From: Nitrososphaerales archaeon
GTDB lineage: Archaea; Thermoproteota; Nitrososphaeria; Nitrososphaerales; JACPRH01
NCBI GenBank assembly: GCA_030745655.1
Contig: JASLOE010000002.1
Coordinates: 1 to 38,760, forward strand
Direction of reading: 5' to 3'
DNA length: 38,760 nt
Notes under the pieces: generated by a model
Told to the model about the DNA's origin: nothing
Database searches by the model: none
Seen by the model: only the letters and a program-made list of their open reading frames with translations
Part shown: in pieces, positions 1-38,760 of the stretch
Position numbering within the stretch: position 1 is the first letter of the stretch
Layout of the letters: every line of letters begins with the position of its first letter
Position numbers and translations under genes: made by a program

Positions 1-73
1 GGTTGAGGAGACAAATTATTCAATATCTAAGTAATAATGCTCTTGGTTTTATTTAACTACAATAAAATTTCTT

Positions 74-90
74 TTATTTGAGTCAAATAA
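74..90. promoter_or_regulatory. 17-bp perfect inverted repeat upstream of the SIS isomerase gene
   Basis: TTATTTGA and TCAAATAA arms of 8 bp flank a single G. The repeat lies just upstream of an A/T-rich TATA-like stretch (about 102-116, aataataaatac) that is about 35-45 bp before the GTG start at 149. Its place next to the probable BRE/TATA suggests an operator for a dimeric regulator. That role is inferred from symmetry and position only. Confidence 0.4.
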
Positions 91-148
91 TCAAGAAAAG
101 GAAATAATAAATACTTCATCTTCAGTCGGCTCACTGAGATAGATAATT

Positions 149-769
149 GTGAAGCTTCAACGTTTCTCCAATGAAGCATTTGAATATGCAAAAATAATGA
201 AGAGATATGCTGATGAATTTCCAGATATTATTTTTAATCAAAAAGCAGAAATAGAGAAAATATATGATATATTGGAGAATTGTTCTTCTGTACATATTTA
301 TGGAAAAGGGAGATCTGGTGCAATTGCTGTTTGTTTTGCTTTACGGTTGAGCCATTTCGAATTCAAACCTGTAAACTTTTTGGGTGATGTAATAAAGAAC
401 GTTATATCTTTGGATGATATGGTTATATTATTTTCAGGGTCTGGTGATACTTCTGAGGTTGTAGAGGTTGCGAAAAAAGCTCATAAAATTGGTGCAAAAA
501 TTGTATCAGTTACATCGTATAATAACACATCTCTAGCAAAGTATTCTGATGTTCTGTTATTATTACCTGGTGGAATGGAAAAAGGGAAAGGATGGAGTTA
601 TCTAAAAGCTCAACTTAATGAGCACCCAACATTTTATGGGGGTGGAGAATTTGAGTTTTACGCTTATCTCCTGCAAGAAACAATTCTAAGTGCAATAGGT
701 GTTCATAGAGATATTGAAGGGAGCATTATTGCAAAAACTCATGAGCGCGATGAGACTCTAAACGACTAA
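149..769 (+). CDS. SIS-domain sugar-phosphate isomerase, 6-phospho-3-hexuloisomerase-like
   Basis: A 206-residue single-domain SIS protein. Residues 52-57 (GKGRSG) and 96-101 (SGSGDT) are the phosphosugar-binding loops of the SIS fold, and THERD occurs near the C-terminus. Size and motif spacing fit 6-phospho-3-hexuloisomerase (PHI), which interconverts 3-hexulose 6-phosphate and fructose 6-phosphate. In archaea the reverse ribulose-monophosphate pathway supplies ribulose 5-phosphate for nucleotides. No hexulose-phosphate synthase gene is visible beside it, so an arabinose-5-phosphate-type or other SIS isomerase is possible. The start is GTG; no ATG occurs nearby in frame. The gene converges with the ECF transporter operon downstream. 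Confidence 0.75.
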   Translation: MKLQRFSNEAFEYAKIMKRYADEFPDIIFNQKAEIEKIYDILENCSSVHIYGKGRSGAIAVCFALRLSHFEFKPVNFLGDVIKNVISLDDMVILFSGSGDTSEVVEVAKKAHKIGAKIVSVTSYNNTSLAKYSDVLLLLPGGMEKGKGWSYLKAQLNEHPTFYGGGEFEFYAYLLQETILSAIGVHRDIEGSIIAKTHERDETLND

Positions 770-796
770 TTTAATTCAAATCATCCTGCATATCAA

Positions 797-827
797 TCTT
801 AATTAGCATTTATTAATCTGATTAAGA
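797..827. terminator. Hairpin region between convergent genes
   Basis: The arms TCTTAAT (797-803) and ATTAAGA (821-827) can pair. An alternative 13-bp palindrome, TTAATC-T-GATTAA (813-825), overlaps the second arm. The site lies in the 93-bp gap between the 3' ends of the isomerase and ecfT, so a bidirectional transcript 3' end is a reasonable guess. Archaeal termination depends mostly on T-runs, so the role is not certain. Confidence 0.3.
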
Positions 828-862
828 CCAAACTTTTCCTCATTTAGATGCATAGTTTATTA

Positions 863-1594
863 TTACATTAAAAATAAAAATAAATATGCCAATGGTACAA
901 TTAATGTGATGCTTAATATTGTTGCAACCTTTCCCCATACTCCAATCTCTAATTGATACAAACTAGTCGGTTTCTTTACTGCACCATATGCTCTTGCTTC
1001 CATTGCTTCTGCCAAATCTCCACTTCGAAGGACTGCATCAACTATCAATGGAATAAGTATTGGAATGAAACGTCTAAATCTCGAAAAAATGTTTCCTTTT
1101 TGTAGTTCTAGTCCTCGCGATTTTTGTGCATCCATTATTTGAAGTGCATCCATCATCAGGACAGGAACAAATCTTACTGCTGTAACAAAGGCGAACACAA
1201 TATCTCTTGGTAGACGGAACCACTTCATGACTAGCTCTAATTCATCAGGAGGAGTAGTGAGAAAGAAGATAGAAGTTGAACCAACAATTGCTAAAAACCG
1301 AACTGCAATTACAAATGCATCCATTAATGGATAGCCTACGAGAATATTGATTGAAAATATGATGATTGCGAAAAACAAAGTATAGGTTAGTGTTCTACTT
1401 ATTCTTCTCAATATCTTAGATATACTGGCTATTGCAAATATTCCTGAGAGAGCTATTATGACTTCAGGCAGTGAACCAACGAGAAGTGATAACGTGAAAA
1501 GTTCTATAGATACTAAAAGTTTAACACGAGGATCTAGTTGGTGGAATGGAGAAGTTATGCGTCTAAATATAAATCCTTGAGCTATCCATTGCAT
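863..1594 (-). CDS. ecfT: ECF transporter transmembrane subunit EcfT
   Basis: A 243-residue polytopic membrane protein with several hydrophobic segments between residues about 28-115 and at the C-terminus. It carries the two EcfT coupling motifs, seen as KSRGLE (cytoplasmic helix) and ARAYGA, which contact the grooves of the two ATPases. EcfT joins the ATPase pair to the substrate-binding S-component in energy-coupling-factor importers for vitamins or metal ions. It lies 2 bp after the EcfA gene on the minus strand, last in the order S component-EcfA-EcfA-EcfT, and is surely co-transcribed. Confidence 0.88.
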   Translation of the reverse strand: MQWIAQGFIFRRITSPFHQLDPRVKLLVSIELFTLSLLVGSLPEVIIALSGIFAIASISKILRRISRTLTYTLFFAIIIFSINILVGYPLMDAFVIAVRFLAIVGSTSIFFLTTPPDELELVMKWFRLPRDIVFAFVTAVRFVPVLMMDALQIMDAQKSRGLELQKGNIFSRFRRFIPILIPLIVDAVLRSGDLAEAMEARAYGAVKKPTSLYQLEIGVWGKVATILSITLIVPLAYLFLFLM

Positions 1595-1596
1595 TT

Positions 1597-2412
1597 CTAA
1601 TCACTTTTTAATTTACTGATAACCCATTGTTTAGCATCATAAATATTCGAAAATGCGCCTGATGATTCACCATGTATTTTTTCTGATAATTCTTGGAGTT
1701 GAGGTTTAACAATTCTAGCTTTATTCAATAACTCTCTTTCTTGAAAAATCTTACCAGCTTTATTGTCCGCAATTATTTTTCCCCCACACATGACTATGAC
1801 CCTAGGTTGAAGAGGCCAGATGAATTCAATATCATGTGAAACTATCACAACTGTCTTACCTTTAGATACAAGCATTTGAATAATCTTAATGAGGCGTTCT
1901 TTTTGAATAAAGTCTTGACCTACTGTGGGCTCATCCATAACCACAACATCCGGGTCCCACGCCAATACTGATGCAATACAAAGACGCTTTTTTTCTCCTC
2001 CACTCAAAAGCATTGGTGATGTGGTTCGGTATCTCTCTAAATCAAAGAAATTCAGTGCCCACTCTAGTCTTTCTGATATTGCCTCTTCTTTAAATCCAAA
2101 ATTCTTTAAAGCGAACTTTACTTCATTTTCAACACTTTCTGAGAAGATTTGATGATCTGGATTTTGAAAAATTATTCCTATTTTTCGAGATAAATTAGCT
2201 ACACTTTCATCATTTGTATCCATATCAAAAGCAGTTACCTTTCCTTTACTTGGTTTTAGTAGTCCATTTGTATGTTTTATGAGAGTGGTCTTTCCTGCTC
2301 CATTCTCTCCCACTATTGCCAAAACTTCTCCTTTTCTTATTTTTAGATCAATATTTCTAAGTGCTAAAACTCCATTTGGGTGTCGGTATTCTACAGAAGA
2401 AAACTCTATCAT
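1597..2412 (-). CDS. ecfA: ECF transporter ATPase EcfA (second copy)
   Basis: A 271-residue ABC ATPase. Walker A is GENGAGKTTL near residue 37, the Q-loop lies around QNPDH, the signature is LLSGGEKKR, and Walker B is VVMDEP followed by the H-loop VSHD. This is one of the two cytoplasmic ATPases that power the ECF importer. It overlaps the preceding ATPase gene by 4 bp and is followed 2 bp later by ecfT. The C-terminal extension beyond about residue 225 is usual for EcfA proteins. Confidence 0.9.
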   Translation of the reverse strand: MIEFSSVEYRHPNGVLALRNIDLKIRKGEVLAIVGENGAGKTTLIKHTNGLLKPSKGKVTAFDMDTNDESVANLSRKIGIIFQNPDHQIFSESVENEVKFALKNFGFKEEAISERLEWALNFFDLERYRTTSPMLLSGGEKKRLCIASVLAWDPDVVVMDEPTVGQDFIQKERLIKIIQMLVSKGKTVVIVSHDIEFIWPLQPRVIVMCGGKIIADNKAGKIFQERELLNKARIVKPQLQELSEKIHGESSGAFSNIYDAKQWVISKLKSD

Positions 2413-3323
2413 TTTAAAATCAGTTTTAGATTTGTTGCTAGCTCATCTGCAGATAAAGGAATCTTGCCAAAAACCGGTTTTTCTTCGTTTAGAATTCTAT
2501 GTAAACGAGTAATTGTTGGAATTCCTATACCAATTCTTGGGAGTTTTTTTTCTGTTAGAACTTTTCTAGGTTCTCCATCAAATAGAATTTTACCTTTACT
2601 CATACAGATTATCCTTGTAGCTGCATTGATGAGAAGATCAAGTCTGTGCTCGACAATGAGTATTGTTACTCCAAGATTCTGATTAATTTTTTTTATGATC
2701 TCTACTAACTCCAATGCGGTGAATGGATCCAAAAGAGAGGTTGGTTCGTCCAGAATGAGTATTCTGGGTTTCATTGCTAAAACACCTGCCAATGCAACTT
2801 TCTGTTTCTGCCCATCTGATAATTCATGTGGTGCTCGATTTACCAATTTCTCTATATTCAGAAGCTGAATTGCCCAATCAACTTGTTCACGGATTTTTTC
2901 ATGATATAATCCTAAATTCTCTAATCCAAATGCTACATCGCGTTCTACTGAAAACATGAATATCTGGTTCTCCGGATTTTGAAAAACGAAACCTACTTTC
3001 TTTGCTATTTCTGTTATTGAAGTTTCATCAACCGATGATCCATCAATAGACACTTTTCCTGATGAATTACCTGGATACATGTGTGGGATTAGGCCATTTA
3101 TTGATCTTAGAAGAGTTGATTTACCACATCCACTAGGTCCTGCAATTAATATTATTTCTCCAGGAGATATTGCTAGATTAATATTTTGTATTGCTGGTTC
3201 TTTACAGTTCAGATAACTATAGGTACGATCTTCAAAAGATATTATTAAACCATTATTAGACTTTCTCTCCTCAGGTACCATACCTCTTTCTATATGTAAT
3301 GTGGATATATATTCACACTCCAT
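2409..3323 (-). CDS. ecfA: ECF transporter ATPase EcfA (first copy)
   Basis: A 304-residue ABC ATPase, paralogous to the next gene. Visible motifs are Walker A GPSGCGKSTL, Q-loop QNPEN, signature ELSDGQKQK, Walker B LILDEP and H-loop VEHR. The pair of different ATPases forms the EcfA/EcfA' heterodimer. The chosen start overlaps the S-component stop by 11 bp. An internal ATG (residue 14, GMVPEER) would remove a short N-terminal stretch that looks unconserved, so the exact start is open. Confidence 0.88.
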   Translation of the reverse strand: MECEYISTLHIERGMVPEERKSNNGLIISFEDRTYSYLNCKEPAIQNINLAISPGEIILIAGPSGCGKSTLLRSINGLIPHMYPGNSSGKVSIDGSSVDETSITEIAKKVGFVFQNPENQIFMFSVERDVAFGLENLGLYHEKIREQVDWAIQLLNIEKLVNRAPHELSDGQKQKVALAGVLAMKPRILILDEPTSLLDPFTALELVEIIKKINQNLGVTILIVEHRLDLLINAATRIICMSKGKILFDGEPRKVLTEKKLPRIGIGIPTITRLHRILNEEKPVFGKIPLSADELATNLKLILK

Positions 3324-3999
3324 ATTTTACAGGTATACGTATTGCATTACTAACCGCCCTAATGACCATTCGAGCTATCAATATTGAATATAATGCCACT
3401 GAAAAATTAAAGAATGCTATGAATAGAAGCATTGTTCCTGGAGGGAGTCCGAGAATCTGTTCTAGGTCTCCTATTGGTGCATTAAAACCTAAAGGTGGTG
3501 GCATCGGTAATAGCAGTGCGTTTACTCCAGTCATGACTAATACTCTAACGGATGGCCCTATTATTATCGTCAACCAGAACAACCGAGCACTACTCTGAAA
3601 CCTTGAGCTTTTCTCAGTTATTCGGTATACTATTAGTAATCCCATTATCATAGCTATTATTGCTAATAAATTGTATATTGGTCCTGCTTGAAGTGTTCCT
3701 GGGAAAATAACCAATAAACTTAGGAAATTTATGATAGCTACAGCCAAACTTATGTTGCTTCCATAAAGATAAAAGGCTGCAATTATCGGAATCTCCCAAA
3801 ATTCATATATTAAAAATGGGGCATATGGTGCTGGCATCTTTAATGGAGAAATATGTAACACTATGGTAATTGCAGCGAATATTGCGATAGATGTGATGGA
3901 TTTGCTTCGGTTTAAGGTATATTTTGATGTTGATTGCTCATTTCCTGATTGGTTTCTTATTTCTGGCAAGAATGGTTCGCATAGCTCCTCTCTCTCCAT
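3313..3999 (-). CDS. ECF transporter substrate-binding S component, substrate unknown
   Basis: A 228-residue integral membrane protein. After a polar N-terminal stretch of about 30 residues come about six hydrophobic segments, beginning with an alanine/isoleucine-rich first helix (IAIFAAITIVLH) typical of ECF S components, which contact EcfT through small residues in helix 1. It is the first gene of the four-gene ECF operon, so it should set the substrate specificity. The sequence does not tell me whether this is riboflavin, thiamine precursor, queuosine precursor or another vitamin. No riboswitch was recognised in the 59 bp upstream. Confidence 0.75.
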   Translation of the reverse strand: MEREELCEPFLPEIRNQSGNEQSTSKYTLNRSKSITSIAIFAAITIVLHISPLKMPAPYAPFLIYEFWEIPIIAAFYLYGSNISLAVAIINFLSLLVIFPGTLQAGPIYNLLAIIAMIMGLLIVYRITEKSSRFQSSARLFWLTIIIGPSVRVLVMTGVNALLLPMPPPLGFNAPIGDLEQILGLPPGTMLLFIAFFNFSVALYSILIARMVIRAVSNAIRIPVKYGV

Positions 4000-4058
4000 A
4001 TCATAATAAGTTTATTGTAATTACCAATAATATAGTAATGATTTATGTTTAGAATTCA

Positions 4059-5117
4059 TTACTTTAAACTCTTTTTCTTAATATCTAAAGAATTCTCTAC
4101 TATCCTAAATACACTATTAACTAACTTCTCAGGAGAAGTGTTTAAAGTGAATGAGGATGCAGTTGGATGTCCTCCTCCAACACCGCCCATATTCTCTGCA
4201 ATTATTTGTGCAATATTAATTCCTAAATGAATTCCAGTTATTTTGTGAAAAGAGTGCGAAGCCCGTAAGCAACATCTTGACCTTCCTGCATCTTCACCCA
4301 CGGCAATCGCCAGGTCAGCTCCCAAATCTATCATAGCTCTTGCAACCGATGCTTGATGAGACCCTATCTTAGTCAATCCAACCACCCAGTCTCCAAGAGT
4401 AAAAAGTGAAAGTCGCTGTATGCCTTTCAAACGTGCAATTCGTTCAGATCTATCCCTTGACATTCCTCCAATCTCCATGGAATCTCTAATTGAGGCTCCT
4501 CTTTCACAAAGTTTTGAAACAATTTTGATGGTGTTATGGTCAGCGAGTCTCAAATGTTGTGAATCAAAGATTATTCCTGTTAATAGAACCTGTGCAACAT
4601 CTTTAGAAATAGTTAATTTTAATGTCGAAAAGATTTCTGTAACTAATTCACTTGTAGAAGTTGCCATCTCATTTGTAAAAACATAGTCTGCGATATCAGT
4701 TATCGTATTGTTGAGAGGATGATGATCCAGAAATACTTTCAGACATTTTGCATTCTTAAATGGTTCAGCGTATTCCCCAAGAAGTGCAAGATGACCGGTA
4801 TCCACAACTACAGCCAAGTCAATATTGTCAAAATCTATTTTTTCATTCTGTTGAACAGGATATTTCTCTGCAACCCTTCTAGCAGGTAAATTTAATCCTT
4901 CTGGTGCAACAACTTCTACCTGAACACCTTTTTTGATTTTATTAAGAATATTTGTAACTCCATAAGCTGAGCAGTAAGCATCAACATCCGCATGCCTATG
5001 ACAAATAACAATAGCCCGATTCAGCCGTTTAGGTTTTAAGAATGGGAATTTGGATGGGGCTCTTTGGTATCGTTTAGTTATTTTGTGATTGCGCCTTTCC
5101 ACTACTAGCTTCTTCAA
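4059..5117 (-). CDS. DHH/DHHA1-family phosphoesterase
   Basis: A 352-residue protein with the DHH nuclease core: CHRHADVDA (His40, His42, Asp44, Asp46 of the long form), VVDTG (Asp106), LDHHP (Asp131-His133), and a C-terminal DHHA1 domain with GGVGGGHP. These residues bind two Mn ions in RecJ-like and NrnA-like phosphodiesterases, which degrade short oligonucleotides or cyclic dinucleotides. A gene of this family commonly follows prefoldin beta in archaeal information-processing operons. The listed TTG start overlaps the prefoldin gene by 44 bp. A later start, before residue 33, is possible because conservation begins around KRLNRAIVICH. Confidence 0.8.
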   Translation of the reverse strand: MKKLVVERRNHKITKRYQRAPSKFPFLKPKRLNRAIVICHRHADVDAYCSAYGVTNILNKIKKGVQVEVVAPEGLNLPARRVAEKYPVQQNEKIDFDNIDLAVVVDTGHLALLGEYAEPFKNAKCLKVFLDHHPLNNTITDIADYVFTNEMATSTSELVTEIFSTLKLTISKDVAQVLLTGIIFDSQHLRLADHNTIKIVSKLCERGASIRDSMEIGGMSRDRSERIARLKGIQRLSLFTLGDWVVGLTKIGSHQASVARAMIDLGADLAIAVGEDAGRSRCCLRASHSFHKITGIHLGINIAQIIAENMGGVGGGHPTASSFTLNTSPEKLVNSVFRIVENSLDIKKKSLK

Positions 5118-5442
5118 TCTTAGCCTGAATCTCCTTCAGACTACCGCGTACGTTATTTTCTTGTTTTGCAAGAACGGTTACTCTTGTGTTGCCAAGTTCT
5201 CTACGCTCATTGAGTTCTTTCAACATATCTTTTTTATTAGTTTTTACTAATAGTGAACCTACTGATTTATAGATATTTGCTGTATCAACTGTTTTATCGA
5301 GCTCTGCAAGAGCTTTTTCTACTTCTGTTAACTCCATTTCAACTTGTTGTTTTTGAATCATTATTGCTTGAAGATTCTGTTGTGCCTGTTCAAACCTTGT
5401 AAGATGTTCTCTTATCCAAGGTGGTACTTCTTCTTTACTCAA
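5074..5442 (-). CDS. pfdB: Prefoldin subunit beta
   Basis: A 122-residue protein made of two coiled-coil helices (residues about 10-50 and 75-118) around a short beta-hairpin (VDTANIYKSVGSLLVKTNK). The IYKSVGxLLV segment is the recognisable prefoldin-beta core. Prefoldin is a hexameric holdase that delivers unfolded proteins to the thermosome. The gene sits at its usual archaeal place after the exosome/L37Ae/Pcc1 genes, 61 bp after pcc1, and overlaps the DHH gene downstream. Confidence 0.92.
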   Translation of the reverse strand: MSKEEVPPWIREHLTRFEQAQQNLQAIMIQKQQVEMELTEVEKALAELDKTVDTANIYKSVGSLLVKTNKKDMLKELNERRELGNTRVTVLAKQENNVRGSLKEIQAKIEEASSGKAQSQNN

Positions 5443-5503
5443 TAAAAAACCCTTACAACAATCTCCCTATTCTTTCATAGATAAGCTTTTTTTATTACAA
5501 GAT

Positions 5504-5788
5504 CTAAAGTTCAGTAGAAAGTGTTTCATATGATGCTTTTACAAGATTAAAGTACGAATTTACCCCCGCTCTTAAATCTCCTAGGTCAGAAGCGTTTAGT
5601 TTCAAAGTAAGATGTTTATCATTTGTTTCTACCTTTGTATGAACAAATCTTTCTGAACCATGAGAAGCTTCAGGCTTTAGTGCTTCAGAAAGAGCTAACC
5701 CAATGTTTGAATCAAAAGTAAATTTGATTTCAGCAATAACATTTACAAATGGTTGCTTGTCCGTCTTTGAAAACTTAGGCTGTGACAT
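5504..5788 (-). CDS. pcc1: KEOPS complex subunit Pcc1
   Basis: About 94 residues starting at the ATG of MSQPKFSKTD. A longer GTG form adds only four residues. The sequence fits the small alpha/beta Pcc1 fold, with FTFDSNIGLALSEALKPE near the N-terminus and a C-terminal segment LGDLRAGVNSYFNLVKASYETL. Pcc1 dimerises and holds Kae1 in the KEOPS complex, which makes N6-threonylcarbamoyladenosine at position 37 of ANN-decoding tRNAs. The start overlaps the L37Ae stop by 14 bp. In many archaea rpoP lies between L37Ae and Pcc1; it is not here. Confidence 0.85.
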   Translation of the reverse strand: MSQPKFSKTDKQPFVNVIAEIKFTFDSNIGLALSEALKPEASHGSERFVHTKVETNDKHLTLKLNASDLGDLRAGVNSYFNLVKASYETLSTEL

Positions 5789-5987
5789 CGTAGGCACCAC
5801 CTGCTACTTTGTAGCTACACATGGGGCAAACCCAAATGCCTGCAACCTCTCTTTTGAACTTTAATGAACCGCATTCTGGGCATCTTCGCTTCTTTTTTAG
5901 AAGACGATAAACTCTACTGTATTTTTTTCTAACAGATGCACCATATTTCTGACCAAGCCCTTTTAATGCTTTATTTTTTTTTGGCAA
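5775..5987 (-). CDS. rpl37ae: Large ribosomal subunit protein eL43 (L37Ae)
   Basis: About 70 residues starting at a TTG (MPKKNKALKGLGQKYGASV); an upstream GTG at 5996 would add three residues. The zinc ribbon is CPEC (residues 36-39) and CPMC (54-57), preceded by the basic segment YGASVRKKYSRV that binds 23S rRNA. This is the archaeal/eukaryotic ribosomal protein L37Ae. The start overlaps the end of rrp42 by 17 bp, as expected in the exosome-ribosomal operon. Confidence 0.93.
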   Translation of the reverse strand: MPKKNKALKGLGQKYGASVRKKYSRVYRLLKKKRRCPECGSLKFKREVAGIWVCPMCSYKVAGGAYDVTA

Positions 5988-6801
5988 GTTCCACACTTTT
6001 CTTTATCTTTTTCCTTATTGATTCACCATTCTTTAAAGCTGTATCCACTGCAAGTTCTATCTGTTTTAGAGAAAAACCACCTGGAAATCCCTTCTGTCCA
6101 GCACAAATTGAATTTTTTGTTGTTGTTGTAATTGTAAATCGTGCTTCCATGACCGTTTCTTCATCCAACGTTGGATCAACAACGATTGCATCATTTATTA
6201 GTGCCATCGTAGTTGATACAGGTATCAATTTTGTAACTAGAGGAATCTGTTTTCCAGTATCTTCTATTTCTCCTTCCTTAATGATTTTATATTTGGGCAT
6301 TTTTGCTGTTAGAAGAGCTGCTACTGCTGCATAAGATGCCGCATCAAAGAGGTTTCCGTCTACGTTAAGAACGCTGATATCCACAAAAACAGCTAAAACT
6401 TTCTTTCCTTCGACGATACAGAGATCTGTAAGTTCAATCATTTTAGATTCACGTACTCCTCTATCTACCACTCTAGCTAGTTCTATTACCTCTGCATTAG
6501 GTGGACCCGGTTCAGCCCATGATGCTGCAATGGGAAGGATTTCAGATGTTACAATTAAAAGGCCCTTGTCAGGAGTATCATCGAAAGGTACACCCGTTTG
6601 AATTTTTATACCTGCAATAACTTCTGTATTACCGAGAGTAACTTTCGCAGAACCATTTGCCTTTTCAATCACTCCTGGCTCAATAGATAAAGATCGAGTT
6701 TCAAGTAATTTTCTTCCATCGATTCGTTTTCCTTTTGATATTTCTTTAAGCATTTGTTCATACTTCAGGTATTCAACAACTAATGATTTTTTTGAAGCCA
6801 T
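5971..6801 (-). CDS. rrp42: Exosome core subunit Rrp42
   Basis: A 276-residue RNase PH-like protein. Recognisable segments are GKRIDGRKLLETR near the N-terminus, TLGNTEVIAGIKIQTG, EPGPPNAEVIELARVVDRGVRES, and GNLFDAASYAAVAAL. Rrp42 alternates with Rrp41 in the hexameric ring of the archaeal exosome, which degrades RNA 3'-5' and adds A-rich tails. Rrp42 is structurally needed but not catalytic. The gene is 4 bp after rrp41 and is followed by L37Ae with overlap. Confidence 0.95.
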   Translation of the reverse strand: MASKKSLVVEYLKYEQMLKEISKGKRIDGRKLLETRSLSIEPGVIEKANGSAKVTLGNTEVIAGIKIQTGVPFDDTPDKGLLIVTSEILPIAASWAEPGPPNAEVIELARVVDRGVRESKMIELTDLCIVEGKKVLAVFVDISVLNVDGNLFDAASYAAVAALLTAKMPKYKIIKEGEIEDTGKQIPLVTKLIPVSTTMALINDAIVVDPTLDEETVMEARFTITTTTKNSICAGQKGFPGGFSLKQIELAVDTALKNGESIRKKIKKSVELAKKK

Positions 6802-6805
6802 TTAT

Positions 6806-7522
6806 TCACGCCTTCTCGTTTCCAAAGTATTTGTCATTCAAGGCGTTTCGTTGCATTTCATAAACCTTTAAACAACCTTTTTTAGCTAATTTGAGCGCTT
6901 CAATAAACTCTTTATGGGAAAAATCACCATCTAGTTGCAGAAGCGTAACTTTTTCTAGATTGGGTAGAATAGCCATTGGTAAATCAGCATCTCCTTCCAT
7001 ATCCTCTACTTCATCGAGGTCTAATGCTACTTTTCCATCTATTTTTCCGGCTGCACACCCAGAAGTTAGGTCTCGCATGTTAATTCCTGCATCTGCTAAT
7101 GCTAGAGAAGCTGCAGTTACACCTGCACACCTTGAACCTCCATCTGACTGCAAAATTTCCACATACACATGTATGGCTGTCCGCGGATAATCTGTCATAA
7201 CAATTGCGGGTTCAAGAGCCTCACTTATAATCTTGGAAATCTCTGTCTCACGCCTGGAGGGTGCAGGATTCTTTCGTCTACCTGTTGAGAATGGTGTCAT
7301 ATGATAACGACATTTGAGAATAGCTGATTCCGTTTTCATCATGTGCTTTGGATGCACATCTTTGGGCCCATATACCGCTGCCATTACTTTGTTTCTACCG
7401 AATTCTATATATGCTGAACCATTTGCATTATCTATGACTCCAACTTTCATTTTTATTGGCCTTAACTCATCTAATTTTCTTCCGTCTAATCTACGGTTTT
7501 TCGAATTTAATAATTTACTCAT
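6806..7522 (-). CDS. rrp41: Exosome catalytic subunit Rrp41
   Basis: A 238-residue RNase PH-fold protein with RRLDGRKLDELRPIKMKVGVIDNANGSAY-type N-terminus, AAVYGPKDVHPKH, RKNPAPSRRETEISKIISEALEPA and DGGSRCAGVTAASLALADAGI. The acidic active-site motif is visible as EGDADLPMA. Rrp41 carries the phosphorolytic active site of the archaeal exosome; the RNA passes through the ring formed with Rrp42. The ATG overlaps the stop of rrp4 by 4 bp, indicating translational coupling. Confidence 0.96.
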   Translation of the reverse strand: MSKLLNSKNRRLDGRKLDELRPIKMKVGVIDNANGSAYIEFGRNKVMAAVYGPKDVHPKHMMKTESAILKCRYHMTPFSTGRRKNPAPSRRETEISKIISEALEPAIVMTDYPRTAIHVYVEILQSDGGSRCAGVTAASLALADAGINMRDLTSGCAAGKIDGKVALDLDEVEDMEGDADLPMAILPNLEKVTLLQLDGDFSHKEFIEALKLAKKGCLKVYEMQRNALNDKYFGNEKA

Positions 7523-8208
7523 TCTTTTTCACCATTATTTGATCCAGATAGAAGGTCTTGAACCTTTTGAGTGAGATCCGCTGTATGCGCCTCATGATTA
7601 ATAAGATCTAGTGCAGATTTTGCTAAAATTATACCCTCTGGATTACCGGATATCATAACAAGCCCATTTTGACCAACAGTTAATCTACATTTAGAATAGT
7701 TTTCAATCGTTTTTATCATTGCACCCTTCTTTCCTATAACTCGAGGAACCTTTGTAGGGGATATTGATACAATTTCTCCTTGATTTATTCGGCCCAATCC
7801 AGGACCGGATACTGAGAGCAAAGGATCCCTTGTTCTATCAAAAGCTAGGATTTTAGCAGTAACTAAATCTCCAATTGCAAATTTTTTAGTGAGTGAATCT
7901 CGCGCTGGAGAATAATCTCTTCCAAATACTGATTGAGCAAGCAGAAAACTGGAGAAGCAGGAATTTATATCGACTTCCCACGCAAAGGCTGAATGATCAA
8001 TAATCTTTCCAACAACCAGATCATCTTCTCGTGGTATATATGGCCCTGTTAGGGGAATAACTCGCAGAGAGTCATTTATTACTTCTGCCATACCTACTCT
8101 GGTCGAATAGAATTTATCTTCTATTTGATATACATTGGAAGTTCTATTATACCTTCCTTTTCCCACAAGTTCTCCAGGGGTAACATATTTTCTCTTTACT
8201 TCGGGCAT
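7519..8208 (-). CDS. rrp4: Exosome cap subunit Rrp4 (S1 and KH domains)
   Basis: About 229 residues starting at the ATG of MPEVKRKYVTPGELVGKG. A TTG 15 bp upstream is less likely, because a GAGGT motif lies about 8 bp before the ATG. Domains in order: N-terminal domain, S1 RNA-binding domain (residues about 60-135, GKIIDHSAFAWEVDIN), and a KH domain with the GxxG-type loop in VPRVIGKKGAMIKTIE. Rrp4 caps the exosome ring and selects RNA. The gene follows SBDS with almost no gap. Confidence 0.95.
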   Translation of the reverse strand: MPEVKRKYVTPGELVGKGRYNRTSNVYQIEDKFYSTRVGMAEVINDSLRVIPLTGPYIPREDDLVVGKIIDHSAFAWEVDINSCFSSFLLAQSVFGRDYSPARDSLTKKFAIGDLVTAKILAFDRTRDPLLSVSGPGLGRINQGEIVSISPTKVPRVIGKKGAMIKTIENYSKCRLTVGQNGLVMISGNPEGIILAKSALDLINHEAHTADLTQKVQDLLSGSNNGEKE

Positions 8209-8209
8209 A

Positions 8210-8902
8210 TTATACAACCTCAATATTTGCTTGAGCTGACCCCTTTGTAACAGAATTTAACTTTTCCATCATTGAAGTATGGACTCCTCCAGGAATCTCT
8301 ACTACTGCATTCCAAGACCCATCGGAACCCCACTCTTCATTTGAGATTTCACCAAATATCTTCATTGCACCTATAGCTTGAGGTGAAAATTGTGGAGGGA
8401 CCCTTATGCGAATTTTCATTTTTTCGGATTTTAGAGGGATTATTGTCCTTAATTGTTCAATAACGACTTTAGATTGCTCTTGAGCATCCTTAAATGGATC
8501 TATTGAAATCTTCACCTCTTGAACTGCCTGCTCAATTCTTGTAGGTGGATGTGGAAGACCAGTTCTTGGATCAATAAAATTTCTGGCAATAATTGCAATT
8601 ATCTGTTTGCGTTTATCTTCTGTCTTCTTACGTCTTTGTTCAGTTGTTAATTGAAGTTCTCCTTTCTCTAGTACCAGCTTCGCAGCTTCTGAGTGATCCA
8701 TAGTTTTGAAATGTTTCTCAAGTTTTTCTGAATTTACCCTTTGTCCTTTTGATGAATCTGAATAGACTTCATCTATTGCTATTACTTGAGACACGTCTAT
8801 ATTCCGCCCAAGCTTGAAGCTAAGCGCGTTATCTGGATGAACCAATATCTCAAACCGATCTCCGTTTGCAGTAAAACGAACTGTTGTAAACTTGTTCTGC
8901 AT
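8210..8902 (-). CDS. sbds: Ribosome maturation protein SBDS
   Basis: A 230-residue protein with the three-domain SBDS layout. The N-terminal FYSH domain includes FEILVHPDNALSFKLG and the acidic stretch IDEVYSDSSKGQRV. A three-helix middle domain has RNFIDPRTGLPHPPTRIEQA. The C-terminal domain has ferredoxin-like fold features (IKIF..EWGSDGSW..VVEIPGG). SBDS promotes release of the anti-association factor aIF6 from the 50S subunit. In archaea it typically heads the exosome genes, as here, between psmA and rrp4. Confidence 0.95.
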   Translation of the reverse strand: MQNKFTTVRFTANGDRFEILVHPDNALSFKLGRNIDVSQVIAIDEVYSDSSKGQRVNSEKLEKHFKTMDHSEAAKLVLEKGELQLTTEQRRKKTEDKRKQIIAIIARNFIDPRTGLPHPPTRIEQAVQEVKISIDPFKDAQEQSKVVIEQLRTIIPLKSEKMKIRIRVPPQFSPQAIGAMKIFGEISNEEWGSDGSWNAVVEIPGGVHTSMMEKLNSVTKGSAQANIEVV

Positions 8903-9005
8903 ATTTTCTGACCTTCTTTACCATTTTTCTAATTCAACAGTAGTTTTTAAGGGCTATAAAAAGTTGGTCAATTACAGATTATAAATAATGTTCAAAAATA
9001 TTTTT

Positions 9006-9755
9006 TCATTCTGATTTTGTCTTTGTATCCTTTGTTTCCCTATTCTTAGCTTTTGAAGCAATTTTCTCAATTTCTTCAGCAGTTAGTCGTTTCATTTGAT
9101 GTGTACTCATATTAACCGTCGCTATCTTGATGTGATCAAAATCTGACTTGTCTTCGCTTATGAGGTAAATAGATTCAGCTGCTAAGATACAAGCTTCTTC
9201 CAAACTCAAGTCAGTATTATAATTCTTCTCAAGATATTCTGTAACTTGATCACTTCCAGAACCAATTGCGATAGCATCATACGGTAAGTAGGTTCCACTT
9301 GGGTCTGTAAGAAATAGTTCAGATCCATGTTTACTTGCACCTGCAATTATTAGAGACACTCCAAATGGTCTTACACCTGCGTATTGAGTAAACTGTTGTG
9401 CCATATCGGCAATTTTACGTGCCACTGATTCAACAGTAGTTATTTCATCATAAACTAATCGATTACTTTGTGCCGCTACTCTGGCTTGATCCACTTGCAT
9501 ACGTGCATCAGGAATATATCCTGCTGCTACTACCCCTATATGATCATCAATCTGAAAAATCTTCTGACTTACACTCCCGCTCTGGAGTTTTCTACTTTTT
9601 TCTTCTACCGCCATTACCACGCCATCCTTAGATTTAATACCAACTGCAAGGGTCCCTCTTCTTACAGTTTCAATAGCATATTCAACTTGGTACAATCTAC
9701 CATCTGGAGAAAATACAGTAATAGCTCTATCATATCCTTGCTGTGCTGGGAACAA
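9006..9755 (-). CDS. psmA: Proteasome subunit alpha
   Basis: A 249-residue protein. The N-terminal signature YDRAITVFSPDGRLYQVEYA is the gate-forming alpha-subunit motif, followed by the RRGTLAVGIKSKDGVVMA strand pair and DPSGTYLPYDAIAIGSGS. The start is a TTG (MFPAQQGYD); no ATG is available upstream. Seven alpha subunits form each outer ring of the 20S proteasome. The C-terminal tail is highly charged (KNRETKDTKTKSE). The gene is the first of the SBDS/exosome series and is separated from SBDS by 103 bp, so SBDS may have an extra promoter. Confidence 0.95.
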   Translation of the reverse strand: MFPAQQGYDRAITVFSPDGRLYQVEYAIETVRRGTLAVGIKSKDGVVMAVEEKSRKLQSGSVSQKIFQIDDHIGVVAAGYIPDARMQVDQARVAAQSNRLVYDEITTVESVARKIADMAQQFTQYAGVRPFGVSLIIAGASKHGSELFLTDPSGTYLPYDAIAIGSGSDQVTEYLEKNYNTDLSLEEACILAAESIYLISEDKSDFDHIKIATVNMSTHQMKRLTAEEIEKIASKAKNRETKDTKTKSE

Positions 9756-9880
9756 TATTCTTAACCCTAGGACGAGTGAAAATTAAGCCCAATTTAAATG
9801 TTTTAAAATCAGAAAAAAAGAGGTTAGGGTAATTATATAGTATGTGTTTATCGGATAGTTTCTCCTTTACACAATTGAGT

Positions 9881-10423
9881 TTATGCGATAAAGACAGCTG
9901 CAGCTATTACTGTTGTCCATACATCGTGTTTTGCTCCTCTTGCAGATTGGGTTATCTCTGTTGTTTTGATGATAAGCCCACTAGTTTTGAAGAGTTGTTT
10001 CTTTTCATCCCAGGCTGTCTCTGGGTCGAATGGTAATCCCATAGTTGTAGCTAACATAGTTGCAGCTAAATCTTCCGCATAGTCTCCAACTTTTATTTCT
10101 GTCTGTCCAAAACAATGATGTTCTGAGACGTAACCATAATTCTGTTTTTTTGAAGGAATAGCAACACCTACTGAAGCTGCAAGTAACCGATTAGGCTCAT
10201 TAGAGCTATTTCTTGATAATACCACAAATGTTATTTCTCCTGGTTTAAGCTTCTTAATTCCTTTCTCTTTCGTGATTTGTTTGCAACCAGGTGGAATGAT
10301 ACTTGTAACATTAACAAGATTACAATACTGTATTCCTGCAATCCGTAAAGCCAATTCGAATGACTGCAATTTATCTTTATGCTTACCAACACCTTTAGTT
10401 AAGAAGAAGTATCGTGGAATCAA
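9881..10423 (-). CDS. pdaD: Pyruvoyl-dependent arginine decarboxylase
   Basis: A 180-residue proenzyme that decarboxylates arginine to agmatine, the first step of archaeal polyamine synthesis. The self-cleavage region reads NVTSIIPPGC, so the bond would be Thr40-Ser41, with Ser41 becoming the pyruvoyl group. Many relatives have Ser-Ser here. Further family features are ELALRIAGI, SVGVAIPSKK and the conserved YAEDLAATML. The TTG start lies about 25-30 bp after a TATA-like sequence (minus strand, about 10448-10456), so the mRNA may be nearly leaderless. The gene is divergent from the DUF371 gene and near the arginine-synthesis genes that make its substrate. Confidence 0.92.
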   Translation of the reverse strand: MIPRYFFLTKGVGKHKDKLQSFELALRIAGIQYCNLVNVTSIIPPGCKQITKEKGIKKLKPGEITFVVLSRNSSNEPNRLLAASVGVAIPSKKQNYGYVSEHHCFGQTEIKVGDYAEDLAATMLATTMGLPFDPETAWDEKKQLFKTSGLIIKTTEITQSARGAKHDVWTTVIAAAVFIA

Positions 10424-10591
10424 TTGCTCAAGTAATTATTATTTGGTTTATTAATATTTGCCAACCAAAATTTATAGAACAAAAAAGGCAGATGTACTGT
10501 TTTCATTATCTACCAACTGGAAAGATCGACAGCTAAAGGTTTCTCTCTAGATCAAATTCTTTAATTAGCATATATTGATAGGGGAAATGAT

Positions 10592-11041
10592 TTGAATGAT
10601 ACAAATGAATATCTAATTTTCAGTGGTCATTCCCTTATTAGATCAAGCCATAAAACTACCCTTGAAGTCACAAAAGAATCTAATCTCACAAAACAAGGCA
10701 CCTGCATAATAGGTGTAAATGCTAGCAAATCATGCGAAGATCTGAATCCAGAATTTAAGAAAAAAATTTCTAATGGGCAAACAAGGGTAATTATTACAAT
10801 TAATGTAAATGATGAAAAATTCACTATTGTTGCAAGAGGGCATCCGTCTCTCAAATTAACAGATCCTGAAGACATTGTTATTCGAAAGAGCTCATTTGTA
10901 TGTGATAGAACTTTGGCTATTCACGCAAATAAAGCTGCTTCAGATGTTCCTAAACATATTGTCAATTTGCTAAAAGATACTAATTCACGATGTTCAATGG
11001 AAATTAAACTTAAGACCGTGATTTCTGAAATTTTTTCCTAG
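10592..11041 (+). CDS. DUF371 family protein
   Basis: A 149-residue protein matching the archaeal DUF371 family as I remember it: HKTTLEVTKE near residue 20, GTCIIGVNASK, GHPSLKL, and the strongly conserved stretch DIVIRKSSFVCDRTLAIHANKAASDVP. The function is unknown. The start is a TTG after a purine-rich sequence (gataggggaaatgat). Its 3' end overlaps that of the minus-strand ACT-domain gene by 32 bp, an unusually long tail-to-tail overlap. Confidence 0.8.
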   Translation: MNDTNEYLIFSGHSLIRSSHKTTLEVTKESNLTKQGTCIIGVNASKSCEDLNPEFKKKISNGQTRVIITINVNDEKFTIVARGHPSLKLTDPEDIVIRKSSFVCDRTLAIHANKAASDVPKHIVNLLKDTNSRCSMEIKLKTVISEIFS

Positions 11042-11690
11042 CCTCTGAAATAAGGTCTGTAAGTGCTGCAAATGCTTGCCCTACATCTTTCATTTTCACA
11101 ACAATAATTGTATCAGTGTAACAAGAAACTGTATCTTCAATATTAACATGCCTTCTTGAAACCTGATTATAGAATGCTGTAAGACATCCAGGTGTCTTAG
11201 CTATTGTTTCTGGGCTATTGATTATTATTGCTGCAAGATTAATTTCTTTTTCTAGAATAACCTGACCCTTGAACGGTGTCGTCACCTTCTCAAGCATTCT
11301 TTGATCAATAATCAATGTTATAGCTGAAATACTCTCAGAAACTTGTATGAATTCATCTTGATTTTCAGTAAGCATTTTCCGTACAGTTTCTAAGGACCTT
11401 TTAGTATTTTCAACTGAAATTTTTGCTATATCTGTTCTGACATTTATTGTGCTTCCAGATATAACGCGAGATACCTCGGCAGGAGGTGCTTTATACTCAC
11501 CTCTGATTCTTTTTATTGAAGTAACCAAACTCTCCATATTTACCTTATGATTAATCGATACTTCCACTTTCGGTGCAATTAATCTTGCAATTGCACTGAT
11601 ATTGCCATATCTGTATTGAAGAGAATCTTGTATTGAAAGATCTCCATCTACTACTTCCTTAACAGCACGGGAGATTGTTTGTTTGACCAA
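11010..11690 (-). CDS. ACT-domain protein, probable amino-acid-responsive regulator
   Basis: The frame is open from 11783, but that would run into argG. A TTG at 11690 (MVKQTISRAVKEVVDG, about 226 residues) is the likely start and leaves 82 bp for divergent promoters. The N-terminal half has a helical segment resembling a DNA-binding region (QYRYGNISAIARLIAPKVE) followed by VNMESLVTSIKRI. The C-terminal half looks like ACT-type ferredoxin folds (AAIIINSPETIAKTPGCLTAFYNQVSRRHVNIED; DTIIVVKMKDVGQAF). Similar archaeal proteins (COG2061-like) are uncharacterised. Position opposite argG suggests, but does not prove, a link to arginine synthesis. Confidence 0.6.
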   Translation of the reverse strand: MVKQTISRAVKEVVDGDLSIQDSLQYRYGNISAIARLIAPKVEVSINHKVNMESLVTSIKRIRGEYKAPPAEVSRVISGSTINVRTDIAKISVENTKRSLETVRKMLTENQDEFIQVSESISAITLIIDQRMLEKVTTPFKGQVILEKEINLAAIIINSPETIAKTPGCLTAFYNQVSRRHVNIEDTVSCYTDTIIVVKMKDVGQAFAALTDLISEARKKFQKSRS

Positions 11691-11735
11691 TATCGGAACA
11701 ACACTACTAGTAATGTGATGAAATAGAACAAAAAC

Positions 11736-11743
11736 TATAAAAA
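11736..11743 (+). promoter_or_regulatory. TATA box of argG
   Basis: TATAAAAA preceded by the purine-rich aacaaaaac (BRE-like). It lies 30 bp before the ATG of argG and in the 82-bp gap to the divergent ACT gene. Transcription should start around 11762-11766, giving a leader of about 10 bases. Confidence 0.6.
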
Positions 11744-11772
11744 CTTTCTGTTTACAGCTGTTACAACCGGAA

Positions 11773-12987
11773 ATGAAAGGCAAAGTAGTCTTGGCCTATT
11801 CTGGCGGCTTAGATACGTCGGTCGCCGTGAAATGGATACAAGAAAAATATGATTCAGAGGTAGTGACCGTTACACTAGATATTGGTCAGGTAGATGATGT
11901 AGGGGAACTCAAAGAAAAGTCGTGTAAAACTGGTAGTGTAGCGCATTATACTATTAATGCCCAAAAGGAGTTCATAGAGGATTATGTATTCCCTTCTATT
12001 AAGGCCAATGGTCTTTATGAAGGTAAATATCCTTTGGGAACTGCTTTAGGACGACCATTGATAGCTGCTAAACTAGTTGAAGTGGCTAACAAAGAAGGTT
12101 GTTACGCGATTGCGCATGGCTGTACAGGAAAAGGTAATGATCAGGTACGATTAGATGTTACTGTTCAAGCTCTAAACCCTAAACTAAAAATTATTGCTCC
12201 TATCCGTGAATGTAATCTTACGCGAGATCAAGAAGTTGAATATGCAAAGTCTCACGGTATTCCAATTTCTCACAAGGCCCGTAAATATAGCATTGATCAA
12301 AACTTATGGGGGCGTGCCATTGAAGGTGGTCCACTTGAAGACCCATCTATCGAAGCATCTAATGATGTTCTTGAATGGTCCAAACCCGTCGAAGATACTC
12401 CTAATGAATCAGAATATCTTGAACTAGAATTTCATGGTGGTGTTCCCGTTTCAGTTAATGGTAAAAAAATGGGAGGAGTAGAACTAGTAAATCTGGTTAA
12501 TCATAAAGCTGGTTCCCATGGTATTGGGGTTATTGACCATCTTGAAGATAGATTGGTTGGGATAAAATCTAGAGAAGTTTATGAAGCACCTGCTGCTGTA
12601 ACTATCATTGAAGCCCATAAAGACCTTGAGAAATTAGTGTTAACTCGTAATCAAGTTGAATTCAAAGCTATTGTTGAGCAACGGTGGGCATGGTTGGTGT
12701 ACTCGGGCCTTTGGGTTGATCCATTACGGGTTAATTTAAATAATTTTATAGATTCTACTCAAAAGAAGGTGGAAGGTAAAGTGAAGATTAAGCTATTCAA
12801 AGGGAATGCTGGAGTTGTTAGTCGATCTTCTCCATATTCTCTTTATGACTCTGAACTTGCAACATATTCATCTTCATCCACTTTTAATCAAAAGACTGCA
12901 GAAGGTTTTACAGATTTGTGGGGACTTTCTTCAAGAGTTGCTCATAATGTAAACTTTGAGAAATCCAAAGAGGATGATACTGATTGA
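11773..12987 (+). CDS. argG: Argininosuccinate synthase
   Basis: A 404-residue enzyme joining citrulline and aspartate with ATP, the seventh step of arginine synthesis. The PP-loop AYSGGLDTS (residues 8-16) binds ATP. Further signatures are the aspartate/citrulline-binding GCTGKGNDQVR and the KYSIDQNLWGRAIEGG segment. Length is normal. It opens the arginine operon and has a clear TATA box. Its TGA overlaps the TTG start of argH (TTGA), so the two are translationally coupled. Confidence 0.96.
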   Translation: MKGKVVLAYSGGLDTSVAVKWIQEKYDSEVVTVTLDIGQVDDVGELKEKSCKTGSVAHYTINAQKEFIEDYVFPSIKANGLYEGKYPLGTALGRPLIAAKLVEVANKEGCYAIAHGCTGKGNDQVRLDVTVQALNPKLKIIAPIRECNLTRDQEVEYAKSHGIPISHKARKYSIDQNLWGRAIEGGPLEDPSIEASNDVLEWSKPVEDTPNESEYLELEFHGGVPVSVNGKKMGGVELVNLVNHKAGSHGIGVIDHLEDRLVGIKSREVYEAPAAVTIIEAHKDLEKLVLTRNQVEFKAIVEQRWAWLVYSGLWVDPLRVNLNNFIDSTQKKVEGKVKIKLFKGNAGVVSRSSPYSLYDSELATYSSSSTFNQKTAEGFTDLWGLSSRVAHNVNFEKSKEDDTD

Positions 12988-14474
12988 ACACAGATATACT
13001 TCGTGGAAGGCGTCTTGGAAACTTAAACGCTGAGAGTGTAAAATATACTGCGTCTACAGTTTTTGACACAATCTTAGTGAACCCTGTAATCGAGATCAAT
13101 AAAGCACATATGGTGATGCTTGTTTCTCAAGGAATTGTCAAGAAATCACAGGGAGCCAAATGTCTGGAAGGTTTAGGAAATCTCAAGATAGGTGATGAAC
13201 TTGATCCGATACTTGAAGACGTCCATATGAATGTCGAATCTCAATTAACAAAAATAGTTGGTACCAATATAGGAGGACAACTTAATCTAGGGAAGAGCAG
13301 GAATGATCAAGTTTCTACTGCAATACGTATGGCTTTAAGAACATACTTATTGAAAATAATAACTAATCTAATAGAGTTTAGATTAATCATATTGGAAAAA
13401 GCGGAAGATCATCTTGAAACAATAATGCCCGGATATACTCATCTCCAACATGCACAACCTACTACACTTGCGCACCATCTCATGGCATACCACGATTCAA
13501 TGTATCGAGATTGTGAACGATTGATTGAATCCTATCTTAGGTTGAACATAAGTCCTCTTGGATCAGCTGCACTCACATCAACAAGCATAAAGATAGACCG
13601 TAACATTACAGCTCACCTATTAGGTTTTGATGGTTTGATTGAAAACTCAATGGATGCCGTTAGTTCAAGGGACTTTGCTGTCGAAGTAGTTTCAGACCTA
13701 GCACTTACAATGACTAATATGAGTAGGATAGCGGAAGAGTTAGTGTTATGGAGTTCAGAGGAGTTTGGAATACTTGAGATTCCTGATGGGTTCGCTTCAA
13801 CAAGCAGCATTATGCCTCAGAAGAAAAATGCAGTAGTTGCTGAGTTGATACGTAGTAAAACATCCTCAGTGTTTGGGGATATGATTGCAGTTATTTCTAT
13901 TCTGAAATCTCTACCATACAGCTATAATATCGATATGCAACAACTAACTCCTCATCTCTGGAACTCTTGTGAAATTACCCTGTCCTCAACAAAGGTAATT
14001 GCAGGAATGCTTGACAAAGCTATATTCAATGAGAAACGACTTGCAGACTTATCAAAAGACGAAGTAGCAATGGCTACAGATTTGGCTGATTATTTAGCCG
14101 TAAATAATGAAATCCCATTCCGAACTGCCCATCTAATTGTAGGTGATTTGGTGCGGATTTCTATTGACCAGAAAAGGGTTTTTCGAGATGTTATCCTCAA
14201 CGAGCTTTCAAAAACTGCAAAACAATTGGGCGGGAAAGATGTTTCAGTATCAGTTCATTTGGTTGATAAGTTACTTGACCCAAAAAAAAGTGTTGAATCA
14301 AAGGTTTCAATCGGAGGGCCTAGTCGTAGTATGGTGTTACAGATGATTAAAAAAGGAAAAAAGAATATTACATTTACAAAAACGTGGGTTTCAACACGAA
14401 GGAAAAAACTCAAATCTGCAGAGAAAGCGTTAGACAAATCTATATCTGAGATTATTGGAGGTGACTCAAACTGA
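12984..14474 (+). CDS. argH: Argininosuccinate lyase
   Basis: A 496-residue fumarase/aspartase-superfamily lyase that releases fumarate to give arginine. The signature SSIMPQKKN is at residues 274-282; TGRSRND-type KSRNDQV lies near 104-110; and YTHLQHAQPT (151-160) carries the general acid/base His. It starts with TTG overlapping the argG stop. The C-terminal about 30 residues (KKGKKNITFTKTWVSTRRKKLKSAEKAL) are strongly basic. The TGA overlaps the CTG that appears to start the first lysW. Confidence 0.95.
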   Translation: MNTDILRGRRLGNLNAESVKYTASTVFDTILVNPVIEINKAHMVMLVSQGIVKKSQGAKCLEGLGNLKIGDELDPILEDVHMNVESQLTKIVGTNIGGQLNLGKSRNDQVSTAIRMALRTYLLKIITNLIEFRLIILEKAEDHLETIMPGYTHLQHAQPTTLAHHLMAYHDSMYRDCERLIESYLRLNISPLGSAALTSTSIKIDRNITAHLLGFDGLIENSMDAVSSRDFAVEVVSDLALTMTNMSRIAEELVLWSSEEFGILEIPDGFASTSSIMPQKKNAVVAELIRSKTSSVFGDMIAVISILKSLPYSYNIDMQQLTPHLWNSCEITLSSTKVIAGMLDKAIFNEKRLADLSKDEVAMATDLADYLAVNNEIPFRTAHLIVGDLVRISIDQKRVFRDVILNELSKTAKQLGGKDVSVSVHLVDKLLDPKKSVESKVSIGGPSRSMVLQMIKKGKKNITFTKTWVSTRRKKLKSAEKALDKSISEIIGGDSN

Positions 14475-14644
14475 AAACATTATGCAAAGAATGTAGTGGT
14501 GAAATAAAAGTGCCTGATGACGTTGTAGTAGGTGAGATCATTACCTGTCCAGACTGTGGGTCTGACTTTGAAATCTTTAGTATTCATAAGAAAGAAATCG
14601 AAATCAAGCCTGCAGAAACTGTAGGTGAAGATTGGGGTGAATAG
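14471..14644 (+). CDS. lysW: LysW-type amino-group carrier protein, copy 1 (arginine side), CTG start
   Basis: A 57-residue acidic zinc-ribbon protein: Cys5-x2-Cys8 and Cys26-x2-Cys29, ending EDWGE. The C-terminal Glu of LysW is ligated to glutamate or alpha-aminoadipate and carries the intermediate through later steps. The frame opens after a TGA at 14462-14464, and the only near-cognate start before the first cysteine is CTG (14471). A full Shine-Dalgarno GGAGGTGA (14457-14464) lies six bases upstream. The CTG overlaps the argH TGA (CTGA). The gene precedes argX by 3 bp and is therefore the probable partner of ArgX. Confidence 0.88.
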   Translation: MKTLCKECSGEIKVPDDVVVGEIITCPDCGSDFEIFSIHKKEIEIKPAETVGEDWGE

Positions 14645-14647
14645 AAA

Positions 14648-15511
14648 ATGATCTGCTTGGGAATAATTTATGATCGCTTACGTTGGGAGGAGAAAGAATT
14701 GTCGAAATCAGCGGATGCTAGAGGACTTGATGTTAATCGGGTAGACGCAAAAACTATTAGTTTGGATTCAGATTGGAGTTCAACTGATACCCAAGATAAG
14801 TTTGGAAATATCGTCCTCCAAAGATGTATTAGCTATTTCAGGGGTCTTCATACTACAGCTTTTCTTGAAAGTAAAGGGCTAAAGGTGATTAATTCAATGG
14901 ATGTAGCATTAACATGTGGAAACAAGCTTCTTACAACCTTGAAACTTGAGAAAGCTAATGTTCCTACACCTAGAACTTTGTTTTCATTTACTGCAGAAGG
15001 AGCTATTGAATCTCTTCAGACTATTGGGTACCCTGCCGTTCTTAAGCCTGTGACTGGAAGTTGGGGTAGAATGGTAGTTAAATTGAACGATAAAGAAACG
15101 GCTCAAGCTATGATCGAAATGCGTTCTAAGATTGAAGGTCCATTGAACCAGATATTCTACATTCAGGAGATGGTTGATAGGCCCCCAAGGGATATACGAA
15201 CAATTGTTGCTGGTGATAAAATTGTTGCATCTATTTATCGACATGCATCTCCAGGTGAATGGCGCACGAACGTATCTATTGGAGGTAAAGGTGATATTTG
15301 CAAAGTGACTAGTGAACTGGAAGATGTAGTTTTAAGGGCCGCTGATACTGTTGGCGGAGGGTTACTTGGTGTAGATGCTATGGAATCAGAAAATGGAATA
15401 TTGATACACGAGATTAATAATACCGTTGAATTCAAAGGCGCAGCATCTGTATGTGGTGTGGATATTGCCAATGAAATCATATCATACATATTAGCTCAGA
15501 ATCGAAGGTGA
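14648..15511 (+). CDS. argX: LysW-glutamate ligase ArgX-like (ATP-grasp)
   Basis: A 287-residue RimK/LysX-type ATP-grasp ligase that joins LysW's C-terminal Glu to an amino acid. The ATP-grasp body includes YPAVLKPVTGSWGRMV, the RPPRDIRTIVAGDKIVA segment, and the Mg-binding ...HEINNTVEFKG. The FKGAASVCG stretch after the conserved NNTVEF differs from the FRNTV..TGVDIP of the second ligase. In the family, the FxN/TGVDIP form is LysX-like. Together with its place beside argGH and argC this points to glutamate, hence arginine synthesis. Specificity is inferred. Confidence 0.85.
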   Translation: MICLGIIYDRLRWEEKELSKSADARGLDVNRVDAKTISLDSDWSSTDTQDKFGNIVLQRCISYFRGLHTTAFLESKGLKVINSMDVALTCGNKLLTTLKLEKANVPTPRTLFSFTAEGAIESLQTIGYPAVLKPVTGSWGRMVVKLNDKETAQAMIEMRSKIEGPLNQIFYIQEMVDRPPRDIRTIVAGDKIVASIYRHASPGEWRTNVSIGGKGDICKVTSELEDVVLRAADTVGGGLLGVDAMESENGILIHEINNTVEFKGAASVCGVDIANEIISYILAQNRR

Positions 15512-15517
15512 TATTAA

Positions 15518-16570
15518 TTGAGAATAGGTGTTATTGGTGCATCTGGGTTTGTTGGAGGAGAGCTCCTAAGGTTACTTACACTTCACCCTGAGGTAGAAGT
15601 CACTTCTGCAACATCTAGAAAATATTCAGGTAAATATATCTACAGAGTCCACGCAAACCTGAGAAACCTGACAGACCTACAATTCACAGACCAGAATCTC
15701 GAAAAAATTATTGATTCCTCAGATCTCATTTTTACTGCCGTACCACACGGTACAGCAGTTGATATTATGCCAAGGCTTGTTGAATCAGATATTAAGATAG
15801 TGGATATGAGTGCAGATTTCAGACTAAAAAAACCCGATAGTTATCCTATGTGGTATAATTATTCACATCCCCACTCTGGTTTGTTGAAAAAATTTCTATA
15901 TGGTCTTCCAGAGATACGGAGGAACAAATTGAAAGGTGCGCGCTTAGTCTCCTGTCCCGGATGTATGGCGTTAACCACAATACTATCTCTTTCACCACTT
16001 CTAAAAGGAAACATAATTGATCAAAAACGGATTATAGTAGATGCTAAGATCGGTTCATCAGGAGCAGGAGTAGCTTCATCCAGGGCTACCAATCATGCTG
16101 AGCGATACGGAGTGATTAGACCATACAAACCTGTTGGGCATAGGCACACAGCCGAGGTGGAACAAGAGTTGAGCAATATCGCGGGATCTGAAGTATCTAT
16201 CTTAATGTCAACGCATGGAGTAAATATTGTCCGTGGGATTCTATGCACTTCGCAATTATTCTTGAAGAAGCCTCTATCTATATCTGATATCTGGAAGTTA
16301 TATCGTGAAGCATATCATGGAGAACCGTTTATTAGATTGGTTAAGGACCATCAGGGAATTTATAGGTTTCCAGATCCAAAAGTTGTTATCGGATCAAACT
16401 ATTGTGATATAGGTTTTGAACTAGATGACCGGAATGATAGGATAGTGATAATGGCTGCAACGGACAATCTTGTAAAGGGAGCTGCTGGAACTGGAGTGCA
16501 ATGTATGAACTTGATGCTAGGATTTGAGGAGACAACCGGTCTGGACGCTGCTCCTATTCATCCAGTGTGA
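15518..16570 (+). CDS. argC/lysY: LysW-gamma-glutamyl/aminoadipyl phosphate reductase
   Basis: A 350-residue NADPH-dependent reductase. GASGFVGGELLRLL (residues 8-20) is the nucleotide-binding motif, and VSCPGCM carries the probable catalytic Cys149. HRHTAEVEQEL carries the catalytic His region. It reduces the LysW-bound acyl phosphate to the semialdehyde. Only one copy is in the window, so it probably serves both arginine and lysine synthesis, as LysY does in Sulfolobus. The start is TTG after aaggtgat. Confidence 0.92.
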   Translation: MRIGVIGASGFVGGELLRLLTLHPEVEVTSATSRKYSGKYIYRVHANLRNLTDLQFTDQNLEKIIDSSDLIFTAVPHGTAVDIMPRLVESDIKIVDMSADFRLKKPDSYPMWYNYSHPHSGLLKKFLYGLPEIRRNKLKGARLVSCPGCMALTTILSLSPLLKGNIIDQKRIIVDAKIGSSGAGVASSRATNHAERYGVIRPYKPVGHRHTAEVEQELSNIAGSEVSILMSTHGVNIVRGILCTSQLFLKKPLSISDIWKLYREAYHGEPFIRLVKDHQGIYRFPDPKVVIGSNYCDIGFELDDRNDRIVIMAATDNLVKGAAGTGVQCMNLMLGFEETTGLDAAPIHPV

Positions 16571-16576
16571 TACTCT

Positions 16577-17383
16577 ATGGTAGTTGTTGTTAAAGTTGGA
16601 GGTAGCATACTTGGTGATGGAGTAGATGCATCTATGCTTGATGATATTCTTAAGATTGCTTCTAGTGAGAAGCTCATACTGGTTCATGGAGGTGGTAAGG
16701 AGGTTACGGATTTTGCCGACAAATTAGGTAAAAAACAGAGATTTATTGTTTCTCCTGGAGGTAGTCGAAGTAGATTTACAGATTTGGAGACTGTTAAAAT
16801 TTTCACTATGGTTATGGCTGGAGTGATTAACAAAGAGATTGTGTCTGCGCTACAAAAGAAAGGTTTGGCAGCAATTGGACTCTCAGGTCTTGATGGTGGT
16901 TTGATCAAAGCGGATAGAAAAAAGAAACTCATCATTATCGATGAGCGAAAAAGAAAAAGGGTGATCGAAGGTGGATATACTGGAAAGATATCTGAAGTAA
17001 ATGGTAATCTCCTTAAAATTCTGCTTAATGAAGGCTATTTGCCCGTTATATCGCCAGTAGCTATTGGTAAAGACTTCGAATATCTTAATGTGGATGGTGA
17101 TAGGGCTGCAGCATATGTAGCTGGAGAAGTGAAAGCAAATAGCGTAATCTTCCTTACCGATGTTAATGGAGTCTATATGAACGATAAACTAATTGAAAAG
17201 ATGTCCTTAAGTGAAGCAGAATCTTTGCGTTCTAAGATAGGGTTCGGCATGGAAAAGAAAGTGTTAGCTTCAACTGAAGCCCTATCAATGGGGGTAAAAG
17301 AGAGTATGATCGCATCCGGTCTTACAACAAATCCACTCACTTCTGCCCTTGAGCACAGGGGATGCACAGTGATAATCAAATGA
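16577..17383 (+). CDS. argB/lysZ: LysW-glutamate/aminoadipate kinase
   Basis: A 268-residue amino-acid kinase with KVGGS (residues 6-10), LVHGGGKEV, the substrate-loop SPGGSRSRFTD typical of LysZ rather than free N-acetylglutamate kinases, and LTDVNGVY. It phosphorylates the side-chain carboxyl of the LysW-bound amino acid. It lies 6 bp after argC/lysY and overlaps argD/lysJ by an ATGA. It is a single copy, so probably bifunctional. Confidence 0.93.
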   Translation: MVVVVKVGGSILGDGVDASMLDDILKIASSEKLILVHGGGKEVTDFADKLGKKQRFIVSPGGSRSRFTDLETVKIFTMVMAGVINKEIVSALQKKGLAAIGLSGLDGGLIKADRKKKLIIIDERKRKRVIEGGYTGKISEVNGNLLKILLNEGYLPVISPVAIGKDFEYLNVDGDRAAAYVAGEVKANSVIFLTDVNGVYMNDKLIEKMSLSEAESLRSKIGFGMEKKVLASTEALSMGVKESMIASGLTTNPLTSALEHRGCTVIIK

Positions 17384-18591
17384 ATGACAATGAAATAATC
17401 AATCTTGAAAACAAGTATCTTGCAAGTACATACTCTAAAATTCCTTTTGTTGTGACCAAGGGAAATGGTTCAACATTATGGGATACTAATGGTGAGGAAT
17501 ACATTGATTGTGCAAGTGGATATGGTGTTGCTCTGGTTGGACATTGTAATCCTAAGGTAACTGAAGCTATCAAAATTCAATCTGAAAAATTATTGACATG
17601 TCACTGTTCCATGTACAATGAGACTCGAGCAAATCTCTTAAACAAGCTTTTAAGAATCGCGCCTAATTCGATGAACAGAGCATTCCTCTGCAGCAGTGGG
17701 GCTGAATCTGTTGATGCGGCAATAAAAATTGCTCGAAAAAACACTCGAAGACCTGGAATAATTGCTATGACAGGTAGTTATCATGGGAAAACTATTGGTG
17801 CTCTTTCCACTACTTGGAATAAGCGTTACAGAGAACCATTTGAACCATTACTTCCAGAAGTAACATTTGCATCTTTTGGGGATTCAGAACAGATCAGAGA
17901 AAAAGTGTCTAATAAGACTGCAGCAATACTTGTTGAACCAGTTCAGGGTGAGACTGGAATAAAACCTGCACCTGATGGCTTTCTTAAAGAAATTCGGGAA
18001 ATTTGTGATGAAAATGGATCACTCTTAATATTTGATGAGATTCAAACGGGTTTTGGTAGAACAGGTAGAATGTGGGCATCTGAACATTGGGGTGTGGATC
18101 CAGATGTGATGTGTATATCTAAATCTATAGCAGGTGGTCTTCCTATGGGAGCTACCTTAGCTAGAGATGATGTTATGCAGTCTATGATGATTGGGGATCA
18201 TAGTACTACATTTGGTGGAAATCCTCTATCTTGTGCAGCCGCTATTGCTGTAATAGATTATATTCTTAATGAGGACCTTGTTAAACGTGCAGAATCAATT
18301 GGTAATATATTTAAAAATGGATTAGATAAATTAACCAAAAAATACAAAATTGCTAGAGAAGCAAGAGGATTAGGGCTGATGTTAGCTTTAGAAATGAGAT
18401 TTGATGTTAGAAATATACTTCGCAATGCTCTAAAAGAAAGGGTCGTTTTATTAAATTCAGGGCGGACTATTCTACGATTTCTTCCACCATTAGTTATATC
18501 TGAGCAAGAAATCAAACAGGTCCTGAATGTTTTAAATGAATTACTAGAAAAGGAAGAAGCTTCCAAATTCGAGAATAATAGTTCGAAATAA
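17380..18591 (+). CDS. argD/lysJ: LysW-ornithine/lysine aminotransferase
   Basis: About 403 residues from the ATG at 17380 (ATGA overlap with lysZ); an ATG 18 bp upstream is possible. It is a class III PLP aminotransferase. FDEIQTGFGRTG carries the PLP-binding Asp (about 219), and ISKSIAGGLP carries the Schiff-base Lys (about 248). It transaminates LysW-bound glutamate semialdehyde or aminoadipate semialdehyde with glutamate as donor. A non-coding 77-bp stretch follows before the regulator gene. Confidence 0.93.
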   Translation: MNDNEIINLENKYLASTYSKIPFVVTKGNGSTLWDTNGEEYIDCASGYGVALVGHCNPKVTEAIKIQSEKLLTCHCSMYNETRANLLNKLLRIAPNSMNRAFLCSSGAESVDAAIKIARKNTRRPGIIAMTGSYHGKTIGALSTTWNKRYREPFEPLLPEVTFASFGDSEQIREKVSNKTAAILVEPVQGETGIKPAPDGFLKEIREICDENGSLLIFDEIQTGFGRTGRMWASEHWGVDPDVMCISKSIAGGLPMGATLARDDVMQSMMIGDHSTTFGGNPLSCAAAIAVIDYILNEDLVKRAESIGNIFKNGLDKLTKKYKIAREARGLGLMLALEMRFDVRNILRNALKERVVLLNSGRTILRFLPPLVISEQEIKQVLNVLNELLEKEEASKFENNSSK

Positions 18592-18631
18592 TACTAAAAT
18601 ATTATTAAAATATATGTAATAGAAAACATAT

Positions 18632-18649
18632 TTAACGTTTAACGATACT
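18632..18649. promoter_or_regulatory. Double TTAACG half-site in the promoter of the Lrp gene
   Basis: TTAACG at 18632-18637 and again at 18639-18644, the second within TTTAACGATACT (18638-18649). The site lies about 20-35 bp before the ATG at 18669, downstream of a TATA-like aatatatgt (about 18608-18617), so it should cover the transcription start. The nine bases TTAACGATA recur in the inverted repeat in front of homocitrate synthase. Autoregulation by the Lrp-like protein is an inference. Confidence 0.4.
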
Positions 18650-18668
18650 ACTTTAGCGTAGAGCTAAT

Positions 18669-19091
18669 ATGACGGATATAGATGCTATGGATAGGAAGAT
18701 ACTTTCTCTACTTGAAGAAAATTCTAGACGATCTTTTGTTGATATTGCTAATGTGGTAAGCTTATCTGAACCTGCAGTTCGACGACGAATAAAGAATCTT
18801 GTAGATCGTGGTGCAATCAGCCGTTTTACGGTTGAAACTGACGTTGACAAGGGTGCTTCAGCAATTACATTGTTATCGATAAATCCATCTATACCCACTC
18901 CGGAAATATCTAATAAATTACTAACGATGACAGGTGTAAATGTTTTTTTTTAATTAAATGTTAATTTTTATATTGATTTTTTTTTTTCTGTTTAAAATAT
19001 CGCAACTATAAACAAATGTATTGACGATATACGTCAAATAGATGGGGTAGGTAATACTAACACCGTCATAATATTGAAGACATTGCGTTAA
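18669..19091 (+). pseudogene. Lrp/AsnC-family regulator (LysM-like), interrupted by two in-frame stops
   Basis: The first 94 codons encode a normal Lrp/AsnC helix-turn-helix (MDRKILSLLEENSRRSFVDIANVVSLSEPAVRRRIKNL) and the start of the ligand-binding RAM domain. TAA occurs at 18951-18953, but the same frame continues to 19091. Its end, CIDDIRQIDGVGNTNTVIILKTLR on residues 117-140, is a typical Lrp C-terminus. A second TAA is at 18993-18995. The full frame is exactly 140 codons, the usual family length, with no net frameshift. Between the stops the codons are almost pure A/T and the conserved TGxYD-like motif is not readable. Position between lysJ and homocitrate synthase matches LysM, the lysine regulator of Sulfolobus. 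Expression of the 94-residue DNA-binding fragment is possible. Confidence 0.78.
19021..19037. promoter_or_regulatory. 17-bp inverted repeat TTGACG-N5-CGTCAA
   Basis: TTGACGATATACGTCAA has perfect 6-bp arms around a 5-bp A/T spacer. It is inside the C-terminal part of the broken Lrp gene. It has the same architecture as the repeat at 19095-19111, and the centres are 74 bp apart. It might be an upstream operator for homocitrate synthase; coding constraint could also produce it. Confidence 0.4.
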
Positions 19092-19094
19092 TAA

Positions 19095-19111
19095 TTAACG
19101 ATAAACGTTAA
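19095..19111. promoter_or_regulatory. 17-bp inverted repeat TTAACG-N5-CGTTAA, likely operator of lysS
   Basis: TTAACGATAAACGTTAA has perfect 6-bp arms with a 5-bp A/T spacer. It lies 40 bp before the ATG of homocitrate synthase and overlaps a TATA-like TAAATACT (about 19109-19116). Binding there would block TBP/TFB. Lrp-family proteins bind short imperfect palindromes of about this size, so regulation of the lysine genes by an Lrp-type protein is plausible. Confidence 0.5.
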
Positions 19112-19150
19112 ATACTCTTCTGATATTAACTGAAAGTAAAGTAGTAAAAA

Positions 19151-20359
19151 ATGGAAAACGATACACCAAATCCAAATGCTCACGCATACGAATACAATGA
19201 GTCTGAAAATATTCTGCCGCCATCTGTAATGATATTGGATACTACTTTGAGAGAGGGTGAACAAGCTCCTGGAGTATCCTTCACTTTGCGTCAGAGACTT
19301 CAGATAGCTTGGATTCTAGATTATTTTGGTGTAAACTTTATAGAAATTAGTCCAATAGTTTCTGAAAATCATGAAGAATCTTGTAAAGCGATGCTAAAGG
19401 CAGGTCTTAGTGCTGAGATTGTTGCCCATCTTCGTGCCCTTCCAAAGGACATAGATGTAGCTCTACGCTGTAATGCTTCATGGATAGCTATGTATCATTC
19501 CGTATCAGATATCCACTTAAAATATAAACTAAGGATATCGCGGGAAGACGCTATAACAAGAGCTGTAGATGCTGTCGAATATGCTAAGAGTCACGGATTA
19601 AAGATGAGATTTACTTTAGAAGATGCAACCAGAGCTGACCCTAAATTTCTTGAAGAGATGTGTATTGCAGTTACAAATGCAGGAGCAGATAGAATAAGCT
19701 TACCTGACACTCTTGGCATAATGTCGCCCCGTGGAATGCATAATCTTGTAAAAATAATTCATGGAAAAGTAGATACTCCCATTGATATGCATTGTCATAA
19801 TGATATGGGATTAGCTTTAGCCAATTCTCTGGCTGGCCTAGAAGCAGGTTCAACCATGGTTCACACAAGCATCGATGGATTGGGTGAAAGGACAGGTCTT
19901 GTTCCATTGGCCGAAGTTGCAATGGCACTTAAAATGATATACAGGATGGATCTTAATGTTAGAATGGAAATGCTGAAAGAGCTTTCAGAACTTATTACAA
20001 ATTATACATCCACAAAGACTCCGGCATCAAAACCCTTAGTTGGTGAAAACGCCTATAAACATAAGGCTGGAACACACATAGCAGCCATTATTCGAAATCC
20101 AGCTGCTTATGAGTTCGTTCCTCCAAAGATTGTGGGTAACCAAAGAAGTGTAATTATTGGTGAATTAGCTGGAAGAACAGAAGCTGCGTTTCTAATGAAT
20201 CTCTTAGGATTAACTCCCAACTCAGAGGACGCCTTAAAATTGACAAAGGGATTAAAGAACCTTCGGACAGGTGACCTTTTTGAACTTAAATTATCTGAGG
20301 AAATGGAGGAAAAAATGATTGACGTTGAAAACAATATCAATAGGCAGCGTCTAAAGTAA
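19151..20359 (+). CDS. lysS: Homocitrate synthase
   Basis: A 402-residue enzyme of the DRE-TIM family: DTTLREGEQAPGVSF (residues 30-44) with the metal-binding Asp, DMHCHNDMGLA with the metal-binding histidines, and HKAGTHIAAIIRNPAAYEF near residue 305. The last is typical of homocitrate synthases of the alpha-aminoadipate lysine pathway rather than isopropylmalate synthases. It condenses acetyl-CoA and 2-oxoglutarate. Length suggests no long C-terminal regulatory domain. The first 20 residues are a polar extension. Position before lysW-lysX supports the lysine role. The other early enzymes (homoaconitase, homoisocitrate dehydrogenase) are not in the window. Confidence 0.88.
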   Translation: MENDTPNPNAHAYEYNESENILPPSVMILDTTLREGEQAPGVSFTLRQRLQIAWILDYFGVNFIEISPIVSENHEESCKAMLKAGLSAEIVAHLRALPKDIDVALRCNASWIAMYHSVSDIHLKYKLRISREDAITRAVDAVEYAKSHGLKMRFTLEDATRADPKFLEEMCIAVTNAGADRISLPDTLGIMSPRGMHNLVKIIHGKVDTPIDMHCHNDMGLALANSLAGLEAGSTMVHTSIDGLGERTGLVPLAEVAMALKMIYRMDLNVRMEMLKELSELITNYTSTKTPASKPLVGENAYKHKAGTHIAAIIRNPAAYEFVPPKIVGNQRSVIIGELAGRTEAAFLMNLLGLTPNSEDALKLTKGLKNLRTGDLFELKLSEEMEEKMIDVENNINRQRLK

Positions 20360-20382
20360 AGGTGTTTCAAGGAGGTGAAATC

Positions 20383-20550
20383 TTGAAGTGTTTAGAATGT
20401 GAAGGAGAAATTCCTATACCTGAGGATGTAATTAAAGGTGAAATTGTGACATGTCCTGACTGTGGAGTATCATTCGAGGTACACAAGATATCTAAAGATT
20501 CTTTTGAGTTGAGACCTGCTCAGGTAGAAGGAGAAGACTGGGGTGAATAA
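20383..20550 (+). CDS. lysW: LysW amino-group carrier protein, copy 2 (lysine side)
   Basis: 55 residues from a TTG at 20383, which has GGAGGTGA (20371-20378) five bases upstream; an upstream GTG would add seven residues across the Shine-Dalgarno. Zinc-ribbon cysteines CLEC and CPDC, acidic body, and C-terminal GEDWGE whose last Glu is the attachment point. It carries alpha-aminoadipate made from homocitrate. It lies directly before lysX and clearly differs from copy 1 (for example PIPEDVIKGEIVT versus KVPDDVVVGEIIT). Confidence 0.93.
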   Translation: MKCLECEGEIPIPEDVIKGEIVTCPDCGVSFEVHKISKDSFELRPAQVEGEDWGE

Positions 20551-20555
20551 TTGAA

Positions 20556-21401
20556 TTGAAAATATCAATGCTATATGATGTAGTACGTACAGAAGAGAAG
20601 ATGCTTGCAAAAGCTGCTGATAGGAAAAATATAGATCTTAATATGATATGTTCAAAAGATTTATACTTAGATTTACATAAAGACTATCAAGAAAAATTTG
20701 GTGATATAGTTCTCCAGAGATGTGTAAGTTACTTCAGGAGTATTCACATTACAGCATTTCTTGAATCTAAAGGTGTAAAAGTAGTGAATGGACTCCACGA
20801 AGCATTTACAGCTGGAAACAAACTGAACTCAACATTAAAAATGGTAAATGCAGGTATACCTGTTCCAAAAACATATTTAGCTTTCACTCAAGAAAGTTCA
20901 TTAAAAGCACTAGAAGAACTTGGTTATCCTGCTGTCTTGAAGCCTACGATGGGAAGCTGGGGAAGATTAATTGCACTGATGAATGATTCTGAAAGTGCAG
21001 AGTCGATACTAGAAGACCGTGAGCATATGTTTCCCATATACCAAAATTACTATATTCAGGAGAAAGTGAAAAGACCGCCACGTGATATTCGCGCATTTGT
21101 CATAGGTGATAAAGTTGTGGCAGCTATTTATCGTATATCCGCAGAAGGTGTTTGGAAAACTAATACTGCCCGAGGGGGTAAAGCAGAGAACTATCCTGTA
21201 ACAAATGAGTTAGAAGACCTATGTCTGAGGGCCGCTACTGCCATGGGTGAAGGCTTATTCGGAGTAGATTTAATGGAATCACCAGATGGACTATTAGTTC
21301 ACGAAGTGAACAACACAATCGAATTTAGAAACACTGTACCTATAACAGGCGTTGACATACCAAGTCTGATGCTAGACTACCTCATTGACCTAAAACACTG
21401 A
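20556..21401 (+). CDS. lysX: LysW-alpha-aminoadipate ligase LysX-like (ATP-grasp)
   Basis: A 281-residue ATP-grasp ligase paralogous to the gene at 14648. YPAVLKPTMGSWGRLI and RPPRDIRAFVIGDKVVA match it, while the substrate region reads NNTIEFRNTVPITGVDIPS, the form I associate with LysX. It ligates alpha-aminoadipate to LysW. The start is TTG (20556) following gggtgaat; it lies 5 bp after lysW copy 2. Specificity is inferred from neighbours and this motif. Confidence 0.87.
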   Translation: MKISMLYDVVRTEEKMLAKAADRKNIDLNMICSKDLYLDLHKDYQEKFGDIVLQRCVSYFRSIHITAFLESKGVKVVNGLHEAFTAGNKLNSTLKMVNAGIPVPKTYLAFTQESSLKALEELGYPAVLKPTMGSWGRLIALMNDSESAESILEDREHMFPIYQNYYIQEKVKRPPRDIRAFVIGDKVVAAIYRISAEGVWKTNTARGGKAENYPVTNELEDLCLRAATAMGEGLFGVDLMESPDGLLVHEVNNTIEFRNTVPITGVDIPSLMLDYLIDLKH

Positions 21402-21404
21402 CAG

Positions 21405-22523
21405 ATGATAGACATGCAAAATGAAAATGCGATAAATTTATTGACAGAAATGCTTGGGATTTATACTCCATCACTTCAGGAAGCACCACTCTCAGAATAT
21501 CTTGCGAAGAGAATGAAGAATGAATTGGGTTATGATAATGTAAGAATAGATGAAGCCAATAATGTAATTGGCGAAATAGGTTCAGGAACTCCCATAATAT
21601 TACTCAGTGGACATATGGATACTGTTCCAGGACAACAGCCTGTAAAAATCATCAAAGAAACAATACACGGAAGAGGTGCTTGTGACGCAAAATCTTCACT
21701 TGCAGCCATGTTGATTGCGGGGTCTGATCTAAAAAATGAATCCAATATTGGGAAAGTCGTCGTTGCTGCAGTAAGTGATGAAGAAGGTAACGGACTTGGA
21801 ACAAGAACACTCATTGATAGTGGTGTAACTGCAGATTACGCCATTTTCGGAGAGCCAAGTGGTATTGATAATGTAACAATAGGTTACAAAGGCCGACTTG
21901 GTTTTACCATAACTTGTGGTGCTCCAAGTTTACACGCAAGTGCACCTTGGGTAGCTGAGAATGCAATAGAAAGTATTTACGAGGTTTGGGATGCAATAAA
22001 GAGTTTTACTCTAGAAAATACTGGGTCTAATCGATATTCTTCTGTAACGGCAAGTCTTACTGGGATTCATGGAGGATCTTCACATAATACAACTCCTGAA
22101 AAATGTAAAGCTACGGTTGATATGCGAATACCTCCTCAAAAATCAGCGGATTGGATAGCAAAAGAAGTTGAAAAGATTGTTCATAAGTTTCAATCTGATA
22201 CAAATTTCTCAAAGGTTAAGTTAAAAGTAGATGATGTAACAGAACCCTTCGAAACAGACAAAAAATCCATATTGGTACGTGCAATAATTAGGGGTGTATT
22301 GCAAGTGAGGAAAAAACGACCTTTACTCTTAAGAAAAACTGGAACTGGAGATATGAATCTTCTAGGACACCAACTTGGTATTCCCGTGGTAACCTATGGT
22401 CCCGGTGACCCACATCTTTCACATACTCGAAATGAATTCATAGAAATAGATGAATATCTCTCTAGCATAGACGTTTACAAAGCCACAGCCATGAATTTAG
22501 CTAAAATACATAACTATTCTTAA
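21405..22523 (+). CDS. lysK/argE: LysW-lysine/ornithine hydrolase (M20 family)
   Basis: A 372-residue zinc peptidase-like enzyme that frees lysine or ornithine from LysW. Metal ligands are visible in LSGHMDTVPG (His70, Asp72), GACDAKSS (Asp94) and SDEEGNG (Glu126/Glu127), with a dimerisation domain around residues 170-290. It is the only such gene here, so it probably acts in both pathways. The ATG at 21405 is 3 bp after the lysX stop; an ATG at 21414 is an alternative. It ends the amino-acid block. Confidence 0.9.
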   Translation: MIDMQNENAINLLTEMLGIYTPSLQEAPLSEYLAKRMKNELGYDNVRIDEANNVIGEIGSGTPIILLSGHMDTVPGQQPVKIIKETIHGRGACDAKSSLAAMLIAGSDLKNESNIGKVVVAAVSDEEGNGLGTRTLIDSGVTADYAIFGEPSGIDNVTIGYKGRLGFTITCGAPSLHASAPWVAENAIESIYEVWDAIKSFTLENTGSNRYSSVTASLTGIHGGSSHNTTPEKCKATVDMRIPPQKSADWIAKEVEKIVHKFQSDTNFSKVKLKVDDVTEPFETDKKSILVRAIIRGVLQVRKKRPLLLRKTGTGDMNLLGHQLGIPVVTYGPGDPHLSHTRNEFIEIDEYLSSIDVYKATAMNLAKIHNYS

Positions 22524-22610
22524 AATGTAAATATTGATAAATTGAATTATGAATTAACTGATTCTTGTAAGATAAATAGCTTATAATTGTTAATGATGGA
22601 GTAAGAAAAA

Positions 22611-23882
22611 TTGTTGAAGGATTATCTTGAGCAAATACCTCTAACACGGATTAATGAAGATGTATCCACAAGACTCGAAATCTCAAAACATCTAAGGGAA
22701 AACGACAGACCAGTATTGTTTAATCATATCAAAGATTATCCAACTTGGAAGATTGTTGGTAATATTTGTACATCAAGAAAAGTTTTCGCAGATGTTCTTG
22801 GTGTTCATACAGACCTCCTGCTAGATACTTTAGCAGAATCTATGAATAAACCGACAAAATACAGTAAGGTTAGTACTGCAGGTTTTCTAAAAAATGAAAT
22901 TGATGCTAGTAATATTATGAGCGATATTCCTTTAGTGATGTTTTATCCAGAGAAGAAAAGATATTACTCTTCGGCAACTATCTTCTTGGTAAAAGACCCA
23001 GATACTGGATTGCAAAATGCTTCCTTTCACAGGATAATGTACATTGATAAAAATCGTTTCTCAGTTCGTATCGTACCACGTGATCTTTCTAACATCTATA
23101 ATAAGAATAAACAAAAAAGAAAACATACCAAAGTAATTGCAATCTGCGGTGTTCATCCAGCTATTTCTTTAGCGGCTGCAACATCATATCAGAATATGAA
23201 CGAAATTGAATTGGCAAATACATTTCTGAAAGGAGGATTGAAATGTCTGGAAATGGATGGAATAGATGTCCCTATAGAAACGGAAGTGGTAATGGTTGGT
23301 AATCTGCTTCACAATGAAGTTGAGGATGAAGGACCGTTTGTGGATATAACCGGTACTTGGGATAAGATTCGGCGCGAACCTGTTTTTGAAGTCGAAAAAG
23401 TGTATTTGCAGAATAATCCTATCTGGCAAATCATCCTTCCAGGATGGACTGAACATCGACTTCTAATGGGTCTCACTCAAGAGCCAAGAATACTGAATAT
23501 TGTTAAAAATACTGTTCCTTCAGTTAAGGATGTTGTGTTAACAAGAGGTGGAGGAGGATGGCTTCATGCAGTTGTTTCAATAAATAAAAGGCATGAAGGT
23601 GAAGGTCAGAATGCTGGGCTCGCTGCTCTTTCTGCTCATCCGAGTCTAAAGAGAGTAATTGTTGTGGATAACGATATTAATGTAAATAATTCGGAAAGTG
23701 TTGAATGGGCTCTAGCAACCCGACTAAAACCTGATGAGGGAATAACGTTTGTAAAAGGTGCCAGGAGTTCTTCTCTTGACCCCTCTTCAGCAGGTACAGG
23801 AGTTTCAGCAAAATGGATTATAGATGCAACTATTCCTCTTAATAGGAATAAACGAGATTTCGAAAAGGTGGAAGGCAATTAG
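22611..23882 (+). CDS. UbiD-family decarboxylase, probable anhydromevalonate phosphate decarboxylase
   Basis: A 423-residue UbiD-family protein, which uses prenylated FMN. Family features include FNHIKDYPTWKIVGNI near the N-terminus, HRIMYIDKNRFSVRIVPRDL (nucleotide/metal site), the IAICGVHPAISLAAA-type segment, and EDEGPFVDITGTWD, where many UbiD proteins have GPFGE-TGYY. It lies 17 bp before the two aconitase-X genes. In archaea with the modified mevalonate pathway these enzymes convert mevalonate 5-phosphate to trans-anhydromevalonate 5-phosphate and then to isopentenyl phosphate. The start is TTG at 22611 or 22614, after gatggag; a TATA-like ttataatt is at about 22581. Confidence 0.85.
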   Translation: MLKDYLEQIPLTRINEDVSTRLEISKHLRENDRPVLFNHIKDYPTWKIVGNICTSRKVFADVLGVHTDLLLDTLAESMNKPTKYSKVSTAGFLKNEIDASNIMSDIPLVMFYPEKKRYYSSATIFLVKDPDTGLQNASFHRIMYIDKNRFSVRIVPRDLSNIYNKNKQKRKHTKVIAICGVHPAISLAAATSYQNMNEIELANTFLKGGLKCLEMDGIDVPIETEVVMVGNLLHNEVEDEGPFVDITGTWDKIRREPVFEVEKVYLQNNPIWQIILPGWTEHRLLMGLTQEPRILNIVKNTVPSVKDVVLTRGGGGWLHAVVSINKRHEGEGQNAGLAALSAHPSLKRVIVVDNDINVNNSESVEWALATRLKPDEGITFVKGARSSSLDPSSAGTGVSAKWIIDATIPLNRNKRDFEKVEGN

Positions 23883-23899
23883 ATCTTAACGATTCAGAA

Positions 23900-25081
23900 A
23901 TGGCAATTATGCAAGGTGGTGATGGACCTGTTAAGCAGAAAGCTATGGAAATTCTCGTTGCTCTTGGAGAAATATTTAATGCTGATAAACTAATAGATAT
24001 CGAATCTACCCAAATTTCAGGAGTAAGTTACAAAACAATAGGTGATGCAGGACTTCATTGGATAGAATCCATGTTGTCTGAGAAAGTTGTGATACCCTCT
24101 ACACTCAATCCAACAGGAATAGACCTTCGTCTTTGGAGACAAATGGGAATAGCTGAAGAATTTGCTAGAAAACAGATGCAGATTATCGATGTGTATTCTA
24201 AACTTGGAGTCAAGACTTTATGTTCTTGTACTCCTTATTTATCCGGACACAGTCCAAAGTTTAAGGACCATATAGCTTGGTCAGAGTCTTCAGCAGTCTG
24301 TTATGCAAATTCCATCTTAGGTGCAAGAACAAATAGGGAAGGTGGACCATCTGCATTAGCATCGGCTCTAATTGGTAAGACTGCAAATTACGGATATCAT
24401 CTTGATGAAAACCGCCAACCAACAATGTGTATCGATTTAGATGTTCATCTTCATGAGGAAAGCGATTTTAGTGCTTTAGGTATTTCAATAGGCAAAAAAG
24501 TGAATAATGGGGTTCCATACTTTACAGGTATTAAAAATCCGAGTGTTGATAGCTTGAAATCTCTTGCAGCTGCATTAGCTGCATCTGGTGGAGTTGCTTT
24601 ATACCATGTTGAGAGTGTTACACCTGAATCAAATTCAATAAAGGTAGGAGGAATTGAAACGATAAGTTTCACTTCTGATGAACTGGTTTCTTCTTATGAT
24701 TCACTTAGTACTATTCAATCTGGGCCTGTAGATTTGGTGACTATAGGTTGTCCTCATGCTTCATTAAGTGAGATGAAGAAAATAGCTACACTTGTTAAAG
24801 GGAAAAAAATTGCTAAAAATACAAAATTTTGGATATTCACATCAGTAGGTGTGAAATTGATGGCTGAAAGATTTGGTTATCTTAGAGATATTGTAAAGGC
24901 TGGAGGTGAAGTTTACACTGATTGTTGTATGGTAGTTGCACCTATTGAACAATTGGACTTCAAAACTATGGCTGTAAATTCAGGAAAAGCCGCAGTATAT
25001 AGCCCTTCAGCTTCTAACGTTGAAGTGGTATTTGGAACTACGGGCCGTTGCGTAGATATTGCTGTGAAAGGATTCGCCTGA
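23900..25081 (+). CDS. Aconitase X large subunit (phosphomevalonate dehydratase)
   Basis: A 393-residue AcnX catalytic subunit. Visible family segments are KAMEILVALGEIFNADKLIDIESTQISG, TLNPTGIDLRLW, the cysteine-containing LCSCTPYLSGHSPKFKDHIAWSESSAVCYANS, the GARTNREGGPSALASAL motif, and DCCMVVAP near the C-terminus. The cysteines should hold an iron-sulfur cluster. With the small subunit it dehydrates mevalonate 5-phosphate. The in-frame codons just upstream (L-D-L-N-D-S-E) look like the family's N-terminus, yet no ATG, GTG or TTG precedes them. The annotated ATG may therefore be slightly internal. Confidence 0.9.
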   Translation: MAIMQGGDGPVKQKAMEILVALGEIFNADKLIDIESTQISGVSYKTIGDAGLHWIESMLSEKVVIPSTLNPTGIDLRLWRQMGIAEEFARKQMQIIDVYSKLGVKTLCSCTPYLSGHSPKFKDHIAWSESSAVCYANSILGARTNREGGPSALASALIGKTANYGYHLDENRQPTMCIDLDVHLHEESDFSALGISIGKKVNNGVPYFTGIKNPSVDSLKSLAAALAASGGVALYHVESVTPESNSIKVGGIETISFTSDELVSSYDSLSTIQSGPVDLVTIGCPHASLSEMKKIATLVKGKKIAKNTKFWIFTSVGVKLMAERFGYLRDIVKAGGEVYTDCCMVVAPIEQLDFKTMAVNSGKAAVYSPSASNVEVVFGTTGRCVDIAVKGFA

Positions 25082-25104
25082 GATTAGTATTTTTAGTGAT
25101 TAAT

Positions 25105-25497
25105 TTGAATATGATAAAATGCCGCACTATTTTTCAAGGTAAAGGAATAGGTAAAGCTTTAGTTTCGCATATCCCAATCAGCTTTTTCGGAGGAGTAGAT
25201 CCTAATACTGGTGTAGTGGTGGAAAGGGGACATCCACTCTTTGGAAAATCTATAAAGGGCAAGGTTCTAATTTTTCCTACAGGTAAAGGTTCAACTGTAG
25301 GGTCCTATATTCTTCTACAATTATCAAAGAATGGGAAAGCCCCAGCTGCGATTGTGTGTAAAGAAGCTGAAGCAATAGTAGCTGTTGGTGCAATAATGGG
25401 TGAAATACCGATGGTGGATAATCCTGATGCTTTCGATTTTACTAGTGGTCAACAAATCATAGTGGATGGATTTAATGATGCAATAATTATTGATTAA
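25105..25497 (+). CDS. Aconitase X small (swivel) subunit (phosphomevalonate dehydratase)
   Basis: About 131 residues from TTG 25105, or 129 from ATG 25111. The frame is open from 25048 inside the large subunit, but conservation begins at IKCRTIFQGKGIGKAL. The swivelling-domain signature is PTGKGSTVGSYILLQL, followed by IVCKEAEAIVAVGAIMGEIPMVD. Fusion of the two subunits occurs in other organisms; here they are separate and adjacent, as in most archaea. Confidence 0.9.
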   Translation: MNMIKCRTIFQGKGIGKALVSHIPISFFGGVDPNTGVVVERGHPLFGKSIKGKVLIFPTGKGSTVGSYILLQLSKNGKAPAAIVCKEAEAIVAVGAIMGEIPMVDNPDAFDFTSGQQIIVDGFNDAIIID

Positions 25498-25560
25498 CTA
25501 TTAAAAAAATCAGTATAAACCTCATATCGTTTAAAGACACAATTTTATGATTTGTCTACA

Positions 25561-25566
25561 TATAAT
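25561..25566 (+). promoter_or_regulatory. TATA box before the phosphoglycerate-mutase-like gene
   Basis: TATAAT in a pyrimidine/A-T setting (tctacatataatcc). Typical archaeal spacing of about 24-27 bp would place the transcription start at or within a few bases of the ATG at 25585, the start of the 14-codon leader ORF. Confidence 0.4.
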
Positions 25567-25584
25567 CCAATTCTCTCTAACCCT

Positions 25585-25629
25585 ATGAAAAGGCTTATGA
25601 AATGGGTAATATTTCTAGATAATGTTTGA
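25585..25629 (+). CDS. Possible 14-codon leader ORF coupled to the next gene
   Basis: The frame reads MKRLMKWVIFLDNV and its TGA (25627-25629) overlaps the TTG start of the next gene (25626-25628) as TTGA. The ATG sits about 24 bp after TATAAT, the spacing of a leaderless archaeal transcript. The TTG itself has no good Shine-Dalgarno, so stop-start re-initiation would explain its translation. The same TTGA overlap couples argG and argH in this window. Only position and overlap support it; a chance ORF of this size is possible. Confidence 0.35.
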   Translation: MKRLMKWVIFLDNV

Positions 25630-26867
25630 AATATATTCTCGTTATTGGAGATGGAATGTCTGATGTACCCCTAGAAGAGCTGGGTAATAGAACTCCCTTG
25701 CAGGTAGCTAAGCATCCTAATATGGATTTTATCGCTTCAAGGGGATTAACTGGTCTGGTGAAAACTATTCCAATTGGTAGTGATCCAGGAACTGATTCAG
25801 CCTTTTTATCAATTTTCGGGAATAATCCTTCAAAATTAAATACTGGTAGAGGTCCACTTGAAGCAGCTGGACAAGGTATACATCTGAATAAGAATGACAT
25901 AGCATTACGGTGTAACCTTGTAACGGTAATTGATGGGGTCCTTAAAGATCATTCTGGAGGTCATATCACGACAAATGAGTCAAGGGATTTATTAAAATCA
26001 TTAAAGGATTATTTAGAACAATCAGAGTCTATTGAGTTCTATTTGGGAGTTAGCTACCGCCATCTTCTTGTGCTTCGGGGTACAAAATATTCGGATAAAA
26101 TATTATGCACACCTCCTCACGATGCTATCAATACTGACATAGATTCAATTCTTATTAAAGCAGTTGATGAATCGGGAAAATCAACTGCTGAAATGCTTAA
26201 CAAAATTATTATGGATTCATACAAAATTCTTCAAAACCATATTGTGAACTTGGCAAGAATCAAGTCTGAGAAAAACCCAGCTAATATGATGTGGCCTTGG
26301 GGACAAGGTCGACGACCTAATCTTAGGTCTTTGAAAGAATCATTTGGGGTTAAGGGTGCTGTGATATCTGCAGTAAATATTGTAAATGGTATAGGAAGAT
26401 ACTTGGAGATGGGTGTAATCAAGGTTCCTGGTGCAACCGGTTATTATGATACTAACTATGAAGGAAAAGCAGATTATGCATTGAAGAGTTTAAATGATTA
26501 CGACTTAGTATTGGTTCATGTGGAGGCTCCAGATGAAGCCAGTCATGTAGGTGATATCAATCTAAAGATAAAAACAATAGAAGATCTTGACAATCGGCTT
26601 TTGGGTAGAATATTGGATGGACTAACAGAAGATTACACAATAGCCGTTTTACCTGATCATACAACACGAACTACTGATGGAGCTCATTTACGTAGTCCCG
26701 TACCATTTGCTATTTATTCTAATCAAGTTGATAGAGGTGACAAAGTAGAGCGGTATGACGAAGAGTCTGTAAAAGAAGGGTCACTTGGAATTGTGGATGG
26801 AACTAAATTTCTTAATCTTTTCTTAAATCAGAATGGGTACCTTGATCTCGATAGATTATGGTCTTAG
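25626..26867 (+). CDS. apgM: Phosphoglycerate-mutase-like protein (cofactor-independent, homoserine-kinase-like subfamily)
   Basis: A 413-residue alkaline-phosphatase-superfamily enzyme. The N-terminal motif VIGDGMSDVPLEEL binds metal; GRGPLEAAGQGI and RCNLVTV follow; EAPDEASHVGD and LPDHTTRTTDGAH supply the other metal ligands. In related proteins the nucleophile is Ser in PxSDxA; here the region reads DPGTDSAFLSIFG, with Thr at that place. The subfamily has been annotated both as 2,3-bisphosphoglycerate-independent phosphoglycerate mutase and, from gene context in bacteria, as a proposed homoserine kinase. It sits in the mevalonate block and its stop overlaps that of the HMG-CoA synthase gene by 4 bp. 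Confidence 0.8.
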   Translation: MKYILVIGDGMSDVPLEELGNRTPLQVAKHPNMDFIASRGLTGLVKTIPIGSDPGTDSAFLSIFGNNPSKLNTGRGPLEAAGQGIHLNKNDIALRCNLVTVIDGVLKDHSGGHITTNESRDLLKSLKDYLEQSESIEFYLGVSYRHLLVLRGTKYSDKILCTPPHDAINTDIDSILIKAVDESGKSTAEMLNKIIMDSYKILQNHIVNLARIKSEKNPANMMWPWGQGRRPNLRSLKESFGVKGAVISAVNIVNGIGRYLEMGVIKVPGATGYYDTNYEGKADYALKSLNDYDLVLVHVEAPDEASHVGDINLKIKTIEDLDNRLLGRILDGLTEDYTIAVLPDHTTRTTDGAHLRSPVPFAIYSNQVDRGDKVERYDEESVKEGSLGIVDGTKFLNLFLNQNGYLDLDRLWS

Positions 26868-28363
26868 TGATAAGAAATATCTTTCCATTTTCGGTAGGTA
26901 TGGTAATCAACATATTCTTTTTTCGGATTTTCAACCTGTTCTTTTACTGAAATGGCTTGTTTCCTTTTTTCTTCTATCTGATTAGTTACAGTGAAAATGT
27001 ATGATTCACTTCCTGAACCTGACCCATAACTTGTCATCAAGATTCTTTCTCCTGGTTTTGCAATATCAAGTATAGCACTAAGTGCTGCTAGAGTGGAACC
27101 TGAGTATAGGTTTCCAATTTTCTTAACTACCAAACCTGTCTCAAACTGTTTCTTTTCAAAACCTGCTTCTTGGGCTGCTTGTACTGGGAATTTAGCATTT
27201 GGTGAGTGAATGGCAACATGATTAATGTCATTATTCTTCAAACCAGTATTCTTCATGAGAGTCTTCATAGAAGTTACTACATGTTTAAAATATGCTGGTT
27301 GTCCTGTGAATCTTCCTCCATGACGTGGGTACTTCTCTCCTTCTCTCCTGTAAAAGTCTGGGGTATCTGATGTATAAGGTAAGTAATGATCTAAAGTTGC
27401 AATAACATCATCACGTCCAAATATTAATGCTACTCCCCCTGCACCCACAGTATAGTCCAATCTATCTCCTGGTGATGCTTGAGAATTATCAGCTCCAATA
27501 ACCATTACATATTTACCTTTAAAAACTGGATATGCTACCAATCCAGCTGCATCAATAATTAAATCTGTGGCTGCTTTGCAAGCAAATTGAGAATCTATCC
27601 CTCCTGAAAAGAAACCACCATTCATTTTTTCTCCTAACTCAAGAACTTGAATTACTGTTGCCATTGATGGTTTGACTACGTACGGTGAGGATTCTGAACC
27701 AACAAAACACTTTCTCACTTCATTGTTGTTTATTGCTGAATGAATAATGGCGCGTTTTCCTGACTCTACTGCAAAAGTAGTTGTATCTTCATCAGCAAAT
27801 GGTAAACTTCTTTCAAGAACACCTAGTGCAGGTTCATCATTCTTTATCCTAAACTTTGGTAAATAAACTCCATATCCAACTATCCCTGGTTTTCCATTGA
27901 TGTTTGTTGGTTTTGTTACTTTATATTTTTGATGAGTATAATAATCATCTTCTAAGGAGAAGTTGTGGCTAGAATAGTGTATTAAGCCGTCTCTTCCATC
28001 ACTATAACTTCTCCTAAATCTCGGTATTACCTTTTTTCCAACAAACTCCTCGACTTTAATGGCTTTTGGAGCAATATAATCAGTAATTCTTCCAGGAATA
28101 CTTACCTTACTTTCTCTAAATGATATTATTGCTGATACAAATGTGTCCAGATGATTAAATCGGTTAGTAGGCTCATTTATTACACTGCCGGAATAGAATT
28201 CTCCTTTCTCATAAAAATTGTCAACTTCAAGCATCTTGCTACTGCGACCTTCATTGTTGCAAAAATATTTTGGAGGAAAATATGTGTCACCACAATTCAG
28301 ACATTTGGTAGTCCGCAGTCTGTATTCTACCAGAAGGTTACGCCTTGCAATGGGTTCACTCAT
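26864..28363 (-). CDS. DUF35 (zinc-ribbon/OB-fold)-HMG-CoA synthase fusion
   Basis: 499 residues from the ATG at 28363, which overlaps the thiolase TGA (ATGA); the frame is open 21 codons further upstream inside the thiolase. Residues 1 to about 130 are a DUF35 domain: zinc-ribbon Cys21-x2-Cys24 and Cys35, with Glu38 where the fourth Cys is expected, then an OB-fold. Residues about 158-470 are a thiolase-fold HMG-CoA synthase (GIVGYGVYLP), with Glu200 in AVESGKRA, Cys262 in FACKAAT and His386 in HSPNAKFP as the catalytic triad. It makes HMG-CoA for mevalonate. In other archaea the DUF35 protein is separate and bridges thiolase and synthase. Confidence 0.9.
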   Translation of the reverse strand: MSEPIARRNLLVEYRLRTTKCLNCGDTYFPPKYFCNNEGRSSKMLEVDNFYEKGEFYSGSVINEPTNRFNHLDTFVSAIISFRESKVSIPGRITDYIAPKAIKVEEFVGKKVIPRFRRSYSDGRDGLIHYSSHNFSLEDDYYTHQKYKVTKPTNINGKPGIVGYGVYLPKFRIKNDEPALGVLERSLPFADEDTTTFAVESGKRAIIHSAINNNEVRKCFVGSESSPYVVKPSMATVIQVLELGEKMNGGFFSGGIDSQFACKAATDLIIDAAGLVAYPVFKGKYVMVIGADNSQASPGDRLDYTVGAGGVALIFGRDDVIATLDHYLPYTSDTPDFYRREGEKYPRHGGRFTGQPAYFKHVVTSMKTLMKNTGLKNNDINHVAIHSPNAKFPVQAAQEAGFEKKQFETGLVVKKIGNLYSGSTLAALSAILDIAKPGERILMTSYGSGSGSESYIFTVTNQIEEKRKQAISVKEQVENPKKEYVDYHTYRKWKDISYH

Positions 28364-29586
28364 TGAATATCCCTCGCTAAAATATGAACTGTTGCAATTC
28401 CACCTGTCCCACCTACATTGTGACACATAGCAGTATTAACTTCTCTATCAATTTGATTTTCATTTGCTTCCTTTCGAAGTTGCTTAAAAACCTCGAAAGC
28501 TTGTCTAATTCCCGTGGCACCAACAGGGTGTCCATCTGCTTTCAACCCACCACCGAGGTTAACGGTTAGTTCTTTCCCATTTTTTAAATATGGAATATGG
28601 CCTGACCCTTTAAATGACTCGTAACTTTCATAGATATTTTTCCATGCTTTTCCTTCATCATAAAAACCTGAATCCTCAAGGAAGAAAGCTTCTTCTATAG
28701 AAAAACAATCATGTGCCTCAGCAATATCTATATCATTAATTGTTAATCCTGTTTCTTTCAAAGCTTGATCAACTGCTAAACGAGTAGACATCACGCTTGT
28801 AATCTTATTTCTAGTATAGAGTGAGACGTGGTCAGTGGCCTCTTGGCTACTCATAATATAAATTGGTGTGTCGGTATATTTTTTCGCAATTTCTGGTTTA
28901 GTGATAATAAGTGCAACTGCACCATCTGAAATTGGAGAACTATGAAGAATTCGAATAGGATTAGCTATCATTCTTGAATTCAGAACATCTTCAACTGAGA
29001 TTTCTCCTTTATCCTTAAATTGTGCATATTTGTTCTTGATACAATGATGATGGTTTTTTGCGGATATTTGTGCAAGAGCCTCACTGCATCTTGAATCGTT
29101 ATTACCAAACTCATACATATATCGGGTCATCATTGTTGCGTATAACCCTGGAAAGTTATAGCCGGCCTCAAATTCATAAGGGTCTGCTGCAAACATTAGA
29201 TCATCGATAATCTTATCTTGTCGATCACTCATTTTTTCAAAACCTGCTACTAAAATAGCGTTATATCTGCCTGATTCAATCCCTAGGCAAGCGTTATGTA
29301 ATGCTAGTCCACCTGATGCACAGGCTGCCTCTGTATTAATCATAGGCACATTTAAACCAAGTTCACGGGACATATACCCAGGTACGAGACCTATTTTATT
29401 TGTTACTTGATATAAGAAGCTCCCAAAGAAACCTGCTTCTATTTCGTTTCTTTTGATACCTTTATCAACCGATTCAAATGCTTTCATACCTGCCATTCCT
29501 ATCATGGCCTTAGGATCTTCTTCCCAACGTTCAGTAAACCTAGTTCGGCCTGCACCAATTATTGCTGCACAAGGATTTATCTTCAT
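28360..29586 (-). CDS. Acetyl-CoA acetyltransferase (thiolase, SCP-x-like archaeal type)
   Basis: About 408 residues from the ATG at 29586 (MKINPCAAIIGAGRTRF); an upstream GTG adds three. The nucleophilic Cys lies in INTEAACASGGLALHNA; the catalytic His is in EAHDCFSIEE and the second Cys/His-type motif in MCHNVGGTGG near the C-terminus; ADGHPVGATG is the usual thiolase loop. It condenses two acetyl-CoA to acetoacetyl-CoA, which the HMG-CoA synthase uses at once. The two genes overlap by 4 bp. A TATA-like ttttttatc lies about 30-40 bp upstream on the minus strand. Confidence 0.92.
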   Translation of the reverse strand: MKINPCAAIIGAGRTRFTERWEEDPKAMIGMAGMKAFESVDKGIKRNEIEAGFFGSFLYQVTNKIGLVPGYMSRELGLNVPMINTEAACASGGLALHNACLGIESGRYNAILVAGFEKMSDRQDKIIDDLMFAADPYEFEAGYNFPGLYATMMTRYMYEFGNNDSRCSEALAQISAKNHHHCIKNKYAQFKDKGEISVEDVLNSRMIANPIRILHSSPISDGAVALIITKPEIAKKYTDTPIYIMSSQEATDHVSLYTRNKITSVMSTRLAVDQALKETGLTINDIDIAEAHDCFSIEEAFFLEDSGFYDEGKAWKNIYESYESFKGSGHIPYLKNGKELTVNLGGGLKADGHPVGATGIRQAFEVFKQLRKEANENQIDREVNTAMCHNVGGTGGIATVHILARDIQ

Positions 29587-29721
29587 ATGAAACACTTGTT
29601 GTCACGCCTTTTGAGAAGAGATAAAAAACTTTTCCCAAATATTCTTATGATAGTTGATTGACGAAAAATATTTTCTTATTTCCAGAAACAATTAAAGACT
29701 GGAAATGTTGCGATTAGCCTA

Positions 29722-29934
29722 TTGGATAATAAGGCTAAGTCTAAGAATTCTAAAACATCATTAATTCTATTGATATCTTTTGCATTATTTGTTTGGGGAT
29801 TTTCTTATAATATTTCAAAACGAATGGGTATGGATGAAATTACAGCACAGATACTTGGAATTTTATTTGGGATTTTGTTCGTTGTGATTTTGGAGGGTGT
29901 TACTAAAATGAGGTTAAAGCGTCTAGGTGGATGA
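29722..29934 (+). CDS. Small membrane protein, function unknown
   Basis: 70 residues starting with TTG. There is a basic N-terminus (DNKAKSKNSK), a first hydrophobic segment (residues about 13-29, LILLISFALFVWGFSY), a polar loop, a second segment (about 41-60, ILGILFGILFVVILEGV), and a basic end (MRLKRLGG). It is probably a two-helix membrane hairpin with both ends inside. I do not recognise the family. It is divergent from the thiolase gene. The weak start context makes expression less certain. Confidence 0.5.
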   Translation: MDNKAKSKNSKTSLILLISFALFVWGFSYNISKRMGMDEITAQILGILFGILFVVILEGVTKMRLKRLGG

Positions 29935-29994
29935 AATTGTTGCTTAAGATAGTTAATCAACAAATGTGATCAATTATGAAATGGGTTCAATATT

Positions 29995-30816
29995 CTAATG
30001 TAGTATTTTACATATTGGAGACTGATTTCGTTTATGGTGACTTCTTTTATTCATGTTTTGAACTTTCTTAATCGCAGAGGAATCTCTAATGATTCTTCCA
30101 ACTTCTTCAGGTGTTTTATTCTTATCATAAAGAAGATGTAAAATCATATCGATCTTTTCATAGGACAACCCTATCTCTCCTTTAGCTGTTTGATTTTCCC
30201 AGAGGTATGGTGAACTTTCCTTTTCCAGTATTCTTTCAGGTACTTTTAGGTGTTTACCCAATATTTTTAATTGTGTCTTGTATAAATCTCCTATTGGAAG
30301 AATATCTGATCCTCCATCTCCAAATTTAGTGAAATAACCTAATAAAATCTCACTTCTATCTCCTGTTCCTATCACTATCTTATTGTGAAGATTGCTCTGG
30401 TAATATATTAGAGACATTCGAATTCGAGCTTTTAGGTTTCCTTCTGCAATCTTTTCTCTTTTAAGATGTTTCAAGAAACTGTTATGGATTTTCGTTATTT
30501 CTATTGATTGTAGCTCTATTCCTAGGTTTTTTGCAATACTTTCAACATCACCTATATCTGATTTTGGAGTAATTCGATAGTCGGGGAGACTTAGAGCCAA
30601 TATTTTTTCCCTTGGAAGAGCTTTTGCTGCAAGATAAACTGCTACTGTAGAATCTATTCCCCCACTTAATCCTATTACTACTCCTTCTGCTCCCGCATCG
30701 TTAACACTGTTTGAAATGAAATCTTGAATTAATTGGGTTATATCTCTGCAATTGATATTCCATAGTTTTGTTAATTCTTCTTTTTCCACGAGTTCGTCAA
30801 TCACCATTAGACTCAT
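29995..30816 (-). CDS. nadE: NH3-dependent NAD+ synthetase
   Basis: A 273-residue N-type ATP pyrophosphatase with the P-loop GLSGGIDSTVA (residues about 48-58), the segment IGTGDRSEILLGYFTKFGDGGSDILPIGDLYKTQ, and SPYLWENQTAKGEIGLSYEKID. It amidates nicotinate adenine dinucleotide to NAD+. No glutaminase domain is present, so ammonia is the nitrogen donor. ATG at 30816 or 30807; a TATA-like tttatatt lies only about 7-15 bp before the first ATG, so the later ATG or a GTG (30804) may be the leaderless start. The last about 20 residues are a basic tail. Confidence 0.93.
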   Translation of the reverse strand: MSLMVIDELVEKEELTKLWNINCRDITQLIQDFISNSVNDAGAEGVVIGLSGGIDSTVAVYLAAKALPREKILALSLPDYRITPKSDIGDVESIAKNLGIELQSIEITKIHNSFLKHLKREKIAEGNLKARIRMSLIYYQSNLHNKIVIGTGDRSEILLGYFTKFGDGGSDILPIGDLYKTQLKILGKHLKVPERILEKESSPYLWENQTAKGEIGLSYEKIDMILHLLYDKNKTPEEVGRIIRDSSAIKKVQNMNKRSHHKRNQSPICKILH

Positions 30817-30839
30817 ACAGAATATAAAGTAAACTAAAT

Positions 30840-30865
30840 CATTATTCTAGAATAATGGAACTTCC
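30840..30865. promoter_or_regulatory. 18-bp perfect palindrome plus overlapping inverted repeat upstream of nadE
   Basis: CATTATTCTAGAATAATG (30840-30857) is its own reverse complement. It overlaps ATGGAA-C-TTCCAT (30855-30867 region), another inverted repeat. The palindrome lies 24 bp upstream of the first nadE ATG, just outside the TATA-like element, where an operator or activator site would sit. No regulator is assigned. Confidence 0.45.
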
Positions 30866-30964
30866 ATTTACCATCTTTGATTTTCAATAATCTTCCTCTA
30901 ATCTGGTTTCATTGGATTTCTTGATTTTATGAGTAACTCTGGCAATCTTATAGTGCACAAATAG

Positions 30965-31342
30965 CTAAATTTTCTTGATAGTTATTATGTCCCCGCGTCC
31001 AGAACTTTCCAGAATTTCTAGGTTAGAAACAATTTTTCCTATTAGACTCATTGGCCGAATTGATGTGGTGTCCTTGAGAAATATACAGATAGATCCATTC
31101 AATGGTAAAAGTGCAATATCTCCCTGAGTAAATTTCGTTCTGCCTTTCTCTGTTCCTACAAATATTTCAGCTAGAATACAGACTGTATTGTTATTTAATC
31201 TGCTTACTCTACCCTGTAAAGGCATTTTATTAGTTATTTTATTGACTGTAATCGGGGCTAAGTGTCTGTATATCTCAGCTTTTGATTCTCCTTTTCCAGT
31301 AACAAATATTCTTATTTCGATTTTTGATGCGGATTGTTCCAT
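30965..31342 (-). CDS. Cyclophilin-like fold protein (DUF369 type)
   Basis: A 125-residue beta-rich protein, strands alternating through IEIRIFVTGKGESKAEIYRHLAPITVNKI, MPLQGRVSRLNNNTVCI, GDIALLPLNGSICIFL and RPMSLIGKIVSNLE. The pattern KAEIYRHLAPITVNKI...PLxGR is that of the archaeal/bacterial cyclophilin-like family (PF04126). Its members have the cyclophilin barrel without proven prolyl-isomerase activity. Function unknown. It is upstream of nadE on the same strand, 148 bp away. Confidence 0.7.
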   Translation of the reverse strand: MEQSASKIEIRIFVTGKGESKAEIYRHLAPITVNKITNKMPLQGRVSRLNNNTVCILAEIFVGTEKGRTKFTQGDIALLPLNGSICIFLKDTTSIRPMSLIGKIVSNLEILESSGRGDIITIKKI

Positions 31343-31596
31343 TGTTAAAATTAATGTGCTAACCCGTAATTTTTAAGTTTTAATCAGAAATTGTTTCTCT
31401 CTGCCAAGCAAAAATCTTGGAACCCTAAAATTCAATAACACAAAGTCTTTCTAAAATATCTCACTAATGGAACTTAAGCTCATAATATTTGTAATATATT
31501 AGTCAAATTTAGTAAGATTTATTTGCTCTCTTTTTTCTGAGATATTGAATATAGGGAGTTTGATGGTGATTAGTTACTACTAAAAAAGAGAAAGTC

Positions 31597-31896
31597 GTGT
31601 CCAAGAAAAAAACTGGAAAAAATGCTGCAAAAGCTAGTAAAGAAAAAAAAATCAAAATATCTATCTCTATAGGTCCACCAAGACTGACAAGGTTTGAACG
31701 AGCTAGGGTAATTGGAGCTAGGTCTCTTCAATTAGCACTTGGTGCTCCTTCATTTATTCATGTTCCATCAGATATTACAGATCCTATTAGTTTGACATTG
31801 CTAGAGATTGAAAAACATGCACTTCCATTATCAATTCGACGGTCGCTTCCAAATGATGTGTATCAAGATATTCCAATTGATGCACTAATGTATTAA
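31597..31896 (+). CDS. rpoK: DNA-directed RNA polymerase subunit K (Rpo6/RpoK)
   Basis: 99 residues from a GTG. After a lysine-rich N-terminal tail of about 25 residues comes the Rpb6/omega core LTRFERARVIGARSLQLALGAP (about 32-53), then PISLTLLEIEKHALPLSIRRSLPNDVYQDIP. The subunit clamps the large subunits of RNA polymerase. It is followed 64 bp later by alba on the same strand. A TATA-like gatttattt lies at about 31516-31524. Confidence 0.93.
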   Translation: MSKKKTGKNAAKASKEKKIKISISIGPPRLTRFERARVIGARSLQLALGAPSFIHVPSDITDPISLTLLEIEKHALPLSIRRSLPNDVYQDIPIDALMY

Positions 31897-31960
31897 GATA
31901 TTTTACTAAAAAGTAAATTTAATATAGTCTGTTTTCCACCTTTAATATTAGCTGATCAAT

Positions 31961-32410
31961 ATGTCAAAAAATGAATCTGAGAAAAAAACCGAAATCAAGT
32001 CTGCTCCAACTAAAGTAGCAAAGACTCTTTCACCAGCACCAAAGCCAACATCTGTGACTGAGAAGAAACCTGCTCCAGTCTCTGAACCTAAAAAGACTAC
32101 TCCTGTGCAAGTACAAGCTGAAAAGACTGCACCTGTAAGGGCTTCTTCAAATCATATCTATATTGGCAAAAAACCTGTAATGAGTTATGCGATGTCATCG
32201 CTCATCCAGCTAACTGCCAGTGGAGAAATAGTTCTAAAGGCACGTGGCTTGGCAATATCAAGAGCTGTGGACGTCGCTGAAATAGTAACAAAGCGCCTTG
32301 GAAATAACGCGTATGCTATCAAGAAAGTAGACATAGACACAGAAAAACTTGGTGAAGGTGAGGATATTCGAAGTGTATCCACTATCGAGCTTATAGTTGG
32401 AAAGAAGTAG
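31961..32410 (+). CDS. albA: DNA/RNA-binding chromatin protein Alba with long N-terminal tail
   Basis: 149 residues. Residues 64-149 are an Alba domain: NHIYIGKKPVMSYAMSS (with the DNA-contacting lysine pair, residues 70-71), then ASGEIVLKARGLAISRAVDVAEIVTKRL and a C-terminal strand VSTIELIVGKK. Residues 1-63 are a disordered Lys/Pro/Ala/Thr-rich tail with repeated PxP, KKP and EKxAP units. Ordinary archaeal Alba proteins are about 90-100 residues. The tail resembles eukaryotic histone tails in composition only; its role is unknown. Confidence 0.9.
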   Translation: MSKNESEKKTEIKSAPTKVAKTLSPAPKPTSVTEKKPAPVSEPKKTTPVQVQAEKTAPVRASSNHIYIGKKPVMSYAMSSLIQLTASGEIVLKARGLAISRAVDVAEIVTKRLGNNAYAIKKVDIDTEKLGEGEDIRSVSTIELIVGKK

Positions 32411-32460
32411 CCTTTCACTAACGGTATAATTCACTCAATTAATACAAAATAAAAAAACTT

Positions 32461-32511
32461 CCACGCAGAAGTCAACGTGGTTCTATTCGTAATCATATCG
32501 GTAGATATGAT
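32461..32511. terminator. Two hairpins between the convergent alba and apgM genes
   Basis: First hairpin: CCACG (32461-32465) and CGTGG (32476-32480) around a 10-base loop. Second: ATCATATC (32492-32499), loop GGTA, GATATGAT (32504-32511), a perfect 8-bp stem. They lie in the 244-bp gap between two 3' ends. They may form a bidirectional 3' end or a small structured RNA. Nothing else was found in this gap. Confidence 0.4.
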
Positions 32512-32654
32512 AACCTATGCAAACATAATTTCATTAGCTTATTCACCGGAATGATGTGCTATTCATAATCAATGATGAATTGTTTTGAATTAATTAATGA
32601 GATTATCCATTTAAAGAAATAATGGCATTCTGTTGATAAGTTTGAAATTGTTTA

Positions 32655-33914
32655 TTATGTCCTTCTCAAAGATAATGCTTTTGACAAAACATCTTTTCCC
32701 ATCATTACCCCTAATCTCCCCTTTGCTGCTTCTTTCTCTGTGAATCTGCAAACATTGTCACGTTCTATATTTTGACCAGAAATAAGTATTGGTACCGGAT
32801 CTGAACTGTGTCCCTTTATGATACATGGGGTAGAGTGATCCGCTGAAACTAGAAATATTGTATTTTTAATATCTACTTTTTGGGTTAATGGGTGGAAGAA
32901 ATCTGAATCAATTGTCTCAACAATTTTTTTCTTGAGTTTCACGTCTCCATCATGTCCTGGCTCATCTGGACCTTTGATGTGAATGTAAACAGCATCGTAT
33001 ATCTGCAAAAGTTCTATGGTTTTTTTTGCTTTGATATGATAATCTGATGTGTTGCCTGCTTTATAATCTCTCATACCGGTTATTTTTGCAACTCCTTTCT
33101 CAACAGGCATATCTAGGATAGATGCAAATTTTGTATTGTGCAGATTCGGTATTTTTTTAATTTTTGGGAGGGTGTTTCCTGCATCTCTAAGTAGCAGAAC
33201 ATTGGCGGGTCTCATTCCGTTTCTTGCTCTTTTGACATTCACTTCATGAGTTTTGAGGACAGATATTGCTTTTTCAGTAAATTCATTTACAAGATATGCT
33301 GCTAACCTTGCTTCTTCATTGTCTTTCAAAGGCTCAGCCTTTTGTAAATATAACCCACCACTTGTTTCTTTGGCAACCCCTATTCCCCCAATTCGGTCAT
33401 AAGCAGGGTCAGTGTTACTTATTTCAGCAGAAAGTTTCTTACCATCTACTTCAATCTTCAATACTGTTCTATGTGCAATCGTTGGTACAAATTCGAAAGT
33501 AGCATTGTGTGAGAGCTTAATTTTCTTGAGTGAATCAGCTAGACCTTTTGCTTCTTTTTGTAAAAGATTACGACCAGCCCGTCTATCAATCACTATACCT
33601 TTATCTCCGAGCGTAGCAAAGTTGCCTCTTAAAGCTAGGTCACCATTCTTAAAATTCATTCCTACGCCTACAGCTTCAACTACTCCTCTACCAAAGTAAT
33701 TTGAAGAAAGATCATATCCGAGCATACAGAAAACTGCAATATCCGATTCAGGAGAGATGCCTTTACCTACCGGATGGACAATTCCTGTTATTCCATCTCT
33801 TGTTAGCTTATCGAGATTTGGGGTATAAGCTGCTTCCAAAGGTGTAAGGTGATTCAGTTTTGGATTTGGTCTATCCCCTACGCCGTCAAGAAGGACATAA
33901 ATCAATTTTCCCAT
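32655..33914 (-). CDS. apgM: 2,3-bisphosphoglycerate-independent phosphoglycerate mutase, archaeal type
   Basis: About 419 residues from the ATG of MGKLIYVLLDGVGDRP; an ATG 60 bp upstream would add an unconserved Ser/Asn/Lys-rich stretch. Motifs: LDGVGD (metal), PESDIAVFCMLGYD with the expected nucleophile Ser, GRGVVEAVGVGM, HIKGPDEPGHDGD and VSADHSTPC. It interconverts 3- and 2-phosphoglycerate in glycolysis/gluconeogenesis. It is the second member of the family in this window and the more canonical one. A TATA-like aaatattc lies at about 33984-33991 on the minus strand. Confidence 0.9.
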   Translation of the reverse strand: MGKLIYVLLDGVGDRPNPKLNHLTPLEAAYTPNLDKLTRDGITGIVHPVGKGISPESDIAVFCMLGYDLSSNYFGRGVVEAVGVGMNFKNGDLALRGNFATLGDKGIVIDRRAGRNLLQKEAKGLADSLKKIKLSHNATFEFVPTIAHRTVLKIEVDGKKLSAEISNTDPAYDRIGGIGVAKETSGGLYLQKAEPLKDNEEARLAAYLVNEFTEKAISVLKTHEVNVKRARNGMRPANVLLLRDAGNTLPKIKKIPNLHNTKFASILDMPVEKGVAKITGMRDYKAGNTSDYHIKAKKTIELLQIYDAVYIHIKGPDEPGHDGDVKLKKKIVETIDSDFFHPLTQKVDIKNTIFLVSADHSTPCIIKGHSSDPVPILISGQNIERDNVCRFTEKEAAKGRLGVMMGKDVLSKALSLRRT

Positions 33915-34125
33915 GGCTGAATTGCTTACAGATGATACTTTATTTTTGTTGCTATGTTTGCAGTATACTACCATACATATAGAGAATATTTATGTTCAAA
34001 TTGTTTTTACATCAATAACGAGTTTTAATATTTTAACGATACTTGACTGATTTGTCCAGCGTTTATATTAAATAATGGATATAGATATGGTTTTTCTGGA
34101 TCGTTAAAGAAATCAAAAAAAGTGT

Positions 34126-34632
34126 CTATTCTAGGAATATTTTATTCCATTTTTTAGCTATGTAATATGATAGTCGCCAGAATCCTACTGACGGTGGTTT
34201 TTGGGGTATATCAAATATATTCTTCATGTAAACATAAAGTGTCCTTTTGCTGCGGTTATCCCATACAGGAACATTTCTGCGGATAAATCCCATTGAGATT
34301 AAAGTTCTAAGTACTGTCATGTAGAAATTTCGTTTGCTATATTTGAAAGGTATTCCATTATCATACAAGTTTCCGCTTTGGATTTCATCTGCAAAAATAC
34401 TTACTGCACTTTTAGATGCTTGACCATCTTTAGATTTAAGCCATTCTATAAATATCCTTGCGGCCGTTTGAGTCTTTCTATTAGGAAAGATTATTTCAAG
34501 TGCGTCTTTTGCACCTATAATTTTCTCCTCAGAGAAAACTATTCTCATTCCAATCTTCTTTTTATCTTTGTTCTCTGAATACTGTTTAGATTCTTCTATT
34601 TCTAATTCTTGAATAGACTGAACCTTTGCCAT
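34126..34632 (-). CDS. Uncharacterised protein, possible winged-helix DNA-binding protein
   Basis: 168 residues, not recognised. The N-terminus is charged (EESKQYSENKDKKK). The middle part IIFPNRKTQTAARIFIEWLKSKDGQASKSAVSIFADEI and YDNGIPFKYSKRNFYMTVLRTLISMGFIRR looks like helix-turn-helix followed by a winged region (VPVWDNRSKRTLYVYMKN). It lacks transmembrane segments. The composition is like its neighbours and no mobile-element genes are nearby. Transcription is away from the zinc-ribbon gene region, and 3' of it lies the apgM promoter. Confidence 0.55.
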   Translation of the reverse strand: MAKVQSIQELEIEESKQYSENKDKKKIGMRIVFSEEKIIGAKDALEIIFPNRKTQTAARIFIEWLKSKDGQASKSAVSIFADEIQSGNLYDNGIPFKYSKRNFYMTVLRTLISMGFIRRNVPVWDNRSKRTLYVYMKNIFDIPQKPPSVGFWRLSYYIAKKWNKIFLE

Positions 34633-34839
34633 ATTGGTACAATATTGAAAGTACTGAATATTTAAAAAAGAATTGAACGTTAGTAGAATGAGACTAAAAG
34701 GTAAAAAAAGGCAAAGGATTACAATTGAAGAAATCTAAATGATGATCTGACTGTAAATATTTTGAAATATATTTTCTTGGGCTATAAAAATTGTTTACAT
34801 AGATTTATGACCAAATAAATGCATAGCCGTCTCTATCTT

Positions 34840-34874
34840 GTTAAGAAAGAACTTCGTTCTTATCCTTGCTTAAC
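34840..34874 (-). terminator. Nested hairpin at the 3' end of the zinc-ribbon gene
   Basis: On the plus strand AAGAAC (34847-34852), loop TTC, GTTCTT (34856-34861) is a perfect stem. It is enclosed by GTTAAG (34840-34845) and CTTAAC (34869-34874), also perfectly complementary. The outer arm includes the stop codon of the gene on the minus strand. Probable transcript 3'-end structure. Confidence 0.45.
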
Positions 34875-35091
34875 GTTTTTTCTTACTTAGCCACCAGTCT
34901 AGATATTCTGAATGTTCACGTGTTTTCTTTCGTCTGCCGTCTTCTTCATATCTTTTATCTCGCTCCTTATCTCGGATATTTAGAATTTCGTCTTTGGTTA
35001 CGAAGAGGCCACAACTTTTGCAGAGGTAACGTTTAGTCGGAATATCGTAGAAGAATGCTCCACCACATTCGGGACAGAACTGTTGAGACAT
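34870..35091 (-). CDS. Small zinc-ribbon protein, function unknown
   Basis: 73 residues with an N-terminal zinc ribbon: Cys6-x2-Cys9 and Cys24-x2-Cys27 (FCPECGGAFF...YLCKSCGLFV), resembling the TFIIS/RpoM-type N-terminal ribbon. A strongly charged helix follows (residues about 36-65, rich in Arg/Lys/Glu/Asp), ending EYLDWWLSKKKR. It may bind nucleic acid or RNA polymerase. It is too short to be a full TFS. It is divergent from the PRPP synthetase gene across 176 bp. Confidence 0.65.
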   Translation of the reverse strand: MSQQFCPECGGAFFYDIPTKRYLCKSCGLFVTKDEILNIRDKERDKRYEEDGRRKKTREHSEYLDWWLSKKKR

Positions 35092-35297
35092 ATTGAGTTT
35101 ACCTCGGAAAAAACCGCCCTTAAAAGGTTACCTTATTCTAATCTTCTATTTATTGGTCTTTGATAATGTTGTTTGAAATATTGTGATTCAGTTGATTAGA
35201 TTTGTTTATTGATATAATTGGTATTGTTTCTCAAGATTATCCAAGTTTTTTTGAGTAGAATTAAATAGTGGTCTTTTTAGCTGTCTCATGTTTCGAA

Positions 35298-36221
35298 ATG
35301 GCTAATGACTCCCCAAATGGAGATTTTGGCACTACCAAAGATTGGTGTATTGTTCCAGGACCGGCATCGAGAGATTTAGCAGTAAAGATTTCTGAGCATT
35401 TAGATGCTGATTTGATTGATATTGGATTCAAGCTATTTCCGGATGGTGAAAGTAAGATTACTTTGCTTAATAAAGTACGTAACCGTCCTATAATATTGGT
35501 TCAATCCGCTTATCCTCCAGTTGATAGACACCTCTTTCAAGCTTTAATATTATCACATAAGTTGAGTGAAGAAGGGGCAGAGGTGTATGGTGTTATTCCA
35601 TATTTGCCTTATGCTAGGCAGGACCGAGAGTTTTTGAAGGGAGAAATTGTGAGTATGCGTGTTATCGCAAGACTCTTTAGATCTGTTGGGATGAGAAGGT
35701 TCACCACTGTTGATATTCATAGTGTGGAGGGCTTAAGTAACTTCTCAATTCCATCATACAGTGCTTCTGCTGTTCCTCTTCTTGCTAAGTATCTGCAGAA
35801 TAATTTTAAGTTAGTTAACCCTATAGCAGCTTCGCCAGACTTTGGTGGTTCCGCTAGAGTTGAGGCATTTTCTAAGATTCTTGGTATTGACCATTTATCC
35901 TTAGAGAAAACTAGAGATAAAGCTACTGGTGAGGTTCAGGTTAAACCCTTGGGTTCAGATGTATCCGGTAGAGATGCCATTATCGTGGATGATATTATCT
36001 CTACAGGTAGAAGTATTCAAAAAGCATGTATTCAACTTAAAAAATCTGGAGCTAATCGAGTGATTGCTGCTTGTACGCATCCAGTACTGGTTGGGAATGC
36101 TCTTGAGAAGATGCACAATGCAGGTGTGGATGAGGTTATAGGTACAAACACTATTCCTCAATCAGTCTCTAAGGTTGATGTATCTTCTGCAATAGCCGAG
36201 CACTTCAAAACTCTCGGATAA
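35298..36221 (+). CDS. prs: Ribose-phosphate pyrophosphokinase (PRPP synthetase)
   Basis: About 307 residues from the ATG at 35298 (MANDSPNGDFG); a GTG 30 bp upstream is the alternative. Motifs: FPDGESKI near residue 50, YLPYARQDREF (ATP-binding), DIHS (Mg/ribose-5-phosphate), FGGSARVE, and the PRPP loop AIIVDDIISTGRS. It makes PRPP for nucleotides, histidine and NAD. Followed 25 bp later by the tRNA methyltransferase gene, probably co-transcribed. Confidence 0.94.
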   Translation: MANDSPNGDFGTTKDWCIVPGPASRDLAVKISEHLDADLIDIGFKLFPDGESKITLLNKVRNRPIILVQSAYPPVDRHLFQALILSHKLSEEGAEVYGVIPYLPYARQDREFLKGEIVSMRVIARLFRSVGMRRFTTVDIHSVEGLSNFSIPSYSASAVPLLAKYLQNNFKLVNPIAASPDFGGSARVEAFSKILGIDHLSLEKTRDKATGEVQVKPLGSDVSGRDAIIVDDIISTGRSIQKACIQLKKSGANRVIAACTHPVLVGNALEKMHNAGVDEVIGTNTIPQSVSKVDVSSAIAEHFKTLG

Positions 36222-36246
36222 CCCTGACTTGTTTTCTATCTCAGAT

Positions 36247-37254
36247 ATGTCACAAAGAAGTTTATTCATACTCTCTGGTGAGAATTCAACTATACCTAAA
36301 GGTGAAATTGAGGCACTTGTGAAGACATATTCGCAAAAAACCGAAATTAGTTTCCCCTGTAGTCGAGTAGCTATTGTAAATGGTCCAATAGATCCAACAG
36401 TAATCACAAAAAGAGCAGCATATGTTCGTTTGGGTGGCAAATACATAGATTCAATGGATTTACCACTGGATGAAACTTTTAAGAGAATCAATTTTACTAA
36501 ATTATCTAAATTCAATAGTTTTGCAGCACGAATTTACAACCTTTCAAAGGTTGCTATACCTCCAGAAGTTGAAGGTTCCTTAGGTTATGCGGTAAAGGAG
36601 AGATTTCCTTCAGCTAAAGTTTCTTTAAAGACGCCAGATATGATAGTGGCTGGAGTTATATGTGATAATTTCTTTCACATTTGTGCAGTTGATGCTGCTT
36701 CAACATTAAGGTCTTGGACCAATCGTCGGCCACGAATAAGACCTTTCTTTCACCCATCTGCTTTGTACTCAAAATTTGCGAGATTGCTTGTAAATCTATC
36801 TCGAGTAAAGGAGACTGATGTTTTGCTTGATCCATTCTGTGGAACTGGTAGTGTTATTATTGAAGCAGGAGAAATTGGTGTGCAGTCGATTGGTATCGAT
36901 ATTTCTAAGAGAATGTGTAAAGGAGCCTTAAAGAACCTTAAACATTTCAACACATTTAGCTTTAATGTTTTACATAGTGATGCTGAGAAAATCCCACTTA
37001 TGCGTGTTGATGGTGTGGCAACTGATATTCCATATGGCCGTGCTTCTTCTACTTATAAGCGTAAAACAGAATCTTTAGTTAACAATCTTGCTGAAACTCT
37101 TGAAATTCTTCTGCCTGTAGGTAAATATGCTTGTATAGTTCATCCAGATACCATTCGTATTATAGATAATAGACGGTTTAAACACGTACAGAAGCATATT
37201 CTGCCTATAAATAGGAGTCTTACCAGAGTAATAACAATACTAAAACGAGTCTAA
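36247..37254 (+). CDS. tRNA (guanine(10)-N2)-methyltransferase (Trm-G10/archaeal Trm11)
   Basis: About 335 residues from the ATG at 36247 (MSQRSLFILSGENS); a TTG at 36229 adds six. An N-terminal THUMP domain (residues about 60-155, long-form numbering, with FAARIYNLSK and DMIVAGVICDNFFHIC) binds the acceptor stem. The C-terminal SAM-dependent methyltransferase has FFHPSALYSKFARLLVNL, motif I DPFCGTGS (201-208) and motif IV TDIPYGRASST (265-275), where relatives usually read DPPYG. It methylates G10 to m2G/m2,2G. It lies 11 bp before the RNase Z frame, so tRNA modification and tRNA 3' maturation genes are linked. Confidence 0.88.
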   Translation: MSQRSLFILSGENSTIPKGEIEALVKTYSQKTEISFPCSRVAIVNGPIDPTVITKRAAYVRLGGKYIDSMDLPLDETFKRINFTKLSKFNSFAARIYNLSKVAIPPEVEGSLGYAVKERFPSAKVSLKTPDMIVAGVICDNFFHICAVDAASTLRSWTNRRPRIRPFFHPSALYSKFARLLVNLSRVKETDVLLDPFCGTGSVIIEAGEIGVQSIGIDISKRMCKGALKNLKHFNTFSFNVLHSDAEKIPLMRVDGVATDIPYGRASSTYKRKTESLVNNLAETLEILLPVGKYACIVHPDTIRIIDNRRFKHVQKHILPINRSLTRVITILKRV

Positions 37255-37328
37255 ATATTTGTGTAATGGGGGGAATTTATCTTTCAGATGTATTGCTTGA
37301 TGTCTTTAAACATCAAAGGGTGTTATTG

Positions 37329-38255
37329 TTGACAGATCTCAAATTAATATTCTTGGGTACTTCTGCATCAGTACCTACAATTCATAGGGGATTATCATCA
37401 GTCGCTGTTCTAAGAGATGGTGAATTATTTCTCTTTGATGCAGGAGAAGGTGTTCAACGGAGTTTTCCAAAGGCAAAAATTGGTTTCAATCGCAAGATGA
37501 GCATTTTTATCAGTCATCTGCATGGAGATCATTGTGTAGGTTTGCTGGGTCTCCTTCAGACAATGTCAATGGTTCAAAGGGATAAACCCCTAACGGTATA
37601 TGGACCACGAGGTTTGATAGGTTTTATACGTAATAATATTCGTTCATTGAAATTTGGTCTAACATTCCCGCTTGAAGTAAAGATTGTTAGAGAAGGTCTA
37701 GTGGTTGAGACAAGAGATTATTTTATCAAAGCTTGTATTGGTCAGCATAGAATGAAGAATTTTGTATATAGCCTTGAAGAAAAGGATAGACCTGGTGTGT
37801 TCAATCCTAAGGCTGCGAAGAACCTCAAGGTTCCTGAGGGTATTTTATGGTCTAAATTACAGAAGGGGGAAAGTGTAGAAATTAACGGAAAAATAATTAA
37901 TCCAAATCTTGTGCTTGGACCGAGTCGAAAAGGACGAAAAATAGTGATATCAGGGGATACGCGACCAACTCCAACTATCAAGCGCTTTATTTCTGGAGCA
38001 GATTTAGCAGTTCTGGAATCTACTTATTTTGATGATCATCAAGAAAAAGCTAAGGAAAATTTGCATATGACTGCTAGAGAAGCTGCTCAGATGGCTTCTG
38101 AGGCTGATGTTAACCAGCTAGCTTTGACACATTTCAGTTCAAGATATGATGATATTGCACCACTTCTTTCACAAGCTCAAGATATTCATCCTAATCTGAT
38201 TGTGGCGGAGGATTTCTTGGTTTTGAATATCCAATATCCTGACGAGAAAGTCTAA
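37329..38255 (+). CDS. rnz: Ribonuclease Z
   Basis: About 308 residues from a TTG at 37329 (MTDLKLIFLGTSASVPT), the usual RNase Z length. An ATG 63 bp upstream would add an unconserved stretch. The metallo-beta-lactamase motif ISHLHGDHCVGL (His63, His65, Asp67, His68), the loop KDRPGVFNPKAAKNLKVPEG, SGDTRPT and ALTHFSSRY complete the zinc site. It removes the 3' trailer of tRNA precursors before CCA addition. Confidence 0.93.
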   Translation: MTDLKLIFLGTSASVPTIHRGLSSVAVLRDGELFLFDAGEGVQRSFPKAKIGFNRKMSIFISHLHGDHCVGLLGLLQTMSMVQRDKPLTVYGPRGLIGFIRNNIRSLKFGLTFPLEVKIVREGLVVETRDYFIKACIGQHRMKNFVYSLEEKDRPGVFNPKAAKNLKVPEGILWSKLQKGESVEINGKIINPNLVLGPSRKGRKIVISGDTRPTPTIKRFISGADLAVLESTYFDDHQEKAKENLHMTAREAAQMASEADVNQLALTHFSSRYDDIAPLLSQAQDIHPNLIVAEDFLVLNIQYPDEKV

Positions 38256-38259
38256 TGTG

Positions 38260-38697
38260 CTATTCTTTGTCTGATTTTACTTTTGATGTTGAAGGAGAAA
38301 GCCAATCGATAATTTTTTCTGGTTTTGGACTATGAATATTGAGTTTTATATGGCCTAATGAAACATTTGTTTCATCTTCACATACATTAAGTACATTAAC
38401 ATATGCTGCCTGCTTGTGGAATAAAATCCATGTTTTACGCTTGGTGGAATTTGTGATTAGAAGTCTTCTGGTTACTCCAATACTTTGTTTTGACCGTATT
38501 TTCTTAAAAATGTTGTTTAGTCCTTCCTGATTATTAATTTCTGCTCTTAATCTTTCTTTTTTATCTTTTTTGAATAAGATTTCTTCAATACCAATAATAT
38601 TCTTTATTGCTTGTTTTACTTTTTGTGGATCTTCAGAACAGTTAAGTTGAGCTTCAACAATAATTTTTATCTTTTCGGGAAGAGGATTAATGTTCAA
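38260..38697 (-). CDS. UPF0201 family protein (predicted RNA-binding)
   Basis: 145 residues from a TTG. The N-terminal half has ferredoxin-like alternation (IKIIVEAQLNCSEDPQKVKQAIKNII), and the C-terminal half has KQAAYVNVLNVCEDETNVSLGHIKLNIHSPKPEKIIDWLSP, where the LGHI.L.I....PEKIIDWL end is the UPF0201 signature. Members have been proposed to be RNA-binding proteins related to the exosome or translation; no function is proven. Its start overlaps the stop of the upstream gene by 11 bp. It converges with RNase Z, 4 bp apart. Confidence 0.8.
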   Translation of the reverse strand: MNINPLPEKIKIIVEAQLNCSEDPQKVKQAIKNIIGIEEILFKKDKKERLRAEINNQEGLNNIFKKIRSKQSIGVTRRLLITNSTKRKTWILFHKQAAYVNVLNVCEDETNVSLGHIKLNIHSPKPEKIIDWLSPSTSKVKSDKE

Positions 38698-38760
38698 GTT
38701 GATTAACCCAATTTATGAGCACTTTTCGTGTTTTCTCTCTAAGTTGCTCAATAGTTATTC
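38687..38760 (-). CDS. C-terminal fragment of a protein upstream of UPF0201 (possibly UPF0200 kinase-like)
   Basis: The last 23 codons of a minus-strand frame that continues past the window edge, ending at TAA (38687-38689) inside the UPF0201 start. It ends with ITIEQLREKTRKVLINWVN. UPF0200 P-loop kinase-like proteins (dephospho-CoA kinase-like) are the usual upstream partner of UPF0201 in archaea and end in a similar charged helix. The identity rests on context and overlap only. Confidence 0.45.
   Translation of the reverse strand, partial: ITIEQLREKTRKVLINWVNQLEH

What the first reader, a model, noticed from the sequence alone, without database searches (positions are those of the whole stretch)
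18669..19091. Lrp-type lysine/arginine regulator broken by two in-frame TAA codons without frameshift
Codons 1-94 and about 96-140 are in the same frame and together make a full-length Lrp/AsnC protein of 140 codons. The middle (18945-18995) has two TAA codons and reads FF-stop-LNVNFYIDFFFSV-stop in a nearly pure A/T block, where the conserved TGxYD-type motif should be. Both ends are intact, including the HTH and the C-terminal strand. So the damage is recent, local, or an error. A 94-residue product would keep DNA binding but lose effector sensing, which could give unregulated repression.
Basis: partly seen in the sequence, partly recalled or inferred. Interest (0 to 1): 0.6.

Follow-up and report, generated by a model that had tools for sequence, protein, structure and literature searches.

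The report
Sequencing-error block in archaeal lysine regulator
A lysine-biosynthesis regulator gene in a thaumarchaeal genome looks broken by two stop codons, but the damage is a 54-base patch of T/A-biased substitutions with the fingerprint of bad sequencing signal, so the gene is most likely intact in the living organism.

Summary
Window 18669-19091 is one 140-codon Lrp/AsnC frame with TAA at 18951-18953 and 18993-18995 and no frameshift. It is the LysM-type regulator of a LysW-dependent lysine/arginine cluster, and all 42 homologues collected are open through this point. The interpretation (a truncated regulator causing unregulated repression) is not supported. The damaged block, about 18942-18996, is the gene's own sequence in register: 32 of 55 bases match the nearest complete relative, against at most 23 at any shifted register. 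It carries 23 differences from that relative, no indel and no gained G or C. Changes are G>T, C>A and A>T, with 1 transition, whereas transitions outnumber transversions in the flanks (Fisher 3e-6). At positions invariant in three relatives, T never changes, G becomes T, C becomes A, A becomes T. Published Illumina error modes (G/T and A/C channel cross-talk, T accumulation) predict this; no mutation process known to me does. Both halves of the gene look selected, and an operator-like palindrome beside it is conserved in relatives with an intact regulator. Best reading: a local sequencing or assembly artefact in an ordinary lysM gene (0.87). The predicted operator, TAACG-W5-CGTTA, is the most useful by-product.

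The parts
18669..19091 (+). LysM-type Lrp/AsnC regulator gene, 140 codons, with two in-frame TAA codons as deposited
   Evidence: Translation. NCBIfam NF040947 LysM is the best family for the N-terminal part (96.7 bits) and for the intact relative L004 (178.3 bits, cut-off 180). 42 homologues align and are open through the block.
18669..18941 (+). intact N-terminal part: winged HTH, linker, first strand and helix of the RAM domain
   Evidence: Pfam PF13404, E 3.7e-17. 62/91 residues identical to L004, dN 0.21 and dS 1.49.
18942..18996 (+). corrupted block over the conserved VYEITGQYDIAVIVSGS segment; substitutions only, T/A-biased
   Evidence: Composition. Register test 32/55 at offset 0 against at most 23 elsewhere. 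22 transversions and 1 transition against L004.
18951..18953 (+). first in-frame TAA
18993..18995 (+). second in-frame TAA
18997..19091 (+). intact C-terminal part of the RAM domain and natural stop
   Evidence: 25-26 of 31 residues identical to the family relatives, dN 0.08-0.11 and dS 1.16-1.46. Pfam PF01037, E 3.5e-4.
18631..18647 (.). operator-like imperfect palindrome TTTAACGTTTAACGATA, 21 bases between it and the ATG of the regulator gene
19096..19110 (.). operator-like palindrome TAACGATAAACGTTA between the regulator gene and the homocitrate synthase-family gene; conserved at this place in relatives
17362..18591 (+). context: LysJ/ArgD-type aminotransferase
   Evidence: NCBIfam TIGR00707 above cut-off, LysJ models next
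19151..20359 (+). context: homocitrate/isopropylmalate synthase family enzyme
   Evidence: NCBIfam PRK00915.1-2, LEU1_arch and LysS_fung_arch, all below their cut-offs
14648..17383 (+). context: LysX, ArgC/LysY and [LysW]-aminoadipate/glutamate kinase genes
20362..22523 (+). context: LysW carrier, second LysX, [LysW]-lysine hydrolase family

Best explanation
The gene is an ordinary LysM-type regulator that is intact in the organism. In this assembly about 54 bases were overwritten by wrong base calls (substitutions only), which created two false TAA codons. Shown: the block is the native sequence in correct register and length; the changes are almost all transversions towards T and A with the pattern G>T, C>A, A>T and T unchanged; flanks on both sides keep the pattern of a conserved coding sequence. 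Inferred: the wrong calls come from degraded Illumina-type signal (G/T and A/C cross-talk, T accumulation, phasing) in a thinly covered spot, kept by the assembler or by gap filling. The working gene would be read as a dimeric or multimeric, probably lysine-responsive regulator acting on the palindromes at 18631-18647 and 19096-19110, next to its own gene and the homocitrate synthase-family gene.
For: All 42 homologues collected are open through the block. Block identity to L004 is 32/55 in register against 11-23 at 30 shifted registers, and averaged over 42 homologues 25.3 against at most 18.7. Changes against L004: G>T 11, A>T 6, C>A 4, T>A 1, G>A 1, no gain of G or C; flanks 55 transitions and 44 transversions, Fisher p 3e-6. 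At positions invariant in three relatives: T>T 14/14; G kept 4, to T 8, to A 1; A kept 6, to T 5; C kept 1, to A 4, to T 0. Published Illumina errors: cross-talk between A and C and between G and T (PMC3426806); G called T from about cycle 25, then A and C called T, through T accumulation (PMC2745764). Both flanks of the gene are conserved. The operator-like site is conserved. The other recognised genes of the window read as single open frames.
Against: Reads, coverage and the sequencing platform are not available here, so the artefact is inferred from its fingerprint. T accumulation was described for early Genome Analyzer chemistry, which may not be the platform used. No same-species or same-genus copy could be compared: the genus-mate G001 is 61% complete and no orthologue was found. 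The nearest relatives with the gene are only 66-73% identical in the flanking DNA, so some of the 23 differences are natural divergence. Against the two higher-GC relatives the transversion excess is weaker (L003 p 0.017, L005 p 0.13), because C>T differences add transitions. No second block of this kind turned up in 369 kb of the same assembly, so this is a single event.
Confidence: 0.87

Rival explanations
1. A real and very recent pseudogene: the lineage lost its LysM regulator through a local clustered mutation event.
For: The stops are in the deposited sequence. The genome is small and may be reduced (902,772 bases), and regulators are often lost in such genomes (general knowledge).
Against: It would need about 20 substitutions in 54 bases with no indel, almost no transitions, only towards A/T, and nothing comparable in the adjoining 365 bases. 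Ordinary decay gives transitions, indels and spread-out damage. The C-terminal part is still conserved and the operator-like sites remain.
Confidence: 0.09
2. One reading: a stable 94-residue HTH protein is made and acts as an effector-blind repressor.
For: The HTH domain is complete before the first stop.
Against: It needs the stops to be real. Archaeal Lrp proteins bind DNA as dimers formed by RAM-domain strands (PMC2995911), and a stop at codon 95 removes the C-terminal strand. LysM of Sulfolobus is described as an activator (same source).
Confidence: 0.02
3. Translational recoding: TAA is read through or redefined, giving a full-length variant protein.
For: Frame and length are kept across both stops.
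Against: Even with the stops read as sense, the block encodes FF?LNVNFYIDFFFSV? and not the conserved E-[IVT]-[TA]-G-x-[YF]-D motif of the archaeal homologues. TAA also terminates this gene and the gene before it, and no other recognised gene of the window has internal stops.
Confidence: 0.01
4. A foreign T-rich segment replaced the block (template switch, gene conversion or targeted diversification).
For: The edges are fairly sharp and the composition is unusual.
Against: The block matches the gene's own homologues in register. The 25-base core 18952-18976 occurs nowhere else in the genome even at 3 mismatches. Adenine-directed retroelement diversification would change A only, whereas G and C change here too.
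Confidence: 0.01

Closest known systems
LysM, lysine-responsive Lrp/AsnC regulator of archaeal LysW-type lysine biosynthesis (Sulfolobus solfataricus LysM; NCBIfam NF040947)
   Same: Same family by profile, same length in relatives, encoded inside a lysW/lysX/lysJ cluster
   Different: As deposited the frame carries two stops. The intact relative L004 scores 178.3 bits, just under the curated cut-off of 180. In this clade the predicted operator lies before the homocitrate synthase-family gene and, in this genome, before the regulator gene itself; the main local target in Sulfolobus is lysWXJK (PMC4046817).
Pyrococcus LrpA (PDB 1i1g) and FL11/PH1519 (PDB 2cyy, 1ri7, 2e1c)
   Same: Solved homologues covering the whole chain; FL11 binds a 13-bp palindrome as a dimer (PMC2995911)
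   Different: Only distantly similar (E about 1e-14 to 1e-16)
Illumina Genome Analyzer late-cycle base-calling errors (cross-talk, T accumulation; PMC3426806, PMC2745764)
   Same: Substitutions without indels; G called T; A/C confusion; A called T
   Different: The platform of this assembly is unknown, and the published description includes C called T, which is not seen at the invariant positions here

Membership tests
LysM-type Lrp/AsnC regulator | AsnC-type winged HTH at the N-terminus | tested here: met
   PF13404, E 3.7e-17
LysM-type Lrp/AsnC regulator | Complete RAM (AsnC_trans_reg) domain | tested here: not met
   As deposited the middle of the domain is unreadable and only the last 31 residues match. 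The 42 homologues are open through it. So the deposited frame is not a complete member; the membership claim is made for the gene as inferred in the organism.
LysM-type Lrp/AsnC regulator | NCBIfam LysM equivalog score above cut-off (180 bits) | tested here: inconclusive
   The fragment scores 96.7 bits; the intact relative L004 scores 178.3, just below; the next family is at 63.3
LysM-type Lrp/AsnC regulator | Location in a LysW-dependent lysine/arginine biosynthesis cluster | tested here: met
   LysX, kinase, reductase, aminotransferase, LysW and hydrolase families on both sides
LysM-type Lrp/AsnC regulator | Binding to a palindromic 13-17 bp operator with AT-rich centre | tested here: inconclusive
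   15-bp palindromes of this type flank the gene and are conserved in relatives; binding itself not tested
LysM-type Lrp/AsnC regulator | Lysine as effector | not testable with these tools
   needs a binding assay
Pseudogene by ordinary decay | Spread-out damage, transitions and indels, relaxed constraint | tested here: not met
   Damage confined to about 54 bases, transversions only but for one, no indel, constraint visible on both sides
Sequencing/assembly artefact | Substitution spectrum follows optical channel confusion | tested here: met
   G>T 8, C>A 4, A>T 5, T unchanged 14/14 at positions invariant in relatives
Sequencing/assembly artefact | Low coverage or low base quality at the site | not testable with these tools
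   reads not available

The most novel reading that the evidence does not exclude
The block is real DNA: a single localised event produced about 20 transversions towards T/A in 54 bases without any indel and inactivated the lysine regulator. That would be an undescribed kind of clustered mutagenesis in an archaeon.
Probability: 0.05. Interest if true: 0.55.

Novelty: not a real feature. Interest (0 to 1): 0.14.

Why it matters
It shows how to tell a false pseudogene in an assembled environmental genome from a true one: correct register, no indels, and a substitution spectrum that follows sequencing chemistry. It prevents a wrong claim of regulator loss. The conserved palindrome between lysM and the homocitrate synthase-family gene is a testable predicted operator in a thaumarchaeal clade.

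Tried and rejected
A codon-usage scan for other broken genes was dominated by antisense shadows and did not recover the known case, so it is not used. In the T-rich scan, two further stretches in L046 were looked at: one overlaps the end of an intact 404-aa gene and the space beyond it, the other lies in the first codons of an intact 1510-aa gene; neither breaks a gene. A second intact copy of the regulator in the genome was not found; the next matches are distant Lrp paralogues at 62 bits or less. A copied donor segment was not found. Inverted-repeat or quasi-palindrome templating of the block: only weak, distant pairs. The genus-mate G001 has only distant relatives of the homocitrate synthase-family gene and no regulator orthologue. 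The search for archaeal AmoA was uninformative because nothing rang in the controls. The DNA alignment included one locus in the wrong orientation (L005) and is not used for counts.

Full report
What is there. The frame 18669-19091 (+) is 140 codons of an Lrp/AsnC protein with TAA at codons 95 and 109, and the same frame runs through to a natural TAA at 19089-19091. The gene lies inside a LysW-type lysine/arginine biosynthesis cluster: LysX, reductase, kinase and LysJ/ArgD before it; a homocitrate/isopropylmalate synthase-family gene, LysW, a second LysX and a [LysW]-lysine hydrolase-family gene after it. The best specific family is LysM, NF040947. The genome is a 902,772-base, 65-contig assembly, 88.75% complete. 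Its relatives in the same family and order include records titled Thaumarchaeota, Nitrososphaerales and Nitrososphaeraceae.

Homologues. Forty-two homologues from whole genomes and public contigs have one open frame through this region. The ungapped segment V-Y-E-I-T-G-[QE]-Y-D-I lies where the window reads FF-stop-LNVNFYIDFFFSV-stop. The same number of codons is present. The closest relatives with the gene, L003/L032, L004 and L005, are 66-68% identical in the N-terminal part and 25-26 of 31 residues identical after the block.

Nature of the block. Between 18944 and 18996 there are 36 T, 13 A, 3 G and 1 C. No 52-base stretch in 369 kb of this genome is as T-rich. The block is not foreign. Against L004 it is 32/55 identical in register, while 30 shifted registers give 11 to 23; the mean over 42 homologues is 25.3 in register and at most 18.7 otherwise. 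Twenty thousand shuffles of its letters never reached the observed identity.

Spectrum. Against L004 the block differs by G>T 11, A>T 6, C>A 4, T>A 1 and G>A 1. Flanks differ by 55 transitions and 44 transversions (Fisher p 3e-6). Against the two higher-GC relatives the excess of transversions is weaker (p 0.017 and 0.13) because C>T differences add transitions. The cleanest view uses positions identical in all three relatives: T kept 14 of 14; G kept 4, to T 8, to A 1; C kept 1, to A 4, to T 0; A kept 6, to T 5. In the flanks the same kind of position is kept 213 times and changed 50 times, with 28 transitions. No G or C is gained in the block against these relatives.

Interpretation. On Illumina Genome Analyzer data, cross-talk links A with C and G with T (PMC3426806). 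From about cycle 25 G is called T, and later A and C are called T too, because the T dye accumulates (PMC2745764). Such errors are substitutions without indels. The block has this fingerprint. Whether this particular platform was used is not known, so the exact route (poor read ends in thin coverage, or gap filling) is inference. Ordinary pseudogene decay predicts indels, transitions and spread-out damage, which are not seen.

Selection. Between the window and L004, dN is 0.21 and dS 1.49 before the block, 0.08 and 1.16 after it. These are pairwise values, so they show long-term constraint, not constraint on this lineage alone.

Operator. Two palindromes, 18631-18647 and 19096-19110, form an inverted pair, 89% complementary over 19 bases, around the gene. 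With the pattern TAACGWTWAACGWTA at up to one mismatch they are the only sites in the genome. With the symmetrical pattern TAACG-W5-CGTTA, 7 of 61 genomes have a site, 8 sites in all. Six of these lie within about 10 bases after the regulator gene: G000, G002, G003, G004, G009 and G023. The other two are elsewhere (G024 C4 and G000 C64). In G002 and G004 the next gene is the homocitrate synthase-family gene, as here; in G009 and G023 the next gene found is a LysX-like gene. The site fits the 13-17 bp imperfect inverted repeat with AT-rich centre known for archaeal Lrp dimers (PMC2995911). Its upkeep beside the gene argues that the regulator works. Binding by this regulator is a prediction.

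Function of a truncated product. If the stops were real, the product would lack most of the second half of the RAM domain. Archaeal Lrp dimers are held by RAM-domain strands, and the dimer is the minimal DNA-binding unit (PMC2995911). A simple loss of function is then likelier than unregulated repression.

Verdict. Observation confirmed. Most likely a local sequencing/assembly artefact in an ordinary lysM gene (0.87); a real recent lesion is possible (about 0.1).

Noticed in passing
window 18631-18647 and 19096-19110; L077, L078, L079, L080, L081 at 1501-1515: A 15-bp palindrome (TAACG-W5-CGTTA) sits directly after the LysM-type gene in six genomes of two families, before a homocitrate synthase-family or LysX-like gene; a likely operator of this regulator. 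This genome has a second copy upstream of the regulator gene.
   Followed up: partly
window 14648-15511 and 20556-21401: Two LysX-type ligase genes in one cluster (both above the TIGR02144 cut-off), presumably one for the lysine and one for the arginine branch of LysW-carried synthesis.
   Followed up: no
window 149-38697: Apart from the regulator gene, the recognised genes of the window are densely packed, uninterrupted open frames, which makes the single broken gene stand out.
   Followed up: partly

Follow-up and report, generated by a model that had tools for sequence, protein, structure and literature searches.

The locus considered here raises the question of whether the protein that joins two early enzymes of isoprenoid synthesis, acetoacetyl-CoA thiolase and HMG-CoA synthase (HMGCS), has become a covalent part of one of them, and of what such a joined chain would mean for the way in which the enzymes cooperate. 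That DUF35 proteins bridge thiolase and HMGCS, as the initial annotation of this DNA stated, is borne out by PMC6392133 and PMC12329534. The window, i.e., the whole stretch of 38,760 nucleotides that was analysed (contig JASLOE010000002.1 of a Nitrososphaerales archaeon), carries a single open frame of 499 codons that encodes both DUF35 and HMGCS, with domain matches in both halves, so that the single uninterrupted protein and the covalent bridge that had been described for it are both upheld. The features on which the argument rests are collected in Table 1.

Table 1. Features of the thiolase/DUF35-HMGCS locus and its surroundings (positions in the window)
Feature	Position	Strand	Extent and basis
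DUF35-HMGCS fusion gene	26864..28363	minus	499 aa + stop; ATG 28363-28361, stop 26864-26866; open frame and family matches
Coding part of fusion without stop	26867-28363	minus	
Zinc-ribbon part of DUF35	28214..28336	minus	residues ~10-50; PF12172, 6esq_E alignment, alignment of 28 fused proteins
Cys21, Cys24, Cys35, Glu38	28250-28303	minus	putative zinc site
OB-fold part of DUF35	27953..28213	minus	residues ~51-137; aligned with 6esq_E up to residue 131; strands prevail in the model
Linker	27890..27952	minus	residues 138-158; alignment of 28 proteins, model, start-codon scan
HMG-CoA synthase domain	26867..27889	minus	residues 159-499; family models, 6esq_I alignment and fold match
Codon of Glu224	27692-27694	minus	
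Codon of Cys262	27578-27580	minus	
Codon of His386	27206-27208	minus	
Acetoacetyl-CoA thiolase, SCP2-type	28360..29595	minus	nucleophile Cys92; matches 6esq_A
UbiD-family decarboxylase	22611..23882	plus	family matches
AcnX large subunit	23900-25081	plus	family matches
AcnX small subunit	25048-25497	plus	family matches

The thiolase, HMGCS and DUF35 parts are all homologous to chains of PDB 6ESQ. At the N-terminus of the fusion the zinc ribbon is recognized by PF12172 (27.2 bits versus a cut-off of 23.2), and the DUF35 chain 6esq_E aligns with residues 8-131 (E 2.6e-12). The Pfam scan found no match to the OB model PF01796 in the fusion; the OB half has diverged too far for that model and is recognized through 6esq_E together with its predicted strand pattern. 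The synthase domain scores 382.2 bits against NF003274 (cut-off 244) and 351.9 bits against TIGR00748, 1.4 below the cut-off of 353.35, and 6esq_I matches residues 160-494 with an E of 7.6e-81. The linker between the halves contains Tyr141 and Tyr142, which are invariant in all 28 fused proteins whose loci were read (the window, L030-L037 and L067-L085). Because residues 126-170 of the window's fusion include no ATG, GTG or TTG codon, a free HMGCS start within this stretch is unlikely; 10 of the 28 fused genes are likewise free of start codons there.

The residues listed in the initial annotation (Cys21, Cys24, Cys35, Glu38, Glu200, Cys262 and His386) lie at the positions given, and the reading of the domain as a complete HMGCS stands for Cys262 and for His386, which we take to be the catalytic histidine. 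It was Glu200 that had been named as the catalytic glutamate, and here the assignment has to move: in the alignment with 6esq_I, Cys114 corresponds to Cys262 and Glu82 to Glu224, located in the motif GSES, whereas Glu200 aligns with Glu58, and it is Cys114 and Glu82 that PMC6392133 names as key residues of the 6ESQ synthase. All 28 fused proteins share Glu224, Cys262 and His386, and Glu200 is likewise invariant among them.

An AlphaFold2 model of the fusion, built on an alignment of 28 sequences, of which 23 are fused and 5 unfused, with zinc and thiolase absent, has a mean pLDDT of 85.1 and a pTM of 0.90; it is a single-chain model, and the pose of the domains relative to one another is not proven by it. 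The block means around the linker (residues 131-160) are 92-94, and on this model the joint between DUF35 and HMGCS is predicted to be ordered. Confidence is low in residues 1-9 and in loops near 67-72 and 338-354. The HMGCS part superimposes on 6esq_I with a Z of 47.9 and an rmsd of 1.8 over 329 aligned residues.

The partner thiolase matches 6esq_A (E 6.7e-70), with Cys85 of 6ESQ corresponding to its Cys92, and its predicted model has a pLDDT of 89.8 and a pTM of 0.92. The reported ATGA overlap of the thiolase stop with the fusion start can be read directly at 28360-28363. In the source assembly (902,772 bases in 65 contigs, 88.75% complete, so that about one tenth of the genome, where a second copy may lie, is missing) the fused HMGCS is the only one and there is a single thiolase of the partner's kind; HMG-CoA reductase is present on a different contig. 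Within that assembly the expectation that no separate DUF35 gene would be found was confirmed, the sole PF12172 match over the cut-off being the fused one, and no second HMGCS with a free DUF35 came to light. Many other fused genomes do carry free-standing DUF35-like zinc-ribbon genes, so that the lack of a separate DUF35 is no general rule. The UbiD-family decarboxylase and AcnX subunit genes (22611..25497), presumably responsible for reactions further along the archaeal mevalonate route, lie near the thiolase/HMGCS operon, and the same neighbourhood recurs at L030 and L031. The window also holds a pair of related genes, ~6 kb apart, of the cofactor-independent phosphoglycerate mutase type: one at 25626-26867 (+), identified by family scan, and one at 32655-33974 (-), named because it resembles relatives of the former.

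It had been surmised that such fusions exist in other archaea, and they do: three samples, all drawn from the window's own phylum, together give at least 64 genomes in at least 19 family-level groups, among the matches listed. Full-length fusions (66-100% identity) are encoded by 9 of 41 genomes made up of the source genome and 40 relatives, the source genome being one of the nine; in the others HMGCS is free, in an open frame of 345-384 codons (17 genomes), broken (1, G019), represented only by a distant protein of ~470 residues (12), or absent (2, including a 61% complete genome that is the sole further member of the genus). Among 250 genomes of the class the DUF35 part was matched in seven (E <= 1e-15), six of them already counted and one new (G064). 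Of 300 genomes sampled across the phylum, 233 gave a match at E <= 1e-25, and at least 55 full-length fusions (the window and 54 others at 47-64% identity) are found among the matches listed, a count that leaves out G398, whose HMGCS is cut by a contig start. We suspect that a large part of the other fused genomes belong to the Bathyarchaeia.

In all 28 fused loci read, the thiolase lies directly upstream of the fusion and either overlaps it or is separated from it by a short gap, although in three (L036, L037, L072) the thiolase gene itself is cut by a contig end. The fused order, thiolase > DUF35-HMGCS, is rearranged with respect to the usual unfused order, HMGCS > thiolase > DUF35, which is seen in most of the unfused loci read (for instance L038, L040, L047, L048 and L094-L097). 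Rearrangement is possible without fusion, since unfused L086 and L092 have thiolase, DUF35 and HMGCS in that order as separate genes. At L086 (4385-5854, genome G484) the free DUF35 and HMGCS genes lie in one frame with one TGA and a few bases between them; G484 was for this reason rejected as a fusion, and its layout could resemble a step before fusion, though L086 is not within the fused clade.

The HMGCS of ~470 residues (L041 5895-7304, L042 5655-7052, L043 2363-3763, L049 6033-7427) takes the place of the archaeal-type enzyme in some families of the same order, an apparent enzyme replacement; the nearest models of the two that were scanned (L041, L042) are haloarchaeal and bacterial/eukaryotic. 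An HMGCS frame of 838 residues at L098 was rejected as a further fusion, Pfam being empty before residue 493 and the presence of long frames that overlap on the two strands suggesting a spurious extension. At L044 (2538-3986, G019) an N-terminal piece of HMGCS is joined in frame to a thiolase that lacks its own N-terminus, which is either a deletion or a fault of assembly where the two genes adjoin. The genome of L045 (G031:C258) has a second, divergent thiolase-HMGCS-DUF35 set besides an HMGCS of canonical type.

In trees of the three components, whose roots were not inferred, the fused set always lies on one side of a single branch, with support of 98/93 for HMGCS (28 fused, 22 unfused), 100/100 for DUF35 (28 fused, 19 unfused) and 100/100 for thiolase (25 fused, 19 unfused), a result that fits one fusion event. 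L086 and L092 fall within the unfused HMGCS; the unfused thiolase closest to the fused set is that of L045 (89/77); and the longest of the three separating branches (1.54) is that of the DUF35 part. The end branches of U_L045 and F_L067 in the HMGCS tree are long and their placement is unsure. The trees leave out L087 and L090, which duplicate the family and nearly the setting of rows that were kept, L098 with its spurious start, the truncated L102, L044 with its broken HMGCS, L046, which has DUF35 only, and the distant HMGCS of L041, L042, L043 and L049; the thiolase tree also omits the three genes cut by contig ends. Most likely the fusion arose once, after an operon reorder had put DUF35 directly before HMGCS; with roots not inferred, the alternative is that splitting may have occurred in the unfused groups.

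Both parts of the fused gene are constrained, the DUF35 part less than the HMGCS part: in three usable pairs dN/dS was 0.124, 0.102 and 0.068 for DUF35, which is under purifying selection, and 0.021, 0.033 and 0.036 for HMGCS. Two pairs were set aside (L068/L070, out of register, and the window/L032, saturated), and the linker of L035/L036 yielded no ratio. With a full-length protein in 9 of 41 genomes and selection of this kind on its DUF35 part, the fusion is far beyond chance.

The zinc site is where the window's clade stands apart. The canonical DUF35 motif is Cys-x2-Cys-x10-Cys-x2-Cys (PMC12329534), and all eight unfused DUF35 proteins aligned have Cys-x2-Cys as the last two ligands. Cys21, Cys24 and Cys35 are invariant in the 28 fused proteins; the fourth cysteine is kept in 15 (L071-L085) and replaced by glutamate in 13 (the window, L030-L037, L067-L070), always within Cys-Asn/Asp-x-Glu-Gly-Arg. 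The window's DUF35 has three cysteines and Glu38 in place of the four cysteines. The loss of the fourth zinc cysteine noticed at the outset is thus real and shared by 13 of 13 members of the clade, but it is not tied to the fusion, the other 15 fused proteins keeping all four. The alignment indicates a Cys-to-Glu change that arose within the fused lineage and has since been conserved as a clade trait.

It is very likely, in our estimation, that the thiolase and the fused protein work like the methanogen complex, except that one bridge is covalent, and together begin isoprenoid synthesis as its first two steps. From two acetyl-CoA the thiolase would form acetoacetyl-CoA, which the HMGCS domain would convert to HMG-CoA by adding a third acetyl group; the DUF35 domain would dock on both, and a shared CoA site would pass acetoacetyl-CoA across. 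As the contact between DUF35 and HMGCS is here a covalent joint that is predicted to be ordered, only the thiolase side would be left to assemble. Formation of a complex, hand-over of the intermediate and an advantage of the tether are what we infer. The proposal that a fused bridge would fix stoichiometry adds little, because chain numbers in the solved complex are already equal, each of the three proteins being present as 8 chains across PDB 6ESQ and 6ET9. Against this reading, DUF35 is the most diverged component and fails PF01796, and its docking surface may have changed. A rival reading takes the domain for a relic, or for something that does no more than stabilise HMGCS, with thiolase and synthase acting as separate enzymes on free acetoacetyl-CoA. 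Its divergence and the missing zinc ligand in the window's clade would suit a relic, but a dN/dS of 0.07-0.12, three invariant zinc-site cysteines and a thiolase adjoining the fusion in every locus read make this improbable.

That the pair might instead make another acyl-CoA product, isoprenoid HMG-CoA coming from elsewhere, we regard as very improbable. The same three-part assembly does serve other chemistry in PhlABC (PMC6392133), and TIGR00748 was narrowly missed; yet the assembly has no other HMGCS, HMG-CoA reductase is present, Glu224, Cys262 and His386 are invariant and probable mevalonate-route genes adjoin. A false joining of two genes through sequencing or assembly error, which the fragmentation of the source genome and the adjacent but separate DUF35 and HMGCS genes of L086 and L092 might bring to mind, has a negligible chance: a free HMGCS would find no start codon in residues 126-170, and the artefact is for practical purposes ruled out by the same full-length frame in at least 64 genomes among the matches listed. 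There is, lastly, a rather small chance that hand-over itself differs from that of the methanogen complex, DUF35 and the Tyr-Tyr linker forming a fixed part of HMGCS that completes the shared CoA site while the Cys3Glu site of the window's clade reshapes the thiolase face. In Shy, a Cys3His1 finger offers a precedent in which a change of zinc ligands reshapes the thiolase partner (PMC12329534); the window's fusion has at most Cys3Glu1.

Among known systems the archaeal complex of the 6ESQ type is the closest, with the same three components and with catalytic residues that align with those of thiolase and fusion; there, however, DUF35 is a separate chain of 130 residues in a set of three polypeptides and retains the fourth zinc cysteine. 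The Friedel-Crafts acylase PhlABC (PDB 5M3K) is also an assembly of thiolase, HMGCS-like and DUF35 proteins (PMC6392133), but its subunits are separate, it performs another reaction and its PhlA is without the catalytic Cys and Glu, both of which the fusion has. Haloarchaeal and actinobacterial HMGCS-like-DUF35 fusions (WP_012996954.1, WP_227777352.1, WP_058228043.1) combine the same domain families in one chain beside a thiolase gene, but in reverse order, with DUF35 C-terminal and the counterparts of Glu224 and Cys262 replaced in all three. These reverse-order fusions come from plasmid records of Natrialba, Haladaptatus and Rhodococcus; Priestia has a free three-gene set. In the steroid hydratases ChsH2 and Shy, with their Ltp2/Sal aldolases, an enzyme-borne DUF35 likewise docks a thiolase-fold partner (PMC12329534, PMC11321319), but is carried by a MaoC-type hydratase rather than HMGCS, and long flexible linkers are suggested. 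As early as 2010, DUF35 homologues had been described in fusion with thiolase-superfamily members (PMC2954200). The domain pair is thus already in databases; our literature search found no paper on a catalytically complete HMGCS with an N-terminal DUF35 across many families.

The fusion is a real and widespread covalent variant of the known complex, probably of single origin. Its meaning lies in the scaffold of a substrate-channelling complex having been hard-wired into one enzyme across a broad part of an archaeal phylum, apparently once and together with a change in gene order. Isoprenoid synthesis opens with an unfavourable step, the formation of acetoacetyl-CoA, and the fused and unfused relatives that live on in one phylum are natural pairs for testing the effect of covalent bridging on acetoacetyl-CoA hand-over, the fused enzyme being also a two-gene cassette for pathway engineering.
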